From Terriglobales bacterium (GTDB lineage: Bacteria > Acidobacteriota > Terriglobia > Terriglobales > Acidobacteriaceae): 64,000 nt of DNA. The stretch's first letter is position 1; the number at the start of each line of letters is the position of its first letter. The stretch spans positions 1-64,000 of the forward strand of contig DASRFG010000029.1 of the NCBI GenBank assembly GCA_035651655.1, given 5' to 3'. The notes under the pieces were generated by a model. That model worked only from the letters and a program-made list of their open reading frames with translations, was not told where the DNA came from and did no database searches. This document shows, piece after piece, positions 1 through 64,000 of this stretch. A program made the translations under genes and the position numbers.

Positions 1-1
1 G

Positions 2-151
2 CCCATCGCGGCAGGTAAGGAAATGGGTAAAGGATTCGGCCGGGGAGGCAAGAAAACCGGTCACGCAATCAAAGAAGCCGTCACTACAGAAAGTGATCGG
101 GGTGACCGGGAGAAAAAGCAAGAGCGTGCGGACCAGAAAGACCCACAGTAA
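2..151 (+). CDS. C-terminal fragment of an unidentified basic, glycine-rich small protein
   Basis: An open frame runs in from the left edge and stops at TAA 149-151, giving 49 visible residues. The sequence is rich in Gly, Lys and Arg early (repeated G-K/G-R steps around a GKGFGRGGKKTG stretch) and becomes charged and hydrophilic towards the end (…EKKQERADQKDPQ). It resembles the tails of small secreted, low-complexity proteins seen in acidobacteria, but no family can be named. The start lies outside the window. It ends about 90 bases before the likely start of the next gene on the same strand. Confidence 0.4.
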   Translation, partial: PIAAGKEMGKGFGRGGKKTGHAIKEAVTTESDRGDREKKQERADQKDPQ

Positions 152-239
152 TTCATCACTTCGGACCGACTCAACAACGCCGGACAGCACGAGAAATCCG
201 GCGCTGGTTGGGTCTTCGGTACGCGCGGATAAAGCGATT

Positions 240-1544
240 ATGTGCGATGAAGATCTCAGCCAACGGCACTGGCTTCGCACCGTGAGTATCCTTCTTTTCT
301 TCGTATGTGCCTTGAGTGCTCCCCTGTGCGTCAGCTACTCCGTCCTTACCCACGAAGAAGTCGTGGATCTACTCTGGGAGCACCCCATACGCGATCTTCT
401 GTTGCAGCGCTTTCCAGATGCGACGCCGGAGAATCTGCGCCGCGCACACGCCTATGCCTATGGTGGCTGCCTGATCCAGGACATGGGCTACTACCCATTC
501 GGCAATCGCCAGTTCAGCGACCTTGTGCATTACGTGCGCAGCGGCGATTTTGTGGAGGCCCTGATCACAGAGTCTGCCGATCTTAACGAGTATGCTTTCG
601 CCTTGGGCGCGCTCGCCCACTACGCCTCTGACGTAAGCGGCCATCCCGCCATCAATCATGCAGTGTCGCTGCGTTTCCCCAAGCTGCGGAAGAAGTACGG
701 CGAGTCAGTCACTTTCGCCCAAGATCCCAAAGCCCATATCCGCACTGAGTTTGGCTTCGACGTAACGCAGGTGGCAAAAAACCGCTTCGCCTCTGACGCG
801 TACCACGACTTCATTGGATTCGAAGTTTCAAAACCCTTGCTGGAACGCGCGTTCAAGAAAAATTACGGCCTGGAGCTGTCGGACATGTTTAACGATGTCG
901 ACTTGGCGATAGGCACTTATCGCCGCGCCATCAGCAGCGTCATTCCAGAAATGACGCGAGTCGCGCTGTTGATCAAGCCAGCTGACGCGGTTGTAGAAAC
1001 ACCCGGCCGCAACAAGAAGAGATTCCTGTACCACATCTCACGCGCACAGTATGCAAAGGAGTGGGGCAGAAAATTTCGGACCCCCGGTCCGGGCGCAAGA
1101 ATTCTCGCATTCATATTTCGATTGATCCCCAAAATCGGTCCGTTTAAAGCCATGGAATTCGAGCTCCCCAATACCCAAACCGAGGACCTTTTCCTGAAAA
1201 GCATCAATGACACCCTGGATAATTACCGTCTGCTGATGGCTGGGATGAAAGCGGGCAAGACCAAGCTGGTGAATCGCGACTTCGATACGGGTAATGAGAC
1301 CAAGGCCGGGGAGTACAAGCTCACCGATGACACCTACTCTACGCTCCTGGATAGAATCGCCGCAAAGAAGTTCACTTCAGTCAGCCCAGAATTGCGCGAC
1401 AACATTTTGTCATTTTATCAAGACCTTCACGCGCCAGTCTCCACCAAACGGCGCGCCGACCGCTGGAATAATACCCTCCGCGAGCTTCATCAGCTTCAGG
1501 AAGTCAAGGAGGCTGTTACCACAGTTCCATCGCCGTCTAACTAG
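240..1544 (+). CDS. Exported zinc-dependent phospholipase C-like protein
   Basis: This 434-aa protein resembles the bacterial zinc-dependent phospholipase C family, whose members hydrolyse phospholipid head groups. The frame is open upstream to 93, but that extension is low-complexity and overlaps the preceding frame. ATG 240 is preferred because it gives a basic n-region, a hydrophobic core (residues about 13-30) and a signal-peptide-like end. The family-like helical core follows: a Thr-His pair just after the signal (SVLTHEE), a Tyr/Gly-rich block with an aspartate (about residues 70-85), and a His/Asp cluster (HYASDVSGHPAINHA) that would supply zinc ligands. The C-terminal half is not recognisable. 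It is convergent with the kinase gene downstream. Substrate is unknown and the enzyme role is a family inference. Confidence 0.6.
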   Translation: MCDEDLSQRHWLRTVSILLFFVCALSAPLCVSYSVLTHEEVVDLLWEHPIRDLLLQRFPDATPENLRRAHAYAYGGCLIQDMGYYPFGNRQFSDLVHYVRSGDFVEALITESADLNEYAFALGALAHYASDVSGHPAINHAVSLRFPKLRKKYGESVTFAQDPKAHIRTEFGFDVTQVAKNRFASDAYHDFIGFEVSKPLLERAFKKNYGLELSDMFNDVDLAIGTYRRAISSVIPEMTRVALLIKPADAVVETPGRNKKRFLYHISRAQYAKEWGRKFRTPGPGARILAFIFRLIPKIGPFKAMEFELPNTQTEDLFLKSINDTLDNYRLLMAGMKAGKTKLVNRDFDTGNETKAGEYKLTDDTYSTLLDRIAAKKFTSVSPELRDNILSFYQDLHAPVSTKRRADRWNNTLRELHQLQEVKEAVTTVPSPSN

Positions 1545-1588
1545 GAGGGCCGGTTGCCAACTTCTCTGCCGGGCCCAGTGAGCGCGCC

Positions 1589-3037
1589 TTAACACGCTAC
1601 TGGCAACGAAAAATAAAACACCGATCCCCGGCCTAGCTGGCTAGTCACACCGATTGTGCCTCCGTGTAGTTCGACAATCGCTTTTGCGATCGCCAATCCC
1701 ATACCGGTGCCCTGAATGGATACTCTCTGGTTTCGCCCACGATAGAACTTCTCAAAAATCATTGACTGTTCAATATCGTCAATGCCAGGGCCGTGGTCGG
1801 CCACGCTGGTCACCAGTTGGCTGTCGCGCAATTCGGCGGTGATGTGCACAGGCGTGCCCGGCGGCGAGTATTTGCCTGCATTTTCCAGCAACTGGGCAAG
1901 CACTTCGGCAATACGCCGCACGTCCATACGCACCGGGGGAAGATTATCGGGGATGGAGACGTCCACCTTATGGTTCTCCAGAACGTGCTTGGAGTCCTGG
2001 AGCGCGGAATCCACGGCTTCGCGAATCTGATATGGCTGGAAATTAAGCTCGACCTGATGAGCGTCCAATTGTGCTACTTCCGTTGCCTCGCCGATCAGGC
2101 GATTGAGCCGATCGCTTTCCTCGTTGATTACCGTGGCCAGGTCTTTCAACTGCGGCTTGTCGAGTTCGACTTCAGACAGAAGCGTCTCCGCGGACGCTTT
2201 GATTGCGGTGAGCGGCGTCCGGAATTCGTGGGTTACGGAGTCGAGCAGCAATGAACGGAGCCGGTCGCTTTCCCGCGAGGCCTCGGCTTTTGTGAGCTTT
2301 TCCATGGTTGACACGCGCTCTATGGCAATGGCCACCAGGCTGCCGATTGCCTCCAGCGTCTCGCGAGACAAACTGCAGCCGAGCAGCCCCAGGCTTCCAA
2401 TCGAGCGCACCCCCATCCGCAACGGCATGAAACACGTACTATGTTGCCGATCCAGCACAGGTTCCCCGCGCTTGCTGATGGCGTTCAACTGTTCCGTTGA
2501 AATGAGCGACTGGACCGCAATGTCGGAGTAGTAAGTCTTCTGCTTGTTCTCCAGAAAGATAGCGGCGCCGCTTACTCCGAGAGACGCCACCACGAATCCG
2601 GGAACGTTGTTCAGCAATCCAAAGACGTTATCGCTAAGCAGGAGTTGTTGGCTAAACATGTAAAGCCGTTCCAGCTCGCGACGGCGCTGATGCGATTGCA
2701 ATGCTTCGCGACGCGCTCGCTCGGATAATTGGCTGGCAATTGTTGCGGTCGCCAGGAACGTGAGGAGCGCTACCCAGTTTTGTGGGTCGGCGATAGTGAA
2801 ATGAAACAATGGTGGCAGGAAAAAATAGTTGTAGGCCAGTGTCGCAAGCAGAGCCGTGAAAATCGCGTACCTCATTCCCCAGGTAGCGGAAATTAAGAGT
2901 ACGGCGAGCAAGAAAGTGAATCCCACGGTCGTGGGATTGACATGAATTATCCTCCAATAGACATAGGCGATTGCGGCAACTATCGATACCGCGGCAACGA
3001 AACGCAATAATGGTCGCCGGATGTCTTTCACGCGCAT
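1589..3037 (-). CDS. kdpD: KdpD-like sensor histidine kinase, C-terminal (membrane/kinase) half only
   Basis: This 482-aa protein matches the second half of classical KdpD, the sensor that phosphorylates KdpE during potassium limitation. Four membrane helices of the DUF4118 type occupy about residues 8-110, followed by a GAF-like region, a HisKA domain with phospho-acceptor His270 (VTHEFRTPL), and an HATPase domain with an N-box Asn (QLLENAGKYSPPG), a G1 box (DHGPGI) and a G2 box (GTGMGLAIAKAI). The KdpD N-terminal nucleotide-binding and Usp domains are absent. They are encoded by a separate gene that starts about 50 bp away on the opposite strand. ATG 3037 is preferred; an upstream start (3133) would overlap that gene. 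The two products probably act together. Confidence 0.88.
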   Translation of the reverse strand: MRVKDIRRPLLRFVAAVSIVAAIAYVYWRIIHVNPTTVGFTFLLAVLLISATWGMRYAIFTALLATLAYNYFFLPPLFHFTIADPQNWVALLTFLATATIASQLSERARREALQSHQRRRELERLYMFSQQLLLSDNVFGLLNNVPGFVVASLGVSGAAIFLENKQKTYYSDIAVQSLISTEQLNAISKRGEPVLDRQHSTCFMPLRMGVRSIGSLGLLGCSLSRETLEAIGSLVAIAIERVSTMEKLTKAEASRESDRLRSLLLDSVTHEFRTPLTAIKASAETLLSEVELDKPQLKDLATVINEESDRLNRLIGEATEVAQLDAHQVELNFQPYQIREAVDSALQDSKHVLENHKVDVSIPDNLPPVRMDVRRIAEVLAQLLENAGKYSPPGTPVHITAELRDSQLVTSVADHGPGIDDIEQSMIFEKFYRGRNQRVSIQGTGMGLAIAKAIVELHGGTIGVTSQLGRGSVFYFSLPVAC

Positions 3038-3087
3038 GATTGTATTCCATTCGACATTTGTGCCGACTGTCGACGAGAATAGCCACA

Positions 3088-4206
3088 ATGCCAAAGACGC
3101 CTGAGCAATGGCTGGAAGAAACAGCCGCGCCAAAGGAGCGAGGGATCTTCAAGCTCTTCCTGGGCTACGCCCCGGGCGTGGGTAAAACCTACAACATGCT
3201 CAGCGAGGGGATCCGCCGCCATAGCCGTGGCGAGGATGTCGTGATCGGCGTGGTAGAGACCCACGGACGTAAGGCAGTCGCGGAGCTTGCAACCCGGATG
3301 GATAGCGTCCCCCGCCGACAGATGCAATATAAAGGTGCGTCTTTCGAAGAGATGGACGTGGATGCCATCCTCGCCCGCAAACCGCAAGTTGTGCTGGTGG
3401 ATGAACTGGCCCATACCAACATCGAGGGCAGCAAACACCGTAAGCGTTACGAAGATGTTATGGAACTCCTGGACGCAAAGATCGACGTCATCTCAACTAT
3501 GAACGTGCAGCATATCGAAAGCCTGACGCCCCTCGTCCAAAGCATTACTGGCGTTCCAGTCCGCGAAACGGTCCCAGATTGGGTGCTGCAGCGGGTGAAT
3601 GAGGTTGTTTTGGCAGATCTGACCCCAGAAGCACTGCAGACGCGCATGCGGCGTGGTGACATCTACCCGGTGGACCGAGCGGAAAGAGCGCTGGGACATT
3701 TCTTCCGCCCCGGCAATCTCATCGCTCTTCGAGAGCTGGCTCTTCAGCAGGTCGCCAAAGCGGTGGATCGCAGCCTGGAATCTTATCTCGACAGGGAAGG
3801 CACGGGCAGCGCTGCCGTTCGTGAGCGCATTGGCGTCTGCATTAGCTCCAACCCCGTCGCGCAATATCTGATCGCGCGCGCAGGTCGAATGGCCAATCGG
3901 ATAGATGCAGAACTGTTCGTCATTTATGTGGACGTGGGAAGAGATAAAGGTCCGGAAGAACAACGCACGCTGGCCCAGAACATTCAGTTTGCCCAGAACC
4001 TTGGGGCCAAGATCCTCCGAGGCAAAGGCACGACTGTTGCGGAAGAAGTCGCAAAAATCGTCCGCGAAAATCACATCACACAAGTGATCTTTGGACGTTC
4101 AGCTCAGAGCGGTTGGAGGAGATACCTCTATCTTTCGGCAATACACAAGTTCCTGCGCGATGCTCCGCCTGTGGATGTTCACATCGTAACCCAAGAGGTG
4201 AAGTGA
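3088..4206 (+). CDS. kdpD: KdpD N-terminal half: KdpD input domain plus universal-stress-protein domain
   Basis: This 372-aa soluble protein corresponds to the cytoplasmic N-terminal input module of KdpD. A Walker-A-like loop lies at about residues 32-39 (GYAPGVGKT), and a Walker-B-like strand follows (VVLVDELAHTN). The KdpD domain continues to about residue 230, and a UspA-like domain fills about residues 245-370, with a GRS nucleotide-binding signature near its end. No transmembrane helix or kinase domain follows; the frame closes at 4206. ATG 3088 is chosen because it begins at the usual KdpD N-terminus, although the frame is open to 3040. KdpE starts 9 bases downstream, so the two are probably co-transcribed. 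The kinase half is the divergent neighbour. Lone KdpD N-domains are known in cyanobacteria, but here the missing half lies next door. Confidence 0.9.
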   Translation: MPKTPEQWLEETAAPKERGIFKLFLGYAPGVGKTYNMLSEGIRRHSRGEDVVIGVVETHGRKAVAELATRMDSVPRRQMQYKGASFEEMDVDAILARKPQVVLVDELAHTNIEGSKHRKRYEDVMELLDAKIDVISTMNVQHIESLTPLVQSITGVPVRETVPDWVLQRVNEVVLADLTPEALQTRMRRGDIYPVDRAERALGHFFRPGNLIALRELALQQVAKAVDRSLESYLDREGTGSAAVRERIGVCISSNPVAQYLIARAGRMANRIDAELFVIYVDVGRDKGPEEQRTLAQNIQFAQNLGAKILRGKGTTVAEEVAKIVRENHITQVIFGRSAQSGWRRYLYLSAIHKFLRDAPPVDVHIVTQEVK

Positions 4207-4215
4207 GCATCGCAA

Positions 4216-4917
4216 ATGCCTGAAGATGAGAAGCGAAAAATCCTCGTAGTTGATGACGAGCCGCAAATCACTCGCGTCCTGAAGACCACCCTGTCCACTC
4301 GCGGATACGCCATCCGAACCGCTGCCGATGGCGATGAGGCAGTCCAAACCATCAAACAGTGGTCGCCCGACCTGGTAATAACCGATCTGCGAATGCCCAA
4401 CATGGACGGCCTGGAGTTGTGCCGCTATATCCGGTCGAAGTCGCAGACGCCGATCATAGTTTTGTCGGTAAAAGGCGAAGACAAGATCAAAGTCGAAGCG
4501 CTGGATGCCGGCGCTGACGATTACGTGACCAAGCCGTTCAGCGTGCCTGAGTTGCTGGCGCGAGTGCGCGCGGCCCTGCGGCGCTCAGTGCCGACCCAAG
4601 CACTCGACCAGGGGCCGATCGCAGTCGGGCATTTTCGTATCGACCTGCAAGCGCACACTGTCCACGTGAGGAGCAAAGAAGTGCGCCTGACTCCGAAAGA
4701 GTTCGACCTGCTGGTTTATTTGGCACGTCGCCCCGGCAAGGTGGTGACTCATCGCGCGTTGCTATCGGGTGTGTGGGGCGAAAACAGCGTGGAGCAGCCC
4801 GAATACACTCGAGTCTTCGTCAACCACTTGCGCAAGAAAATTGAGCCCTCGGAAGGTAATCCTCGCTACATCCTGACTGAGCCGTGGATCGGCTATCGCT
4901 TCGAGCCGGGCGAGTAG
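4216..4917 (+). CDS. kdpE: KdpE, OmpR-family response regulator of the Kdp potassium system
   Basis: This 233-aa two-domain regulator carries a receiver (residues about 8-120) with the acidic pair in VVDDEP, phospho-acceptor Asp57 (VITDLRMP) and the conserved Lys in VTKPF. A winged-helix OmpR/PhoB output domain (about 135-230) follows, containing LTPKEFDLLVYLARRPG. Length matches KdpE. It follows the KdpD input-half gene by 9 bases and precedes the porin-kdpFABC cluster, so it is expected to activate that operon when phosphorylated. Four direct TTTTA boxes with 11-bp period just downstream are the obvious candidate binding site. Confidence 0.93.
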   Translation: MPEDEKRKILVVDDEPQITRVLKTTLSTRGYAIRTAADGDEAVQTIKQWSPDLVITDLRMPNMDGLELCRYIRSKSQTPIIVLSVKGEDKIKVEALDAGADDYVTKPFSVPELLARVRAALRRSVPTQALDQGPIAVGHFRIDLQAHTVHVRSKEVRLTPKEFDLLVYLARRPGKVVTHRALLSGVWGENSVEQPEYTRVFVNHLRKKIEPSEGNPRYILTEPWIGYRFEPGE

Positions 4918-4964
4918 CTCGTTCCTCCAGCCATTCTTCTGCGAACAGAACGAGTCTCCCGGAT

Positions 4965-5008
4965 TTTTACAAAACTTTTATGCACTTTTTATCCCCCTTT
5001 TATGCCTG
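4965..5008 (+). promoter_or_regulatory. Four tandem 11-bp TTTTA boxes, candidate KdpE operator
   Basis: Four direct repeats start at 4965, 4976, 4987 and 4998, exactly 11 bp apart: TTTTACAAAAC, TTTTATGCACT, TTTTATCCCCC, TTTTATGCCTG. Direct repeats with helical phasing are typical sites for OmpR/PhoB-family regulators. The KdpE gene ends 47 bases upstream and the porin-kdpFABC genes begin about 28 bases downstream. That short distance suggests the boxes overlap the -35 region or that the transcript leader is very short. Binding by KdpE is inferred. Confidence 0.65.
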
Positions 5009-5036
5009 GCGTTGTTGAATTGAATTGACCGCGGCA

Positions 5037-6224
5037 ATGTTCATTCGGCCATCATCTCGTCTCAGAGATCGGCACCTTCAGCTTGGAATTTGCACCATCG
5101 CCCTGCTGGTCACTTCGTTGCGAGCGCAATCAGATACTCAGGCAAATGCGCCGGCCCTACCTCCCTGGCAATATGGCGGATTCGTGGACTCCGCCTACTT
5201 GTTGGATTTCAATTACCCTTCAAATCATTTGTTTCGCAGCCGAGGCACGACTTACAAGGTTGACGAGCCAATTCTTAACATGGCCGCCGCATACGTGCAG
5301 AAGAACACTTCCGAGTTATCGCGCTGGGGATTGCAATTGACTGTGCAGGGTGGACAAGACTCCAGGGTGTTTGGATTCTCCGCAACCGCACCCAACCTTG
5401 CCGGGTCCGAGTGGCTGCGCCATTTTGGGCCAACCAACGTTTCCTACTTGGCACCAGTCGGTAAGGGACTGACGCTGCAAGGTGGAATTTTCAGCAGCTT
5501 TATCGGCTACGACTCGCTCTATGCCAAGGACAACTTCAATTACACACGCCCCTGGGGCGCAGACTTCACGCCCTATTTGATGTTGGGCGTCAACGCTCAA
5601 TATCCGCTTACTAAAAAGCTAACAGCCGCCCTTTTTGTGATAAACGGCTATTGGCATTTGGCTGACGCCAACAGTGTTCCGAGTTCCGGCGGCCAAGTTG
5701 CGTTCAAACCCACTGAGCACACGACCTTTAAACAGACGGTGCTCTACGGGCCACACCAGTCGGATACATCACTTCAGTTCTGGCGGTTCTTGTCTGACAG
5801 TATCGCAGAGTGGAAGCACGACCCGGCTACGATTGCATTCGAATATCAGGTGTCAGAAGAAAGAGTTGCTACGGCTGGAAATCCGCGCGCCTTGTGGATG
5901 TCGGCGCAGTTGCCGGCGCACTGGAGTTTCAACAAGCACTGGAGCGCGACCGTGAGGCCTGAGGTTGCATGGGATCGCAACGGGCGCTGGACCGGATTCG
6001 CGCAGACGGTTAAAGCCTTCACCAGCACGCTGGAATACCGCATTCCATTCCGGCAAGCGAATGCCATCATACGATTGGAGCATCGGGTCGACGATTCCCG
6101 CGGGCCCGGCGGTGGCTTCTTCAACGATGGGGAAGTTCGTCCGGGCGTGGCTCGACTCACAGCAACGCAAAACCTTTTGATTTTGGGAGTGATTTTGACG
6201 TTCGATTCACAATTTCGTCCGTAG
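5037..6224 (+). CDS. Outer-membrane beta-barrel porin heading the kdp operon
   Basis: This 395-aa protein has an N-terminal signal peptide (hydrophobic core about residues 16-27, ending near RAQ). The body rich in alternating aromatic and polar strands is typical of the OmpL-like beta-barrel porin family (porin-2 type), and the last strand ends in TFDSQFRP. ATG 5037 is preferred over a TTG at 5025, though neither has a strong ribosome-binding site. It lies between kdpE and kdpF on the same strand, 16 bases before the next small gene. I infer it lets K+ cross the outer membrane when the inner-membrane Kdp pump is induced. The channel specificity cannot be read from sequence. Confidence 0.72.
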   Translation: MFIRPSSRLRDRHLQLGICTIALLVTSLRAQSDTQANAPALPPWQYGGFVDSAYLLDFNYPSNHLFRSRGTTYKVDEPILNMAAAYVQKNTSELSRWGLQLTVQGGQDSRVFGFSATAPNLAGSEWLRHFGPTNVSYLAPVGKGLTLQGGIFSSFIGYDSLYAKDNFNYTRPWGADFTPYLMLGVNAQYPLTKKLTAALFVINGYWHLADANSVPSSGGQVAFKPTEHTTFKQTVLYGPHQSDTSLQFWRFLSDSIAEWKHDPATIAFEYQVSEERVATAGNPRALWMSAQLPAHWSFNKHWSATVRPEVAWDRNGRWTGFAQTVKAFTSTLEYRIPFRQANAIIRLEHRVDDSRGPGGGFFNDGEVRPGVARLTATQNLLILGVILTFDSQFRP

Positions 6225-6240
6225 CTTTTTCGGAGGTTGT

Positions 6241-6327
6241 ATGCAGGATTTTATTTTCGTCGCGGTGACGGTACTGTTTTTCGTCATGTCTATTGGCTAC
6301 GTTCGCTTCTGCGAAAAAGAGAAGTGA
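6241..6327 (+). CDS. 28-aa single-span membrane peptide upstream of kdpF
   Basis: ATG 6241 is preceded by a clear Shine-Dalgarno (CGGAGG, about 7 bases upstream) and the frame closes at TGA 6325-6327. The peptide has one hydrophobic helix (about residues 4-19, rich in Val and Phe) and a charged tail (RFCEKEK). It is too short for ordinary gene calls. It sits 16 bases after the porin and 12 bases before kdpF. It does not match the KdpF pattern as well as the next small gene. It could be an additional Kdp accessory peptide or a KdpF paralogue. The tiny size limits confidence, but the SD and position support real translation. Confidence 0.55.
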   Translation: MQDFIFVAVTVLFFVMSIGYVRFCEKEK

Positions 6328-6339
6328 GATCAAAACGCT

Positions 6340-6429
6340 ATGCACCTGGAATCGGCAATCATGCTCACAGTAAGCGCTTTGATGATGGTGTACTTGCTAT
6401 ACGCGCTGCTTCGCCCGGAGAAATTCTGA
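6340..6429 (+). CDS. kdpF: KdpF, small subunit of the Kdp potassium pump
   Basis: This 29-aa single-helix peptide ends in YALLRPEKF, the typical KdpF tail (Tyr-Ala-Leu-Leu/Ile then a Pro/Ala-Glu-Lys/Ala-Phe end). KdpF is a lipid-like stabiliser of the KdpABC complex in the inner membrane. It ends one base before the kdpA start codon, so translation is likely coupled. Its own SD is weak (GTGAGAT). Size and position are exactly those expected. Confidence 0.82.
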
Positions 6430-6430
6430 C

Positions 6431-8230
6431 ATGACGGTGAATGGATGGCTGCAGATCGCTGTCTTTTTCGGGCTGGTTCTCGCGGTCACCAAACCCATAG
6501 GCATCTTCATGGCGCGCGTCTTCAGCCGCGAGAGGACGTTCATGGATCCGGTGCTGCGCCCCGTCGAGCGCCTGCTCTACCTCGTGACCGGAGCGGACGA
6601 AAACCATGAGATGCGCTGGACGGAGTACGCCGTTTCGATGCTGCTATTCAGCCTGGTGCCGATGCTGCTCCTGTACTTGATGGAACGTATACAGGGATTC
6701 CTGCCGTTCAATCCGCAAAAACTGGCGGCGGTCCCGCCCGCGCTGGCGTTCAATACGGCAGCGTCTTTTACCACCAATACCAACTGGCAGAATTATAGCG
6801 GCGAAACCACCATGAGCTATTTGACCCAAATGGCTGGCCTTGCCTACCACAACTTCATTTCTGCCGCCGTAGGTATCGTGCTGGCCATCGCTTTCATTCG
6901 AGGCATCGCGCGCCGCGAGAAGGAAACGATCGGCAACTTCTGGGTTGATCTGGTGCGCTGCACTTTGTGGGTTTTACTGCCGTTCTGCCTGGTTGGCTCG
7001 CTGCTCCTGGTCTCGCAGGGCGTGGTTCAAAATCTTAAGCCCTATGACACGGTGAAACTCGTCGAGCCCCAGCAGGTGCAGAAGACCGGCCCTGACGGCA
7101 AGCCGATGGTCGGTCCCGACGGCAAGCCAGTGATGGACACGGTCACGGAACAGGTGATCGCGCAGGGTCCCGTAGCTTCACAGGAAATTATCAAAGAGTG
7201 GGGCACGAACGGCGGCGGTTTTTTTAACGCCAACAGCGCTCACCCGTTCGAGAATCCGACACCATTGTCTAACCTCATTGAACTGTTCTCGATCTTCGCA
7301 GTTTCTTCCGGTTTGACGTACACACTCGGCCGCATGACGGGCTCACAAGCGCATGGCTGGGCAGTGTGGGCGGCCATGGCAGTTCTGTTTGTAGCCGGTG
7401 TGAGCACCACGTACTGGGCGGAAGCTCGCGGAAATCCGCTGCTGCCAAGCGGCGTTGACCAGCGTGTGAACGCTCTGCAACCGGGCGGAAATATGGAGGG
7501 CAAGGAAGTACGCTTCGGAATCGCCAATACAGCTTTGTGGGCCACTGTCACCACGGACGCAAGTTGCGGCGCCATCAACGGCTGGCACGATTCCTTCACG
7601 CCGCTCGGCGGGTTGGTGCCGCTGGTGAACATCATGCTCAGCGAGGTGATCTTCGGCGGAGTGGGCGCCGGGATGTACGGCATTCTTATTTATGTGGTGC
7701 TGGCGGTATTCATCGCCGGACTTATGGTGGGCCGCACGCCTGAGTATCTCGGAAAGAAGATTGAAGCCTACGACGTGAAGATGGCCATGCTTGTAGTTCT
7801 GGTGTTTCCGCTGGTGATCCTGGTTTTCACGGCGATTTCGGCAATTAAGCCGTTCGGCACTTCGAGCATTCTGAATCCCGGGCCGCACGGCTTGAGCGAG
7901 ATCCTCTACTCCTTTACATCGCAAGCGGGAAACAACGGCTCTGCCTTCGCAGGACTGACCACGAACACGCTTTGGTACAACACCGCCGGTGGTTTAACAA
8001 TGTTGATTGGGCGCTTCTTCATGATCATCCCCATGCTGGCAATTGCCGGCAATCTCGCTCGCAAGCGCTATGTGCCGCCATCGCTCGGCACTTTTCCCGT
8101 GACCACGCCGCTGTTCACCGTGCTCCTGGTCGGCGTGATCATCATTGTGGGCGCGCTGACTTTTTTCCCAGCCTTGAGCCTGGGACCGATTTTGGAACAC
8201 CTGTTGATGATGGCTGGCAAGACGTTCTGA
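6431..8230 (+). CDS. kdpA: KdpA, potassium-translocating channel subunit of the Kdp ATPase
   Basis: KdpA (599 aa) is the K+-channel-like subunit of the high-affinity KdpFABC importer. The four selectivity-filter/P-loop blocks typical of the family are present: [51 protein letters not shown] and [13 protein letters not shown]. About ten membrane helices are visible. It is about 40 residues longer than the E. coli protein. Part of the excess is a periplasmic-loop insertion near residues 220-240 containing a tandem GPDGKP repeat. It starts 1 base after kdpF and is followed 9 bases later by kdpB. Confidence 0.97.
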
Positions 8231-8239
8231 GAATTATTT

Positions 8240-10267
8240 ATGGCGACCAAGAAAAAGGCTGTCTGGGAATGGAAGATCGTTCGTCGTGCCATATGGGACG
8301 CATTCCTGAAACTTAACCCGCGCAAGATGATGGGGAACCCTGTCATGTTCGTGGTGGAGATTGGCAGCGTAATCACAACTGTGTTGCTGGTCCGCGGCGG
8401 CACAGCCTTCAAGTTCAATCTGCAGATCACACTGTGGCTGTGGTTCACGGTGCTGTTCGCTAACTTCGCTGAGGCCATGGCGGAAGGCCGCGGCAAAGCC
8501 CAGGCGGACACCCTGCGCCGAGCACGCGCGGAGACGGTGGCGAATCGCATTCTGGTGAATGGCAAGAGCGAAAAAGTTCCCAGTTCACACCTGCGCGCTG
8601 GAGATACGGTCCTTGTCTCGGCAGGTGAATTCATCCCCTCGGATGGCGAGATCATCGAGGGCGTAGCTTCAGTTGACGAGTCTGCCATAACCGGCGAATC
8701 CGCGCCCGTCATTCGCGAGGCTGGCGGCGATCGCTCAGCAGTAACGGGTGGCACTCGGGTTCTTTCGGATCACATCAAAGTTAAGGTGACCTCCAATCCC
8801 GGCGAAACCTTTCTTGATCGAATGATCGCCCTGGTGGAAGGTGCGGAACGCCAAAAAACGCCCAATGAAATTGCTTTGAATATTCTGCTCGCCGGTTTGA
8901 CCATCATCTTTTTGCTGGCGGTCGTGAGCCTGCAGCCTTTCGCCATCTACTCCGGTTCGCCGCAGAGCGTCTTCGTGCTGGTGTCGCTGCTGGTGTGTCT
9001 GATCCCGACCACCATAGGCGGCCTGCTCTCGGCCATCGGTATTGCCGGCATGGACCGGCTGATTCAGCACAACGTGCTCGCCATGTCGGGCCGCGCCGTG
9101 GAGGCGGCCGGCGACGTGAACACGCTCCTGCTGGACAAAACTGGCACCATCACCCTCGGCAATCGCCAGGCATCGCGCTTCATTCCGGCGCCAGGGGTCA
9201 CGGAGCGAGAGTTGGCAGACGCCGCACAGCTTTCTTCATTGGCGGACGAGACCCCCGAAGGCCGTTCGATCGTGGTCCTCGCCAAAGAGATGTACGGCCT
9301 GCGTGGTCGCGAGCTGTCGTCTCGGGAGGCTCAGTTCGTGCCCTTCTCGGCGCAGACGCGCATGTCCGGTGTGAACCTCGATAGTTTCGAAATTCGCAAG
9401 GGTGCGACCGACGCAATAAGAAACTATGTCTGTCAAAACGGCGGCGATTTCCCGAGCCAGGTCCAGGAGCAAGTGGACCAAATCGCCCGTTTCGGCGGCA
9501 CGCCGCTGGTAGTTGCCGAGAAAGGTCGCGGTGCACTTGGTGTCATTGAACTAAAGGACATTGTGAAGGGCGGAATGCGCGACCGCTTTGACCAGCTTCG
9601 TGCCATCGGTATTCGAACCGTGATGATTACCGGTGACAATCCGCTCACCGCTGCCGCCATTGCGCGTGAGGCTGGCGTGGACGACTTCCTGGCGCAAGCC
9701 ACTCCCAAGGATAAAATGGATTTGATCAAGCGGGAACAAGCCGGTGGCAAGCTGGTCGCAATGACCGGCGACGGCACCAACGACGCTCCCGCCCTGGCCC
9801 AGGCAGACGTTGGCGTGGCCATGAACACCGGCACGCAGGCCGCCAAAGAAGCCGGCAACATGGTGGACCTCGACTCCAATCCCACTAAACTCATCGAGGT
9901 AGTCGAAATCGGCAAGCAGCTTCTGATGACGCGCGGCGCGCTGACGACGTTTTCTATCGCGAACGACGTTGCCAAGTATTTCGCGATTATCCCGGCGATG
10001 TTCGCCGGCACCTTCCCGGTGCTGAATGCGCTGAACATTATGCATTTGCAGACCGCCCAGTCGGCAGTATTATCGGCGGTCATCTTTAACGCTCTCATTA
10101 TTATTGCGTTGATCCCTCTCGCGCTGCGGGGCGTGAAATACCGGCCGATGGGGGCAGCCGCGCTGTTGCGGCGCAATCTGTGGCTCTATGGATTTGGGGG
10201 AATTATCATCCCGTTCATTGGGATCAAACTGCTTGATGTTTTAATCATGCACGTGGGTCTGGCGTAG
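8240..10267 (+). CDS. kdpB: KdpB, P-type ATPase catalytic subunit of the Kdp system
   Basis: KdpB (675 aa) couples ATP hydrolysis to K+ import. The P-type hallmarks are all present: the TGES actuator loop (ITGESAPV), phosphorylated Asp299 in [10 protein letters not shown], the nucleotide-binding KGAT motif (IRKGATDA), and the hinge [12 protein letters not shown]. Length matches the family (682 in E. coli). Membrane helices lie at about 35-90, 220-280 and 575-670. Tight spacing to kdpA (9 bases) and kdpC (10 bases) indicates one operon. Confidence 0.98.
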
Positions 10268-10277
10268 AGAAGCTTAC

Positions 10278-10865
10278 ATGAAAAATAATTTGCTCACTGC
10301 CCTCTGGATGACCATCGCGACCACCATACTGCTAGGTATCATCTACCCGCTGGTAGTCACCGGCATCGCGCAACTTGTGTTTCCTGCTAAGGCCAATGGC
10401 CAATTGATCCAGCGCGACGGAACCATCATCGGGTCGCGGATCATCGGCCAGCCCTTCACTGGTCCGGCATATTTCCATTCTCGACCCTCGGCAGCGGGAA
10501 ATGGTTACGATGCTGCGAACTCAGGTGGCACGAACCTGGGGCCGACCAACCATAAGCTGATTGACCGCGTACAACAGGACGCCGCTGCGTTGTCGGCCGG
10601 GAATTCGGGAAAGCCTATCCCAATCGATCTGGTCACCACCTCTGCCTCTGGCCTGGATCCCAACATTTCTCTTGCGGCTGCGGATTTCCAGATCGCCCGC
10701 GTGGCACGCGAACGCGGAATCAGCGAAGATCAGCTCCGCGGACTGATCGCTACCCACACTGCAGGCCGGCAGCTTGGATTTTTGGGGGAGGTCCGCGTGA
10801 ACGTCCTTGAGCTGAACCTTGACTTGGATTCAAAACACCCACTGCAGGAGCATACTTCGAGGTAA
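10278..10865 (+). CDS. kdpC: KdpC, assembly/affinity subunit of the Kdp ATPase
   Basis: KdpC (195 aa) has one N-terminal membrane helix (residues about 8-30) and a periplasmic domain with the family block QPFTGPAYFHSRPSA and the VTTSASGLDPNIS motif. Its length is normal (190 in E. coli). It is last in kdpFABC. The 224 bases downstream hold no gene that I can support and no strong terminator. A short 6-bp hairpin (CTACTG/CAGTAG) lies in this gap but lacks a T-run. Confidence 0.96.
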   Translation: MKNNLLTALWMTIATTILLGIIYPLVVTGIAQLVFPAKANGQLIQRDGTIIGSRIIGQPFTGPAYFHSRPSAAGNGYDAANSGGTNLGPTNHKLIDRVQQDAAALSAGNSGKPIPIDLVTTSASGLDPNISLAAADFQIARVARERGISEDQLRGLIATHTAGRQLGFLGEVRVNVLELNLDLDSKHPLQEHTSR

Positions 10866-11089
10866 CGGCGATTTAGTTTACACAGGGACGCAGTGAATGC
10901 GTAGAAATCGAACCTCGAACCTACTGATTGTGGAACAGTAGCTAATCTGTCGGCTTTGCGGCGGTGGTGGCGTTTTGCGCTCAGGCCCGCCGTGATCTCC
11001 GTTGGCAAAAAATGCCGAACTGAATATGTACTTCGGTCGCAACTAACGGCCATCGCCAGGGTTAATTCGTTCTATTATAGTGTTGTCAA

Positions 11090-11446
11090 ATGCCAAGGAT
11101 TTTGTCAGTGTCATACGATGAAGGGCTGCTCAAGAGTCGCCAATTGTTGCTTGAGCGTCAGGGGTGCGAAGTAGTATCTGCCCACGGATACACAGCAGCC
11201 TTGGATGAATGCAACAGCGGCAATCCATATCATCTTTTCATTCTTGGGCATTCAATTCCCCACAAAGACAAGGAATCCCTGGTCGCTGCTTTTCGCGCTC
11301 ACTACTCGGCCCCCATAATCGCGCTGAAAAAAACCGGTGAGGGGCCTGTTCAAGGTGCAGATTTTCTCATTGACCCCGAACCGACCGAACTGCTTGCCTT
11401 GGTTGCCAAAGTCGTTGCTCAGAAAGCTCAGCACAAAGGACCTTGA
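11090..11446 (+). CDS. Single-domain receiver-like protein lacking the phospho-acceptor Asp
   Basis: This 118-aa protein has the CheY-like fold pattern. An acidic pair (D10 E11) follows the first strand. The third strand ends LFILGHSIP, where the usual Asp of the LDxxMP motif is Gly53. A GADFLIDPEPTELLALV segment then matches the end of a receiver. Without Asp53 it is unlikely to be phosphorylated in the normal way and may be a pseudo-receiver acting by protein contact. No SD is visible. A TATTAT box at 11073-11078 lies only about 12 bases before ATG 11090, which could mean a very short or leaderless transcript. It stands alone between kdpC and the surface-protein gene. Confidence 0.72.
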   Translation: MPRILSVSYDEGLLKSRQLLLERQGCEVVSAHGYTAALDECNSGNPYHLFILGHSIPHKDKESLVAAFRAHYSAPIIALKKTGEGPVQGADFLIDPEPTELLALVAKVVAQKAQHKGP

Positions 11447-11698
11447 TTTCAAACTCGCGCCATCCACATGTCAGTTCCAGTTATGAACATTGACGCGCGG
11501 TGCTATCTCCCGCACTAATGACGCTGTTTGCTGGCTGCGCAGACGTACGACTCCAAGGGTCTGGGGTCGCCGCTCACCGCCAAATAGACTCTTAACCCGG
11601 CCAACCCGAGTTCCTGGCCAAGAACTCTAAAACTCAGAACGGATGTGACCAGTTGCTGCTCTTTTACCCATCCTTAAGGTTCCCCTGCCGAGGCTTGC

Positions 11699-14188
11699 AT
11701 GACATCCCCAAAGTGGCTTTTGCCCGCAGTTCTATGTTGTTTCGTGTTGTCGCTGTGTGGTGCAACAAACACCGGCGGGTCCTCTAGGGCCCAGTTCTCA
11801 CCGCGGACCAGTCTTCCGTTAACATTCGAACGCAATGAGGGACAGGCCGATTCCGCCGTCAAGTTTTTGGGACGAGCGCCTGGTTACACGGTATTTTTCA
11901 CCTCTTCCTCTGCGCTGTTGGTAGTTCCTCTTCCGGACAAACAAGGTCTCGCGACGATCGGCTTTGTGCCGGTCGGTCCCGGCCGTATGTCGCGGCGGCG
12001 CGTTGTGGGTGAACATCAGCTACCTACGCGAAGCAATTATTTGCGCCGTAGGCACTCCGCCGCAGATATAAGAGGTATCCCAAGTTACGCTCGGGTTCAC
12101 TACGAAAACGTTGCTCCTGGAGTTGTGTTTGAGTATTACTCACGCAATGGGCGACTAGAATATGACATTGCTGCTGCTCCGCGCTCACACCTGAGAGATA
12201 TCGCTGTTAAGATCCTTGGCGCCAGCAACATCTCCGTTGATCACAATGGAGATCTCGTAGTGCAGACGCCGGCAGGCCAGTTCCTCCAACATAAGCCCTT
12301 GGCTTATCAACAAGTCGGCAGTACGCGCGTGCTAATTCCGGCTCGCTACAGACTCCTGAGCGGCAACAAAGTCGGGTTTAGTTTGGCGCCATACAATCAT
12401 GATAAGCAACTGGTCATTGATCCCGTTCTAACCTATTCAACTTACATAGGCGGGAGCACGCAAACCTCGGATGGCGTCTCGTCTGCAGCCACGTCTCTCG
12501 GTAGCGGCATCGGAATTGATGCCTCTAACAACGTCTATGTATCCGGATTCACGACTGCTGTGGATTTCCCCATCACCCCAGGTGCGTACGATTCCACCAT
12601 TAGTCAACCCTGCACGCGCAGTAATGGTTGTTATTCCGCAGATGAATTCATTGCCAAGTTCTCTCCTTCCGGGAAATTGCTGTATTCCACTTTTCTTGGT
12701 CCCGGGGTCGGTGACGGGAATTTCCAGCCTCATTCGGATCCTCCACTGGCAGTGGATGCTGTTGGCAACGCTTATATCGCTTCCACAGGTTTGCCTTGCG
12801 ACGATTGTTTCCAGTCCGAAGTTTCCATCGAGAAGCTGGATCCAACGGGCTCCCGGCTGCTCTACAGTTATCAGTACAACCTCGAGGGAGACGCGAGTGC
12901 CAACGCAGTAGCGGTCGATAGCGCGGCTCACCTGTACGTGGCTGGCAATTGGAACCAGGATGCCGGGCCAGCCTCTCCCCCGGGAAGCCAGATAGGAAGC
13001 GCGACCAATTGCTACATATTAAAACTCGACACCACTAAATCTGGCAGCTCATCGGTAGATTACACAACGTTAATCGGAGTCGCAGGCAGCACAGGTACCG
13101 GCATCAGTGGCATTGCCATTGATAACAGCGGTCACGCCTACGTCGCCGGTCCCACCGATTCTCCAAATTTTCCCCATACCACTCAATACGGCACTGGAAG
13201 CAACTCCTTCGTAATGAAGCTCAACACGAGCGGGAGTTCGTATCTGTACTCCGTAATAGTGGGTGGAGCAATTACCAATGCCATTGCAGTGGATCAATCT
13301 GGCAATGCATATTTGACGGGACAGGGCCTGCGCTCAGGATTTCCGACGACCTCGAACGCGTCTCAGTCTTCTTTTGGTGGCGGAACATCAGACGCCTTTC
13401 TGTTAAAGCTGAGTTCAACCGGTGGCTTGGCCTATGCGACCTACATCGGTGGCGGTGGCGAGGAGTCTGGAACAGCTGTGGCTGTTAGGTATGGTTATCC
13501 CGCAATCTCCGGTTCGACGAATTCAACCAACTTCCCGGTAACCGCGAACGCATTCCAACGCACTAATGCCGGTACGTGGAATGCATTCATTGACTTTCGT
13601 CACAATGACAGCAACTTAACCAGGTTCTACTCCACTCTCTTGGGAGGTAACAAACAGGACTGGTCGACTGGCGTAGCCCTCGATACCGGACTTAACGCGT
13701 ATGTTACCGGAAGCGCCACGTCAGACCGCTTCCCCGTCACCTCCAATGCATATCAGGCAACGTTACGGGGAGCCCAAGACGCATTTCTATCAAAGATCGT
13801 TATCGCGGGGGACTTGGCAATGAAACTTACGCAATCCTCCAGTTCGGTGGCGCAGGGCTCGAATCTCACCTACACTGCCCGAGTGTCCAATAATGGCCCG
13901 GATACCTCCTCTGGGCTCGTCCTCAAGGATGTTCTTCCGAGTAGGTCGACCTTCGTCTCTTACACGATCACCGCTGGAAGCTGTTCCCACCCAGCCGTCG
14001 GTAGCACCGGGACTGTGGCCTGCAGCCTGAATTCTTTGCCAAAGGGAGCGCTGTGGACGCTCACCCTAACCAGTACCGTTCATTCCGCGAAAGGAAGTTC
14101 TATAACCGATACCGCCCAGGTGAGCGCAAAAACTCAGGATTTGTCACCTGGAAACAACAAGGCGAGTGCTACCACGGCTGTGTTTTAG
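11699..14188 (+). CDS. Secreted SBBP beta-propeller repeat protein with C-terminal DUF11 domain
   Basis: This 829-aa protein has a signal peptide (hydrophobic residues about 6-22) and an N-terminal region of about 220 residues of the kind that precedes SBBP repeats (starts FERNEGQADSAVKF, ends LVIDPVLTYSTYIGG). Repeated SBBP-type units follow to about residue 700, each with a YSTYIGG/YSTLLGG-like strand and a DxxGNAYxTG turn. One DUF11-like Ig domain lies at about 705-829 (SNNGPDTSSGLVLKDVLP…LNSLPKGALWTLTLTS). Such proteins are abundant in acidobacteria and presumed surface exposed or adhesive; no function is established. It stands alone, with 252 bases of non-coding DNA upstream and an M61 remnant immediately downstream in the same frame. 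Confidence 0.85.
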   Translation: MTSPKWLLPAVLCCFVLSLCGATNTGGSSRAQFSPRTSLPLTFERNEGQADSAVKFLGRAPGYTVFFTSSSALLVVPLPDKQGLATIGFVPVGPGRMSRRRVVGEHQLPTRSNYLRRRHSAADIRGIPSYARVHYENVAPGVVFEYYSRNGRLEYDIAAAPRSHLRDIAVKILGASNISVDHNGDLVVQTPAGQFLQHKPLAYQQVGSTRVLIPARYRLLSGNKVGFSLAPYNHDKQLVIDPVLTYSTYIGGSTQTSDGVSSAATSLGSGIGIDASNNVYVSGFTTAVDFPITPGAYDSTISQPCTRSNGCYSADEFIAKFSPSGKLLYSTFLGPGVGDGNFQPHSDPPLAVDAVGNAYIASTGLPCDDCFQSEVSIEKLDPTGSRLLYSYQYNLEGDASANAVAVDSAAHLYVAGNWNQDAGPASPPGSQIGSATNCYILKLDTTKSGSSSVDYTTLIGVAGSTGTGISGIAIDNSGHAYVAGPTDSPNFPHTTQYGTGSNSFVMKLNTSGSSYLYSVIVGGAITNAIAVDQSGNAYLTGQGLRSGFPTTSNASQSSFGGGTSDAFLLKLSSTGGLAYATYIGGGGEESGTAVAVRYGYPAISGSTNSTNFPVTANAFQRTNAGTWNAFIDFRHNDSNLTRFYSTLLGGNKQDWSTGVALDTGLNAYVTGSATSDRFPVTSNAYQATLRGAQDAFLSKIVIAGDLAMKLTQSSSSVAQGSNLTYTARVSNNGPDTSSGLVLKDVLPSRSTFVSYTITAGSCSHPAVGSTGTVACSLNSLPKGALWTLTLTSTVHSAKGSSITDTAQVSAKTQDLSPGNNKASATTAVF

Positions 14189-14587
14189 AAGTGTATTCGC
14201 GGAAAGACGGTGACTTCTATGCTGAGTGCCGCCGAGCAGGCGGCTTCTGGGGCAAGGGATTTCACTTCGTCGCTCGGCCTGGTCGTCAAAAGCGATGGCA
14301 CCATACAAGACGCGATTCCAAATATGGCGGCCTACGAGAGCGGGCTCGGTCCGTATATGCGGATTGTAGGTGTTAACGGTCAGCAGTTCTCGGTTGATGA
14401 ATTGCATAGAGCGGTCCGTACCTCCAGTTTGAATTCTGGATCGATCGTTATTCTGGTATCGAACACCGGATATCTGGAAAACCATCCGATCGACTATCAC
14501 TCAGGCATTCGCTACCCTCATCTGGAACGGGTAAGAAGCGGAGCCTCCCGGGCCTTGGGGTGCACTCACGAACTTTATCCCGCTTAG
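14189..14587 (+). pseudogene. 3' remnant of an M61 glycyl aminopeptidase gene (PDZ domain end)
   Basis: The frame directly after the surface-protein stop codon, with its first GTG at 14210, encodes about 125 residues. These match the C-terminal PDZ region of M61 family peptidases: SLGLVVKSDGTIQDAIP, then GLGPYMRIVGVNGQQFS, then IDYHSGIRYPHLER, a hallmark near the end of M61 proteins. The catalytic HExxH domain and the rest of the protein (several hundred residues) are missing. After PHLER the sequence departs from the family. It has no convincing start site or SD. I read it as a gene fragment left by a deletion or recombination that joined it behind the SBBP gene, though translation as a short PDZ protein cannot be excluded. 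Confidence 0.65.
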
Positions 14588-14609
14588 AGTTGAGTGCGTG
14601 ACCGAGATC

Positions 14610-16652
14610 TCACGAAGAGAGATACCAGGGGATGTCAATCACGATAATCCGGTGATTCCCCTTTAAATAGAGCACCAGTTTGAGTGCGGTCGCGCGTTGA
14701 CCATGCAGTAGATAATAAAACCAGCGGCGTTCCACCAATTCCGGCACCAACACAGCAATCTGGCGATCGGGATTCTGTCGTTCTATGTCCAGTATGTGCT
14801 GAAAGATGGGAGTAATGACCTGGCGATACGGAGAGTAGAGAATCACAAGTTCTGGCGCTTCCAGACCGGCCGCCTTTGCAGGGGCCTCGATGTACTCATG
14901 CCAGAGTCTGGAAAATTCTGTGCCTTTTTCTCTACTCTCTTCAGAGGCAATGTGCAGTACGCAGATTTCGCGGGATATGGCATAACCAAAGCGAAGAGCT
15001 TTTTCGGCGACCCGGCTCCAGTGGTCCATCGGCAGAACGACAATAGGCGGAGATATTCCGCTGAGGTTTGCAGGTCCGTGGTGTGCCGTTTCCCGCATGA
15101 TTTTGTCGTAATGTCGCCGGATGCCCGACATCAGCAGAATCAATGTAGGAATGAGGAGGACGGTGATCCATGCGCCACTGGTGAACTTGGCAACGAGAAT
15201 GATACAGACGGTAATCCCCGTGGCTGTAGCCCCAATTCCGTTGATAAGCATGCTGGTTCGCGCACCTCGTCCTCCGGTCCTCTTCCAATGCATGACCATT
15301 CCAGCTTGTGAGAGGGTGAATGCGAGAAAGGCCCCGACTGCAAATAGCGGAATTAAACGGTCGGTAATGCCTCGGAAAATAATCAGCAGAAACCCGGCCA
15401 GCAACACCAGTGCGTAAATGCCGTAGGAGTAGACCAACCGCCGGCCGCGGAATGCAAACGGGTAGGGTAAGTATCCTTTTTCTGCGACGGCGCGGCAAAG
15501 ACGTGGAAAATCCGCGAAAGCGGTGTTGGCCGACAACGAAAGAACCACAAGAATGGCGCCGATGGTTACAAAGTAGAACAGATTTCTTCCCGCTATCGCG
15601 GCCGTGAGCTGCGATAGTACGCTCTGATATCCCCGCGCCCCGGGCTCGGTTGCGCCAATGTGATACGCCCGAACCAGGTAGCCGATACCGGCGAGAAGCA
15701 GTACCAGGATGCCGACGATTGCGCCTAGCGTAATGCGTGCGCATTTCACACGTGGTTCGCGAAACGCGGTGACGCCGTTACTGACCGCTTCCACTCCCGT
15801 CAATGCCGTACAACCACTGGCAAAGGCTTTGAGCAGCAACCATGCACTCACTGCGGCAGAGGGGGGCGGCAGCGTGGGAGGCGGGACCACCGGAACGGGG
15901 TGGCCTCCAGTCGCCCAGACTTTAAAAACTCCGATTGCGATCACGGTACCCAAGCAGCCCACAAACAAGTAGGTGGGAGCCATAAAGGCCAGACCGGCTT
16001 CGCGTACTCCGCGCAAATTGATCAGAGTGAGAATCAGCAAGATTCCGAGGCACAAGCCCAAGGTGTGCGGTTGCAGAGCTGGAACGGCGGAGATTAAAGC
16101 CCCAACACCGGCCGAGATGCCGACGGCAACATCCAGAATGTAATCAATCATCAGTGCCGCAGCAGCGAGCAGCCCGGGAAATTCACCCAAGTTTTCACTT
16201 GCGACCGTATAGGATCCGCCTCCCGTGGGATACGCGCTAATGGTTTGCAGGTAAGAGAAAAACACAATGCAGAGCAGCACGATGATTAACGCGCTGATGG
16301 GAACGATGTAGCCCAGGCCCACGATCCCGAGAGGGATCAGAACGGTAAGCGCAGCTTCCGGTCCATATGCAGCGGAACTCAGAGCGTCAAGGCCGAAGAT
16401 GGGGATTCCAGCAGCGGGTCCCACTCTTTCTCTGCTGTCTTCCTCGGAGGAGAGTGGGCGCCCGAAAAGAACATCCAGAACTGATTTTCTGTTGGCGGGA
16501 CGGGGGGCCTCTTTAACGACGGTTTTGCCGGGCTGCAGGCTCACGGTTCCTGACGGGCTGAAGCAATTCGAGGCTTGGAGCGAGCCCCATTTCCGATCCT
16601 GAAAATGTTGGTGGCGGTTATTGGTGGTTGGGCTGCCCTTGTCTTTCAGCAA
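14610..16652 (-). CDS. KimA-like APC-superfamily potassium/proton symporter
   Basis: A membrane protein of up to 680 aa with about 12 helices and a cytoplasmic C-terminal domain of about 150 residues. It resembles B. subtilis KimA (YdaO) more than amino-acid permeases. It has FGRPLSSEE at the N-terminal side, DALSSAAYG (Asp89), YPTGGGSYTVASENLG, LMIDYILDV (Asp170) and LTGVEAVSN (Thr285, Glu288). These align in identity and near-identical spacing with the KimA residues reported to bind K+ (Asp36, Asp117, Thr230, Glu233). The start is uncertain: TTG 16652 lies inside the upstream protease gene, while GTG 16544 gives a 644-aa protein closer to the family. It overlaps or closely follows the ClpP-fold protease gene. 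Automatic annotation would say amino acid permease. Confidence 0.8.
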   Translation of the reverse strand: MLKDKGSPTTNNRHQHFQDRKWGSLQASNCFSPSGTVSLQPGKTVVKEAPRPANRKSVLDVLFGRPLSSEEDSRERVGPAAGIPIFGLDALSSAAYGPEAALTVLIPLGIVGLGYIVPISALIIVLLCIVFFSYLQTISAYPTGGGSYTVASENLGEFPGLLAAAALMIDYILDVAVGISAGVGALISAVPALQPHTLGLCLGILLILTLINLRGVREAGLAFMAPTYLFVGCLGTVIAIGVFKVWATGGHPVPVVPPPTLPPPSAAVSAWLLLKAFASGCTALTGVEAVSNGVTAFREPRVKCARITLGAIVGILVLLLAGIGYLVRAYHIGATEPGARGYQSVLSQLTAAIAGRNLFYFVTIGAILVVLSLSANTAFADFPRLCRAVAEKGYLPYPFAFRGRRLVYSYGIYALVLLAGFLLIIFRGITDRLIPLFAVGAFLAFTLSQAGMVMHWKRTGGRGARTSMLINGIGATATGITVCIILVAKFTSGAWITVLLIPTLILLMSGIRRHYDKIMRETAHHGPANLSGISPPIVVLPMDHWSRVAEKALRFGYAISREICVLHIASEESREKGTEFSRLWHEYIEAPAKAAGLEAPELVILYSPYRQVITPIFQHILDIERQNPDRQIAVLVPELVERRWFYYLLHGQRATALKLVLYLKGNHRIIVIDIPWYLSS

Positions 16653-17475
16653 AGCGTGGCTGCGGCAGGTATTCCACGGTTGGGTAGTGCCGCACAGGTT
16701 GCGGATAAAGCGCCATCAGGTCGAAAATTTGTGACGGCATGTCGGAGCTTACGCTGAGTCCCAGCTCTCGCGCATGATCGTGCGTAATCGGATAGTCATG
16801 CGTCCACCTGCCTTCTGATAGCAGTACTGAAAGCTTACTGGCGATGGGATCCGGGTACTTGCCCCCGAGCAATTCTCGAACCGTGTCCTGTAACTGGCTG
16901 ATTGCTTTCTTGGCCTGGTCGGCAAGGATCAGGGTCTCGTCATCAACCTTCTCCACGGGTTTCTCCTCAACCGTTTTCAGAATCGAGGCCCCAGGATACT
17001 GTCCAAGTTGTGGGTCAACCGGCCCAAGCACCGCGTGCTCGCTCATGACGATTTGATCGGATGCGAGGGCAATTAGCGTTCCGCCGGACATGGCGTAAAA
17101 CGGCACGAATACAGTAACTTTTCCTTTCCGCCGGTTTATCGCCCGGGCAATTTGAGTGGCCGCCAAGACCAGTCCGCCAGGAGTGTGCAGGATAAGGTCC
17201 ACCGGAACATTCGGCGCAGTCATGTGGATGGCCCGAATGACGGCCTCCGAGTCGTTTACATCTATGTAGCGCAGAACTGGAAATCCGAGAAAGCTCATTG
17301 TCTCTTGCCGATGCACCAGCAGAATGACCCTCGAGCCGCGCTCACGCTCGAGGCGCGCAATCAGATTCTGCCGGGACGCCTCCAGCATCCATTGCTTGAA
17401 CAGGGGCTGCAATGAGCTGAGCATCAGGAACAGCCAGAACACATCCAATACGCCGACCGCTGCGCTCACCGCCAT
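16618..17475 (-). CDS. Membrane-anchored ClpP-fold serine protease (SDH/SppA-like family)
   Basis: This 285-aa protein starts with one hydrophobic helix (residues about 8-24) and continues with a ClpP/crotonase-fold domain of the serine dehydrogenase proteinase type. It shows VDLILHTPGG, then the nucleophile-like Ser in FYAMSGGTLIAL, then HAVLGPVDPQLG. The C-terminal tail is proline- and glutamine-rich. Membrane-bound proteases of this group are thought to process membrane peptides, and no substrate is known here. The gene ends inside the beginning of the KimA-like transporter frame, so the two are probably co-transcribed and the protease may act on membrane transport proteins (inference). 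Confidence 0.78.
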   Translation of the reverse strand: MAVSAAVGVLDVFWLFLMLSSLQPLFKQWMLEASRQNLIARLERERGSRVILLVHRQETMSFLGFPVLRYIDVNDSEAVIRAIHMTAPNVPVDLILHTPGGLVLAATQIARAINRRKGKVTVFVPFYAMSGGTLIALASDQIVMSEHAVLGPVDPQLGQYPGASILKTVEEKPVEKVDDETLILADQAKKAISQLQDTVRELLGGKYPDPIASKLSVLLSEGRWTHDYPITHDHARELGLSVSSDMPSQIFDLMALYPQPVRHYPTVEYLPQPRFAERQGQPNHQ

Positions 17476-17662
17476 CGTGGCTCCTTGGCACCTGCGCTTC
17501 GACTTCTATTGTCCGAAACCTACTCGCGAAACTTGTAAGAACCGCAGAGGTGAGATGCGCTGGTTTGTTTTCTGGGACATACATCGAAAGTAGTAAGGAT
17601 GGTGACTTTGGGATTTCATTCCGAGCGAAGCGAGGAATCCCTCCAGTCTCTCCGAGGCTGTA

Positions 17663-18013
17663 TTAGTGTCTCGGACCGGCTCGCTGCCGCAACTTATCAG
17701 GGCTGCGCGTATTGCGGAGCTTGCGGGTGTATCCCGCGGGTTTCTTTTCGACCTTTTCCAAATGGCTGGTGTCAGCATGTCTCGGCGGCGCACAGGGGCC
17801 TTCACCTTTTGGACAGATCAGAGTGGCACGACTCTTAATTTCCGGCAGACGTTCAGTCGGAAATCCCTTGATTTCTTTCATCTCATCCCAACTTGTGAAC
17901 AAACCGTGCCTTTGACGATGATTCACAATCTTGTAAGCCATGTTCTTGGCAATTCCAGGAAGCTGGGTGAGTAAGCCGACCGTCGCAGAATTTATGTCAA
18001 TGGTGGTTGGCAT
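17663..18013 (-). CDS. Small helix-hairpin-helix (ComEA-type) protein
   Basis: This 116-aa protein begins with the ComEA-like HhH module: IDINSATVGLLTQLPGIAKNM, then a Lys/Arg helix and GLFTSWDEMKEIKGFP, then a second hairpin. HhH pairs bind DNA non-specifically. The C-terminal 45 residues are basic and appear disordered. No signal peptide or membrane helix is seen, unlike competence ComEA. The frame is open far upstream to 18361, but ATG 18013 is preferred because it begins at the domain, has a GGAG-type SD, and avoids the divergent gene. It is divergent from the 145-aa gene at 18101. Role unknown beyond probable nucleic-acid binding. Confidence 0.65.
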   Translation of the reverse strand: MPTTIDINSATVGLLTQLPGIAKNMAYKIVNHRQRHGLFTSWDEMKEIKGFPTERLPEIKSRATLICPKGEGPCAPPRHADTSHLEKVEKKPAGYTRKLRNTRSPDKLRQRAGPRH

Positions 18014-18100
18014 AGAGGCTCCGATGCTGTTTTGTTTGGATGCGAGCGTCCCGGCAGGGGTGTGTGGCATCGATATTTCCACGAGAGAAGAGGCTTCGCC

Positions 18101-18538
18101 ATGGCAGCAGAAATGAAATCCGGCAGTGTGCTGATCAAAGACCGGATCCCCGTCCCGGAATCTGTACAGGCGGAACCTTACATACCCGGCTGGAATCTGG
18201 TGAGGGATGCAGACGTGGCACAGACCCAGGACAATCTGGAGCGTGCTGGCTGGCATTTCTTTTACGCGGAACCGGAGATCGTTGGTGAAGCATTCACCCG
18301 AGATTTCAAAGCGGCCCTGCGCAGGGCTGCTCAGCACTTGGCCGGCAAAGTAGATGAGCAAAAGCTGAACGCAATCGAAGTCACGTCAATCATCGCCACC
18401 AAGGTGTTCGGATTCTACGACGTGGCCGTACAGGGCCGGCCCCGGCATATCCAACAGAATGCGGTTCCGATCCAGCCTGGATTGAAAGAGAGTTCCAGCG
18501 CGCAGGAGACCCGCGCCAGCGGAGATAGGGTCGCCTAA
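18101..18538 (+). CDS. Uncharacterised 145-aa protein
   Basis: ATG 18101 has a good SD (AGAAGAGG about 8 bases upstream); the frame is open to 18032 but that extension lacks a site. No domain is recognised. The protein is soluble, with a Pro-rich start (PVPESVQAEPYIPGW), a helical middle (LRRAAQHLAGKVDEQKLNAIEV) and a KVFGFYDVAVQGRPRHIQ segment. No signal peptide or membrane segment is visible. It is divergent from the HhH protein with 87 bases between, so they share a promoter region. Real coding is supported by the SD and by amino-acid composition like its neighbours. Confidence 0.6.
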   Translation: MAAEMKSGSVLIKDRIPVPESVQAEPYIPGWNLVRDADVAQTQDNLERAGWHFFYAEPEIVGEAFTRDFKAALRRAAQHLAGKVDEQKLNAIEVTSIIATKVFGFYDVAVQGRPRHIQQNAVPIQPGLKESSSAQETRASGDRVA

Positions 18539-18700
18539 GGCCATCGGCGCAGGTACATGCGGCGCCAAGCAGAGGCGCAATCCGTCAAATGACGACATCG
18601 AGCGTCTCCCTGCGACCACATAGATGCAGCTGTCAACCTCTACTTAGAAGCTCCCATCGCTTGTATGACGTGCGACCCTGCGCGTCCAACGAGGACAGAT

Positions 18701-21700
18701 ATGCGCAAGTTTTGGCTCCGCTCTCTGCCAGCGGCCGCTGGCTTGGTGTTCTTAACCGCACTCACACTGCAGGCTCAGTACTTCGGCCAAAACAAAGTTC
18801 GCTACAAGACTTTAGATTTTAAAGTTCTGCATACCGAACACTTCGACATCTACTACTACCCTGAAGAGCAAGGTGCGGCCGTCCAGGTGGGGCGCATGGC
18901 GGAGCGCTGGCGCAAACGCCTGGGGACGATCATGCAGTGGGAATTGTCGTCCAGGCAGCCGGTGGTCTTGTACGCGAGTTCTCCGGATTTCCGCAGCACA
19001 ACCGTCATTCCCGGTGACCTTGGCCCCGGAATCGGAGGGGTCACGGAGCCTTTGCGGCGTCGGGTGGTCCTGCCTCTTTCCGGACCAATTGCTGAAACTG
19101 ACCACGTACTCGGTCACGAACTCGTCCATGCTTTTCAGTACGACATCAGTTCTAGAGGCAGCCGACGGGGCGGAGCCGGACTCGGGATGACGAACATGGA
19201 ACGCCTTCCACTGTGGTTCATCGAAGGTATGGCCGAGTACCTGTCTCTCGGACCTGACGATCCCAATACTTCCATGTGGATGCGCGATGCGGTGCGCAAG
19301 GAAAAACTTCCCACTATTAAGGACCTCGACAAGCCCAAGTACTTCCCATACCGCTGGGGACAAGCTCTCTGGGCATATATCGGCGGGCGCTGGGGAGATG
19401 AAACTATCGGCAGAATCATGAAGGCCGGTGCGGCTACGGGGAATTACGAGACCGCGATTCAGGGTGTTGTGCGCGTTTCAACCAAGGACCTTTCCCCCCA
19501 GTGGCAAAACGCACTCCGCAGCCGCTACGAGTCGGTGTTGTCGGTGACCGTGCCTGCCACGCAGCAGGCTCGCATGCTGGTTTCACAACCACACGAGGAA
19601 AACGGGCTGAATGTGAGTCCCGCCCTTAGTCCCGACGGCAAATACCTCATGTTTCTCTCGCAACGGGAGTTGATCTCCATTGACGTATTCATGGCTGACG
19701 CCGTGACCGGAAAAGTAATTCGCAAAATTACGAAGACTGCTCTCGACGCCCACATGGACGTCCTCGACTTCGTCAATTCTGTCGGCGCATGGAGCCGCGA
19801 CAGTCAGCAGTTTGCCTTTAGCGCCATCAGCAATGGCAGGCCTGAATTAGACATTTACGACGTCTCAAAGAACCACGTAACTCGCCGCTTGTCCCTTCCC
19901 AAACTGGATGAGGTGCTTGCTTTAACCTGGTCGCCCCGCGGGCAGAACATCGCCATCTCCGCGATGGCTGGGGGCGTGACTGATCTATACATTCTCAGTC
20001 TCGGAACCGGGCGCCTGCGGCAGATAACAAATGACGTGTTTTGCGACCTGCAGCCCGATTGGTCGCCTGATGGGAGCCGGATTGCATTCGTCACCGATCG
20101 GTATAAAAGTGATGAGTCAAACCTCGCTTTCGGCCAATACCGTCTGGCCCTGCTTGATCCCGGAAGTGGCAGTATCGAACCGGTTGCCGGATTTGATCAG
20201 GGCAAGCACATCAATCCGCAGTGGTCAGGTGACAGCAAGAGTCTCTATTTTGTCTCCGACCGCGAAGGCATAGACACCCTGTACAGAGTTTCTTTGCAGA
20301 GCGGAAATATCAGCCAGATTACTAATCTTCAAACCGGCGTCACCGGGATCACCGCCCTCAGCCCGGCAATCTCCTATGCAGAAAGCGCCGGGCGCTTGGT
20401 GTTCAGTGCTTACGAGAATGGGAATTATGACATCTTCCGCATTGATTCAAAAACGGAACTGGTAGGCAAGCCACCCTCGGAAGATGTCGCCGATCTGCGT
20501 CCCGGCTTACTCCCGCCGCGGACCGCTCCTGAAGGATTAGTCGTTTCGCTATTGCGGGATCCGGCCAACGGATTGGTACCCGCAACCGGGTTCAAGTCCA
20601 CAAAATATCAAGCCAAGCTGGGTCTTGAAGACATTGCGCCGCCGACGGTAGTCGCGGGTATGAGCAACTACGGCAGCTTCATCGGTGGCGGTGCCGGGCT
20701 TTACTTCGCCGACATGCTGGAGTTTCACCAGCTCATGATTGCCGCCCAGACCGACACCACTACACAACTGTCGGGAAGTTTTTTGAACAACCTGGCCGCT
20801 ATTGTGGGGTATGAGAACCAGAGAACACGCTGGAATTGGGGATTTTCTGGCGGCCAAGTCCCGTATCTCAGTGGAGGCTTTGGGCAGGCTCTTACGAACG
20901 TTAGGGGTCAGCCCGCGCTGGTGAATCAGGAAATAGACTTTTGGCAAATCCAGCGCCAGTTTATCGGAAATGTGCAATATCCTTTCAATCGGGCCCAGCG
21001 GATCGAGTTCTCGGGTGGTTATGAGCGCATAGATTTTGACGCGCAGTCCCGGATTCAAGCCTTCTCCCTGCTGGATGGTTCTTTACTACTCGATCGAGGA
21101 CAGCATATTCCAACGCCAAAATCACTAAACATGGGAACAGGAAACGCCGCCCTCGTCTATGACACCTCTGTTTTTGGCGGGACCAGCCCCATCATGGGCC
21201 AGAGGTATCGGCTTGAAGTCGGCGGCTTGGGAGGCAGCCTCAATTTCGCCACCCTTCTGGCTGACTATCGCAAGTATTATCGGGTCGCGAAACCTCTAAT
21301 ACTTGCGGGACGCTTTATGCATTATGGCCGCTATGGCGGCGATGCTAATGATCCCAATCTGCAGGACCTGTTTCTTGGCTACCCGGAGTTGATTCGCGGT
21401 TACGAGCCCGGCTCTTTCAGCGCCAATGAATGCGGGCCGGGTGCAACGGTAAATGACCCCTGTCCGGTTTTTGACAAACTAATCGGGAGCCGCATTGCGG
21501 TGGTCAATGCGGAATTGCGAACGCCGCTGTTGGGTCTGTTTGGAATAATTCCCAGCCGAAGTTTTCCCCCGATTGAAAACGCAATCTTCTACGACGCGGG
21601 TGTCGCCTGGAACAGTGGCCAGAAAGCGTACTTCCTGGGTGGACCGCGGGAACCCGCCCGAAGCTATGGAGACTCAATAAGGCTGAATGTTTTCGGCTAT

Positions 21701-21784
21701 GCGATCGCGCAAGTAAGTTATGTGCACGCGCTGGATCGGCCGAGACATTGGATGTGGGAGTTCAGCCTGATTCCGGGATTTTAG
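18701..21784 (+). CDS. Outer-membrane fusion: gluzincin-type peptidase, TolB propeller and Omp85-like barrel
   Basis: This 1027-aa protein shows three parts after a signal peptide (residues about 1-28). An N-terminal peptidase-MA-like domain carries HELVH at about 139-143 and a downstream GMAEYLS glutamate suitable as third zinc ligand. A TolB/WD40-like propeller (about 285-610) shows repeated SPDGKYLMF / WSPRGQNIAIS / WSPDGSRIAFVTD blades. The C-terminal part (about 640-1027) looks like an Omp85/BamA barrel: LIRGYEPG matches the (V/I)RG(F/Y) motif, NAELRTPL and FYDAGVAW are typical strands, and the protein ends in Phe. ATG 18701 follows GAGGA. I infer a barrel that anchors its own protease and propeller at the outer membrane. 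Topology (periplasm or surface) is not determined. Confidence 0.8.
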   Translation: MRKFWLRSLPAAAGLVFLTALTLQAQYFGQNKVRYKTLDFKVLHTEHFDIYYYPEEQGAAVQVGRMAERWRKRLGTIMQWELSSRQPVVLYASSPDFRSTTVIPGDLGPGIGGVTEPLRRRVVLPLSGPIAETDHVLGHELVHAFQYDISSRGSRRGGAGLGMTNMERLPLWFIEGMAEYLSLGPDDPNTSMWMRDAVRKEKLPTIKDLDKPKYFPYRWGQALWAYIGGRWGDETIGRIMKAGAATGNYETAIQGVVRVSTKDLSPQWQNALRSRYESVLSVTVPATQQARMLVSQPHEENGLNVSPALSPDGKYLMFLSQRELISIDVFMADAVTGKVIRKITKTALDAHMDVLDFVNSVGAWSRDSQQFAFSAISNGRPELDIYDVSKNHVTRRLSLPKLDEVLALTWSPRGQNIAISAMAGGVTDLYILSLGTGRLRQITNDVFCDLQPDWSPDGSRIAFVTDRYKSDESNLAFGQYRLALLDPGSGSIEPVAGFDQGKHINPQWSGDSKSLYFVSDREGIDTLYRVSLQSGNISQITNLQTGVTGITALSPAISYAESAGRLVFSAYENGNYDIFRIDSKTELVGKPPSEDVADLRPGLLPPRTAPEGLVVSLLRDPANGLVPATGFKSTKYQAKLGLEDIAPPTVVAGMSNYGSFIGGGAGLYFADMLEFHQLMIAAQTDTTTQLSGSFLNNLAAIVGYENQRTRWNWGFSGGQVPYLSGGFGQALTNVRGQPALVNQEIDFWQIQRQFIGNVQYPFNRAQRIEFSGGYERIDFDAQSRIQAFSLLDGSLLLDRGQHIPTPKSLNMGTGNAALVYDTSVFGGTSPIMGQRYRLEVGGLGGSLNFATLLADYRKYYRVAKPLILAGRFMHYGRYGGDANDPNLQDLFLGYPELIRGYEPGSFSANECGPGATVNDPCPVFDKLIGSRIAVVNAELRTPLLGLFGIIPSRSFPPIENAIFYDAGVAWNSGQKAYFLGGPREPARSYGDSIRLNVFGYAIAQVSYVHALDRPRHWMWEFSLIPGF

Positions 21785-21846
21785 GCCAAGTCACCAATCG
21801 CGGGACGGTCAGAAGTAAGCGGTGCGCTTAGCTGTGTCGGAGGAAC

Positions 21847-22224
21847 TTAACCGACTTTTCGCTGGTCCTTCTCGCCACTGATCTGTTCCACTTTTGATAA
21901 CAACACGGCTGGCGACTCACCCTTGGCGACAAACGCATCCACCAGTTGAAGCAACCTCTCGGGTAACTGTCCGGGAAAACCTGACAGCAGGATTATGGGC
22001 AGATGTGGGTGTCGGCTTTTTAAAACAAGGGCCACTTCTTCGCCGTCCATACCCGGCATTTGATAATCGAGGACAACAAGGTCGAAAGCGTGCTTTTCCG
22101 CTAAGGCAATTCCGGTTGGGCCGTCACTCGCTGTGAAAGTCTTGTAGCCTTTAGCCTCCAGCAGCGCTTTCCGAACAGCCAAACCGTCTGCATTGTCGTC
22201 TACACAGAGGACTATTATGGCCAT
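21847..22224 (-). CDS. Single-domain response regulator receiver
   Basis: A 125-aa CheY-like receiver with an acidic pair (VDDN), phospho-acceptor Asp53 (VVLDYQMPGMDGEE), the Thr/Ser position in LLSG and a Lys in FVAKGES. No output domain follows. ATG 22224 is preferred over 22236 because GAAGG lies 5-6 bases before it. No histidine kinase is next to it, so its partner is unknown. It is convergent with the Omp85 fusion gene (62 bases between stops). Confidence 0.82.
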   Translation of the reverse strand: MAIIVLCVDDNADGLAVRKALLEAKGYKTFTASDGPTGIALAEKHAFDLVVLDYQMPGMDGEEVALVLKSRHPHLPIILLSGFPGQLPERLLQLVDAFVAKGESPAVLLSKVEQISGEKDQRKVG

Positions 22225-22315
22225 AAAAACCTTCATTCTTGTATGAAAGCAACAGCATTACGCGTGCGTAGTCCATAAACAGGGCAAAGTCTTTCACGCT
22301 CAATGACCTGTGGTC

Positions 22316-22345
22316 AATGCCCGAAATTGGGGCATTCCGTTTTTT
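22316..22345 (+). terminator. Rho-independent terminator-like hairpin without an obvious upstream + gene
   Basis: AATGCCC (22316-22322) pairs with GGGCATT (22330-22336) around a 7-base loop, followed by CCG and six T (22340-22345) on the + strand. The nearest + strand gene ends over 500 bases upstream beyond a - strand gene. It may end an unannotated small transcript or guard the BON gene from readthrough. Confidence 0.4.
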
Positions 22346-22585
22346 GGAAATTCGCCAGAGATCCAAGCGCGATATTCACGCGACACCTAGTCGTGACAAT
22401 AGAACACAACCCGCCGGCCATATGAATCGGCAACTGCATGCGGCAAAGGTCGTACGGAGATTTATCACCCACGACCGACGTCTGACTAACCCCTCTCTAT
22501 GAAAGAGCGCTCCGGCTGCCGAGGAATTGTTCGAGTGATGCCTCGTAGTTAGCATAAACACTAGCGACGCATTCTGTGTCCGCTA

Positions 22586-22609
22586 CGGCCACTGTGATAT
22601 GAGTGGCCG
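22586..22609. promoter_or_regulatory. 8-bp inverted repeat in the 5' leader of the BON gene
   Basis: CGGCCACT (22586-22593) and AGTGGCCG (22602-22609) form a perfect inverted repeat around GTGATATG, 50 bases before the BON start codon. It could be an operator or a leader hairpin; which cannot be decided from sequence. Confidence 0.35.
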
Positions 22610-22658
22610 GCTAGGAAACAAGCCCAATTCAGTGCACCCAAGGAAGTGAGGAATCGCC

Positions 22659-23324
22659 ATGGCAGTAGCAGTAGAGACTCGAACGGATGAGCAAATCCAA
22701 CAGGATGTGCTCGCGGAATTGAAGTGGGACGCGCGCGTCCAGCCCAACGAAATTGGAGTTGCCGTCAAAGATGGCGTGGTCACGCTTACCGGCTGGGTTG
22801 ACTCCTATCTTAAAAAGTGGGCAGCGGAAGAGGCCGCTCATCGCGTTGCTGGAGTAAAAGCTGTGGCTAACGACATTGAAGTCAGGCTGACCAGCGAGCG
22901 CACCGACGCGGACATCGCTGCCGCCGTTGCACGGGCGTTGGAGTGGGATGCATTCATACAGACCGATAAGGTCAAAGTCACGGTCTCGAAAGGTTGGGTG
23001 ACGCTCGAAGGTGAAGTCGAGTGGCAATACCAGAAACAGGACGCCGAGCGGGTGGTCCGCCGCATCTCTGGCGTAAGAGGAGTCACGAACCTGGTCACGG
23101 TGAAGCCCCATGTGACGCCTTCTGAACTGAAGAAAAAAATCGAAGACGCACTGGTGCGCAACGCGCAAATAGATGCAGAGAGGATCTCGGTTGAAGTGCA
23201 GGGCAGCAAGGTCATCCTGAGGGGGACCGTCCGCTCCTGGACGGAGAGAGAAGAGGCGGAGCGCGCGGCGTGGTCGGCGCCAGGTGTCACCCAAGTAGAT
23301 AACCGAATCACGATTGAAGTTTGA
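22659..23324 (+). CDS. Triple-BON-domain protein
   Basis: This 221-aa protein consists of three BON domains in tandem (about residues 8-75, 80-150, 155-221). Each has a helix followed by the GxVTLxGxV turn: [20 protein letters not shown] and [13 protein letters not shown] domains occur in OsmY-like and other stress or envelope proteins and are thought to bind phospholipid or membranes. No signal peptide is present, so it is probably cytoplasmic, unlike OsmY. The SD is excellent (AGGAAGTGAGGA before ATG 22659). The aldo/keto reductase follows on the same strand. Confidence 0.85.
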
Positions 23325-23443
23325 GGGCGGAGGAAAGACGGGTCCACCAGGCTGCTGCTATTTCAGATATCCGCATCTCGCAAATCTTTGGGTTGCAGCG
23401 CGAGCATCGCGGACATACATTCTGGCGTCAAACCGGTATAGAC

Positions 23444-24316
23444 ATGACACATCATAGCTCCGCAACCATTGAAAGAACTTCCGTACGCACCACCGAACTT
23501 CCGTCCGGCGAGGCCGTTCCGGTTCTTGGTCAGGGAACCTGGCATTTAGGCGAGAGTCCGAGACACCGCAATGATGAGATTGCGGCGCTGCGCCTGGGAC
23601 TGGAGTTAGGAATTTCATTGATTGATACGGCAGAGATGTACGCCGACGGTGCAGCCGAGGAGTTGGTGGGTGAAGCCATCCGCGGTCGCCGGGACAGCGT
23701 ATTCCTGGTGAGCAAGGTGCTCCCGCAAAACGCCACCAGACGTGGAACCGTCTCCGCCTGCGAAGGCAGCTTGCGACGACTGGGAACGGACCGGCTTGAT
23801 ATGTATCTGCTGCACTGGCGTGAAGAGACACCATTACAAGAGACGATTGAGGGGTTCGAGGAGTTGAAAGACGCCGGCAAGATCAGACACTGGGGTGTGA
23901 GCAACTTCGACGCACCCGATATGCAGGAACTAACGGCTCTCCCTGGTGGAAACGCGGTCCAGACGGATCAGGTTCTCTACAACCTTACGCGCCGTGGAAT
24001 CGAATACGATCTGCTTCCCTGGTGTAAGGAACACCGCATTCCCATCATGGCGTACTCGCCAATCGAGCAAGGGCGGCTAGTTGGAAATGCCGTACTCCGG
24101 AAAATTGCAGCCACGCATAACGCGACACCCGCTCAAGTAGCGCTGGCCTGGGTGCTGCGGCAGGAGAGAGTCATCGCCATACCGAAGGCGGGTACGCGAG
24201 CACATGTGCGGGAAAATCGGGCTGCTCTCGATTTACAGCTTTCACAACAAGATCTCGCTGCTCTGGACAAGGCATTCCCGCCACCCACTCGCAAGCAGCC
24301 ACTTGAGATGATCTAG
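23444..24316 (+). CDS. Aldo/keto reductase
   Basis: A 290-aa NADPH-dependent oxidoreductase of the AKR barrel family. The catalytic tetrad is visible: Asp and Tyr in LIDTAEMYADG, Lys in LVSKVLP and His in LLHWRE. The NADP-binding end shows IPKAGTRAHVREN. Length fits the shorter bacterial AKRs. The frame is open to 23321 and overlaps the BON gene, but ATG 23444 is preferred because the conserved N-terminus starts shortly afterwards. Substrate is unknown. Its place between a BON protein and a DnaK suggests a stress or detoxification role (inference). Confidence 0.88.
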   Translation: MTHHSSATIERTSVRTTELPSGEAVPVLGQGTWHLGESPRHRNDEIAALRLGLELGISLIDTAEMYADGAAEELVGEAIRGRRDSVFLVSKVLPQNATRRGTVSACEGSLRRLGTDRLDMYLLHWREETPLQETIEGFEELKDAGKIRHWGVSNFDAPDMQELTALPGGNAVQTDQVLYNLTRRGIEYDLLPWCKEHRIPIMAYSPIEQGRLVGNAVLRKIAATHNATPAQVALAWVLRQERVIAIPKAGTRAHVRENRAALDLQLSQQDLAALDKAFPPPTRKQPLEMI

Positions 24317-24519
24317 TCTCCTCCAAAAAACGAACTCCCTTAGATCAAAGTCGTATGAGGAACTACTGCAGTGGTCTAGATGGCGACCTGTTCCCACGAG
24401 GAATTGTTGCGGTATGAAGCCGTCGCTAGGATCTTGTAGTGCCGCCATCTCCCAAAGGGCGGCTCGGTTTCAGCAAGAGCGCCGCGTTTTGCGTCCGCAC
24501 ATTCTCGGGAGGTTTCGTA

Positions 24520-26454
24520 ATGGCAAAGATTATCGGCATTGATCTGGGAACCACCAATTCAGTAGTTGCAGTCATGGAAGGCGGGGAGCCCAAGGTAATC
24601 CCCAACGAAGAAGGCGGCTGGCTTACCCCGTCAGTGGTGGCGTTCACCAAGACGGGAGAGCGGCTGGTAGGCCAGGTAGCCAAGCGCCAGGCCATTACGA
24701 ATCCAGAGAATACGATCTACTCGATCAAGCGCTTTATGGGGCGTCGCTTTGAGGAGATTTCTGAAGAGTTGAAGATGGTGCCCTACAAGGTGGAGCCTGA
24801 AAACGATCACGTGGTCATCATTGTTCAGGGCAAAAAGCACACTCCCCCAGAGATCTCGGCCATGATCCTGCAGAAACTGAAGAAGGCTGCGGAAGACTAC
24901 CTGGGCCAAAAGGTGAACGACGCAGTCATCACCGTACCCGCATATTTCAATGACGCACAACGACAAGCAACGAAAGATGCGGGCACGATCGCAGGTCTGG
25001 ACGTAAAACGCATCATCAACGAACCCACCGCCGCCGCGCTGGCCTACGGCTTAGATAAGAAAAAGAACGAAATTATCGCAGTGTACGACTTCGGCGGGGG
25101 CACCTTCGACGTTTCGATTCTCGAGGTCAGCGAGGGCGTCATCGAGGTGAAGGCGACCAACGGCAACACTCACCTTGGCGGCGACAACCTTGACCAGCGC
25201 ATCGTGGATTGGCTGATTGATGAATTCAGGAAAGACGAAGGCCTCGATCTGCGGGCCAAAGGCAATGAAATGGCATTGCAGCGGCTGCGTGACGCCGCTG
25301 AGCGCGCCAAGATTGAACTCTCCAGCGTCATGGAGACGGAGATCAATTTGCCGTTTATCACCGCGGACGCCAGCGGACCGAAGCACCTGGTAAAGAAACT
25401 TACACGGGCGAAGCTTGAGTCCATGGTTGAGGACCTCATTCAACAATCAGTTCCGCCGTGCAAACAGTGCATGAAGGACGCGGAGGTCACCGCCGACAAA
25501 ATCAACGAAGTAGTCCTGGTAGGCGGCCAGACACGCATGCCGCGCATTCAGGGTCTAGTAAAGGAGCTGTTCGGAAAGGAAGGTCACAAGGGCGTCAACC
25601 CGGACGAAGTGGTCGCGGTTGGAGCTGCCATTCAGGGCGGAGTACTTGCGGGCGAGGTCAAAGACATGCTGCTGCTCGACGTGACCCCGCTGACGCTCGC
25701 CATCGAAACCCAGGGTGGCGTAGCGACGCCGATGATCACGCGCAACACGACGATACCGACACGCAAGACTGAGACCTTCTCCACGGCGGCTGACAACCAG
25801 ACCTCGGTGGAAGTCCACGTGTTGCAAGGTGAGCGTCCTATGGCCAACCAGAATCGCTCGCTCGGCAAATTCCACCTCACCGGCATTCCACCGGCTCCGC
25901 GCGGCACACCGCAGATTGAGGTGACATTCGACATTGACGCCAGCGGAATCCTCAATGTCAACGCGAAAGATATGGCAACACAGAGGGACCAGAAGATCAC
26001 GATCACCTCCTCTTCCGGCCTGAGCAAAGAAGACATCGAACGGATGGCTAGAGAAGCCGAATCGCACGCTGCAGAGGACCGAGCCAAGCGTGAGGAAATC
26101 GAAGCCAAGAACCAGTTGGATACTCTCATTTACAGCGTGGAAAAGATGCTGCGTGAGCAAGGAGATAAAGTCTCCGGCTCGGAGCGCGGCGACATCGAGA
26201 ACGCCGTGGCCGATGCGCGGCGAGCACTGGAGTCGAACGACAAGCGCACCATGGACCAGGCGCGCGAGCGCTTGACCCAGGCGTCGCACAAACTGGCAGA
26301 ACAAATGTACCGGGCTGCGCAGCCGCAGGGGGCCACGGGAGCCGGCCCAGGCGCTAGTGCAGGGCCGCCTCCCGGCGGCGATGGGCAGCCGAAGAGAGAT
26401 GAAGGCGTGGTTGATGCGGAGTATGTCGACGTAGACGAAAGAAAGGCTAGCTAG
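24520..26454 (+). CDS. dnaK: DnaK (Hsp70) chaperone
   Basis: A 644-aa Hsp70. ATG 24520 (SD GGGAGG) begins [14 protein letters not shown], the ATP-binding start. The body has the [11 protein letters not shown] phosphate loop, [11 protein letters not shown], a substrate-binding domain with [10 protein letters not shown], and an acidic tail ([13 protein letters not shown]). Length is standard. A CKQC pair at Cys314/Cys317, in the nucleotide-binding domain where E. coli has PLKVAL, is unusual. No grpE, dnaJ or hrcA is adjacent, so this may be a stand-alone or second dnaK. It is convergent with the flavoprotein gene, 26 bases between stops. Confidence 0.96.
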
Positions 26455-26480
26455 ACGGGACGTGGGCCGCCGAAGGTTAA

Positions 26481-27767
26481 TCATCCGTTGGTAATGTAGC
26501 GGTGGACGAACGTCACCGCCATGGCGCCCTCACCCACCGCCGAGGCGCAACGTTTGACTGAACCATGCCGGACGTCGCCGGCCGCAAATACGCCCGGAGC
26601 GTTCGTTTCCAAATAGTAGGGCTCCCGATCCAACGGCCAGTTTGGAGGCCGCTCCCCATTCTTGGTTAGATCGGGGCCGGTCACAAGGTAGCCGGCTTCA
26701 TCACGAACAATGCCAACCTCGGCCGCCCACTCCGTATGCGGAACGCCGCCAAGGCAGAGAAACAGCCAGCTGGTTTCTAACTCGCGTTCTTCGCCTGTCA
26801 CCTTGTTCCGGAGGGTCACCGCGCGCAACACTCGATCACCGTGAAGTGCAACCACTTCCGTCCTGGTTAGTACTTCAATCAGCGGAGTAGAGTGGATGCG
26901 GTCAATCAAGTACTCGGAAACCGTTTTCTTTAAAGAATCGTCCCGAATCACCAGAGTGACTTTGGAGGCGTAACGGGCAAAATGCACTGCGGCCTGCGCG
27001 CCCGAATTGCCGCCGCCCACGATCACTACGGGCTCGTTATGGCAAAGAGACGCCTCGCTCGAGCCGGCGCCGTAATAAACGCCGGCGCCTCGCAGCTTCT
27101 CCTCATTGGGCAAGTTCAGGCGCCGGTATTCCATTCCGGTGGCGCAGATCGAGGCACGAGAGATGATTTGTGTTCCGTCTGCCAGGTGCACCACGCCTTT
27201 GCCGGGCTGGAACTCGCCACGAACGCCCTCCCTAAGCAACAAGATCTCAGCCCCGAAGCGGGAGGCCTGTTCCCGGGCACGTTCAGCTAATTCCGCTCCG
27301 CTGACGCCCTCCGGGAAGCCTAAATAATTCTCAATCTTGGGACTTGTTCCGGCCCGTCCTCCTATAGCGAACCGTTCCACCAGAACAGTCTTCAGACCTT
27401 CGCTGGCGCCATAGACCGCCGCACTAAGCCCCGCCGGCCCAGCCCCGTAGATGCTGAGGTCGTATTCAGAGCGCGAAGGATTGCGAAACCAGCCCAGCTT
27501 CTCTGTGATCTGCCGAACTGTGGGATGCTCCATCCGGGTGCCATCCGCGAAGACACACACTGGCAGTCCTTCATCGTTCTGCCCGCTGACACCGGCCAAT
27601 CTGCGCGCGTCCTCGTCAGTGGTGAGCTCGATCCATTGGTAGGGCACGCCACTGCGGTGCAGAAAATCACGAATGGCGTAGGCCTCGGCTGACCCGCGTG
27701 TTCCAAAAATCTTGACCTTAGAATTGTTGTCGTTCATTGAGCTGTCCGCAGCAGGAACTCTGGCCAT
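26481..27767 (-). CDS. Thioredoxin-reductase-like FAD/NAD(P) flavoprotein with a glutaredoxin-like N-domain, cysteines missing
   Basis: A 428-aa fusion. Residues about 15-95 form a glutaredoxin-like domain whose active-site region reads FGTRGSAEAY, with no CPxC. Residues about 100-425 are a thioredoxin-reductase-type two-dinucleotide domain: YGAGPAGLSAAVYGASEG (FAD), VVIVGGGNSGAQAA (NADPH) and GVFAAGDVRHGSVKR (FAD end). The position of the redox CxxC reads GVYYGAGSSEAS, so the disulfide is absent. It therefore should not reduce thioredoxin in the normal way. It may be a ferredoxin/flavodoxin reductase-like or peroxide-sensing enzyme. ATG 27767 is used; 27737 is also possible. Confidence 0.8.
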   Translation of the reverse strand: MARVPAADSSMNDNNSKVKIFGTRGSAEAYAIRDFLHRSGVPYQWIELTTDEDARRLAGVSGQNDEGLPVCVFADGTRMEHPTVRQITEKLGWFRNPSRSEYDLSIYGAGPAGLSAAVYGASEGLKTVLVERFAIGGRAGTSPKIENYLGFPEGVSGAELAERAREQASRFGAEILLLREGVRGEFQPGKGVVHLADGTQIISRASICATGMEYRRLNLPNEEKLRGAGVYYGAGSSEASLCHNEPVVIVGGGNSGAQAAVHFARYASKVTLVIRDDSLKKTVSEYLIDRIHSTPLIEVLTRTEVVALHGDRVLRAVTLRNKVTGEERELETSWLFLCLGGVPHTEWAAEVGIVRDEAGYLVTGPDLTKNGERPPNWPLDREPYYLETNAPGVFAAGDVRHGSVKRCASAVGEGAMAVTFVHRYITNG

Positions 27768-27959
27768 AGTTAATGGCCCTGGTGAATCGTGTCTTTAACG
27801 TAACAGAGGGCACAAAGAATGGCTCTACTGCCTCTGGCGTATGCCAACCTGCGACTAGAGCTTAGAAGAGCCTGAGCATGATTTCTGAACTTGTCGTTAT
27901 CAGACCGAGTAATTGCGGCTGACGTTCGAGACCTCATCAGATGCGGCAATCAGTGTTTC

Positions 27960-29048
27960 TTACTTCTTCTCGGGCTTCGGATATGGCATCTTGAACTCCT
28001 CCAGAATTCCGCGGACGACGTCGAAGGGTTGCGTCTGGTCCATGTTCGCCAGCGCGGCGACTGCGAAATGCTTTCCTGGGATGATTACCATGCTGGTGGT
28101 AGTCCCCTGCTGGCCGCCATCGTGAGCCACGTACTTCTGGCCGTCAATGGTTTGCACCTCGAAACCTAGTCCGTAATTTGACTCCTTGCCCGGGATCTTC
28201 GTCGGGCTCCACATCTCGACCAGAGTGGCAGGCTTCAAGATCTTGCCGTCCATCAGCGCTTGGCCGAAACGCACCAGATCCTCTGCGCTGGTGACGTAAC
28301 CACCGCCAGGGACCTTGTAACTGCTATCCATAAGGCCAGCATTCTTCACCTTTCCGTCGATCTTCTGGTACCCACGTGCGCGATGAGGCACGATCTCAAA
28401 TACGTCGTCAACAAAAGTGTGCGTCATCCCCGCGGGTTTCAATACGTGTTCCGCGACGTACGCGGCAAATTTCTCGCGCGAGGCGCCTTCCACCACGCAG
28501 CCCAAAACCGTGTAGCCGTAGGTTGTATAGGAAAACGCAGTGCCGGGCTCGAATAACAGTGGATCGTTGGCAAAAACGGCAAAGCCATCGGACATCCACT
28601 TGTAATGCCGCGTGTTCTCGAATTCGCCTTCCTTGTAGTGACGGATACCCGAGGTGTGACTAAGCAGTTGGCGCGTCGTGATGGGCCATTGCTTGAGTGG
28701 GAACGGGGGGCAGTATTTCTGCACCGGAGCATCAAGGTCGAGTTTGCCGGAATCAACCAGGGTCATGGCGGCGACGGCGGAGATTGGCTTGGCGATGGAG
28801 CCGGTGCGGATCAGGGTTTCAACCGTGGCCGGAACGGCATTTTCGAGGTCGGCGACGCCAAACGCTCTGGAATAAACCATGCGGTCATTGAGCACGGCAG
28901 CGACGGTCATGGCGGGAATTTGTTGCTCGCGCATGACGGCCGTGACGATCTGGTTCAACCTGGCGCTAACGTCGGCGGGTGCGGACGTCTGAGCGGCTGC
29001 TGAAATAGCCAGCACGAACAGGACGAGAATCGAGCGACAGAATTTCAT
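27960..29048 (-). CDS. Exported serine hydrolase of the class C beta-lactamase/DD-peptidase fold
   Basis: A 362-aa protein with a signal peptide (residues about 5-19) and the serine beta-lactamase-like motifs: SxxK as SIAK (about residue 92), a Tyr-containing second motif (YTTYGY) and HDGG near the C-terminus in place of KTG. Members include esterases, DD-peptidases and D-aminopeptidases; the exact substrate cannot be told. It is the last gene of a - strand block with GH3 58 bases upstream, so it may be co-transcribed with the glycosidases. Confidence 0.82.
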   Translation of the reverse strand: MKFCRSILVLFVLAISAAAQTSAPADVSARLNQIVTAVMREQQIPAMTVAAVLNDRMVYSRAFGVADLENAVPATVETLIRTGSIAKPISAVAAMTLVDSGKLDLDAPVQKYCPPFPLKQWPITTRQLLSHTSGIRHYKEGEFENTRHYKWMSDGFAVFANDPLLFEPGTAFSYTTYGYTVLGCVVEGASREKFAAYVAEHVLKPAGMTHTFVDDVFEIVPHRARGYQKIDGKVKNAGLMDSSYKVPGGGYVTSAEDLVRFGQALMDGKILKPATLVEMWSPTKIPGKESNYGLGFEVQTIDGQKYVAHDGGQQGTTTSMVIIPGKHFAVAALANMDQTQPFDVVRGILEEFKMPYPKPEKK

Positions 29049-29106
29049 ACGCTTTCAGCATAGCGCCAGCTACCGATACCCGCCAGAGCTGGCTTCAGAA
29101 TCATTC

Positions 29107-31461
29107 TTATGGAGCAATCTCGAGTGTAGCCTCAGAGCCGTGAGCGGAGTCAGGACCGAGCCACAACGTGAGCCGGGCCGGCTCTACCGTGTATTCATTC
29201 TTGTCGTTCCACAAGGCGAAGGTTTCGGGTCCCAGGCTGAAGCTGACTGTTTGAGTCTGGCCGGGCACGAGCGCGATCCGCTGAAAGCGTTGTAAGGCGC
29301 GTATTGGCTGCGAAACACTCGTGCCTTGTAGTCGAACGTAGAGCTGAGCTACTTCTTCGCCGGCTCGAGTGCCCACGTTCGTTATATCAGCCTTCACCTC
29401 CAATGCTGTGGAAGATCGCGCACGCTCGTGGAGCGATGTTTGAAGCTTCTGCGCGCTCAGCTTCGAAAGGCTGAGCTGCGGCCGACCGTACCGGAAGCTG
29501 GTAAAAGACATGCCAAAGCCGAAGGGGAATTGGGCATCATTGGGTTCATCAACATAGCGGGACACATATTTCTCCGCCCCATTGGTTGGGGGATGGCTGA
29601 GATCAGTATTGGCGGCAGGGCGTCCGGTGCTGAGCGCATCATAGTGCAAAGGCTCCTGGCCGACGCTACGAGGCCAACTCACAACTAATTTTCCACTGGG
29701 ATTAGCTTCGCCAAACAACGTGCGCACCAGCGCCGGCCCGGCCTGCACACCGGGAAACCATGCGGCAACGATGGCCGGGACCTTCTCAAATGCCCAAGGT
29801 AGGGTGAGCGGGCGGCCACTGAACAGCACCATTACCACGGGCTTACCTGCGGCGACGACCGCTTCCAGCAATTGTTGCTGACGGCCCGGCAAATCCAGAT
29901 GAGCCCGCGAAGCCGCTTCTCCGGTCATCCCACCGGCATCCTCTCCCAGGGCAATGATCACCACATCTGACTGGCGGGCTGCCGAGACAGCTTCGGAGAA
30001 TCCTGCCTCGGAATTACCTTCGATGTCCGTGCCTTTCGCATAGCGCACGTGCTCGCCGCCAAGTCGTTGGATGAGTGCGGAACGAAGGGTAACTGCGTCG
30101 CCCTCCTTGGCTTCTGCCGCCCATGAACCCAGCATGTTGGCCGCATCGTCTGCCAGGGGGCCGATGACGGCGACGGTGCGCACGCTTTCTGCGATAGGAA
30201 GCACGGGCCTCGCGCCCGGTCCGCTTGAGTTCTTGAGCAGCACGAAAGATTGTTCAGCCGCCGTTCGAGCCAGAGCAACGGCATCCGGCTGGAGCATCGC
30301 GGCGGCTTCGTGTTGCTCGTCGGCGTATGGATGCTCGAAGAGTCCCAGAGCGTACTTGACGCGAAGCACGCGACGTACGGATTCGTCGAGAGCAGCCTGC
30401 GGAACTTGGCCGGAGCGCACGAGCGTGGCCAAATTTTCGTGGTAGAGGTTGCTTTCCATATCCATATCCACCCCGGCCAGAAAGGCCTTACGGGCGGCAG
30501 TGGCGCCATCGTTTGCGAGTCCATGCGGAATGAGTTCGCCCACCGCATTCCAATCACTAACCACGAACCCTTCGAAGCCCCACTCGTGACGCAAGATTTG
30601 CGTCAGCGTGAAAGGATTTGCGGAAGCTGAAATTCCATTGAGCGCGTTGAAGGCACTCATCACTGTGAGCGCACCAGCCTCGAGCGCAGCCTGAAAGGGT
30701 GGCAAATAGAACTGCCGCAGCGTGTGTTCCGAGAGTTCGACACTGTTATAGTCACGCCCGCCTTCCGCAGCACCGTATGCGACAAAATGCTTGGCGCAAG
30801 CCGCGATGCTATCCGGTGCATCGGGCTGAGCACCTTGGTAGCCGCGCACGTACGCACGTGCCATGGCGCTGCCTAAATATGGGTCTTCACCGGCGCCCTC
30901 GACCATTCGCCCCCAGCGTGCATCACGGGCAATGTCCACCATGGGAGAGAAGGTCCAGCGCACTCCGCTCGCAGCCGCTTCGCGCGCCGCCACGCGCGCC
31001 GCACGTTCCACCAGATCCGGATTCCATGTAGAAGCGAGCCCCAGGGGAACAGGAAAGGCAGTGCGGAACCCATGAATAACGTCATGCCCGAGCAGCAGTG
31101 GAATGTGCAAGCGCGACCGCTCGACCGCGATCCGCTGTAACGTGTTTGCCTGATGCGCAGTGGTGACGTTCAGCAGCGAGCCAACCTTGCCATCGCGAAT
31201 CATGGCGGCGTAATCGCCGCGGCCAGTTCCGGGCCCAGTCGGCTGTCCGAACGAGTACTGCACAAGCTGACCCACCTTCTCGTCCAGAGTCATCTGTCTA
31301 AGCAGAGCTTCAACACCTTTCTCTATATTTATGTTGTTGAGCGCGGCAGGAGGTGTGATGGAACTACCGGGTGGCGCAGGTGCGACCGTCTGCGCCGCCA
31401 GAATTGCGCCAGATATGGCAACGCAGGCGAACACCAGAGAGGCAACAAACTTAGCCGGCAT
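29107..31461 (-). CDS. Exported GH3 beta-glucosidase
   Basis: A 784-aa GH3 enzyme with a signal peptide (residues about 5-22) and an AGGAG SD. The N-terminal TIM barrel carries the nucleophile Asp303 in VVSDWNAVGE. The second domain shows AEQSFVLLKN and VVMVLFSGRPLTLPW. A fibronectin-III-like domain ends the protein (about 690-784, TNVGTRAGEEVAQLYV). This resembles BglX-type periplasmic beta-glucosidases that trim gluco-oligosaccharides. It is flanked by GH20 upstream (87 bases) and the serine hydrolase downstream. Confidence 0.93.
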   Translation of the reverse strand: MPAKFVASLVFACVAISGAILAAQTVAPAPPGSSITPPAALNNINIEKGVEALLRQMTLDEKVGQLVQYSFGQPTGPGTGRGDYAAMIRDGKVGSLLNVTTAHQANTLQRIAVERSRLHIPLLLGHDVIHGFRTAFPVPLGLASTWNPDLVERAARVAAREAAASGVRWTFSPMVDIARDARWGRMVEGAGEDPYLGSAMARAYVRGYQGAQPDAPDSIAACAKHFVAYGAAEGGRDYNSVELSEHTLRQFYLPPFQAALEAGALTVMSAFNALNGISASANPFTLTQILRHEWGFEGFVVSDWNAVGELIPHGLANDGATAARKAFLAGVDMDMESNLYHENLATLVRSGQVPQAALDESVRRVLRVKYALGLFEHPYADEQHEAAAMLQPDAVALARTAAEQSFVLLKNSSGPGARPVLPIAESVRTVAVIGPLADDAANMLGSWAAEAKEGDAVTLRSALIQRLGGEHVRYAKGTDIEGNSEAGFSEAVSAARQSDVVIIALGEDAGGMTGEAASRAHLDLPGRQQQLLEAVVAAGKPVVMVLFSGRPLTLPWAFEKVPAIVAAWFPGVQAGPALVRTLFGEANPSGKLVVSWPRSVGQEPLHYDALSTGRPAANTDLSHPPTNGAEKYVSRYVDEPNDAQFPFGFGMSFTSFRYGRPQLSLSKLSAQKLQTSLHERARSSTALEVKADITNVGTRAGEEVAQLYVRLQGTSVSQPIRALQRFQRIALVPGQTQTVSFSLGPETFALWNDKNEYTVEPARLTLWLGPDSAHGSEATLEIAP

Positions 31462-31548
31462 GTTCGTCTTCTCCTGGTATTAAAATCGGGCGATCATTTT
31501 ATATTGCGTATGCGCCTCTTTGCATCGTTCCAGCAGGGACAAACAGAG

Positions 31549-33657
31549 TCACGGTTGAGAACCTGATCGCGTCTGAAGATTACCGGCCTCGATTAGCTGT
31601 TTCACGGCTGGAGCGACCACTAGAAGAAGATCCCCTTTGGGCGCCTCTGAGGCCTGGATGAGCGCCAGTTGCTGCGTTCTCAATAATTCCGGCAACGGCC
31701 CGGATTTGTGGAGGTAGTCAAGTGCGAGCAAGCCGGCTGCACCAACCGCGGAGAGATTTGCAGACAGTGGAGTTAGTTCGCGCGAAAGAAACGATTGTTC
31801 CAGCAAAGGGTGCAGCTTCGCATCATTATCGCGCCAGGTTGTAAGTTGCGTCCGAATTTGCGCCTCGATCGCCTGGTCCTTGTAGCCGCTTTGAATATAT
31901 GCCTGCACGAGATTGCTGAAGCGACGCGCGGTGTCACTCTCGGGACTCGCGCCGTCCACAAGACGGTCCAAAGGCGCCCTGAAGTCCCAGGGCGTTTTCA
32001 GACCTTCCATACGTGCATAGTCCTTCACCGGTTCGACAACCTCGGCGAGTGTGCGTAACGCTGAAATGTCATCTCTTCCAGCAATTCGGTGCAACATTAG
32101 AAACTGCTGGGACCTGTGAGTGAGGCCCAGCCATTGAAGTCGCCAACTTAACTGATCCAGTCGGGCGTACATTTGCGTTGCGTCCCGGACCTCAGCCGGC
32201 GACCACAGTCGCTCGGCAATAGCCGCGTTGCGCGGCCAAATCCGTGAATCAATGTTCTCCGGTGTGAGCCATTCCCCCCACATGCAGGCCTCACCTCCGA
32301 GTATGCGGCTCTTCTCTTCAGGATTCAGATTTGCGGCATCGCCGGCCATTGGGTCAACGGCATAATGCCGTGAAGCTGGCCACATCAGGTCCAGGTAATA
32401 TCCGAAGGAAAGCATGCCGCGATAACCTTGACGTGCGGCTGATGCCAAGGACTGCTGCCCGCGCCAGGACTGCACGACAACACTCTTGGGCAAATCGGGA
32501 TGCAATACCTCATCCCAGCCGATCATGATCCTGTGATGTTTCTCCACGATCTTCTGCAATCGCTTATTGAAGTACGCCTGCAGGTCCTGATTCCCTTTCA
32601 TGCCGTGCTGGTGGATGAACTGCTGGATTTGCGGATTGGCATCCCACTGTTGACCGTTGACCTCGTCGCCGCCGATGTGAAAGTACGCATCGGGAAAGAG
32701 CTTGGTCATTTCATCAATAAATTTGTCCAGGACTTTGTAGGTCTTGTCCTGAATGGGATTCATGACGGGATCCACGCCGCTGTTGGGTTCAAGCTTGTAG
32801 GGGCCAGGAGCGCTGGCCAGTTCGGGATATCCAATAAACCACGAGCGGCTGTGACCCGGCATTTCAATTTCAGGCAGCAGGCGGATTCCGCGATCGCGCG
32901 CATAATTTACCAGTTCGCGAATCTGATCCTGGGTGTAGTACAAGCCATCAGACCCCATCTCCTGCAATTTGGGAAAACGCTTGCTCTCGACGCGGAAACC
33001 TTCGTTGTCGGTGAGGTGAAAATGCAGCACGTTCATCTTTACGGCAGCCATGCCATCCAGGTTGCGCTTGATCACTTCGACTGGCTGGAAGTGCCGTGCC
33101 ACGTCAATGAGCAATCCGCGCCAGGGGAACCGGGGCTGGTCTTTTATGGAAACCACCGGCACGGCAAAACCTGTGGCCGTTGTATTCACCAGTTGGAGGA
33201 AACTTTGCAGGCCGTGCAGAATGCCAAGTGGATTGGGGGCTGTCAGCTTACCGCCCGACTCGCTGATCGCCAACTCATAAGACTCATCTTCCCCGAGCTT
33301 CTGAACGTCCTCGCTGCCATGCTCCGCGTGAATTAGCAAAGTTGGGTTCGTAGAGCCGGCTGGCTTTTGCGTGAGAAGCATCCCCGTCTGCCGGGAAAGG
33401 TCGGCGACAAACCGCTGGACGCCGCGATCCATCCTGGCATCATGAACTCCGGTCACCGCGACTGAAAACGATTGATTGATGGGCAGCTCTCCCGTCCCAA
33501 GTTGCACATTAGCTGGAACGGGCATGAGATTTAGCGGAGGTTGAAGCTGCGCGGGGGCGCCAGCCGTAAATAGAAGAACTGCGCTGGTAACAGCCAGTAA
33601 TGTTCTCAAAAGTCCTAAAGCCCTCCTAAGGGGTGGATCGGCGATATACGCGTACAT
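31549..33657 (-). CDS. Exported GH20 beta-N-acetylhexosaminidase
   Basis: A 702-aa GH20 enzyme that removes terminal N-acetylhexosamines through the substrate-assisted mechanism. The catalytic pair Asp331-Glu332 lies in YFHIGGDEVNGQQW. A GH20b-like N-domain precedes the barrel (PRFPWRGLLIDVARHFQP). Conserved WGEWLTPENID and HFHLTDNEGFRVE are present. ATG 33657 gives a signal peptide (hydrophobic core about residues 16-32) and overlaps the end of the GH16 gene by 32 bases. The frame extends to 33729 but without support. Likely substrates are chitin-derived oligosaccharides or other hexosaminides. Confidence 0.92.
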   Translation of the reverse strand: MYAYIADPPLRRALGLLRTLLAVTSAVLLFTAGAPAQLQPPLNLMPVPANVQLGTGELPINQSFSVAVTGVHDARMDRGVQRFVADLSRQTGMLLTQKPAGSTNPTLLIHAEHGSEDVQKLGEDESYELAISESGGKLTAPNPLGILHGLQSFLQLVNTTATGFAVPVVSIKDQPRFPWRGLLIDVARHFQPVEVIKRNLDGMAAVKMNVLHFHLTDNEGFRVESKRFPKLQEMGSDGLYYTQDQIRELVNYARDRGIRLLPEIEMPGHSRSWFIGYPELASAPGPYKLEPNSGVDPVMNPIQDKTYKVLDKFIDEMTKLFPDAYFHIGGDEVNGQQWDANPQIQQFIHQHGMKGNQDLQAYFNKRLQKIVEKHHRIMIGWDEVLHPDLPKSVVVQSWRGQQSLASAARQGYRGMLSFGYYLDLMWPASRHYAVDPMAGDAANLNPEEKSRILGGEACMWGEWLTPENIDSRIWPRNAAIAERLWSPAEVRDATQMYARLDQLSWRLQWLGLTHRSQQFLMLHRIAGRDDISALRTLAEVVEPVKDYARMEGLKTPWDFRAPLDRLVDGASPESDTARRFSNLVQAYIQSGYKDQAIEAQIRTQLTTWRDNDAKLHPLLEQSFLSRELTPLSANLSAVGAAGLLALDYLHKSGPLPELLRTQQLALIQASEAPKGDLLLVVAPAVKQLIEAGNLQTRSGSQP

Positions 33658-34483
33658 AGTCCACCAACATGGTCTGAGGAAAGACGGTAGAGGCGTCCGG
33701 ATTTCCTGGCCAGTCCCCGCCCACGGCAACGTTCAGTAAAAGGAAGAAGGGGTGGTCGAAAACCCATTTCCATCCGGGCCGCAGCTCCCCACGAGTGCGT
33801 GTCGCGTAGAGGTGATCATCCACGTAGAGGCGGATGACGCTCGGTTCCCACTCGACAGCAAAAACGTGGAAGTGATCGGCGAATGACTTTGTCCCGGGCA
33901 AGCGGTAGGGCGCCTCGATTCCAACTTCACCGGTATATCCAGGCCCATGAATTGACCCGTGCACGGTGGAGGGTTCCTTCCCGATATTTTCCATGATGTC
34001 AATCTCGCCGCAAGCAGGCCAACCGGCACTACCGATATCGTTTCCCAACATCCAAAAAGCTGGCCACAGGCCTTGACCCCGCGGAATTTTGATGCGGCTC
34101 TCAAACCGGCCGTAAGTTTGACTGAATTTCCCGGAAGTGGTCATTCTTGCGGAGGTGTAATTCCGCGTGATGCCATCAGCTCCCGTGTACTTCTCGCGCA
34201 GTGCCTTAATGACTAATTTTCCATCTTGAATGTAGGCATTCTGCAGGCGCTTGGTGTAATACTCCAATTCCTGGTTCCCCCATCCTTCTCCGCCGACTTC
34301 TAAAACCCACTTACCTGGATCCGGGCCAGAACCGTTGGGACCATTGAATTCATCACTCCAAACCATATTCCACTTCCCAGTCTTCGGATCCGAGGCGCCG
34401 CTCTGGGCTTGCCCAATGGTTGATAGCAACAACAATGCAAGTCCAAGGACCAGCAAAACCGTCTGATTTAGTCCTCGGTTCAT
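33626..34483 (-). CDS. Exported GH16 endo-beta-glucanase (laminarinase-like)
   Basis: A 285-aa single-domain GH16 enzyme with a strong signal peptide (residues about 8-26). The catalytic motif is GEIDIMENIG with Glu160 (nucleophile), Asp162 and Glu165 (acid/base), the form typical of laminarinases and lichenases. WSDEFNGPNGSGPDPGKW and GLWPAFWMLG are further family blocks. ATG 34483 is preferred over a GTG at 34504. First of the - strand glycosidase genes and divergent from GH30, sharing a 116-base promoter region. Confidence 0.93.
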   Translation of the reverse strand: MNRGLNQTVLLVLGLALLLLSTIGQAQSGASDPKTGKWNMVWSDEFNGPNGSGPDPGKWVLEVGGEGWGNQELEYYTKRLQNAYIQDGKLVIKALREKYTGADGITRNYTSARMTTSGKFSQTYGRFESRIKIPRGQGLWPAFWMLGNDIGSAGWPACGEIDIMENIGKEPSTVHGSIHGPGYTGEVGIEAPYRLPGTKSFADHFHVFAVEWEPSVIRLYVDDHLYATRTRGELRPGWKWVFDHPFFLLLNVAVGGDWPGNPDASTVFPQTMLVDYVRVYRRSTP

Positions 34484-34599
34484 CTTCGAATCAATTATGA
34501 TCACACGTCAAAGTACTGCTTGTGAGAGGCTGAACACAAAAAGATCTCGCCAGTATACGCATTTTATTGATCTTTATGCCCACCCGAGGAGGGTAGAAA

Positions 34600-36036
34600 A
34601 TGGAACGCACACGTCGCGATTTCTTGAAGATTTCTGGATTGGGTATTGCAGCAGCTACCACGACCTCGGCTGCACAAGCATCATTTCTAACTGATCGTGC
34701 CCCTAACAACCCGCCGGCAGGCGATCTGGCAGTTTGGGTTACGAATGAAAAGTTGCGGTTTGCTCGCGCTGCTTCTGTCGCATGGCGCCCTGGTTCCGGG
34801 TCAGCCACTGAAAATGTGGTTACCCTCGATCCCACCAAGAAATTTCAGCAAGTTCTCGGGTTCGGAGCCGCTTTCACGGATGCAGCCTGTTACATGCTGA
34901 ATGAGCTATCTCCGCCCGCGCGGCAAAAATTGTTTCATCAACTATTCCACCCCTCCGAAATGGGGCTGAGTGTGTGCCGCACCTGCGTCGGGTCGAGCGA
35001 CTACGCAACCAAGGTTTACAGTTACGACGAAGGTGAGCCTGATCCCGAACTGGAGCGCTTTTCCATTGACCACGATCGGGAGTACATCTTGCCCATGCTG
35101 CGCGAGGCGAGGAAGGTAAATCCCGACCTCTTCCTCTTTTCGTCTCCCTGGAGCCCGCCGGGTTGGATGAAAGCCAATGGTTCCATGTTGGGGGGTTCAA
35201 TGCGCCGCAAGTACATGCCTTCCTACGCCCATTATTTCCTAAAGTTTTTGCAGGGCTATCAGGCCGCCGGCGTACCGGTACAGGCGATCACGGTCCAGAA
35301 CGAGGTGGACACCGATCAGGATGGGCGGATGCCCGCTTGCATCTGGCCCCAGGAATACGAGGCCGATTTTGTCGGCAAAGAACTCGGTCCACTGCTGGAG
35401 GCCAATGGTGTAAAGACCAAGATCTGGATCATTGACCACAACTACAACTTGTGGGGTCGCGCCATCGCAGAATTCCAAGTGCCTGAGGTCCGCAAATACG
35501 CCTCCGCCATCGCCTGGCACGGATACCTCGGTGAGCCAGAATTGATGACCTGTGTCCACGATGCTTATCCCGACCTGGAGATGTACTGGACCGAAGGCGG
35601 CCCAGATTATACCGACCCGAACTACGCTAAAAACTGGAGTGAATGGAGTCGGATCTTTACCGGGATACTCCGCAACTGGAGTCGCGCTATCACAGCGTGG
35701 AATCTTGCCCTCGACGAGAAGGGGCGTCCCAATATCGGGCCGTTTTCGTGCGGAGGGCTGGTTACGATCAATTCGGAAACCAAAGCTATTACGTATAGCG
35801 GTCAGTTCCGGGCGTTGGCGCATTATTCCAGCGCCATCCGTCGTGGGGCCCGGCGCTTTGACTCGCAGAGCACGGCACAGGACCTGAACCACGTCAGCTT
35901 CGAGAATCCCGACGGAGAACGTGTGCTGGTGCTGACCAATTCCGGGCCGATCAGAACCTGCACGATCCAAATGAATGGAATGACGACCAACGTTTCCATG
36001 GAGCGAGACTCGTTAGCAACGCTTAGTTGGCGTTAG
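34600..36036 (+). CDS. Tat-exported GH30 glycosidase (beta-1,6-glucanase/glucosylceramidase type)
   Basis: A 478-aa GH30 enzyme. The N-terminus begins MERTRRDFLK with a hydrophobic stretch, a twin-arginine signal, so it is exported folded. The barrel has acid/base Glu235 in VQNEVDTDQ and nucleophile Glu332 in YWTEGGPDY. FGAAFTDAACYMLN and SPWSPPGWMK are typical. A small beta-domain ends the protein. The SD GGAGG precedes ATG 34600. It is divergent from the GH16-GH20-GH3 block; GH30 with GH16 suits branched beta-1,3/1,6-glucan. A weak hairpin (GTTAGCC/GGCTAAC, 36032-36059) spans the stop. Confidence 0.92.
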   Translation: MERTRRDFLKISGLGIAAATTTSAAQASFLTDRAPNNPPAGDLAVWVTNEKLRFARAASVAWRPGSGSATENVVTLDPTKKFQQVLGFGAAFTDAACYMLNELSPPARQKLFHQLFHPSEMGLSVCRTCVGSSDYATKVYSYDEGEPDPELERFSIDHDREYILPMLREARKVNPDLFLFSSPWSPPGWMKANGSMLGGSMRRKYMPSYAHYFLKFLQGYQAAGVPVQAITVQNEVDTDQDGRMPACIWPQEYEADFVGKELGPLLEANGVKTKIWIIDHNYNLWGRAIAEFQVPEVRKYASAIAWHGYLGEPELMTCVHDAYPDLEMYWTEGGPDYTDPNYAKNWSEWSRIFTGILRNWSRAITAWNLALDEKGRPNIGPFSCGGLVTINSETKAITYSGQFRALAHYSSAIRRGARRFDSQSTAQDLNHVSFENPDGERVLVLTNSGPIRTCTIQMNGMTTNVSMERDSLATLSWR

Positions 36037-36101
36037 CCCTTCCACCAAAAAAGGCTAACAGCGCTACCAGCAGACTGAGGAGGGCCAAATGCAACCGACG
36101 T

Positions 36102-36116
36102 TTCCGATATTCGGAA
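36102..36116. promoter_or_regulatory. 15-bp perfect palindrome upstream of the first TonB-dependent receptor
   Basis: TTCCGATATTCGGAA is a perfect inverted repeat (6+3+6) within the 289-base gap between GH30 and the receptor gene, 209 bases before the receptor start. A dimeric repressor or activator site is plausible. No further gene is seen in this gap. Confidence 0.35.
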
Positions 36117-36325
36117 GACAATGTATATCTGAGGAAATTTGGCAGAGCCCTTGACAAGGCCAGCGGAAATGATGCCAAATCCTGTGTTTCAGATAAAGGC
36201 AGAGAGAGCATTCCCGCCAATGGTAGCTAAGAGTTTTCCGCAGCCTCCGCTCTGTTAAGATGTCGGCGACGGGCCCGACTGCAGTGCCGGTACTCAAACG
36301 GCTTCGCGCTAGCGAGGAGATTGAT

Positions 36326-39300
36326 ATGCCTTCCGGTAGAACACTCTTTGGACGCCTTGCGTTTTTCATGGTTGTTGTTTTCTCAGGGCTGACCGTCCTG
36401 GCCCAATCGGACCGAGGAGCACTCGCGGGAAATGTTCTGGATAGTTCCGGAGCGGTGGTTCCGCAGGCAACCGTTGAGGCGAAAGGCGCACAGACCGGCG
36501 CCGTCTACAGAACAGTAACCGGGGCGGCCGGGGCATACAAGATTCCTGGAATGCAATTAGGAAGTTACAACATTACAGTCACCGCCCCCAGCTTCAAGAC
36601 CATGGAGCAGACCGGAGTCGTGATTCAACTCAACAGCACAACCGCATTGGATATTCGCCTGCAACCGGGGGGGACAACGGAGAGCATAACCGTCTCAGCC
36701 GATGCGCCGACAATACAAAAGGAAAGCTCTGATGTGGCCACGGTGGTCAGCACCAAGCAAATTATTCAATTGCCTCTCGCGTTGGGCGGCCAGGGCGTGT
36801 TGCGATCACCCGAGGCTTTCGTGTTTCTTACCCCGGGAACCACAGGAGGCGTCTTTCAGGCGAAGCTGGCAGGCGGCCAGAATTTCGGCAATGAGATTAT
36901 TTTGGACGGAGTTAGCACTGCGCGTGCTGACAGCGGATCCTCTTTTGACCAGACCGCGCCGTCGGTAGAGGCGCTGCAAGAGTTCAAAGTTACCACTTCC
37001 AATGCGTCCTCAGAATTCGGCCGGACCTCGGGTGGCGTCGAGAGCTTTTCAACCAAGTCTGGTACTAACTCTTTCCATGGCACTGCATTCGACATCTTCC
37101 GAAATGAAGTTTTAGACGCGAATAGCTGGTTTAATAACCTGGATCTGGCCCTGCATCCGGAGCCAGATCAGCGAGGACTCTTCCAGCGTCCCACGGACAA
37201 AAAGAACGACTTCGGCGGTAGCTTAGGGGGCCCGGTCTGGATCCCGAAGATTTACGATGGCCGCAACAAGACATTCTTTTTCTTCTCCTGGGAGCAGTAC
37301 CGGCAAACGGCGGGAGCGGTAACGACGAACAACCTGCCCACCGCGGCGCAGCGAAACGGCGACTTCTCAGCTCAGCTGGGCGCCTCCACTGGACAGATCA
37401 ACCCGTGCACATCGCAACCCATCATTGAGGGCCAAATCTTCGATCCTGCTACCAGTCAGATAGTTGGTGGCGTGCCCTGCCGCAGCCCGTTCCCGGGAAA
37501 TAAGATTCCCACCAGCCGCTTCAGCACGGTAGCCAACAATTTGTTGGCCATTTTGCCTCCAACAACCTTCGATTCGCCCGTCAACAATTTTGTTTTCAAA
37601 ACCAGCAATCCGATCCTGGCGACAACCACGACTTTCCGGATTGACCAGAATGTGTCAGACAACAGCAAATTGTTCTTTTCCTACAGCAGCCGGGACAATG
37701 TAAACCGGAACGGCAGCCCTAACATGCCGGACCCCTTCGCTAATGGCGCGCAATTCCAGGACTTCTTCACCCACTACATTCGTTTTGGGTGGGACTACGT
37801 AATCAATCCAAAGCTGCTTAATCACATCACCGTTGGTTATAACCGGGTTAATAGCAATGACAAGTCGGGCGCAGCGCAGCTAGGTGTTGACTGGGACAAG
37901 AAACTTGGGATTGCCAACGCCTCAGGGGAAACATTTCCGCAATTTTCCTTTGATTCGAAGGACAACCTCACAAGTTATGGACAGGCGAATTTTGCTGACG
38001 ATGTGATTAACGGAGTGGTGTTGGCTGACAGTGTCTCCTATCAGGTGGGTCGGCACAGCCTCGCATTTGGAGTTGACTGGCGCACCCAGCAGTTTTCCGT
38101 GATTGATCATTCGCATCAATCTCCATCATTGAGTTTTACGCGTGATCAGACTGCAGCCGTCGCCAATAACAACGGCACCACTGGAAATTCTTTTGCCAGT
38201 CTGTTGCTGGGCCAGGTCCAGCAATATAGTCTCGCCGTCCGCTCGAGCCAGCCTCGCTTCGGATCGTACTATTACGCCGGCTTTATTCAGGATGACTTCA
38301 AGCTGAATAGTCGCTTCGTGCTCAATTTAGGGATGCGTTATAGCGTAGAGACACCACGGCACGAAGCCCATGGCAATACTTCAGTATTTGATCCGAATGC
38401 GCCCAATCCGGGAGCCACGGGCGTGCTCGGCGCGTTAGTCTTTGCCGGAAATGGTCCGGGACGGGTCGGGGGAAGCGGCAACTGGGCCAAAACATGGCAC
38501 AAGGGATTTGCTCCTCGTATCGGTTTTGCTTACTCTCCGGCGATGCTCCACGATAAGACCGTGTTGCGCGGTGGATATGGTATTACTTATGCCCCTCTGA
38601 CCTACGCTGATTTTGGCCAGAGTCTTACCGATGGCTTCACAGCTTCGCCGAATGGCAGTTCCAGCGACGGCTTTTCCCCAGTGATCCAGCTGGACAGTGG
38701 CATTCCAGCATATCCTCCTCCTCCAAACCTTGATCCTGCACAAGAAAATGGAACCAGCGGTGGGGGATTCGGGGGCATCTCTTATGTTGCACCCCACTAC
38801 GGACGTCCAGGCATGGTGCAGAATTGGAGTATTGGGATCCAGCACCAACTTATCCGGGACCTCATTGTGGATGTGAGCTATGTTGGGCAACACTCTACCC
38901 GTCTGCGTTCGTCGCTGGCTCAGATCAACAACCTCAATCCTAGATTCTTTGTTCTAGGTAACCAACTGAACCAGCCCATCAGCAGCCTGGGGATTGCGCC
39001 CCCATTTCCGGAGTTCAATACCCTCTACTCGTCAGGGGACGCGAATCTGGCCCAAGCTTTGCGGCCATTTCCACAATACAAATCCATCAACACGGATTGC
39101 TGCCTGGAAAATGTGGGCCAATCAAGCTACAACGGCTTGCTGGTGAAAGCGGAGCGCCGCTTCAGCGCTGGACTCACACTTTTGGCTTCTTACACCTGGT
39201 CCAAAACGCTGACCGACGCTGACAGCGCGCTGCCCGCGTTCTCTACTTTCTCTGGCGGTGGAAGCGTGCAGAATTCTTACAACCTCCATGGTGAGAAGGC

Positions 39301-39928
39301 GCTCAGCTTCCAGGACATTCCCCATACTTTTGTGCTCAGTTATCTTTACGAATTACCGGTCGGTCCGCACAAGAGATTCCTATCTCACGGTGGAGCTGCG
39401 GGTAGGATATTGGGTGGCTGGGAGGTGGGTGCGGTCCACCGTTATCAGAGCGGATCACCGGTGTCCTTCGGTTGTGCAACTGGCGTACCCGGTTTCGACG
39501 GTTGTATCCGTTTCAACCGAGTGCCTGGTCAACCACTCACGAATCCGGTACCACAGACCGGCGATCCCAGAACATGGAACGTTTTTAATGGTGACCCGAA
39601 CGTTATCAACGCTACGGGAACGAGCGGTGCGTTTTCCAATCCTAACTTCCTGGTATCAACGACGAATGCGCCCTACAGTTTCGGAAATATACCGCGCACC
39701 ACGGGTGAATATCGAACGTCGGCTTTCTTGAACGAAGATATCTCCATCTTGAAGAACATCTCTATCGTGGAGGGGCAAGACCTGGTGTTCAAGGCAGAGC
39801 TGCTGAATGCCTTTAATAGACATATTTTCAGTACTCCTGACACTGGTCCGACCGATGGTTCTTTTGGGGCGATATTCGGTACTTCCAACCCCAGGCAGGT
39901 GCAGTTCACGCTGCGATACCAATTCTGA
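36326..39928 (+). CDS. TonB-dependent outer-membrane receptor, Oar-like, with N-terminal CnaB-like domain
   Basis: A 1200-aa receptor. Signal peptide at about 1-28. A carboxypeptidase-regulatory-like (CnaB-type) domain follows (DRGALAGNVLDSSGAVVPQA…, to about residue 115), then a plug domain (about 125-240, ending in NEIILDGVSTARAD and SSEFGRTSGGVES), then a large barrel ending FTLRYQF with the terminal Phe needed for insertion. This is the Oar/CarboxypepD_reg-TonB group, the main acidobacterial TonB receptor type. ATG 36326 (SD GAGGAG) is preferred over 36260. It begins the + module and is followed by a strong hairpin and then two TPR and two ASPIC genes. Ligand unknown; proximity to GH30/GH16 suggests oligosaccharides. 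Confidence 0.92.
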   Translation: MPSGRTLFGRLAFFMVVVFSGLTVLAQSDRGALAGNVLDSSGAVVPQATVEAKGAQTGAVYRTVTGAAGAYKIPGMQLGSYNITVTAPSFKTMEQTGVVIQLNSTTALDIRLQPGGTTESITVSADAPTIQKESSDVATVVSTKQIIQLPLALGGQGVLRSPEAFVFLTPGTTGGVFQAKLAGGQNFGNEIILDGVSTARADSGSSFDQTAPSVEALQEFKVTTSNASSEFGRTSGGVESFSTKSGTNSFHGTAFDIFRNEVLDANSWFNNLDLALHPEPDQRGLFQRPTDKKNDFGGSLGGPVWIPKIYDGRNKTFFFFSWEQYRQTAGAVTTNNLPTAAQRNGDFSAQLGASTGQINPCTSQPIIEGQIFDPATSQIVGGVPCRSPFPGNKIPTSRFSTVANNLLAILPPTTFDSPVNNFVFKTSNPILATTTTFRIDQNVSDNSKLFFSYSSRDNVNRNGSPNMPDPFANGAQFQDFFTHYIRFGWDYVINPKLLNHITVGYNRVNSNDKSGAAQLGVDWDKKLGIANASGETFPQFSFDSKDNLTSYGQANFADDVINGVVLADSVSYQVGRHSLAFGVDWRTQQFSVIDHSHQSPSLSFTRDQTAAVANNNGTTGNSFASLLLGQVQQYSLAVRSSQPRFGSYYYAGFIQDDFKLNSRFVLNLGMRYSVETPRHEAHGNTSVFDPNAPNPGATGVLGALVFAGNGPGRVGGSGNWAKTWHKGFAPRIGFAYSPAMLHDKTVLRGGYGITYAPLTYADFGQSLTDGFTASPNGSSSDGFSPVIQLDSGIPAYPPPPNLDPAQENGTSGGGFGGISYVAPHYGRPGMVQNWSIGIQHQLIRDLIVDVSYVGQHSTRLRSSLAQINNLNPRFFVLGNQLNQPISSLGIAPPFPEFNTLYSSGDANLAQALRPFPQYKSINTDCCLENVGQSSYNGLLVKAERRFSAGLTLLASYTWSKTLTDADSALPAFSTFSGGGSVQNSYNLHGEKALSFQDIPHTFVLSYLYELPVGPHKRFLSHGGAAGRILGGWEVGAVHRYQSGSPVSFGCATGVPGFDGCIRFNRVPGQPLTNPVPQTGDPRTWNVFNGDPNVINATGTSGAFSNPNFLVSTTNAPYSFGNIPRTTGEYRTSAFLNEDISILKNISIVEGQDLVFKAELLNAFNRHIFSTPDTGPTDGSFGAIFGTSNPRQVQFTLRYQF

Positions 39929-39935
39929 GACCAGC

Positions 39936-39964
39936 GACTATGCACCCCTAAAGGGTGCATAGTC
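39936..39964 (+). terminator. Perfect 12-bp hairpin after the first receptor gene
   Basis: GACTATGCACCC (39936-39947) pairs perfectly with GGGTGCATAGTC (39953-39964) around CTAAA, eight bases after the receptor stop. There is no T-run behind it, so it may be a partial terminator, a 3'-end stabiliser, or an RNase processing point that sets receptor mRNA above that of the downstream TPR genes. Confidence 0.6.
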
Positions 39965-40119
39965 TGCAAGGTCCTTCGTATTTGAGTCCGCGACCCGCGC
40001 GGACCGATAATCCCTTCCGCGGCGATCGTAGTCCCTTTGGCCCTCTTATCGCGGCCGCGCGAGTGCTCATGATCGCCGGAATCATTTATCCTGTCTGGCA
40101 AGGAGGGCGGAGTTCGCGC

Positions 40120-41355
40120 TTGAATAACCGAAAATCAGCAGCTAACCGCAGACCTCTTCCGCGCCTGGTGGGGCTCGTGACGCTCATCTCGCTTACCCTG
40201 AGCATCAGTACCTTGGGCCAGGAGTCCGCGGTGGACAGCAAGTTTCGCGACGGTACTGAGGCGATGCGTAGCGGCTCCCTCGACCAAGCTGCGGAAGCTT
40301 TCTCGGCGGTCATTCATGCCTCGCCACGATTCGCCGAGGCGTATCTAAATTTAGGCCTGGTACGTGAACAACAAGGCAAATATGAGGACGCAATCAGGGC
40401 GCTGCAGCAGGCGTTAAGGCTCAAACCTGCGTTGCGGGGTGCGAACCTTTTTCTGGGACTCGCCAATTACCGCCTCAACCATTATCCGGCCGCGATTGCT
40501 GCTCTGCGACGCGAGACCAAACAAAGCCCATCCGATGCAAAAGCCTGGATGTGGCTGGGAGTGGTTGGACTGGACGCTGGCCACGGGGACGAAGCGGCAG
40601 CTGCCCTTGACAAAGCGAGCAAGCTCGCTCCCCAAGATGTGGACATCCTTTACCATCGCGGACGAGCGCACATGCTGATTTCGAAGGAAGCGTATCAGCA
40701 AATGTTCAAGGCCGACCCCAACTCCTGGCGTGTGCATCTGGTGCTGGCACAAGCCAATGCCGAGGCAGATCGGGATGCGGACGCCATCGCCGAGTACCTG
40801 GCGGCGATCAAGCTTGCCCCGCAAGAACCAGGACTGCACGAGAGCCTGGGCAGCGAATATTGGAAGGTGAGCAAGTTCGACGATGCGCAGAATGCCTACC
40901 AGGAAGAGTTGCGGATAGATCCCAACAGCACTCTGGCTCTTTACAAGTTGGGGGTCCTGAAAGTATTGGGGTCGCAAGCCAGCGAAGGCAAGCGTCTTCT
41001 CGAGGAAACCTTACGGCGAGACCCCGCGGCCAGCAACGCTTATTATTATCTGGGTCGAGCAGAGTTGCAGCTCAACAATCGTGAAGCCGCCCTTGCTGAT
41101 TTCGAAAAAGTCGTGAAGATGCCGGTAGGAGACGAAGTCATTCGCCAAGCTTATTATCAAATGGCCCTACTGTATCGGCAAATGCGTCGTAACGATGAGG
41201 CGGGAAAAGCGCTCGCAACATTTCAGAAGCTCAAACAAGAAGCGGACCTGCATCAACAACAGATTTTGGAACGCAAGCGACAGAGGCTGAATCCCAGCCT
41301 CGAGGACTTGCCGAGTCCAGCTAAGAACGAGCAGGCCGCCGATCCGAGGAACTAG
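40120..41355 (+). CDS. Exported TPR-repeat protein (first of pair)
   Basis: A 411-aa protein made almost wholly of TPR helices (about residues 45-385), for example AEAYLNLGLVREQQGKYEDAIRALQ and AYYYLGRAELQLNNREAALADF. A basic start plus hydrophobic stretch (about residues 18-32, ending LGQE) indicates export. The start is uncertain: TTG 40120 follows an AGGAGGG sequence and gives the best signal peptide; ATG 40069 and a GTG at 39955 (inside the hairpin) are less likely. The next TPR gene starts on the base after this stop codon. TPR scaffolds bind peptides or proteins; partner unknown, but the fixed company of receptor and ASPIC genes suggests a periplasmic adaptor. Confidence 0.78.
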   Translation: MNNRKSAANRRPLPRLVGLVTLISLTLSISTLGQESAVDSKFRDGTEAMRSGSLDQAAEAFSAVIHASPRFAEAYLNLGLVREQQGKYEDAIRALQQALRLKPALRGANLFLGLANYRLNHYPAAIAALRRETKQSPSDAKAWMWLGVVGLDAGHGDEAAAALDKASKLAPQDVDILYHRGRAHMLISKEAYQQMFKADPNSWRVHLVLAQANAEADRDADAIAEYLAAIKLAPQEPGLHESLGSEYWKVSKFDDAQNAYQEELRIDPNSTLALYKLGVLKVLGSQASEGKRLLEETLRRDPAASNAYYYLGRAELQLNNREAALADFEKVVKMPVGDEVIRQAYYQMALLYRQMRRNDEAGKALATFQKLKQEADLHQQQILERKRQRLNPSLEDLPSPAKNEQAADPRN

Positions 41356-42429
41356 ATGAGCTTTCTGCCTCGCTGGCGGGAAATGAATCAGCGCCAGAGC
41401 TTGAGATCGTGGATCCCGTGGGCCATTTTCACTGTGGCCTTTTTGGTGGTCAACTGTGTCGCCCAGGAGAGCGTGACTTTCAGCCAGGCGGAGGAGATGT
41501 TCCAGCAGCGGCGTTATAGTGAGGCTGCGGCGGCATTCGAGCGGATCGAGAGAACCTCTCCGGGAAACTCAGATGCCCTGTTGTTCCTCGCTAAGTCGTT
41601 CATCAATTTGGGACGCTTCGCTGAGGCAGGGACAGCGCTTGATTCCTATTGCGCAAAACACCCCCAATCGGACGATGCCCTCTACCTGCTTGCTTACGTG
41701 AGATTTCGCGAAAATAAACCTGCGGAATCCCTGCGATTCTTCACCCAAGCTGCCAGACTTAAGCCCCCCGTGGCGGATGATTTCAAAATCATCGGTCTGG
41801 ATTACGCTTTGCTGGACGACAACCAGAGTGCGGCTCGGTATCTGAAGCGCGCCGTAGCCATGCAGCCAAACAATGTGGAGGCACGATATTACCTGGGCCG
41901 CGCTTTATATCTGGAAAATCAGTTCGACGAGTGCATTTCAGTCTTCGAAGAGGTCCTTAGGCAGGATCCTACGTCGGTAAAGGCACAGGACAATTTGGGC
42001 CTGGCCTGGGAAGGTAAGAATCAGCCTGATAAGGGAATGGCCAGCTATCGCAAAGCCATAGACATGGACAAAAAATCTCTCAAACGCTCAGAGCAGCCAT
42101 ATCTGAATCTTGGCGCGCTGCTCACCAAATCAGGCAAGCCCGACGAGGCAATCCCTTTTCTCCAGGAGGCAAAACAGATCCGCCCGGAATCGGCCAAGGT
42201 GCGTTACGAACTTGGCAACGCTTACATGGCTGTTGCAAAAGTGCAGGATGCTAAGCGGGAGTTGGAAGAATCTGAGCGCCTCGATCCCAAGGACACCGCC
42301 ACGCACTATCTACTAGGACGTTTGTACCGTCGCATGGGTCAAACGGACAGCGCTGCACGCGAGCTAAGGCTTACAGAAGAACTGCTTGATGCCAAGCGCA
42401 AGTCAACCCAGACGACTGAGGCACGGTGA
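41356..42429 (+). CDS. Exported TPR-repeat protein (second of pair)
   Basis: A 357-aa protein with a signal-like hydrophobic segment (about residues 18-35, ending CVAQ) and about eight TPR units (VTFSQAEEMFQQRRYSEAAAAF …, ARYYLGRALYLENQFDECISVF …, THYLLGRLYRRMGQTDSAARE). It starts on the base after the previous stop and ends 3 bases before the ASPIC gene, so all are translated from one transcript. It is shorter than but similar in organisation to its upstream neighbour. Function inferred as a scaffold. Confidence 0.82.
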   Translation: MSFLPRWREMNQRQSLRSWIPWAIFTVAFLVVNCVAQESVTFSQAEEMFQQRRYSEAAAAFERIERTSPGNSDALLFLAKSFINLGRFAEAGTALDSYCAKHPQSDDALYLLAYVRFRENKPAESLRFFTQAARLKPPVADDFKIIGLDYALLDDNQSAARYLKRAVAMQPNNVEARYYLGRALYLENQFDECISVFEEVLRQDPTSVKAQDNLGLAWEGKNQPDKGMASYRKAIDMDKKSLKRSEQPYLNLGALLTKSGKPDEAIPFLQEAKQIRPESAKVRYELGNAYMAVAKVQDAKRELEESERLDPKDTATHYLLGRLYRRMGQTDSAARELRLTEELLDAKRKSTQTTEAR

Positions 42430-42432
42430 TGG

Positions 42433-44169
42433 ATGCATGATGGGAGCAAAAGCAGACTCCTTTTCTGCCTATTGCTGTTTTTGGAGAGTTCTTCCGCCTT
42501 GCCGACCAGCCCGGAATTGCAGGCCATGTCCGCGAAGCACGCGGGCAATTTTGTTGATGTTACCGCGAACGTTGGCATTCATTTCAAACACATAGCCTCA
42601 CATACCTCAAAAAAATACCTGCCGGAAACCATGGGGGCAGGTGTTGCACTGTTCGACTATGACAACGATGGCCGGCTGGATATATTTCTTGTGAATGGCG
42701 CCCCGATCAGCGATCCCACCCCGAAGGGAACCATTCCTCAGAAAACGGGCCCGCAGTATTGGAATTGCCTGTATCACCAGAAAGAAGATGGCACTTTTGA
42801 GGACGTCACAGAAAAAGCCGGGCTGCAGGGTTCGGGCTACGGGATGGGCGTGGCAGTGGGAGATTACGACAACGATGGCTATGAAGATCTATACGTAACT
42901 GCCTATGGCGGCAACAGGCTTTATCACAACAATGGTAATGGCAGTTTCACTGACGTGACCCAGCAGGCGGCGGTTGGCGGCGATGGCTGGTCCACCAGTG
43001 CAGCGTGGGTGGACCTGAACGGTGACGGCCTGCTGGACCTGGTTGTGTTGCGATATCTGCGGTGGGACTTTGGCGACGTCTGGTGTGGGGAGCACAAGCC
43101 GGGTCATCGGGAGTATTGCCATCCCGACGTGTTCCCTCCTATTGCGTCTCTGGTTTATCACAATGATGGCAATGGGCATTTTACTGAGGTGTCGCAGAAG
43201 ATTGGGTTTTCCAAGCCGGGCAAGGGTTTAGGCATCGCCGTCGCGGACTACGATCGGGACGGACATGTTGACGTTTTCGTGGCTAACGATTCGACTTTCG
43301 AATTTCTTTATCACAATAAAGGAGACGGGACGTTTGAGGAGCAGGCATTGATGTCGGGGGTTGCTGCGGACGGTGAGGGTCGTGCCTATGCGGGCATGGG
43401 AGTGGACTTCGCGGATTACAACAATGACGGGCTGCCTGATTTGGTAGTGGATGACCTTGCCAATCAGATGTACGCGTTGTACCAGAACAGCGGAGACGGC
43501 ACCTTCGCTTACATGACTTATAGTTCGGGTGTGAGCGGGATGACAATGCTGCATTCGGGTTGGGGTCTCCGCTTCATGGACTATGACAATGATGGCTGGA
43601 AGGACCTGCTGGTGGCGCAGGGCCATGACCTGGATACCATCGAGTTGAACTTTCCTCATCTGCGGTATCGTGAGCCGATGCTTCTTGCCAGAAACACAGG
43701 TCATGGCTTCGTGGATGTCTCAGCAGATTCCGGCAGCGTGTTTCATCAAGCCTGGGCGGGGCGCGGCCTAGCTGTTGGAGACATTGATAATGACGGCCGG
43801 CTGGATGCGGTGGTAACAACCAACGATGGGCCAGCTTATGTCTTGCACAACGAGACCAAGACACAGAACAACTGGTTGATGCTGAAATTGGTTGGGCATA
43901 AGAGTAATCGCGACGCGATTGGCGCCGAGGTGAAGGTGTTGACCGCAACCGGAGCACAATACTCGACGGTCACAACCGCGAGCAGCTATCTATCTTCTGG
44001 CGATAAGCGCGCACATTTCGGCCTCGGGGCCGCGCCCATGGTCCAAACACTGGAGATTCACTGGCCGAGCGGCATTGTGCAAACCTTGAAGGATGTCCAT
44101 GTAAATCAAATCCTACAGGTGGATGAGCCTGCCGCAACTGTCGGAAAGACAGCCGGAGGTTCTCGATGA
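42433..44169 (+). CDS. Exported FG-GAP/VCBS calcium-propeller protein with ASPIC/UnbV domain (CRTAC1-like), copy 1
   Basis: A 578-aa CRTAC1-like protein. After a signal peptide (about 8-24) come seven calcium-loop motifs of the form D-x-[DN]-x-DG (DYDNDGRLD, DYDNDGYED, DLNGDGLLD, DYDRDGHVD, DYNNDGLPD, DYDNDGWKD, DIDNDGRLD), as expected for a seven-bladed integrin-like beta-propeller. The C-terminal 110 residues form the ASPIC/UnbV domain (NNWLMLKLVGHKSNRDAIGA … LEIHWPSGIVQ). Family function is unknown; the domain occurs in UnbV and cartilage acidic protein. Translationally linked to the TPR gene (3 bases) and to a second ASPIC gene. Confidence 0.9.
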   Translation: MHDGSKSRLLFCLLLFLESSSALPTSPELQAMSAKHAGNFVDVTANVGIHFKHIASHTSKKYLPETMGAGVALFDYDNDGRLDIFLVNGAPISDPTPKGTIPQKTGPQYWNCLYHQKEDGTFEDVTEKAGLQGSGYGMGVAVGDYDNDGYEDLYVTAYGGNRLYHNNGNGSFTDVTQQAAVGGDGWSTSAAWVDLNGDGLLDLVVLRYLRWDFGDVWCGEHKPGHREYCHPDVFPPIASLVYHNDGNGHFTEVSQKIGFSKPGKGLGIAVADYDRDGHVDVFVANDSTFEFLYHNKGDGTFEEQALMSGVAADGEGRAYAGMGVDFADYNNDGLPDLVVDDLANQMYALYQNSGDGTFAYMTYSSGVSGMTMLHSGWGLRFMDYDNDGWKDLLVAQGHDLDTIELNFPHLRYREPMLLARNTGHGFVDVSADSGSVFHQAWAGRGLAVGDIDNDGRLDAVVTTNDGPAYVLHNETKTQNNWLMLKLVGHKSNRDAIGAEVKVLTATGAQYSTVTTASSYLSSGDKRAHFGLGAAPMVQTLEIHWPSGIVQTLKDVHVNQILQVDEPAATVGKTAGGSR

Positions 44170-44179
44170 CGCACCCAAT

Positions 44180-46048
44180 ATGACGCCAGCAAAAGCTATT
44201 TCGGGCCCATCGGTCATTTGGTTGGTCCTTGGATTTGAAGTTCACACTGTGGGCATCCTGTTGCTGGCGAGCCTTATTTCAGCAAGGCCGGCCAGGGCAC
44301 AGGAGCCGCCCATAGGGAAACCTGTGCAGGCCGCGCCTTCCACTGGGGTAACGACGCGTGGCGTGTACGCGCCGGTTAAAGACGCGCAGTCCCGGCCCAT
44401 CACAGCGGGTGGATTCGTTAGCGGCGCTCCCGTCGTTTTTGCCGACATCACTAAACAATCCGGTCTCGACAAATTCCACCACCATTCTGGAACCCGGGAA
44501 AAATCCACCATCATTGAGACACCAGGTTCAGGAGTGGCACTACTCGACTACGATAACGACGGCTGGCTCGACATCTACCTGTTAAACGGTTCCACACTCA
44601 ACGCACTGAAGGGAAAAGAGCCCGCGCCTCGTGCGATGCTCCTGCACAACAATCACGACGGCACCTTCAGCGATGTCACAGAAAAAGCGGGTGTAGCAAA
44701 CGAGCGCTGGGGTTTCGGGGTGGCGGTGGGAGATTACGACAATGATGGCTGGCCTGACATGTACGTCGCCAACTACGGCAAGAATCGCCTTTACCATAAT
44801 AACCACGACGGCACTTTCACCGATGTGGCGGAAAAAGCCGGCGTCACTGTTGGTGGTTGGTCTGCCGGTCCAACCTGGGGCGACTATGACCACGACGGCC
44901 GGTTAGATCTGTTCGTTGCGGGATATGTGAAGTTTGATCCGGAGCGCTTACCGGGACCCGCCACCGGCCTGCCCGCTAGTTTCTGTCAGTTTCGCGGCGT
45001 CAGGGTAATGTGCGGCCCGCGAGGCCTGACCGGGGAAGGTGACCATCTATTCCACAACAATGGCGATGGGACTTTTACCGATGTCAGTGTGAAAGCCGGG
45101 GTCTCCGATCCCAAGGGCTACTACGGTTTTGCTTCGGTGTTTGTAGATGTGGACGATGATGGATGGGTGGACTTGGCGGTCGCCAATGATTCTGTGCCCA
45201 ACTACCTCTACCACAATCGCCATGACGGTACCTTTGAAGATGTGAGTTACATGTCCGGATTCGCGCTTAGCGGAGATGGGCGCGAGCAGGCTTCCATGGG
45301 CATCGCTGTCGGAGACTACGACCGCGACGGAAAAGTGGACCTTTACGTCACATCATTTTCGGACGATTACAACACACTTTATAAAAATGAAGGCGATGGC
45401 AATTTCTCAGATACCAGCTTCCAAGCAGGTTTAGGAACGCCCACCATACCCTTTCTTGCATGGGGAACAGGCTTCCTTGATTTCGATAACGACGGGCTGC
45501 TCGATATTTTTGTAGCCAATGGTCACGTGTATCCGGGAGTGGACCAGCAGGATTGGGGTACTACGTGGGCGCAACGCCCTCAACTTTTCCGTAATCTGAA
45601 CGGAACGAGGTTCCAGGAAGTTCCTCCGGCCACAGGAAGTGGCTTGGCCGACGTGATCGCAGCCCGAGGCGCAGCCTTCGGAGATCTTTTCAATGATGGC
45701 CATATTGATGTGGTGCTCAACAATATAGATTCGGCGCCCACATTACTTCGCAATGTGGTCAACAATCATAACCATTGGCTAGCGGTGAAGTTGATCGGGG
45801 GGAGCAAGAGTCCGCGAGATGCCATCGGGGCGAAAGTCTCTGTTACTGCCGGCGGAGTCACCCAGCGCGGCGACGTCTTCAGCGGAGGAAGCTACGGATC
45901 GAGTTCCGACCAACGTCTTCACTTCGGCCTTGGCGCTCTAACTAAGCTCGACAAGCTTGAAATCCACTGGCCGAGCGGGAGGAAGCAGGTAATTTCAGTT
46001 CCCGAGGTCGATCGTATTGTCACCGTAACAGAGCCGAACACGGAGTAG
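44180..46048 (+). CDS. Exported FG-GAP/VCBS calcium-propeller protein with ASPIC/UnbV domain, copy 2
   Basis: A 622-aa paralogue of the preceding gene. It has a signal-like hydrophobic stretch (about residues 12-34, ending ARAQE), seven loops (DYDNDGWLD, DYDNDGWPD, DYDHDGRLD, DVDDDGWVD, DYDRDGKVD, DFDNDGLLD, DLFNDGHID) and a C-terminal ASPIC domain (NHWLAVKLIGGSKSPRDAIGA … LEIHWPSGRKQV). ATG 44180 is 10 bases after the previous stop; a GTG at 44123 would overlap that gene. The duplicate suggests a hetero-oligomer or two ligand specificities. Last gene of the + module. Confidence 0.88.
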   Translation: MTPAKAISGPSVIWLVLGFEVHTVGILLLASLISARPARAQEPPIGKPVQAAPSTGVTTRGVYAPVKDAQSRPITAGGFVSGAPVVFADITKQSGLDKFHHHSGTREKSTIIETPGSGVALLDYDNDGWLDIYLLNGSTLNALKGKEPAPRAMLLHNNHDGTFSDVTEKAGVANERWGFGVAVGDYDNDGWPDMYVANYGKNRLYHNNHDGTFTDVAEKAGVTVGGWSAGPTWGDYDHDGRLDLFVAGYVKFDPERLPGPATGLPASFCQFRGVRVMCGPRGLTGEGDHLFHNNGDGTFTDVSVKAGVSDPKGYYGFASVFVDVDDDGWVDLAVANDSVPNYLYHNRHDGTFEDVSYMSGFALSGDGREQASMGIAVGDYDRDGKVDLYVTSFSDDYNTLYKNEGDGNFSDTSFQAGLGTPTIPFLAWGTGFLDFDNDGLLDIFVANGHVYPGVDQQDWGTTWAQRPQLFRNLNGTRFQEVPPATGSGLADVIAARGAAFGDLFNDGHIDVVLNNIDSAPTLLRNVVNNHNHWLAVKLIGGSKSPRDAIGAKVSVTAGGVTQRGDVFSGGSYGSSSDQRLHFGLGALTKLDKLEIHWPSGRKQVISVPEVDRIVTVTEPNTE

Positions 46049-46101
46049 GACTTGGTTTAACCCTTTTGCAGCAAGCTGGACGGACTCGGTAAACTGCTCC
46101 A

Positions 46102-46659
46102 ATGTCCAGCTCTCCTCGTTCTACCGTTGAAGTACCTTTGATTGAAACGCAGCGGCTCAGACTCCGCGGCCATCGCCTCGATGATTTTCCTCATTGCACC
46201 GCGATGTGGGGAGACGCAAATGTAACTCGGTATATAGGCGGCAAACCGCTCAGCGAAGAGGAATCCTGGACGAGGTTGCTGCGCTATGTCGGCCACTGGT
46301 CGTTGCTTGGCTTCGGTTATTGGGTGGCCGAGGAAAAGGTGACCGGGAATTTCGTTGGGGAGCTTGGATTCGCGGAGTACAAGCGCGACCTGGTGCCTTC
46401 ACTTAAGGGCATACCGGAGATCGGATGGGCCTTTGTACCGCAAGCACACGGCAAAGGATATGCCACTGAAGCGGTTCGGGGCGTGGTCGCTTGGGGAGAC
46501 CAGCACTTCGGGTCAGCACGGACTGCCTGCATCATCGATCCCGGGAATGTTGCTTCGATTCGTGTGGCTGAGAAATGCGGATATCGAGAACTTCAGCCAA
46601 CCACGTACAAAGGACAACCGACGATCATGTTTGTTCGCGAACCGGGTGCAGCGGGTTGA
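46102..46659 (+). CDS. GNAT N-acetyltransferase of the RimJ/RimL group
   Basis: A 185-aa acetyltransferase. It starts LIETQRLRLRGHRLDDF, the RimJ/RimL-type opening, with the acetyl-CoA P-loop in GWAFVPQAHGKGYATEAV and a C-terminal NVASIRVAEKCGYRE. It would acetylate an N-terminus or a small amine; substrate unknown. It sits 53 bases after the ASPIC gene on the same strand, at the meeting point of the two convergent modules, and seems functionally unrelated. Confidence 0.9.
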   Translation: MSSSPRSTVEVPLIETQRLRLRGHRLDDFPHCTAMWGDANVTRYIGGKPLSEEESWTRLLRYVGHWSLLGFGYWVAEEKVTGNFVGELGFAEYKRDLVPSLKGIPEIGWAFVPQAHGKGYATEAVRGVVAWGDQHFGSARTACIIDPGNVASIRVAEKCGYRELQPTTYKGQPTIMFVREPGAAG

Positions 46660-46662
46660 CAG

Positions 46663-46685
46663 GCTAGCTGCATTCCGTGGCTAGC
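46663..46685. terminator. Short inverted repeat between convergent genes
   Basis: GCTAGC at 46663-46668 and 46680-46685 can pair around an 11-base loop, in the 35 bases between the GNAT and M24 stop codons. It may act as a weak bidirectional terminator; there is no T-run on either strand. Confidence 0.28.
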
Positions 46686-46694
46686 GGCAGAGAC

Positions 46695-48032
46695 TCAACG
46701 CATTGCGCGCTCGATTTCATCAGCACTGTAGGGTAAGTTGTCGGTTAGCACTTCATGGCCATTCGTCGTAATCAAGATCATGTCCTCCAGGTAGTAGCCC
46801 ACGCCGTCAACTGTCACCATGGGCTCGAAAGCGACGGTCATTCCCGCTCGCAGCACCTGGGGTGTGTCAGTTGTATCAAGACCTACTGCATGGATTTGCC
46901 AGAATGGAGTTCCGTCTTTGATGAGCATGGCCTCGACGGCGCGCTTGCCCACATCTGTTTTCACATTCTCACGCTGCCGCTCTACTTCTTGCCGCCACGC
47001 TGCGTATACGTCAGTTTTCCGCACACCATCGTGAAACGCGCGGAGGCCAGCCTGATAGGCAGCCACAAAAACGTTCCAGACTTCGCGCTGGCCCGGGCCG
47101 AAATGGCCTGAAACCGGAACTGTGCGCCCGACATCGCCTTGATAGTGCTCCAAATCGCAACCAACATCTACGCGGACCAACTCACCTGGCTTCATTACGC
47201 GGTCGAGGTGGTGATAGTCCGCAAATGAACCCATAGGCGCTGGAAAAGCCGAGTTCGGACCTGACATTACCCACGGCCAGAATGCGGGCCCTTCGCCACC
47301 AGCCCGGATGCACTCGTGAACGACTTCTGCCTCTACTTCTCGCTGGGAATGACCGGGTCGTACACCACGCATACCTGCCAGCAGCGCCTGTGCGCTGGCT
47401 TTCGCAGTCCGCCGCATGACTGGGATCTCGTACGCGGTTTTCTTGACTCGCTCTGCGTCGAGCAGCTCCGCAGCCGAACGCATCGTGGCATTAGGCCAAC
47501 GATGGCCGATGGCATATCGCCAAAAGAATTGCGCGTCGTTATCCACGGTAACATTGGAGGGCAGGTTCGGCGCGGACATCCAAGGCTCCTCACACCAATA
47601 AAGGATAGGAGCGACACTCTCCGCTAAGCGGCGGTCAATGAAAGGTGCAAAGTCGTTCCAACTAACCACGTGATCAATCTTCAACTGGGCCGCCGTCGCC
47701 GGACCTGGCGCGAGTAATGCACGTGGTGGAGGCCACAAGGGACCTTGTTCCCCTGGAACAAATAGCCACGTCTCATGCTTCACACCGTCAATTGCCAGGA
47801 TCGCGCCAACGGCATCCGGCAATCCGGTGAGGTAAAAGAAAGCTGGATTCTGTTGAAACCCGTGTGCGTCCAGAGATACTGCAGAATTCGCATGCAGCAA
47901 GAGAATGCCATCGGGAAACAGCTTCATGGCGCGCTCCCGACGGTCTTGGAATTCGGCGCTGGCGGTTTCTGCCGAGTGCGCCATAGCAGCGCAAAGCAAC
48001 CCAACCCCCACCCAAACAACAGCTCGGCGCAC
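46695..48032 (-). CDS. Exported M24 metallopeptidase (Xaa-Pro aminopeptidase type)
   Basis: A 445-aa protein with a signal peptide (about 1-20, ending AHSAE), an AMP_N domain (about 25-160) and an M24 pita-bread domain. Metal ligands are present: two Asp in VRVDVGCDLEHYQGDVGRTV, His in QIHAVGLDTTD, Glu in MTVAFEPMVTV and Glu in YYLEDMILIT. It removes N-terminal residues preceding proline. It lies 31 bases after the PHP/TolB gene and closes the - strand module. A second exported M24 gene lies at 60943. Confidence 0.9.
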   Translation of the reverse strand: MRRAVVWVGVGLLCAAMAHSAETASAEFQDRRERAMKLFPDGILLLHANSAVSLDAHGFQQNPAFFYLTGLPDAVGAILAIDGVKHETWLFVPGEQGPLWPPPRALLAPGPATAAQLKIDHVVSWNDFAPFIDRRLAESVAPILYWCEEPWMSAPNLPSNVTVDNDAQFFWRYAIGHRWPNATMRSAAELLDAERVKKTAYEIPVMRRTAKASAQALLAGMRGVRPGHSQREVEAEVVHECIRAGGEGPAFWPWVMSGPNSAFPAPMGSFADYHHLDRVMKPGELVRVDVGCDLEHYQGDVGRTVPVSGHFGPGQREVWNVFVAAYQAGLRAFHDGVRKTDVYAAWRQEVERQRENVKTDVGKRAVEAMLIKDGTPFWQIHAVGLDTTDTPQVLRAGMTVAFEPMVTVDGVGYYLEDMILITTNGHEVLTDNLPYSADEIERAMR

Positions 48033-48063
48033 AATACTCCTTCACCTGCGAATGGATCTGTCC

Positions 48064-50583
48064 CTATTTACCCGGCGCCCCAGCACCGCTCATTTCAAGA
48101 AACTTCTCGCGAGCTTTCTGATAAACCGCCACGGTTTCCGCTTTTTGTTGCGGCGTGTAGAACGTGCGCTGCGGGACGAGTTGCAACGCGCTATCCATCC
48201 ATTGCACGAAGTATTGGGCGTCCTTAGGCGAAGAGGGCTTCTGGCCGTCACGAGTAAGCCAAACCGGATTCGAATGCGCGTAAACGTAGCTGTCCGTAAT
48301 CAAATGGACCTTTGCTGGGCCGGACACGCGGGCGGCGATCCAGCCACTGGAGGCTACAGGGACTGCCTTGCTGATCTTGATGTGGTAAGGATCCGCGGCT
48401 TTCTCCGAAGCGACAACCTGCCCATTTTGGATGATGTCCAAGCGCTCCACGGGAACAATCGAGTTCACTTCCACTTCCACAGGAACCGATGACTTCTCGC
48501 CTGAAATCTGTACTTCGTCACCGGGTTCGTGGCCATCCACTTTAAAGGTCATAAGGGGGCCGTTGGTGACAAACGATTTTCCTTTAACCAGCCCATCGAT
48601 CCAACCCTGGTAGTTCAACGGCGACTCTGAGTGGACATACACGCGCACTCCACCTATGGTCGGTGCGCGCCAGTAATTTGGCATGGCGTCGCTGCCGGCT
48701 GAGACTGGAATCCTATAACCCAGATTCCATAAACGGTACAGTACTTCACCGGCCACGTTCGCATCCGTCCATATGCACATCAGATCGTAGAAATCCGTCT
48801 TCCCAAGGGCCACGTCAGCGGGAAATTCTCGCGCTCCTACAAAGTTGTGCGTTTTCAGCGGGTCGCCGCCAGGGGATAAGAGGTATGGGTGTACATACCC
48901 TCCAATGGCACCCTGTTCATGCATTGCATCGAGTACTTGGGCGTTGGTTGGGTACTCGGCCGCATACGGTGTTCCATCGTAACCATCGTAGACGGGGAAA
49001 TAGAAGCGCTTCATGTTCAGCAGCCCCATATGGCCAGCAAAATTGGGGCGGTATTCCTCATTGAAGTACAGAATGCGGTTGGGGCTGGAATGTGTATCAG
49101 GCTTGCCGGTGAAGTACTCGACGTCAATCAGACGCGTGTTGTGGTTGGTGGGAAAATCATTCACCACGTTAAGGTCCTCTGCGTCGGCCTCCGACAGCAA
49201 AGATTCGGGCGTTTCGGCATACACGCCACCGTAGTTCATGTGCAGGTGGTTATCGCCGGAATACCAGCCATTCGCTTGCAAATCGGCAATGCGCTCTAGC
49301 TTGAGCGTGACCGTCTGGGTCTGGCCGGCTGTAATCTCTACTTCCCTCTTCTGCGGACGGTACTGAAATCCCTTGGCTGCTTCAACAATCGCCTTTCCTG
49401 CCGGCAGTTCAACTGTGAAATCGCCCGCGCTCTGAAAGTAGTGGTCGCCAGTAATAATTGACACGCGTTCGAAAGCACCGTCTGGAGCCCAGGACTTTCC
49501 GTCGTTCCCGGTCAGGTATATCCGCGCTGCGGTTTTATTTCCAGAGGGGTCCTCAACCGACACACGGAGCGTGCCTGCAGGCTCCTTCCATCGCAGAGCG
49601 GCGATTTTTACAGGTGTGGCTTCGCCGCCGGCGGCAGGCATGGTTAACAGGGTGAATTTGTGGTCGCCGTTGGAAATGAATGCGATGCGGTCGCCCTTGG
49701 GAGACCACGCGGGCGTGAATACCTCATCCTTTGAATATGTGAGCTGGGCTGGTATGCCAGTTTTGGCGTCGGCGAGAAAGAGCTGGTTTCGGCCGGTTTG
49801 CTGCGAGACAAGAACGATGGTCTTGCCGTCGGGCGACCAGCGCGGTCGCGCCGCCCACAACGTTTCCTGGCGCAATAATAAATGCGGCACCTTGGTGGCA
49901 AGATCAACCTTCCAGAGGTCTCCCGAACCGTACGAGGCTGGCAGGCCGGGAGCTATGGGGCGCGCGCTTATAAACACATAAGACTTGCCATCGGGCGAAG
50001 AAGCGGGCTGCAGGCTCTGCTTGCCGTCGGCCAACAGTGGCGACGGAGTGCCGCCCCTCGCGGGCACTTGCCACAGTCCAAGCGGCTTACCACCGGGGCT
50101 TGAGGTGTAGTAAATCAGGTTGGCGGACTGCCACTCCGGATCCACGTTGATGCCTGCTCCATGGGTCAGTTGCTGGGGTGAACTGCCGTCCTGGCGCACT
50201 ACCCAGATGTGCATGGAATGGCCATCGTCGCGCGAGAAAGCGATGCTGCGGCCATCGGGCGACCATGCCGGTTGCGAGTCATAGTGCGGCCCGGATGTGA
50301 CTTGGATTGCATCTCCACCTTGTGCTGAAACTTTCCAGATGCTTCCATGCATGCCGAAAGCAATTTCCTCACCGCTCGGCGACCACGTGGGGTTCCAAGG
50401 ACCCCGGGTGACTGAGGGGAGATACAAGCCCTCCATATACATCTGTCCGGCGGCCTGGAGCTGCTTATCAGGGTTTGGCGTCGCGATTGGGTAAGCTGTA
50501 GGAATTTGTGCCGAGGACCGGGCGCCAACCAGCCCGAGGACCAGGAGCAGCAGCCACGACAGGCTGCGGAAGCCTTTCGTCAT
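48064..50583 (-). CDS. Exported TolB-propeller plus PHP/CehA-type metallohydrolase
   Basis: An 839-aa protein: signal peptide (about 8-26), a TolB/PD40 propeller (about 55-340, repeated SPDGKSY/WSPDGRSIAFS/WSPKGDRIAFIS), a short Ig-like domain (about 365-435), then a CehA/McbA-like metal hydrolase of the PHP superfamily opening WYSGDNHLHMNYGG with His-x-His metal ligands. No exact substrate can be named; McbA/CehA hydrolyse esters such as carbaryl, but related exported proteins are uncharacterised. ATG 50583 is preferred to 50589. It is 68 bases downstream of the ASPIC gene on the same strand and precedes the M24 gene. Confidence 0.82.
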   Translation of the reverse strand: MTKGFRSLSWLLLLVLGLVGARSSAQIPTAYPIATPNPDKQLQAAGQMYMEGLYLPSVTRGPWNPTWSPSGEEIAFGMHGSIWKVSAQGGDAIQVTSGPHYDSQPAWSPDGRSIAFSRDDGHSMHIWVVRQDGSSPQQLTHGAGINVDPEWQSANLIYYTSSPGGKPLGLWQVPARGGTPSPLLADGKQSLQPASSPDGKSYVFISARPIAPGLPASYGSGDLWKVDLATKVPHLLLRQETLWAARPRWSPDGKTIVLVSQQTGRNQLFLADAKTGIPAQLTYSKDEVFTPAWSPKGDRIAFISNGDHKFTLLTMPAAGGEATPVKIAALRWKEPAGTLRVSVEDPSGNKTAARIYLTGNDGKSWAPDGAFERVSIITGDHYFQSAGDFTVELPAGKAIVEAAKGFQYRPQKREVEITAGQTQTVTLKLERIADLQANGWYSGDNHLHMNYGGVYAETPESLLSEADAEDLNVVNDFPTNHNTRLIDVEYFTGKPDTHSSPNRILYFNEEYRPNFAGHMGLLNMKRFYFPVYDGYDGTPYAAEYPTNAQVLDAMHEQGAIGGYVHPYLLSPGGDPLKTHNFVGAREFPADVALGKTDFYDLMCIWTDANVAGEVLYRLWNLGYRIPVSAGSDAMPNYWRAPTIGGVRVYVHSESPLNYQGWIDGLVKGKSFVTNGPLMTFKVDGHEPGDEVQISGEKSSVPVEVEVNSIVPVERLDIIQNGQVVASEKAADPYHIKISKAVPVASSGWIAARVSGPAKVHLITDSYVYAHSNPVWLTRDGQKPSSPKDAQYFVQWMDSALQLVPQRTFYTPQQKAETVAVYQKAREKFLEMSGAGAPGK

Positions 50584-50651
50584 AAGCATTATCTCCCCGC
50601 CAATTGGGCGGTCGTTCTAGAAGCTCCCTCTTAAGGTGCCGCGTGCTCGGT

Positions 50652-52568
50652 TCATCTCCCGGATGTCACAAGCATGGCTCCCTTGTAGAGATTGAGGCCC
50701 CAAGAGAGAGCTTCTACAACAACCGCAACTTGCTTTCGAAGAAGGCGAGGCAAAGCTCGAGCGGAAAGAAAAGGCGCTATAGCAAAAGGATGGCCAGAGT
50801 TGTGTTGTCCTTCTTCTGCTCTAGTTCCTGAGTCTAGATTCCCCAAATGAGCAGGGGTCCCTCCAGCGGCCTCGGCTTCCTCGACCTTGTTATAGCGATC
50901 CAGTCCTAAGTTAGAGACGGTTTGCGGGATGCCGCTTGGCCATCGCACCTCTAAGCTAAGATCGTGAGGTAGCGTGGCTCCCAACCCAAAAACCACTCTG
51001 TTGTCATGTGACGCGAGATAGCTCGAACCCCCTGTGATCCAGCGAACTAGTGCTTTCTGGCCGGCGTGCAGTGTCAACTTGGCGCCGATCGCGTCGCGAT
51101 TGCTTCTCTTCCCCTGAAGTTGAACGCCAAGCCAATGATTGCTGCGAAGATTGTTGCGTAGTAGCACTGGCTCATCGTTAAGAGTGACAAATGCAACGTC
51201 TGGATAACCATCGTTGTTGAAGTCCCCGACTGCCAGCCCGCGCGCGACATAGGCTTTACGGAACGCCTGCCCCGCCAGCTCCTCCATGTTTTTAAATGTT
51301 CCTGCGCCAGTGTTGGACAGAAGAAGCGGAGGTTCGTCGTATCGAATGTCCTTGCGGATGCGCTGCATGAACTCGTTCACGTGGCCGTTGACAATCACCA
51401 GGTCGAGATCGCCGTCGTTGTCGAAGTCCAGGAACTTCGTGCCGAAACCGACATAATGCCTGGTGGAAGCTGCCAATCCTGACTCGCGGCTTCGGTCCTC
51501 GAAAAGCAGCTGGCCGGTATGGACGAACAGGGCATGAAGTTCGTCGTTGAAGTTGGTGACCACAAAATCAGGCCAGCCGTCACCATTTATGTCGCCGGCA
51601 TCCACTCCCATACCGGCTCGAGCTTTGCCCTCACTGCTGTAGGCAACCTCGGCATCGAGGGCACGGTCCTCGAAGGTGCCGTTACCCTTGTTCACTAGCA
51701 GCAGGTTTGGCGACCCATCGCAGGCTACAAAAAGATCGGGCCATCCATCATCATTCACATCAATGCTGACGGCGCCTAGCGCCCGACGCGAGAGAGTCTG
51801 AAAGCCAGCTCGCACACTGACGTTGGTAAAAGTGCCATCGCCATTGTTGTGGTAGAGCGTAGGAGAGTCACCCTCATAGGCAACCTGCTCACAATAGCCG
51901 CGCTTGCGGTCAAACTCGCAGCGCTTCTGATCGGCGTATGAGAACTTGACGTAGTTACAGACGAAAAGGTCGAGCTTGCCATCTCGGTCATAATCAAACC
52001 ACACGGCGCATGTCGCCCATTTCCCTGCGTTCCTTACGCCAGCGCGTTCTGTGACATCGGTGAAGGTTCCGTTGCGATTGTTGTGGTAGAGAGCACTGGA
52101 TGGATAACCGGTGATGAAAATGTCGGGAAATCCATCATTGTCGTAATCCGCAGCCGCCACTCCCATGCCATAAAACGCAAGCCGATCCAGGCCGGCGGCA
52201 GCAGCGACATCCTGGAACTTGCCGTTACCAAGATTGCGGTACAACGCATTCCGAACTGGAGTCGCGCTCTTCCCTTTCGGAGTTTCCCCACCATTTACGA
52301 ACAGAAGATCTAAAAGGCCGTCATTGTCGAAATCAATGAAGGCGACTCCGCCTCCCATGGTCTCAAGAAGGAAACGATCGTCAGATTGTCCGCTGAAGTG
52401 CCGCCAGGTGATCCCGGCTTCCTGAGTAACATCGGTGAAGATTTCTGCTGTTTTAGAAGCCGGCAAGGGTTCGGCCAGACCAAACGAAACAATGCGGCAA
52501 GCCACTAGCACGATGGCAACTGAAGCGGTCGAAGCGACTGCCGCTGCCATTTGCTTTTTTGAGTTCAC
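50652..52568 (-). CDS. Exported FG-GAP/VCBS calcium-propeller protein with ASPIC/UnbV domain, copy 3
   Basis: A 638-aa protein with a hydrophobic N-terminus (about residues 8-30), seven calcium loops (DFDNDGLLD, DYDNDGFPD, DYDRDGKLD, DVNDDGWPD, DINGDGWPD, DFDNDGDLD, DFNNDGYPD) and an ASPIC domain (NHWLGVQLQGKRSNRDAIGA … LEVRWPSGIPQ). The GTG start at 52568 overlaps the upstream TPR stop by four bases (GTGA), a translational-coupling signature. An ATG at 52550 is the alternative. The frame is open to 52700 inside the TPR gene but without support. A 40-residue tail beyond the ASPIC domain is extra. Confidence 0.88.
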   Translation of the reverse strand: MNSKKQMAAAVASTASVAIVLVACRIVSFGLAEPLPASKTAEIFTDVTQEAGITWRHFSGQSDDRFLLETMGGGVAFIDFDNDGLLDLLFVNGGETPKGKSATPVRNALYRNLGNGKFQDVAAAAGLDRLAFYGMGVAAADYDNDGFPDIFITGYPSSALYHNNRNGTFTDVTERAGVRNAGKWATCAVWFDYDRDGKLDLFVCNYVKFSYADQKRCEFDRKRGYCEQVAYEGDSPTLYHNNGDGTFTNVSVRAGFQTLSRRALGAVSIDVNDDGWPDLFVACDGSPNLLLVNKGNGTFEDRALDAEVAYSSEGKARAGMGVDAGDINGDGWPDFVVTNFNDELHALFVHTGQLLFEDRSRESGLAASTRHYVGFGTKFLDFDNDGDLDLVIVNGHVNEFMQRIRKDIRYDEPPLLLSNTGAGTFKNMEELAGQAFRKAYVARGLAVGDFNNDGYPDVAFVTLNDEPVLLRNNLRSNHWLGVQLQGKRSNRDAIGAKLTLHAGQKALVRWITGGSSYLASHDNRVVFGLGATLPHDLSLEVRWPSGIPQTVSNLGLDRYNKVEEAEAAGGTPAHLGNLDSGTRAEEGQHNSGHPFAIAPFLSARALPRLLRKQVAVVVEALSWGLNLYKGAMLVTSGR

Positions 52569-54157
52569 CTCTGTTCGGTCCTCTTTGCAGGCTCGGGCGG
52601 ACGGTGGAGCGAGGCTTCTTCCTCCGCGGTTGCACTCTCGAACAGCGCACGTTCCTTCGCTGCTTCCTGCTCCCGACCTTGTCGGCGGTAGGCTCTCCAC
52701 AACGAGTAGTGGACTTTGCTGCTTCCAGGCCGCAACCGTTCTGCTACTTCAAGTTCTTTAAGTCCCTTCGAGGTCTGCTTCTTTTCAATCCAGAGCTCAC
52801 CAAGCTGATGGTGGGATTCCCAGAGCTGTGGATCCAGGCGGATAGCAGTCTGCAGCAGGCCCGCAGCGCTGACCTTCGTCGCTGAGTCTTCCGGCTGAGC
52901 GTCCTTCAGGAGCATCAGTGCGAACTCCTGGAAGTGAGAACCGTCGCGAGGAAACAGACGCATTCCTCGTCTTAAAGTTCTCTCAGCCCCCTGCTTCATT
53001 CCCGCTCGTTCTTGAGCCTGCGCCAGTAGTAGATTTGCGCGGGCATTGTGAGGTTCAAGCTCAACCGCGCGTGTGTAGCACATCGCAGCCGCTCCGAAGT
53101 CACTGGCCCGGGTCTCAGCCGCGCCTCTCAGGTCGTATGCACGGAAGGAGGATGGAAATAATTCGGTCAGCTTCCTCGCGACCTCCTGAGCGCGGGTGAA
53201 TTGATGCTGATTCAAGAGGATCTGGATCAGGTCCAGGTAGTTCGCCTCTTTTTTACTGTCTAGCTGAACCGCCTTGTCCAAAGCGCGAGTGGCCTCATTC
53301 GTCCGACCCTGCGATTCGTAGGCCCATCCGAGCAGGTTGTAAACCTCGCTGGTTTCATCCCCAGCCTTGATAAGGTCAACCAAGGTCTGCTGGCAATCGG
53401 CAAAACGTTGCGAGCGGTACTGCAGCGATGCCAATTCGAACTGGAGTGCGCGCTGGTCGGGATAGACGGACTTAATGGAGGTGAGCACTCTCTCACCGAT
53501 TTCGAAATCCCTTTCCTGGGTTGCGACCTGTGCCATGAGGAAGAGTGCCTGAGGATCTTTGTCTTCGTTCAGTGAGGCTTCAATCGCCTGTCGCGCTTGG
53601 GCTCGTTGACCAGATTCGTAATACGCATGGACAAGCGCAGCTCTCGCCTCAGGATGCTGGGTCAGTTCGCTTGGAATTGAGCCTAGCATTCGAGCCGCGG
53701 TTACGTAGTCCTTTGAGTTTTCCGCTACCATCCCCAGGAGCAAAATCGCCTGGCGATCTCGGGGATCGCTCCTGAGGACCAGCCGCAGGTTAGCTTTGGC
53801 AGCGCGCAATTGACCGAGTTGCCACTGGGTCGCGGCGAGGTCGCGCCGGATCCTAACGTTGGTGGAATCGACGCTGAGCGCCTTTTCAAAATAGAGCGCG
53901 GCGCTAGGCAGATTGCCCTCCATGGCAAAGGTACTGGCAAGAGCTGACAGATACGCAGACTGCCCGGGAGCAAGCTGGATTGCGCGGCGTAATTCGCGTT
54001 CTGCCCCCCGGAAATCTCGGATTTTCACCAGCTCTGAAGCATTTTCGGCAAGAGCTTGTGGATTTTCCTGGGCAATCGCATCGACAGCAATCGGCAGCAT
54101 TGCGATAAGACAAATTGCAAAGGTCATGATTGAGATGACAGAGTTCTGAACCATCAC
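52565..54157 (-). CDS. Exported TPR-repeat protein of the minus-strand module
   Basis: A 530-aa protein with a signal-like hydrophobic segment (about residues 9-28, ending AIAQE) and about twelve TPR units (QSAYLSALASTFAMEGNLPSA …, VYNLLGWAYESQGRTNEATR …). It corresponds to the two TPR genes of the + module. Its stop overlaps the GTG start of the ASPIC gene, so equal or linked production is likely. It is separated from the receptor gene upstream by 176 bases containing a hairpin. Scaffold function is inferred. Confidence 0.85.
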   Translation of the reverse strand: MMVQNSVISIMTFAICLIAMLPIAVDAIAQENPQALAENASELVKIRDFRGAERELRRAIQLAPGQSAYLSALASTFAMEGNLPSAALYFEKALSVDSTNVRIRRDLAATQWQLGQLRAAKANLRLVLRSDPRDRQAILLLGMVAENSKDYVTAARMLGSIPSELTQHPEARAALVHAYYESGQRAQARQAIEASLNEDKDPQALFLMAQVATQERDFEIGERVLTSIKSVYPDQRALQFELASLQYRSQRFADCQQTLVDLIKAGDETSEVYNLLGWAYESQGRTNEATRALDKAVQLDSKKEANYLDLIQILLNQHQFTRAQEVARKLTELFPSSFRAYDLRGAAETRASDFGAAAMCYTRAVELEPHNARANLLLAQAQERAGMKQGAERTLRRGMRLFPRDGSHFQEFALMLLKDAQPEDSATKVSAAGLLQTAIRLDPQLWESHHQLGELWIEKKQTSKGLKELEVAERLRPGSSKVHYSLWRAYRRQGREQEAAKERALFESATAEEEASLHRPPEPAKRTEQR

Positions 54158-54280
54158 TATGTCAACCTAAACCACTCACGATGGGTATCCCAAAGATGAA
54201 GGGCCCAAGCGAGAGGCCACGACCCATTTTGGGAACTGCCGACGTAAGCGGTTCCTTTGCATAGTGCAACATCGCGCCGA

Positions 54281-54315
54281 AGCACTTACCCCGGAGCTTG
54301 CGGGTAGTAAGTGCT
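54281..54315 (-). terminator. Hairpin after the second receptor gene
   Basis: AGCACTTAC (54281-54289) pairs with GTAAGTGCT (54307-54315), with a further CCC/GGG pairing inside, 18 bases downstream of the - strand receptor stop. No T-run follows. Position and lack of T-run match the hairpin behind the first receptor. Confidence 0.5.
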
Positions 54316-54333
54316 CGACGCGCCCGAGTCCGG

Positions 54334-57300
54334 CTAGAAGTTATACTTCAACGCGAACTGAATGATTCTCGGCGACATTCGCGTCTTTGTAATCTGGCCG
54401 AATCCCGGGAAGGGCAACAGCAGGTTTGGATCCGCGAATTGCGGGTGATTGAATGCGTTGAAGAACTCGGCGCGGAATTGGACAGTAGCTCCCTCTGTCC
54501 ACCAACCGACCTTCGTTGATTTATTAAGAGCGAGATCGAAATTGGTCTGACCGGGGCCCCGTACCGATCCTCGCTGTACGTTGCCGAACCCGGTACCATC
54601 TCCAATCTGCACAGGAGGGCAAAATGCGGATGCGTTTAAGAAGTTGTCCACGCGGTCTCCCACGCTGCCATGCGTCGGAATGCTTGCATTGCTGGCACCC
54701 GGACAGAACGTGGCCAAGGCAGAGAAGAAGAAGCTGCCGAAGATAGTTCCCGCTCGAATATCCTGCACCGTCAGCGGGTCTCCTGATTGGAACGTAGTCA
54801 CTCCGGAGAACGCCCACCCGCTTAAAACCTTTCCGGCAATTCCAGAGTCTGCATGAAACTTAGGAAATTCATAAAGGTAATTGAACACCAGGCGATGGGT
54901 TCGATCGAAATCCGCTGGCGCCCAAGCCTTCCGGCGGTCTCCATGAGCATCCGCGGTGAAGAAGCCGCCCCAGACTGAGTTCTGTGCAAGGCTGTTGCCG
55001 ACGTCGTCCATGGTTTTGCCCCAGGTGTACGCCGCCTGGAACTGGAATCCCTTACTGAAGCGCTTGGTAACCGTGCTCTGAAAAGAATCGTGCCGGTAGT
55101 TTCCGTTAGTTTCGAAGAAGAAAACACTGGGCCCGAAGCCGAGGATAGGAACCCGCAAAGGTACGTTGGCCAATGTATTAGTAGTTTGGCCGTTGATAGG
55201 GTTCTGCGGGCTGGCCAGGAACGGCTGGTTAATGTTGCGCGACTCCAGCAGTCGAGTACCGTGGGCCCCCACATAGCCGACCTCGAGCAGCCAGTTCTTA
55301 AGAAATTCAGTCTGGACGTTCAGACTAAATTGCTGAGTTCGCGGTGAGTTCCAGTCCTGAGCAAGAAACTCAGGCGCAAGTCCGGTGCTCAAAGAACGTG
55401 GCACAAAGATAGGAAATGCTGAGGGGGGCGGCAGTGCCGGGTTGAAGGGAACCTGAAAAGTTGCCTTCGCGGCAGTGGTTCCGATCAGATCCTCGCGGAT
55501 GCTGTAAGGCGGCAGAGTATCCAACTGCAGGATATCGTTCCCTGAAGTCCGCGAGTAGAACATTCCGTATCCGCCGCGCACCACAACGCGCGAAGTTCGT
55601 GCCAGAGGCTGCCAGGAGAACCCTATCCGCGGGCCGATGTTGTCGAGCCGATAATAGGCGTCATAAGGACCGTTGTTACCGGTCTTGGTCACGCCGGGGG
55701 GAATGGGATTGGGAAAATTATCCGCAACTACGTAGCCGCTGAGTGTACCCGCTCCATTGACGTCATTGTTATTGGCTCGTGAGGGCCAAAAATTGGACAT
55801 TCTTCCGCGCTTTTCCATTGTCGGCCCGTACAGATCCCAACGCACTCCAACGTTGAGCGTAAATCGCGGGTGCACCTTGAAATCGTCCTGAGCAAAAATT
55901 GCATAATCCTTGACGCGCAGCTGCCGATCACTGAGCCCGGAAAGCGCAGACACGGAATGGATATTGCTCAGCTGCGAGCCGTTCTGTGCCGCACTCATGC
56001 CGAGCAGAAAGTCTGGGAAGCTCAGGAAGTCAAGACTGCCACGTTTGGGCCCCGTCAGATCGAAGTTGTCCATGGTCTGTTCAAGGTCGAAGCCGAGGCG
56101 GACCGTGTGATGCCCTTTGGTGAGCGACAGATGGTCTCCGTAAGTGAACGCGGTGACCGCAGTGAGGAAGTTGTCGTTCCAATCGCCGCCTGTATTGAAC
56201 AACCCTTCGACCGAGATCAGCGGAATCACAGGATTGCCGTCATTCGGCGTCATACCAATATCGGTGGCGCGAATTGGAGTGAGTGTGGCCAGTAGACCGT
56301 AATTTCGCTTGAAGCTGAACATCAACTCGTTAATCAGCGACGCTTTCGGTATTGAGGTCAGCTTAAGAACAAAGTTGTAGTTTTTAAAATCAGAACTCGC
56401 GCCTGTGCCGGGCAGTGTCGAGGCCCCGGTGAAGCTAAGAATCTGGGGATCGCTGGATTGAAAGTATCGGCCGCTCAGGGTGTTGTTCTTGGTGACTACG
56501 TAGTCCACATTGCCCAAGTACTGGTTCTCCGAAAACGTCGAGGGCACGGAAAAAACCGAGAACCCGAGGCCGTTGGATTGAATCGTCTGCGGCGTGGGGA
56601 TAAAAAACGTTCCATTGGGCAGCTTTGCGGTTAGCAGGGACAGGGCGACGGGATTAATATTTGACCCATCGCAGGCCACTGCGACTCCACCGCCAGCCCC
56701 ACTCTGCCCACAAAACTGCCTTCCTAACGCCTGCTGTGAGCGATCATCGGTGATCGGGGGGAGGAAACTGCTGCGCAGCGATCCCGAACCTACTCCATTT
56801 GTCTGCCGCGTTCCCTGGTATGAACCGAAGAAAAACAATTTCTCTTTCTTGATCGGACCGCCGAAGGTGCCACCAAATTGATTTTGGCGGAGTATAGGTT
56901 TTTTCTGTCCGGTTCGATTGCTGAAGAAATCGTTAGCATCAAGCGCATCGTTGCGCAAAAACTCAAACAAGGAACCGTGAAACTGATTTGTTCCTGACTT
57001 GGTGACCACATTGACGTTGGCTCCCACGCCACGACCGTACTGCGCATCGTACTGGCTGGTTTGTATTTTGAATTCCTGAATCGCATCCGGATTGGGAATG
57101 GAGATTCCGGTGTAGCCGAGCCAATCGCCAGCTCGGCCGGTGCCAAAGTTGTTGACTTGAGCGCCGTCCATCTGGAAATTGTTGTCAATCGTACGAGCGC
57201 CGTTCACATATACGTCCTGAGTATTGCGTCCAATTTCGCCGGCATTGGCGAGGTCCGCTTCCACACCCGGCGCGAGGTGCAGGATTTGCGTGTAATTCCG

Positions 57301-57756
57301 CGTGGTTAATGGAAGACCTCTAACCGTTTGCTCCCCCACCACGCTGCCCAAGGTCGCGCTCTCAGTCTGGACCTGAGCGGCAGCGCCTTCTACGGTCACA
57401 CTCTCACCCGAGACACCGACCTGCATGTTCACGTTCAGGGTCCGAGTTTCGGCCACGTTGATGGTGACATCGGGAAAGTTTTCGGCCTTAAAACCTGGGG
57501 CGGCCACTACGGTGGAATATTTGCCAGGAGGGAGTGACAAGATTTTGTAGAATCCGCCCGCATCCGTGTCCGCTGCGCGGGTCATTCCCGTCCCGGCATT
57601 CGTGACCTTCACACTTGCGTGTGGGATTACAGCGCCAGACTGGTCGGTTATTGTGCCCGCGAGCGCACCGGTCGCGGCGCTTTGGGCCATTGCCACGGTG
57701 ACCCAACTTGCCGCCGCAATAATTACCAGAACGAGTTTTGCCAATCGGATCGCCAT
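54334..57756 (-). CDS. TonB-dependent outer-membrane receptor, Oar-like, with N-terminal CnaB-like domain (second copy)
   Basis: A 1140-aa receptor with signal peptide (about 1-25, ending AMAQS), CnaB-like domain (GALAGTITDQSGAVIPHASV…, about 28-115), plug (about 130-260, with TTRNYTQILHLAPG and DAQYGRGVGANVNVVTKSG) and a barrel ending FALKYNF. ATG 57756 is preceded by GGAGGG, and is preferred to 57849. It begins the - strand module of TPR, ASPIC, PHP and M24 genes. Its promoter region holds twin CTACGTAG sites, downstream of a two-component system on the same strand. Related to, but clearly diverged from, the receptor at 36326. Ligand unknown. Confidence 0.92.
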   Translation of the reverse strand: MAIRLAKLVLVIIAAASWVTVAMAQSAATGALAGTITDQSGAVIPHASVKVTNAGTGMTRAADTDAGGFYKILSLPPGKYSTVVAAPGFKAENFPDVTINVAETRTLNVNMQVGVSGESVTVEGAAAQVQTESATLGSVVGEQTVRGLPLTTRNYTQILHLAPGVEADLANAGEIGRNTQDVYVNGARTIDNNFQMDGAQVNNFGTGRAGDWLGYTGISIPNPDAIQEFKIQTSQYDAQYGRGVGANVNVVTKSGTNQFHGSLFEFLRNDALDANDFFSNRTGQKKPILRQNQFGGTFGGPIKKEKLFFFGSYQGTRQTNGVGSGSLRSSFLPPITDDRSQQALGRQFCGQSGAGGGVAVACDGSNINPVALSLLTAKLPNGTFFIPTPQTIQSNGLGFSVFSVPSTFSENQYLGNVDYVVTKNNTLSGRYFQSSDPQILSFTGASTLPGTGASSDFKNYNFVLKLTSIPKASLINELMFSFKRNYGLLATLTPIRATDIGMTPNDGNPVIPLISVEGLFNTGGDWNDNFLTAVTAFTYGDHLSLTKGHHTVRLGFDLEQTMDNFDLTGPKRGSLDFLSFPDFLLGMSAAQNGSQLSNIHSVSALSGLSDRQLRVKDYAIFAQDDFKVHPRFTLNVGVRWDLYGPTMEKRGRMSNFWPSRANNNDVNGAGTLSGYVVADNFPNPIPPGVTKTGNNGPYDAYYRLDNIGPRIGFSWQPLARTSRVVVRGGYGMFYSRTSGNDILQLDTLPPYSIREDLIGTTAAKATFQVPFNPALPPPSAFPIFVPRSLSTGLAPEFLAQDWNSPRTQQFSLNVQTEFLKNWLLEVGYVGAHGTRLLESRNINQPFLASPQNPINGQTTNTLANVPLRVPILGFGPSVFFFETNGNYRHDSFQSTVTKRFSKGFQFQAAYTWGKTMDDVGNSLAQNSVWGGFFTADAHGDRRKAWAPADFDRTHRLVFNYLYEFPKFHADSGIAGKVLSGWAFSGVTTFQSGDPLTVQDIRAGTIFGSFFFSALATFCPGASNASIPTHGSVGDRVDNFLNASAFCPPVQIGDGTGFGNVQRGSVRGPGQTNFDLALNKSTKVGWWTEGATVQFRAEFFNAFNHPQFADPNLLLPFPGFGQITKTRMSPRIIQFALKYNF

Positions 57757-57901
57757 GGTTACCCTCCGTCCTCGTCCAAGCATGTAACGGGAACACCGAT
57801 CCAGTAATGACGGACAAGTGTCACCTGGGGCAAGGAAACCCTCATTCAACCGGCAAATGTCGAGATTGGGAATCCAGAAATCCCCGGATATTTGCTGTCT
57901 C

Positions 57902-57935
57902 TTCTACGTAGGAACAACTATGAAATTCTACGTAG
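57902..57935. promoter_or_regulatory. Two identical TTCTACGTAG repeats upstream of the second receptor
   Basis: TTCTACGTAG occurs at 57902-57911 and 57926-57935; its last eight bases form the palindrome CTACGTAG, and the centres are 24 bp apart. They lie between the response-regulator stop (57976) and the receptor start (57756). A related TACGTAG is at 60825-60831 near the kinase promoter. A binding site for the neighbouring LuxR-type regulator is plausible (inference). Confidence 0.42.
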
Positions 57936-57975
57936 ACCAAGAAGCAGCGGAGCCATGTTAGTGCTAGCCCCTCGC

Positions 57976-58632
57976 CTACACCTGAACGATGTTATTTCGG
58001 ATGGCGTAACGGATAAGGCCACTCATGGAATGGAGCGACAGCTTACGCATGATGTTAGTGCGATGGCACTCTGCGGTACGGACACTGATGCCCAATTCTC
58101 CTGAGACTTCTTTATTGCTTTTGCCTTCGGCTAGAAGCTGAATGATCTCCCTTTCACGGTCGGTCAGCCGAGTGAAACCGTCGGGGCCGCTTGCTCCATG
58201 GACATTGGCATTCAAGAAGCCTTGTAGGACGACTTGTGCAGCTCCAGAAGTAAAAAATGGCTTTCCCGCCGCCAGCGCTTCAACAGCGCTCACGAAGTGG
58301 CGTGCGGCTTCGGTTTTGAGAATAAAGCCACGAGCCCCAGACTCCAGGGCTTGTCGGATGAGTAGTTCGCTTTCATGCATGGTAACAATGAGGACCTCGG
58401 TACGGGGCAGCGCCTTAAGAATTTGCCGGGCAACATCTAAACCATTCAATTCCGGCATGCCAATATCGAGGACCACGATGTCAGGCCGCAGACGTTTAGC
58501 TTCTCGAACCGCCTGCCGTCCTGTGGCAGCCTCGCCGACAACGTGCCAACCGGGCTGTCCCTCAATTAAAGATCTCAAGCCGCGACGTACCACATCGTGA
58601 TCATCCGCTACTAAAATTCGAAGTGTGCTCAT
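57976..58632 (-). CDS. NarL/LuxR-family response regulator
   Basis: A 218-aa regulator with receiver domain (phospho-acceptor Asp56 in IVVLDIGMPELNG, acidic pair in VADDHD, Lys in FILKTEA) and a LuxR-type helix-turn-helix (about 145-205: LTDREREIIQLLAEGKSNKEV). Its start codon overlaps the kinase stop (ATGA), so they are co-translated. Likely target is the receptor operon immediately downstream. Confidence 0.93.
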   Translation of the reverse strand: MSTLRILVADDHDVVRRGLRSLIEGQPGWHVVGEAATGRQAVREAKRLRPDIVVLDIGMPELNGLDVARQILKALPRTEVLIVTMHESELLIRQALESGARGFILKTEAARHFVSAVEALAAGKPFFTSGAAQVVLQGFLNANVHGASGPDGFTRLTDREREIIQLLAEGKSNKEVSGELGISVRTAECHRTNIMRKLSLHSMSGLIRYAIRNNIVQV

Positions 58633-60599
58633 GCCGTTGGCCTCAGCGGTAATATCGCCCGCACCGTTGTGCCCTTTCGCGAACTAAGTTCAAGATGACC
58701 GCCGAGCTGCTGCGCTCGTTCCCGCATACCAGCGAGACCAACTCCTAAGCCGCCTCGGCCGGGACTGAGTTTACTCCTGGATAATCCTCGACCGTTGTCA
58801 ATAACCTCCAATGTAAGAAGATTGTTGCTCGTCCGGATCCTGATCTTGGCCCGCGTGCTACCCGAGTGGCGATGCACGTTGGTCAGGCTCTCCTGGACAA
58901 TTCGAAACAAGGCCAATTCCAGCTCTCGCGCAAGACGTCCCAACCCGGAGGGAATCTCCACGGAGACTTCGATCCCGCTGCGCTGGGAAAATCCTTGCGC
59001 GTACCACTGCACTGCATCGGACAAACCAGATTCGTCCAGCAATGGCGGATGGAGGAGATAGGATAGCGTGCGAACCTCGCGCGCACATTGTTCAGCCAGG
59101 CCCAGGCTCTCAGAAATGATTCGATTGGCCGAGTTGTCCAGCTTACGGGCCGCTTCCTGGCTGAGCGCGCCCAAGTTCATGGTAAGAGCGGCGAGGATCT
59201 GCGCCGTGCTGTCGTGAAGCTCTCGTGCAATGCGCCGGCGTTCCTCGTCCTGCAGTTGCAGCAATTTTGCCGAAAGATTGCGCAGCGACTCTTCCGCATG
59301 CTTGCGCTCCGTGATGTCTTGGTAGATGGCGAAAACGCCGATTTGCTCGCCGTCCACAATCAGTGGAACACCATGAAGCTCGACATCAATGAGAGTTCCA
59401 TCTTTTCGCTTACGCCGTGTCGAGCGATGAACCGCCTCTCCTGACATCGCTCTTTGCGTGACGTTCGTGGCCTCAGCGACCATGCCCGCGGGCGAAATCT
59501 TGTTATCCAGTTTCGTGCCTACAATTTCCGCCTGGCGATGCTGGAACAGCGACTCAAAAGCAGGATTGCACATCTTGACGCGGTGTTCAGGATCGAGCAC
59601 CACTATGCCCAGAGGACTGTGTTCAACAAGAGCTTTCAGGTACGCAGTCCTCTCAAGTAAGCTTCTCTCCGAGTCGACCCGCGCAGTCACGTCGCGCGCG
59701 AATCCCTGTATACCTACGATAACGCCATCTTTCACAATCGGGGTTTCGAGGGTTTCGAGCAGGACACGGCGCCCGTCCTTGTGGCGAAGAACGGTAATGT
59801 AAGGCCGTTGGCGAACACCGTCTTGTAGGGCGGCGTGGGTAAGCGCCAGCGCCGTCTCATTAGTCGGATCTTCTTCGAAAAATTCTGCACCGTGGTGCCC
59901 TACAACCTCCTCCGGCCTGTAGCCAAGGACATTGAACATAGAGGGTGAGGCGTATTGCACGATGAATTTATTGTCGTGGGCGTAAAAGAAAACCTGCTCG
60001 CTGCCCTCCACCATCAATCGAAAACGCTGCTCGCCCTCTCGCAGCGCCTCCTCCGTTCGGTCACGGTCCCAAGCTACGGCCAGTAAGCCTGCCAACGACT
60101 GTAAGAAACAAGTCTCATCGGTTGTGAACTGGCGTGATTCAGGGGCAAAAATGGTCACAATACCAAATAGACAGCAAGGTGCGGCAATGGGCACTAGTAA
60201 GGCTTTCGGTGTGCCATCGTCGGGAAAAACGGAGAGCCCAGGCAATCCCGGCTCACCGCCGCAGTCCAAAACGATCGGGCTTTCAGTTCGAAGCACAGCA
60301 CTCTTGCGTAGGTCTGTATTGAAGAAGCGCAATACATTCTCGACGACACAATCGTTCAATCCATATGACGAACCGCGACACAGTAATCCCTGATTAGACA
60401 ATTGAAAGATGGCGCAGCGTGGGGCGTCCACGGATAAGGAGACAAGGCGGATAGCCTCGTCCAGCAGCTGCGACATCGAATAGCCCTCTACTAAGGCCTG
60501 GCTCAGTTCGCGCAGCGCTTCGTCGGTCCGTTTCCGACCGAACGGTGTGAGTACGAGCGGCCCCGAAAAGTCAGTTTTGTGATAAATACCAGTGCCCAA
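58629..60599 (-). CDS. Soluble GAF-PAS-PAS sensor histidine kinase (NarX/HisKA_3 type)
   Basis: A 656-aa kinase without transmembrane segments. A GAF domain (about 30-190) is followed by two PAS domains (about 205-325 and 335-450), HisKA_3 with phospho-acceptor His462 (RRIARELHDSTAQ), and an HATPase domain (about 560-650: LTLEVIDNGRGLS, GLGVGLAGMRERAQ). The start is TTG 60599, supported by a GAGGGG SD. It should sense a cytoplasmic signal (ligand or redox/gas, not readable here) and phosphorylate the regulator with which it overlaps by 4 bases. Confidence 0.9.
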   Translation of the reverse strand: MGTGIYHKTDFSGPLVLTPFGRKRTDEALRELSQALVEGYSMSQLLDEAIRLVSLSVDAPRCAIFQLSNQGLLCRGSSYGLNDCVVENVLRFFNTDLRKSAVLRTESPIVLDCGGEPGLPGLSVFPDDGTPKALLVPIAAPCCLFGIVTIFAPESRQFTTDETCFLQSLAGLLAVAWDRDRTEEALREGEQRFRLMVEGSEQVFFYAHDNKFIVQYASPSMFNVLGYRPEEVVGHHGAEFFEEDPTNETALALTHAALQDGVRQRPYITVLRHKDGRRVLLETLETPIVKDGVIVGIQGFARDVTARVDSERSLLERTAYLKALVEHSPLGIVVLDPEHRVKMCNPAFESLFQHRQAEIVGTKLDNKISPAGMVAEATNVTQRAMSGEAVHRSTRRKRKDGTLIDVELHGVPLIVDGEQIGVFAIYQDITERKHAEESLRNLSAKLLQLQDEERRRIARELHDSTAQILAALTMNLGALSQEAARKLDNSANRIISESLGLAEQCAREVRTLSYLLHPPLLDESGLSDAVQWYAQGFSQRSGIEVSVEIPSGLGRLARELELALFRIVQESLTNVHRHSGSTRAKIRIRTSNNLLTLEVIDNGRGLSRSKLSPGRGGLGVGLAGMRERAQQLGGHLELSSRKGTTVRAILPLRPTA

Positions 60600-60942
60600 G
60601 TGAGTCCCCTCTTTGGACTTTATAGTCCGCGATCGCGCTAGCCGGGAAGGCGCAAACCGGGCCGCTAATTCTGACCAGTGTTACTACTGATGTCAACCTA
60701 AAGCAGCAAGCCGTTAGCCTTCATTGTGATACACGGCTAACCCTGCAGATTTCCAGACGCTTAGTGAGTGCTAAAAGCAGCACAGAGACAGGCTAGGAGG
60801 TCGGTTCATCTACCAAGGACTGCGTACGTAGGCTTAGATAAAGTCCACACATAGAAATCCGAATTTTGCAGGATTCTCGCTTTTCAGGCGCTCAGCGACA
60901 TTAGGTGCTCCACAAATACCATTGAGGAGTTGTTCAATTCTG
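60600..60942. other. 343-base divergent promoter region
   Basis: This gap separates the - strand kinase from the + strand M24 gene and must hold both promoters. No gene is credible. Visible elements: GTTAGCC/GGCTAAC inverted repeat (60713-60719 and 60735-60741) and TACGTAG (60825-60831). Confidence 0.5.
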
Positions 60943-62352
60943 ATGGACAAAGCTGAGGGTGCACGGATACCGATCACGATGAGGGTAATTGTTCGCGCCG
61001 CGATTTATGTGGCCTTGGTGTCCCTTGCGGTCCCCATCAGCGTGGCGCAATATACCGACCGCGCCGCGTTTGATGAGTTGGGCGGCGCTCAAGAATTCGC
61101 GCAGCGTCGAAGTGCCCTCGCCAAGCAGCTCAAAACCGGCTATGCAGTTCTATTCGCGCGCGACGTCATCCCAGAAGCAACCCATTATCGTGAGGACAAC
61201 GATTTCTATTACTTCACGGGAATTGCCGATCCCGGCGCCATCATGCTGCTGGATGTAGCCAAAGAGAACGCAATTATTTTTGAGCCGATACAGGACAAGC
61301 AGACCGCAATGGTTTACGGCTCGAACCTGCTGGCTTTACCAGCGGCTGCACGAGAAGCCCTCGGATATAAGACCGTACTGCCGCTTCAGGATTTCGATCT
61401 GAAGTTGTCCGAATTGACGGGGTTCGACCCTAGCACCGACCTGTGGACACGACTTGGGTTTCCAGACAAAGCCGACGGCGCGCGCATGGAAGTCGCGCGC
61501 GACCATGCCTGGCTCTTTGCTCATCCTTACTACAGCGCCGCGCTGCCCCTCGATCTTGCCCCCGGGCAACTGCTCGCAAAGCGTTATCCGATGGCCCATG
61601 TCCGCGACCTCACTGGGGTGGTTGACAGCATGCGCAACATCAAGCGTCCATCCGAGATAGCGGTGCTTAAACGTAACGGCACGCTCAGCGCCGAAGGCAT
61701 GCGGGATACGATCGCGCATGCTCGTCCCGGCATGTACCAGTATCAGATCGAGGCGCTCGCAACGTATCACTTCATGAATAGTGGCGCACAAGGGGTTGCG
61801 TATCCGGCAATTGTGGGCTCCGGCAAAGACATCAACACTTGGCATTACTTCTCTAATCGAAACCGGATTGAACCTAATCAGCTCGTAGTATTCGACTACG
61901 CAGCATCTCTCCACCATCAGACCATGGACATAACTCGTACCTTCAACATCAGTGGCAAGTTCACTCCTGAGGAGGCTAAATGGTACGCAGTTGACCTGGA
62001 GGCGCAGAAGGCGTGCATCAATCTGCTCCGGCCAGGTCACACCTATGAGGAGGCAGTGGAGGCGGGCAAAGCGGTCTACGAACGGAACGGTATTGGAAAG
62101 CAATGGGACAGCACCTACCCGTTTCCGGGACATTTTGTAGGTCTGGCGACCCATGACGTATTACTGCCCAAAGGCCCGGTAAAGGTGGGACAGGTTGTTA
62201 CCGTGGAGCCCATCATTGAATTTCCGGATAAGCAGATGCATTTTCGGGTCGAGGACACGATTCTGGTGACCGAGAACGGCCCAGAAATCCTCTCATCGGG
62301 AGTGCCGAAGGAGATGAAGGAGGTCGAAGCACTGGTGGGCAGCGCTCACTAA
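60943..62352 (+). CDS. Exported M24 metallopeptidase (Xaa-Pro aminopeptidase type), second copy
   Basis: A 469-aa protein with a signal peptide (hydrophobic residues about 16-33, ending SVAQ), an AMP_N domain and an M24 domain with ligands in VVFDYAASLHHQTMDITRTF (two Asp), HFVGLATHDV (His), VVTVEPIIE (Glu) and FRVEDTILVT (Glu). ATG 60943 follows a GAGGAG at a long spacing; 60979 would give a shorter signal peptide. It is followed 3 bases later by an S9 peptidase gene, so the pair probably completes proline-containing peptide breakdown outside the cytoplasm. Confidence 0.9.
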   Translation: MDKAEGARIPITMRVIVRAAIYVALVSLAVPISVAQYTDRAAFDELGGAQEFAQRRSALAKQLKTGYAVLFARDVIPEATHYREDNDFYYFTGIADPGAIMLLDVAKENAIIFEPIQDKQTAMVYGSNLLALPAAAREALGYKTVLPLQDFDLKLSELTGFDPSTDLWTRLGFPDKADGARMEVARDHAWLFAHPYYSAALPLDLAPGQLLAKRYPMAHVRDLTGVVDSMRNIKRPSEIAVLKRNGTLSAEGMRDTIAHARPGMYQYQIEALATYHFMNSGAQGVAYPAIVGSGKDINTWHYFSNRNRIEPNQLVVFDYAASLHHQTMDITRTFNISGKFTPEEAKWYAVDLEAQKACINLLRPGHTYEEAVEAGKAVYERNGIGKQWDSTYPFPGHFVGLATHDVLLPKGPVKVGQVVTVEPIIEFPDKQMHFRVEDTILVTENGPEILSSGVPKEMKEVEALVGSAH

Positions 62353-62355
62353 TCC

Positions 62356-64000
62356 ATGGCAAATCAGTTGATGAAGCGTAGCTGGCAGCCAGCGGGTGTG
62401 CTGGTCGCCGTTCTACTCGGAATAAATGCGGAAGGTGCAGACATCAATCCTCTCCGCAGCACTGATTTATATAAATTTCACTCGGTGGTTGATGTCCGGT
62501 TGTCGCCCGATGGTGACCGCCTGGCGTATTCCGTGGAGAGTTATGACCGGCCAGGTCGACCGTATACGCAGGTCTGGATCATGCAACTGGCTAATCGGAA
62601 GTCAGTTCGAGTGGGTGCTGCGGACGGCATCTCCAGTGATCCTCACTGGTCGCCCGACGGGTCTTCGCTGGCGTACCTGGCCAACGAGGGCGATAAGAGA
62701 GGCGTCTTTGTTTCGAATCGTGACGGAGGGCAACAACAGTTCCTTTCACAAGTCCTGGACACTAATTCGCCACTGCCATTTATCGGAGACATGATTAGCT
62801 GGTCTCCGGACAGCAAAAGGATCGCTTTTATCTCCGCAACGCCAGGCCCAGAAACGGCCGATGCTGGCGGCGATCCGATTGTGATTACACGTTACCTCTA
62901 CAAACCGAATTGGCTGGAAGGCCTGACCCGCTTCAACGACAACCGCCGCCTTCATGTTTTCGTTGTTGATATTAACTCCAAACAAATGCGCCAGCTCACA
63001 ACTGGTAAAACCTACGAGCATTCGATCAGTTGGTCTCCGATTTCCGATGAGATTCTTTTTGTCAGCAACCATGCGAAAGATCCCGATCGCGTGTTCAACT
63101 ACGACATTTTTGCCCTGAACGCAACCACCGGGACCGTGCGACAAATCACCAACACAAGCACAGTCGAATACATACCGCACTGGTCTCCAGACGGAAGGCT
63201 CATTGCATATCTGGGAACAAAGCGTTCCTTAACCTCGTCCGAAACAACTATGGAAGACACCCATGTATGGGTGATGAACGCTGACGGAACTAACCGCCGC
63301 GAACTCGGTGCGGCAGTTAATAATCGCCAGGATTCAGTTGCCTGGTCACCAGACAACAAAAGCGTGTACACGACAGTGGAAGAGGGTGGCAGCGTCCACC
63401 TGTACCAGATTCCGCTGGCGGGAGGACAAGCAGCAATGACGATTGGCGGTCGCGGTAACGTGGCCGCTTGGTCGGCTTCGACCCGCGGGCCTATCGCATA
63501 TGCGTTCTACGGTGAACACGACCTGGGTGAAGCCTTTTTGAAATCCGGAAACAAGTCCGAGCAGCTCACCAACCTCAACTCCACGCTGATCGCCGGCAAG
63601 GACTTTGCGCCGGTGGAGGCATTTACATTTCAGAGTTTTGACGGCCGCCCCGTGGAGGCATTTCTGACCAAGCCGCTTGGCCTCGACTCCAGCTCGAAAC
63701 ACCCGCTGGTAGTTGAGATCCACGGAGGGCCCCACGGGCAGCAGGGACCGGAGTTCAGCTTTCAGGCTCAGATTTATGCGGCCCAGGGTTGGGCGACATT
63801 GATGGTGAATTATCGTGGTTCAACGGGTTATGGGCAACAGTTTGCGGACGCAATTTTTGGCGATCAGGACGGTGGCGAGGCCAGAGACGTGATCTATGGC
63901 GTTCAAGCGGCACTAGGCGACTACGGTTGGATTGACCCCGACCGCCTCGGGATAGGCGGCGTAAGCTACGGCGGCCAGTTGACCGACTGGGTCATCACCC
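62356..64000 (+). CDS. Exported S9 prolyl oligopeptidase, partial (cut by window end)
   Basis: The frame from ATG 62356 is open to the right edge (548 codons). It shows a signal-like start (hydrophobic residues about 13-24), a TolB-like/DPP beta-propeller (repeated LSPDGDRLAYS, WSPDGSSLAYL, WSPDSKRIAFIS, WSPDGRLIAYL) and the start of the alpha/beta-hydrolase domain: VEIHGGPHG, VNYRGSTGYGQQFAD and GGVSYGGQ with nucleophile Ser537. The catalytic Asp and His lie beyond the window. It starts 3 bases after the M24 gene. The family cleaves after proline or releases acyl-amino acids. Confidence 0.92.
   Translation, partial: MANQLMKRSWQPAGVLVAVLLGINAEGADINPLRSTDLYKFHSVVDVRLSPDGDRLAYSVESYDRPGRPYTQVWIMQLANRKSVRVGAADGISSDPHWSPDGSSLAYLANEGDKRGVFVSNRDGGQQQFLSQVLDTNSPLPFIGDMISWSPDSKRIAFISATPGPETADAGGDPIVITRYLYKPNWLEGLTRFNDNRRLHVFVVDINSKQMRQLTTGKTYEHSISWSPISDEILFVSNHAKDPDRVFNYDIFALNATTGTVRQITNTSTVEYIPHWSPDGRLIAYLGTKRSLTSSETTMEDTHVWVMNADGTNRRELGAAVNNRQDSVAWSPDNKSVYTTVEEGGSVHLYQIPLAGGQAAMTIGGRGNVAAWSASTRGPIAYAFYGEHDLGEAFLKSGNKSEQLTNLNSTLIAGKDFAPVEAFTFQSFDGRPVEAFLTKPLGLDSSSKHPLVVEIHGGPHGQQGPEFSFQAQIYAAQGWATLMVNYRGSTGYGQQFADAIFGDQDGGEARDVIYGVQAALGDYGWIDPDRLGIGGVSYGGQLTDWVIT

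What the first reader, a model, noticed from the sequence alone, without database searches (positions are those of the whole stretch)
1589..4206. KdpD is split into two complementary, divergently transcribed genes
The + gene (372 aa) holds only the KdpD nucleotide-binding and Usp domains; the - gene (482 aa) holds only the four DUF4118 helices, GAF, HisKA and HATPase domains. Together they make a near full-length KdpD, cut at its natural domain boundary, with start codons about 50 bp apart on opposite strands. A simple frameshift cannot give this; an inversion or separate recruitment is needed. The input module sits with kdpE, while the kinase has its own promoter, so their ratio could be regulated. 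It implies that the input module acts in trans.
Basis: partly seen in the sequence, partly recalled or inferred. Interest (0 to 1): 0.72.

Follow-up and report, generated by a model that had tools for sequence, protein, structure and literature searches.

The report
Split KdpD potassium sensor gene pair
An acidobacterium carries its potassium sensor KdpD as two separate, back-to-back genes; this is a long-inherited version of a split that is already known, in which the front half most likely switches the potassium pump off directly while the back half controls the pump's genes.

Summary
A 372-aa KdpD+Usp protein (3088-4206, +) and a 482-aa TM/GAF/HisKA/HATPase kinase (1589-3037, -) start 50 bp apart. 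They align to E. coli KdpD residues 10-368 and 406-880, and the genome has no other KdpD domain.

It is neither a recent break nor new in kind. The same divergent pair occurs in 79 sampled genomes of the same family, in two other families of the class, and in 76 of 80 other fetched loci. Split KdpD is published for Deinococcus, and a 2024 survey names KdpD/Usp + TM/GAF/kinase as the commonest split form.

Best mechanism: KdpD-N is an atypical serine kinase that inhibits the pump by phosphorylating KdpB (TGES serine). Its GKT and Walker B DE residues are kept in 81 of 81 pairs. The other half is a normal histidine kinase for KdpE, and four KdpE half-sites lie before the porin-kdpFABC genes. So 'input module in trans' is possible, but probably not the main role.

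Open point: many family members with this pair lack a c-di-AMP cyclase (the window's genome has one), so what controls the detached serine kinase there is unknown. The Usp tyrosine linked to c-di-AMP binding tracks cyclase presence, but the tree shows essentially one event.

The parts
1589..3037 (-). Kinase half of KdpD (482 aa): four TM helices (DUF4118), GAF-like domain, HisKA, HATPase_c; GTG at 3031 is an equally likely start
   Evidence: Pfam; colinear with E. coli KdpD 406-880; model pLDDT 77.7; H270, N386, D414, G443 and G447 conserved in nearly all of 81 homologues
3038..3087 (.). 50-bp divergent intergenic region with back-to-back promoter-like elements: - strand TACAAT (3044-3039) 7 nt before the GTG at 3031; + strand TCGACA (3051-3056) - 18 nt - GAGAAT (3075-3080) 7 nt before the ATG at 3088. 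No KdpE-type repeat
   Evidence: Sequence; -10-like boxes at about the same distance in most Tyr-clade homologues and before the kinase start; 0 of 81 have the KdpE repeat here. Promoter function is inferred
3088..4206 (+). KdpD-N half (372 aa): KdpD Walker A/B domain plus Usp; predicted atypical serine kinase for KdpB
   Evidence: Pfam/NCBIfam; E. coli 10-368 at 41%; GKT, Walker B DE and R190 equivalent kept; similar to 2r8r and 7ji4
4216..4917 (+). kdpE-type response regulator (OmpR/PhoB), 233 aa
   Evidence: PF00072 + PF00486; KdpE is among several near-equal NCBIfam hits; kdpE by context
4966..5004 (+). Candidate KdpE operator: four TTTAYR-type half-sites, TTTACA-TTTATG-TTTATC-TTTATG, each separated by 5 bp
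   Evidence: 3 overlapping matches against 0.12 expected; same rule as E. coli TTTATA-N5-TTTACA (PMC3264566); enriched after kdpE in relatives, 20/67 against 29/2999 background windows
5025..6224 (+). BBP2 (OmpL-like) outer-membrane porin between kdpE and kdpF
   Evidence: PF07642 1.5e-51; porin of the same kind at the same place in some relatives
6340..6429 (+). Probable kdpF (29 aa, one TM helix); a second small one-TM ORF lies at 6241-6327
   Evidence: ORF list, place and resemblance to KdpF; not confirmed by a family model
6431..8230 (+). kdpA
   Evidence: TIGR00680 above its cut-off
8240..10267 (+). kdpB; keeps TGES (E161, S162 of E. coli), the target site of the KdpD serine kinase
   Evidence: TIGR01497; alignment
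10278..10865 (+). kdpC
   Evidence: TIGR00681

Best explanation
This is a split KdpD whose two halves do two jobs. KdpD-N is a soluble atypical serine kinase: its Walker A/B site binds ATP and, when K+ is plentiful, phosphorylates the TGES serine of KdpB and shuts the KdpFABC pump off. The TM/GAF/DHp/CA half is a membrane histidine kinase that senses K+ shortage and phosphorylates KdpE, which binds the repeat at 4966-5004 and turns on porin-kdpFABC. Separate chains and back-to-back promoters let pump inhibition and pump-gene induction be set independently. In this genome c-di-AMP, bound by the Usp domain, is the likeliest signal for KdpD-N. Shown here: architecture, catalytic residues, target serine, candidate operator, conservation, presence of a cyclase gene. 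Inferred: both enzymatic activities, promoter function and the c-di-AMP input.
For: G-K-T and Walker B D-E are identical in 81 of 81 divergent pairs; W39 of E. coli is Y here and Y/F in 76 of 81, and R190 is kept. KdpB keeps TGES. The histidine-kinase H, N and G boxes are kept. The KdpE half-site array stands before the pump genes and not between the two halves. One diadenylate cyclase gene in the genome. Usp residues aligned with S. aureus S244 and Y271 are S253 and Y280. Published precedent: the KdpD N domain alone phosphorylates KdpB S162, and the KdpD/Usp-only protein of D. geothermalis does so, stimulated by c-di-AMP (PMC11018627); D. radiodurans has a split kdpD on opposite strands (PMC5716572; L085).
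Against: No activity was measured. W39 of E. coli (adenine contact) is Tyr here. Of the c-di-AMP contacts in S. aureus KdpD, S246 and N249 are Asn and Ala here. Many family members with the pair lack any DAC domain (37 of 79 sampled pairs), so c-di-AMP cannot be the general input. E. coli data show the N domain also affecting KdpE/DNA and repression at high K+ (PMC2714519), so a purely post-translational role is not certain.
Confidence: 0.7

Rival explanations
1. One reading: KdpD-N is mainly an input/regulatory module that docks in trans on the membrane kinase (or on KdpE-P/DNA), restoring an assembled KdpD, and its expression ratio tunes kinase/phosphatase output. (It can hold together with the serine kinase role.)
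For: The halves together cover nearly all of KdpD and are kept side by side in 81 sampled pairs. In E. coli the two cytoplasmic domains interact, the N domain alone gives constitutive kdpFABC expression, and N-truncated KdpD cannot repress at high K+ (PMC2714519). In cyclase-lacking relatives the serine kinase has neither c-di-AMP nor a covalently linked K+ sensor, so contact with the kinase half would supply an input.
Against: Residues needed for serine kinase catalysis (Walker B E110) are invariant. KdpD/Usp-only proteins exist without any kinase half in other species and are active on KdpB (PMC11018627). No interaction was tested.
Confidence: 0.35
2. The pair is decaying or redundant: one or both halves are remnants and another system controls the pump.
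For: Some relatives show no kdpABC in the stretch fetched around the pair; one MAG locus (L277) shows a broken kinase frame.
Against: Catalytic residues of both halves are nearly invariant in 81 pairs; conserved promoter-like boxes; intact pump genes and a candidate KdpE operator.
Confidence: 0.03
3. The kinase half is not derived from KdpD but is an unrelated DUF4118 kinase recruited next to kdpD-N.
For: Only 24% identity to the E. coli KdpD C half; split kinases form a group apart from nearly all full-length C halves.
Against: End-to-end colinear alignment with KdpD 406-880; best NCBIfam hit is KdpD; a full-length KdpD (L099) falls among the split kinases and also among split N halves. The C tree has no good outgroup, so this is unsettled.
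Confidence: 0.15

Closest known systems
Split KdpD of Deinococcus radiodurans (kdpD-N DR_B0088 with SK DR_B0082 / RR DR_B0081)
   Same: KdpD/Usp protein and histidine kinase on separate chains and opposite strands, with the Kdp pump (PMC5716572; L085)
   Different: There the kinase and regulator share one operon that diverges from kdpBAC-kdpD-N, and the annotated kinase is HAMP-type; here the kinase alone diverges and KdpD-N heads the kdpE/pump side
KdpD/Usp atypical serine kinase + TM/GAF/DHpCA histidine kinase class of Silberberg et al. 2024
   Same: This pair of domain architectures, named there as the commonest split combination (PMC11018627)
   Different: The word Acidobacteria and the divergent gene order with 50-bp back-to-back promoters do not appear in its main text (word count, passages read); many family members here lack a diadenylate cyclase
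NCBIfam NF038185 KdpD_non_kinase
   Same: Best NCBIfam model for the N half, full-length match (379 bits)
   Different: Below its curated cut-off of 550 bits, so not a formal member
E. coli KdpD (full length)
   Same: All domains in the same order, both halves colinear
   Different: One chain there, two here; the linker of about 37 residues is absent

Membership tests
Split KdpD (KdpD/Usp + TM/GAF/DHpCA, PMC11018627) | N chain with KdpD and Usp only | tested here: met
Split KdpD (KdpD/Usp + TM/GAF/DHpCA, PMC11018627) | Second chain with TM, GAF, DHp and CA | tested here: met
   Pfam, BLASTP colinearity and model; GAF by alignment and fold shape only, no Pfam GAF hit
Split KdpD (KdpD/Usp + TM/GAF/DHpCA, PMC11018627) | No full-length KdpD in the genome | tested here: met
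   one PF02702 match in G000
KdpD-type atypical serine kinase | Walker A GKT, Walker B D109/E110, W39/R190, KdpB E161/S162 | tested here: met
   all present, with Tyr for W39
KdpD-type atypical serine kinase | Phosphorylates KdpB | not testable with these tools
   needs purified proteins
c-di-AMP-binding KdpD Usp | S244 and Y271 of S. aureus KdpD | tested here: met
   S253 and Y280
c-di-AMP-binding KdpD Usp | S246 and N249 of S. aureus KdpD | tested here: not met
   Asn255 and Ala258
c-di-AMP-binding KdpD Usp | Diadenylate cyclase in the genome | tested here: met
   PF02457 at C7:93008; absent in 37 of the 79 sampled family pairs
NCBIfam NF038185 KdpD_non_kinase | Score above curated cut-off 550 | tested here: not met
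   379 bits

The most novel reading that the evidence does not exclude
In the many Acidobacteriaceae that keep the divergent pair but have no diadenylate cyclase, the detached KdpD serine kinase has neither c-di-AMP nor a covalently attached K+ sensor. It would then be controlled by non-covalent assembly with the histidine kinase half, or by another ligand in the Usp pocket (where the key Tyr has mostly become His), a mode of KdpD control not yet described.
Probability: 0.3. Interest if true: 0.55.

Novelty: new member of a known kind. Interest (0 to 1): 0.3.

Why it matters
It shows that the split between pump inhibition (serine kinase) and gene control (histidine kinase) is a stable design kept across a whole family of soil bacteria. 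It also gives a natural experiment: close relatives with the same gene pair, with and without c-di-AMP synthesis, can be compared to learn what signal controls the detached serine kinase.

Tried and rejected
1) A recent fission or assembly artefact: rejected, because the pair recurs in scores of genomes.
2) An apparent full-length 872-aa KdpD in G033: rejected; the long frame simply runs on antisense to the divergent kinase gene (L049).
3) Tyr280 against diadenylate cyclase as proof of c-di-AMP binding: 42/42 Tyr with cyclase and 32/37 His without (family f1 pairs). On the tree this is essentially one deep change (4 changes for cyclase, 2 for residue, 0-1 informative pairs), so it is suggestive only.
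4) Fission against recruitment from trees: both halves separate from most full-length KdpDs, but the other DUF4118 proteins of the genome were too distant to root the kinase tree.
5) A c-di-AMP riboswitch or other Rfam RNA in 1-12000: none.
6) PDB fold search with the whole kinase model returned histidine-kinase cores and phytochromes in the listed rows, no KdpD GAF entry among them; it added little.

Full report
OBSERVATION. The window holds a 372-aa KdpD+Usp gene (3088-4206, +) and a 482-aa DUF4118/HisKA/HATPase_c gene (1589-3037, -), whose ATGs are separated by 50 bp. BLASTP aligns them to E. coli KdpD residues 10-368 (41% identity) and 406-880 (24%), so the two together cover KdpD except the linker of about 37 residues. 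Pfam sees no GAF in the kinase half, but the E. coli GAF region is covered by the alignment, and the AlphaFold2 model (36 homologues, mean pLDDT 77.7) has four N-terminal helices, a long linker helix, a confident alpha/beta domain at about 138-240, then DHp and CA. There is one KdpD domain in the 99.8%-complete genome. Downstream of kdpD-N come a kdpE-type regulator, a BBP2 porin, a probable kdpF, and kdpA, kdpB and kdpC.

HOW COMMON IT IS. Of 200 family genomes at least 90% complete, 179 carry a KdpD domain; nearly all listed open frames are far too short for a full KdpD, and the one 872-aa frame that was looked at (G033) is an overlong frame antisense to its kinase gene. Extracted regions gave 81 loci with the kinase divergent from kdpD-N (79 in the window's family, one each in two other families of the class), gap median 52 bp and 20-80 bp in 67 of 81, usually followed by kdpE. 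About half of these regions were picked for lacking a diadenylate cyclase, so the counts by cyclase are not a random sample. In an independent scan of named genome records, 76 of the 80 best loci have the divergent pair; the other four are at contig edges or have a broken kinase frame. Elsewhere in the phylum, full-length KdpD of about 900 aa and co-oriented split forms (HK-kdpE-kdpABC-kdpD-N) also occur. In a tree of N halves the window type is one clade next to co-oriented split forms, while E. coli and most full-length forms are a separate clade; the kinase halves show a comparable separation, with a weaker root. So the pair is inherited, and no private inversion event is needed for this genome.

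WHAT EACH HALF DOES. Silberberg et al. (PMC11018627) showed that the KdpD N domain is an atypical serine kinase phosphorylating KdpB S162, with Walker A GKT, Walker B D109/E110 and the pair W39/R190 needed, and KdpB E161 helping. All are present here, with Tyr in place of W39, and KdpB keeps TGES. GKT and DE are identical in 81 of 81 divergent pairs. The same paper names KdpD/Usp + TM/GAF/DHpCA as the most common split combination, and shows that the KdpD/Usp protein of D. geothermalis is stimulated by c-di-AMP and not by K+. The kinase half keeps the phospho-acceptor His270 and the N and G boxes.

WHERE KdpE ACTS. E. coli KdpE binds TTTATA-N5-TTTACA (PMC3264566). At 4966-5004, between kdpE and the porin, there are four such half-sites (TTTACA, TTTATG, TTTATC, TTTATG) at strict 11-bp spacing; the pattern occurs nowhere else in 64 kb, with 0.12 matches expected. 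In relatives it is found within 300 bp after kdpE in 20 of 67, against 29 of 2999 background windows, and in 0 of 81 between the two kdpD halves. The divergent region instead carries conserved -10-like boxes about 7 nt before both starts, which suggests leaderless messages and separate promoters. This is inference from conservation; in the cyclase-lacking (His) clade the box before kdpD-N is not seen.

INPUT OF THE DETACHED SERINE KINASE. The genome has one diadenylate cyclase. Against S. aureus KdpD Usp (7ji4; PMC8214093, PMC4686210), S244 and Y271 are kept (S253, Y280), while S246 and N249 are not. Within the family the position of Y280 is Tyr in 42 of 42 divergent pairs from cyclase-bearing genomes, and His in 32 (Tyr in 5) of 37 from cyclase-lacking ones. 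On a tree built without the Usp columns this is essentially one deep event, so it is a lead and not proof. It does show that the pair persists where c-di-AMP is apparently not made, so some other control must exist there; contact with the kinase half is one candidate. D. radiodurans KdpD-N itself lacks both residues in the same alignment, so the motif is not a safe predictor outside the Firmicutes. E. coli precedents for action of the separated N domain on KdpE signalling exist (PMC2714519).

VERDICT. A real, well-conserved feature and a new set of members of a known kind (split KdpD). The most likely mechanism is division of labour: serine kinase on the pump, histidine kinase on KdpE. The novelty lies in details: gene order, cyclase-free lineages, and predicted inactive KdpD-N paralogues elsewhere in the phylum.

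Noticed in passing
L038:2453, L040:9993, L042:10096, L046:6076, L047:7849, L051:7991, L066:949, L067:2155, L071:9574, L077:9323, L129:4893, L130:9590, L131:10096: Several other Acidobacteriota carry two tandem KdpD-N genes after or near the pump genes: one intact, and one with GKS and Walker B D-G (E110 lost), a predicted pseudo-kinase. These paralogues, plus L078:8857 (Walker B D-A), form one clade across several families.
   Followed up: partly
L037, L048, L055, L057, L060, L063, L069, L107, L117, L171-L173, L175, L179, L180, L194-L196: A second KdpD-N type in the family lies directly behind a HAMP-PAS histidine kinase, with no kdpABC in the stretch fetched; in L060 a BcsQ-like ATPase gene is near. 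The GKT and DE residues are kept, so its target is unclear.
   Followed up: partly
L099:1150-3864: A full-length KdpD from family f39 falls among split forms in both the N and the C tree, which suggests re-fusion (or a late split next to it).
   Followed up: no
window 11090-11446: 118-aa ORF downstream of kdpC that looks like a receiver domain with the phospho-acceptor Asp replaced (..LFILGHSIP..); no Pfam hit, and no homologue in the other kdp stretches extracted.
   Followed up: no
window 6241-6327: 28-aa one-TM ORF just upstream of kdpF, possibly an extra small Kdp-linked membrane peptide.
   Followed up: no
window 93-1544: Predicted zinc-dependent phospholipase C-type protein (PF00882) converging on the kinase gene.
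   Followed up: no

Follow-up and report, generated by a model that had tools for sequence, protein, structure and literature searches.

The porin-kdp operon in this Terriglobales genome very probably has an activator-dependent promoter, in which phosphorylated KdpE (KdpE~P) bound to four half-sites would take the place of the −35 contact. The candidate operator of this porin-micropeptide-kdpFABC promoter is an array of four 11-bp direct repeats, TTTTACAAAAC TTTTATGCACT TTTTATCCCCC TTTTATGCCTG, on the forward strand at positions 4965-5008 of the window, the 64-kb stretch of DNA analysed here. It lies within the 119-bp gap between kdpE (4216-4917) and the gene for a BBP2-family outer-membrane porin (5037-6224). 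The TTTTA cores start at 4965, 4976, 4987 and 4998, a step of exactly 11 bp. Half-site 1 (TTTACA, 4966-4971) has the TTTA core of the E. coli S1 and S2 sites (PMC3264566). Half-sites 2 (TTTATG, 4977-4982), 3 (TTTATC, 4988-4993) and 4 (TTTATG, 4999-5004) are defined by sequence and by comparison with relatives, the second from the relatives' profile, and half-site 3 spans the place expected for a −35 hexamer. These coordinates and the 11-bp phase reproduce the original prediction, as does the distance of about 28 bp from the end of the array to the porin ATG at 5037.

The prediction that such repeats are unlikely by chance, and that they could be sought across the genome, also held up. Among 20,000 dinucleotide shuffles of the 119-bp gap, zero contained a run of three or more TTTTA at any period from 9 to 13. 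Within the window, three 11-bp-phased TTTTA with at most two mismatches occur at a single place, the array, against an expectation of 0.03. Genome-wide pattern searches gave the same answer: with at most one mismatch the array is the only match in the 4.07-Mb genome (reversed-pattern control, 0), and it is again the sole match when the −10-like box is added to the pattern and up to three mismatches are allowed. A scan of the 64 kb with the relatives' profile found no second operator.

The array is embedded in a kdp locus, in which all genes except the histidine kinase lie on the forward strand. kdpE encodes an OmpR/PhoB-type response regulator (Pfam Response_reg and Trans_reg_C), the proposed binder of the array. 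KdpD is split (1589-4206), with sensor and kinase encoded divergently, and such a split is common in the family. The sensor gene (3088-4206) encodes a KdpD-like non-kinase K+ sensor with the KdpD N-terminal domain and Usp (Pfam; NCBIfam NF038185, KdpD_non_kinase, scores below its cut-off), and domain models together with the relatives' arrangement identify the reverse-strand gene at 1589-3133 as a separate histidine kinase (DUF4118-HisKA-HATPase), the kinase half. Downstream of the array, the gene order is porin (PF07642, E 1.4e-51), micropeptide, kdpF (6340-6429; PF09604, TIGR02115), kdpA (6431-8230), kdpB (8240-10267) and kdpC (10278-10865), the last three assigned by Pfam. The 28-aa membrane micropeptide, MQDFIFVAVTVLFFVMSIGYVRFCEKEK, is encoded at 6241-6327 directly before kdpF; it was recognized from its sequence and from homologues that precede KdpF in many relatives, and has zero Pfam or NCBIfam matches. 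Terminator-like sites within the operon are no commoner than in shuffles. Because the gaps between the genes are also short and there is no second operator, a single promoter at the array plausibly drives the entire operon. A conserved protein of ~85 aa (MSxQEVSAEQLAELFHHYHQAL...), likewise with no Pfam or NCBIfam match, is encoded downstream of many kdp-cluster operators in relatives (L154, L163, L093, L109, L142 and others).

Conservation of the array is evident from the kdp loci of related genomes. Positions of kdpA were taken from 150 genomes belonging to this family and 100 upstream regions were compared; at least two TTTA in 11-bp phase precede kdpA in 49 of the 100 loci, and at least three in 14. 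Of the periods tested, from 7 to 21, only 11 is enriched, every other period occurring in at most 8 loci, and 22 is its harmonic. So as not to build in the result, loci were picked solely by one TTTA-N7-TTTA pair and other recurring elements were then sought. Additional YTTA emerged at −22, −11, +22 and +33, with a frequency of 0-0.02 elsewhere, and YTTA is absent at +44, the place of a fifth unit; the array thus has exactly four units. With a leave-one-locus-out profile, scores exceed 12 bits in 88% of 101 kdp-upstream loci, which include close relatives and so are not 101 independent events, compared with 0.2% for a Markov null and 0% for reversed sequences. The arrays span many genera and several Acidobacteriota classes.

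Alignment of the relatives also refines the core. The TTTTA that was originally proposed holds in the window but not beyond it: relatives share the core YTTA(C/T)G, their half-sites often have just two or three Ts, and by this comparison the fourth T of the window's TTTTA is a local embellishment. Arrays usually start 10-170 bp past the kdpE stop codon, and the ATG of the next gene often follows at +71 to +120 from the first half-site. A class-wide search for exact arrays returned 27 matches against 3 for the reversed pattern, most of them beside kdpE, kdpA or BBP2-like porins; those distant from kdpA mostly precede BBP2-like porins or small membrane peptides. Five of the exact matches (L143, L145, L158, L159 and L167) have no kdp link and no −10, and were set aside as likely to be chance matches or to serve other regulators. 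At some loci, two operators stand back to back in divergent orientation. Where a second kdp copy has no kdpE close by (L134, L135, L137, L138 and L140), the operator is mostly absent. The same array type is found in other Acidobacteriota classes. At one locus in a relative from another class (G497, L216:1479-1537), about six TTTA-type units stand in 11-bp phase, above the usual four. Several Nitrospirota genomes (L180-L195) also encode this porin family next to kdp genes, and a convincing four-unit array was not found at these loci.

The position of the array relative to a second conserved element points to a promoter of the activator-dependent type. Alignment of the relatives reveals a −10-like element, TTGAAT in the window (5015-5020, forward strand, +49 from the first half-site) and TnnAAT in relatives; the window version does not have the canonical A at position 2. 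In the pair-picked loci, T..A.T peaks at +49, +38 and +27, the latter two where the pair represents units 2-3 or 3-4. No TTGACA-like −35 is conserved among the aligned relatives, and the −35 position falls on units 3-4. The array had been expected to overlap the −35 element; it fills the −35 region, and its spacing to the −10-like box is constant. A consensus sigma-70 scan of the gap returned zero promoters, which is expected for a promoter without a −35 and hence neutral as evidence. Judged by the −10 alone, transcription is predicted to start at 5026-5028 on the forward strand; this implies a 5ʹ leader of only ~10 nt, and there is no clear ribosome-binding site. An ATG at +71 to +80 is also present in several relatives.

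Together, these features suggest how the promoter may operate. When K+ is limiting, KdpE would be phosphorylated by the split KdpD system, and KdpE~P would then fill all four half-sites in head-to-tail order, most likely, as originally proposed, in the form of two dimers lined up on a single DNA face between about −61 and −23. In this position it could substitute for the missing −35 and recruit sigma-70 RNA polymerase to the −10, in the manner of PhoB at pstS. KdpE as the binder, the two dimers, the activation and the start site are all predicted from sequence. A search of the open-access literature found no KdpE-RNA polymerase structure and no earlier description of a doubled KdpE operator.

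The number of functional half-sites could be smaller than four. A single pair, bound by one KdpE dimer, might suffice, with the second pair either reflecting sequence bias or being contacted by sigma in place of a −35. Two half-sites are enough in E. coli and in the sampled proteobacterial promoters, and units 3 and 4 are slightly less conserved than units 1 and 2 in the pair-picked loci. Nevertheless, this arrangement is rather unlikely, as all four cores are strongly conserved in the phylum but the fifth position is not, and units 3-4 resemble TTTA half-sites rather than TTGACA.

The original prediction of a tandem site for an OmpR/PhoB-type regulator, KdpE, is supported by four conserved units that adjoin kdpE and kdp genes and that probably represent KdpE half-sites, as their core is that of the E. 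coli KdpE half-site. The window KdpE shares 44% identity with E. coli KdpE, retains its phospho-acceptor D52, and keeps the DNA-contact residues R193, R200 and T215 as R199, R206 and T221. Against the NCBIfam KdpE equivalog NF007820, a model built for the PRK10529 set, it scores 199 bits and does not reach the cut-off of 325; the MtrA model gives a slightly better 205. The name KdpE therefore depends on gene order, and the identity of the regulator as KdpE appears to rest mainly on synteny. Because half-site core and step both match the E. coli KdpE site, we infer that KdpE is the probable binder.

Binding by another OmpR/PhoB-family regulator, or joint binding by KdpE and a paralogue such as a receiver-less KdpE-like protein, is very unlikely. 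Recognition of 11-bp direct repeats is common to the OmpR/PhoB family, the window KdpE is equally close to the models for MtrA and KdpE, and a gene for a KdpE-like protein consisting only of a DNA-binding domain stands beside the array in some relatives. However, the arrays are found after kdpE stop codons and with kdp genes, not with other regulators, they share their core with the E. coli KdpE half-site, and the window's kdp cluster contains no receiver-less paralogue. Among relatives, the proteins with only a DNA-binding domain are encoded next to arrays at L092:1504-1890 (in kdpA orientation) and L225:1716-2015, with similar cases at L074 and L125; such proteins might occupy half-sites in competition with KdpE.

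A-tracts at helical phase bend DNA, and the T-runs of the window are spaced by about one helical turn. That the phased T-tracts merely create an intrinsic bend upstream of the promoter, with no protein operator, is nonetheless hardly credible. What relatives conserve is YTTA(C/T)G, often with two or three Ts, and not T-tracts, on which ground curvature was rejected; moreover, the array is strand-specific, has four units at most and is tied to kdp genes. The AT-richness of the gap (55% versus 44% for the window) would favour a functionless chance tandem repeat, but there is practically no likelihood of one, since the chance expectation is negligible and conservation across genera and classes already refutes this reading.

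Outside the Acidobacteriota, the array was compared with E. coli and with plasmid-borne kdp loci. The E. coli KdpE site consists of 6-bp direct repeats, TTTATA-N5-TTTACA, in which altering TTTA abolishes binding, and the pair (kdpFABC-BS) lies at −72 to −50; no cooperativity was seen for the DNA-binding domain of E. coli KdpE (PMC3264566). Inspection of the E. coli sequence revealed no third or fourth half-site. The window array shares with this site the direct half-sites with a TTTA core, the 11-bp step (6 + 5 bp) and the location in a kdp promoter region, and its regulator is likewise of the OmpR/PhoB type with the same DNA-contact residues. Unlike the two half-sites of kdpFABC-BS, the window and the phylum have four, and so depart from a one-pair site. 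The E. coli pair also lies farther upstream, whereas the window array ends beside the −10 and covers the −35 position, and, although both sites are upstream of kdpF, the window operon opens with the porin gene. Of 13 plasmid kdp loci scanned, 7, all proteobacterial, have a half-site pair and none has a third or fourth unit; in the stretch examined, the other 6 have no exact adjacent YTTA pair.

The closest architectural parallel is the E. coli pstS promoter, which, read in the genome, has four 11-bp units and TATTTT at +50, which we take to be its −10. Both promoters have four 11-bp units, a −10 at nearly the same distance (+49 here), a last unit ~10 bp before the −10, and no conserved −35. 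They differ in core (YTTA(C/T)G rather than CTGTCAT), in regulator and signal (PhoB and phosphate at pstS) and in gene context, a kdp operon rather than a phosphate regulon gene. By analogy, the array may work like a pstS-type promoter, at which PhoB acts by recruiting RNA polymerase (PMC10294691), yet by core and gene context it would belong with KdpE operators. Direct repeats of 11 nt, in varying number, also make up other tandem sites of the OmpR/PhoB family, including the Streptomyces PHO operators, both simple and complex (PMC4415409). These sites differ from the array in core and regulator, and most loci here have a constant four repeats. Mapped KdpE sites were known from four species as of 2017 (PMC5401905). 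The site in Mycobacterium smegmatis is, like the window array, upstream of kdpFABC and is bound by KdpE, where binding is predicted here; it is a 22-bp A-rich sequence with no similarity to the TTTA type (PMC5401905).

A doubled KdpE operator seems to be typical of kdp promoters throughout the Acidobacteriota and not a peculiarity of this genome. A broader proposal remains tentative, with somewhat poorer than even prospects: a phylum-wide promoter of four fixed half-sites, at which two KdpE dimers replace the −35, combined with a wider potassium regulon that takes in BBP2-like porins, unannotated membrane micropeptides and receiver-less KdpE-like proteins, which might compete for these half-sites. 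The doubled, rigidly spaced operator provides a sequence handle in a little-studied soil phylum, from which places of KdpE binding, transcription starts and additional potassium-response genes, including those for outer-membrane porins and small membrane peptides, can be predicted. It also suggests that the same kind of regulator activates the kdp genes of E. coli and of acidobacteria from different promoter geometries.
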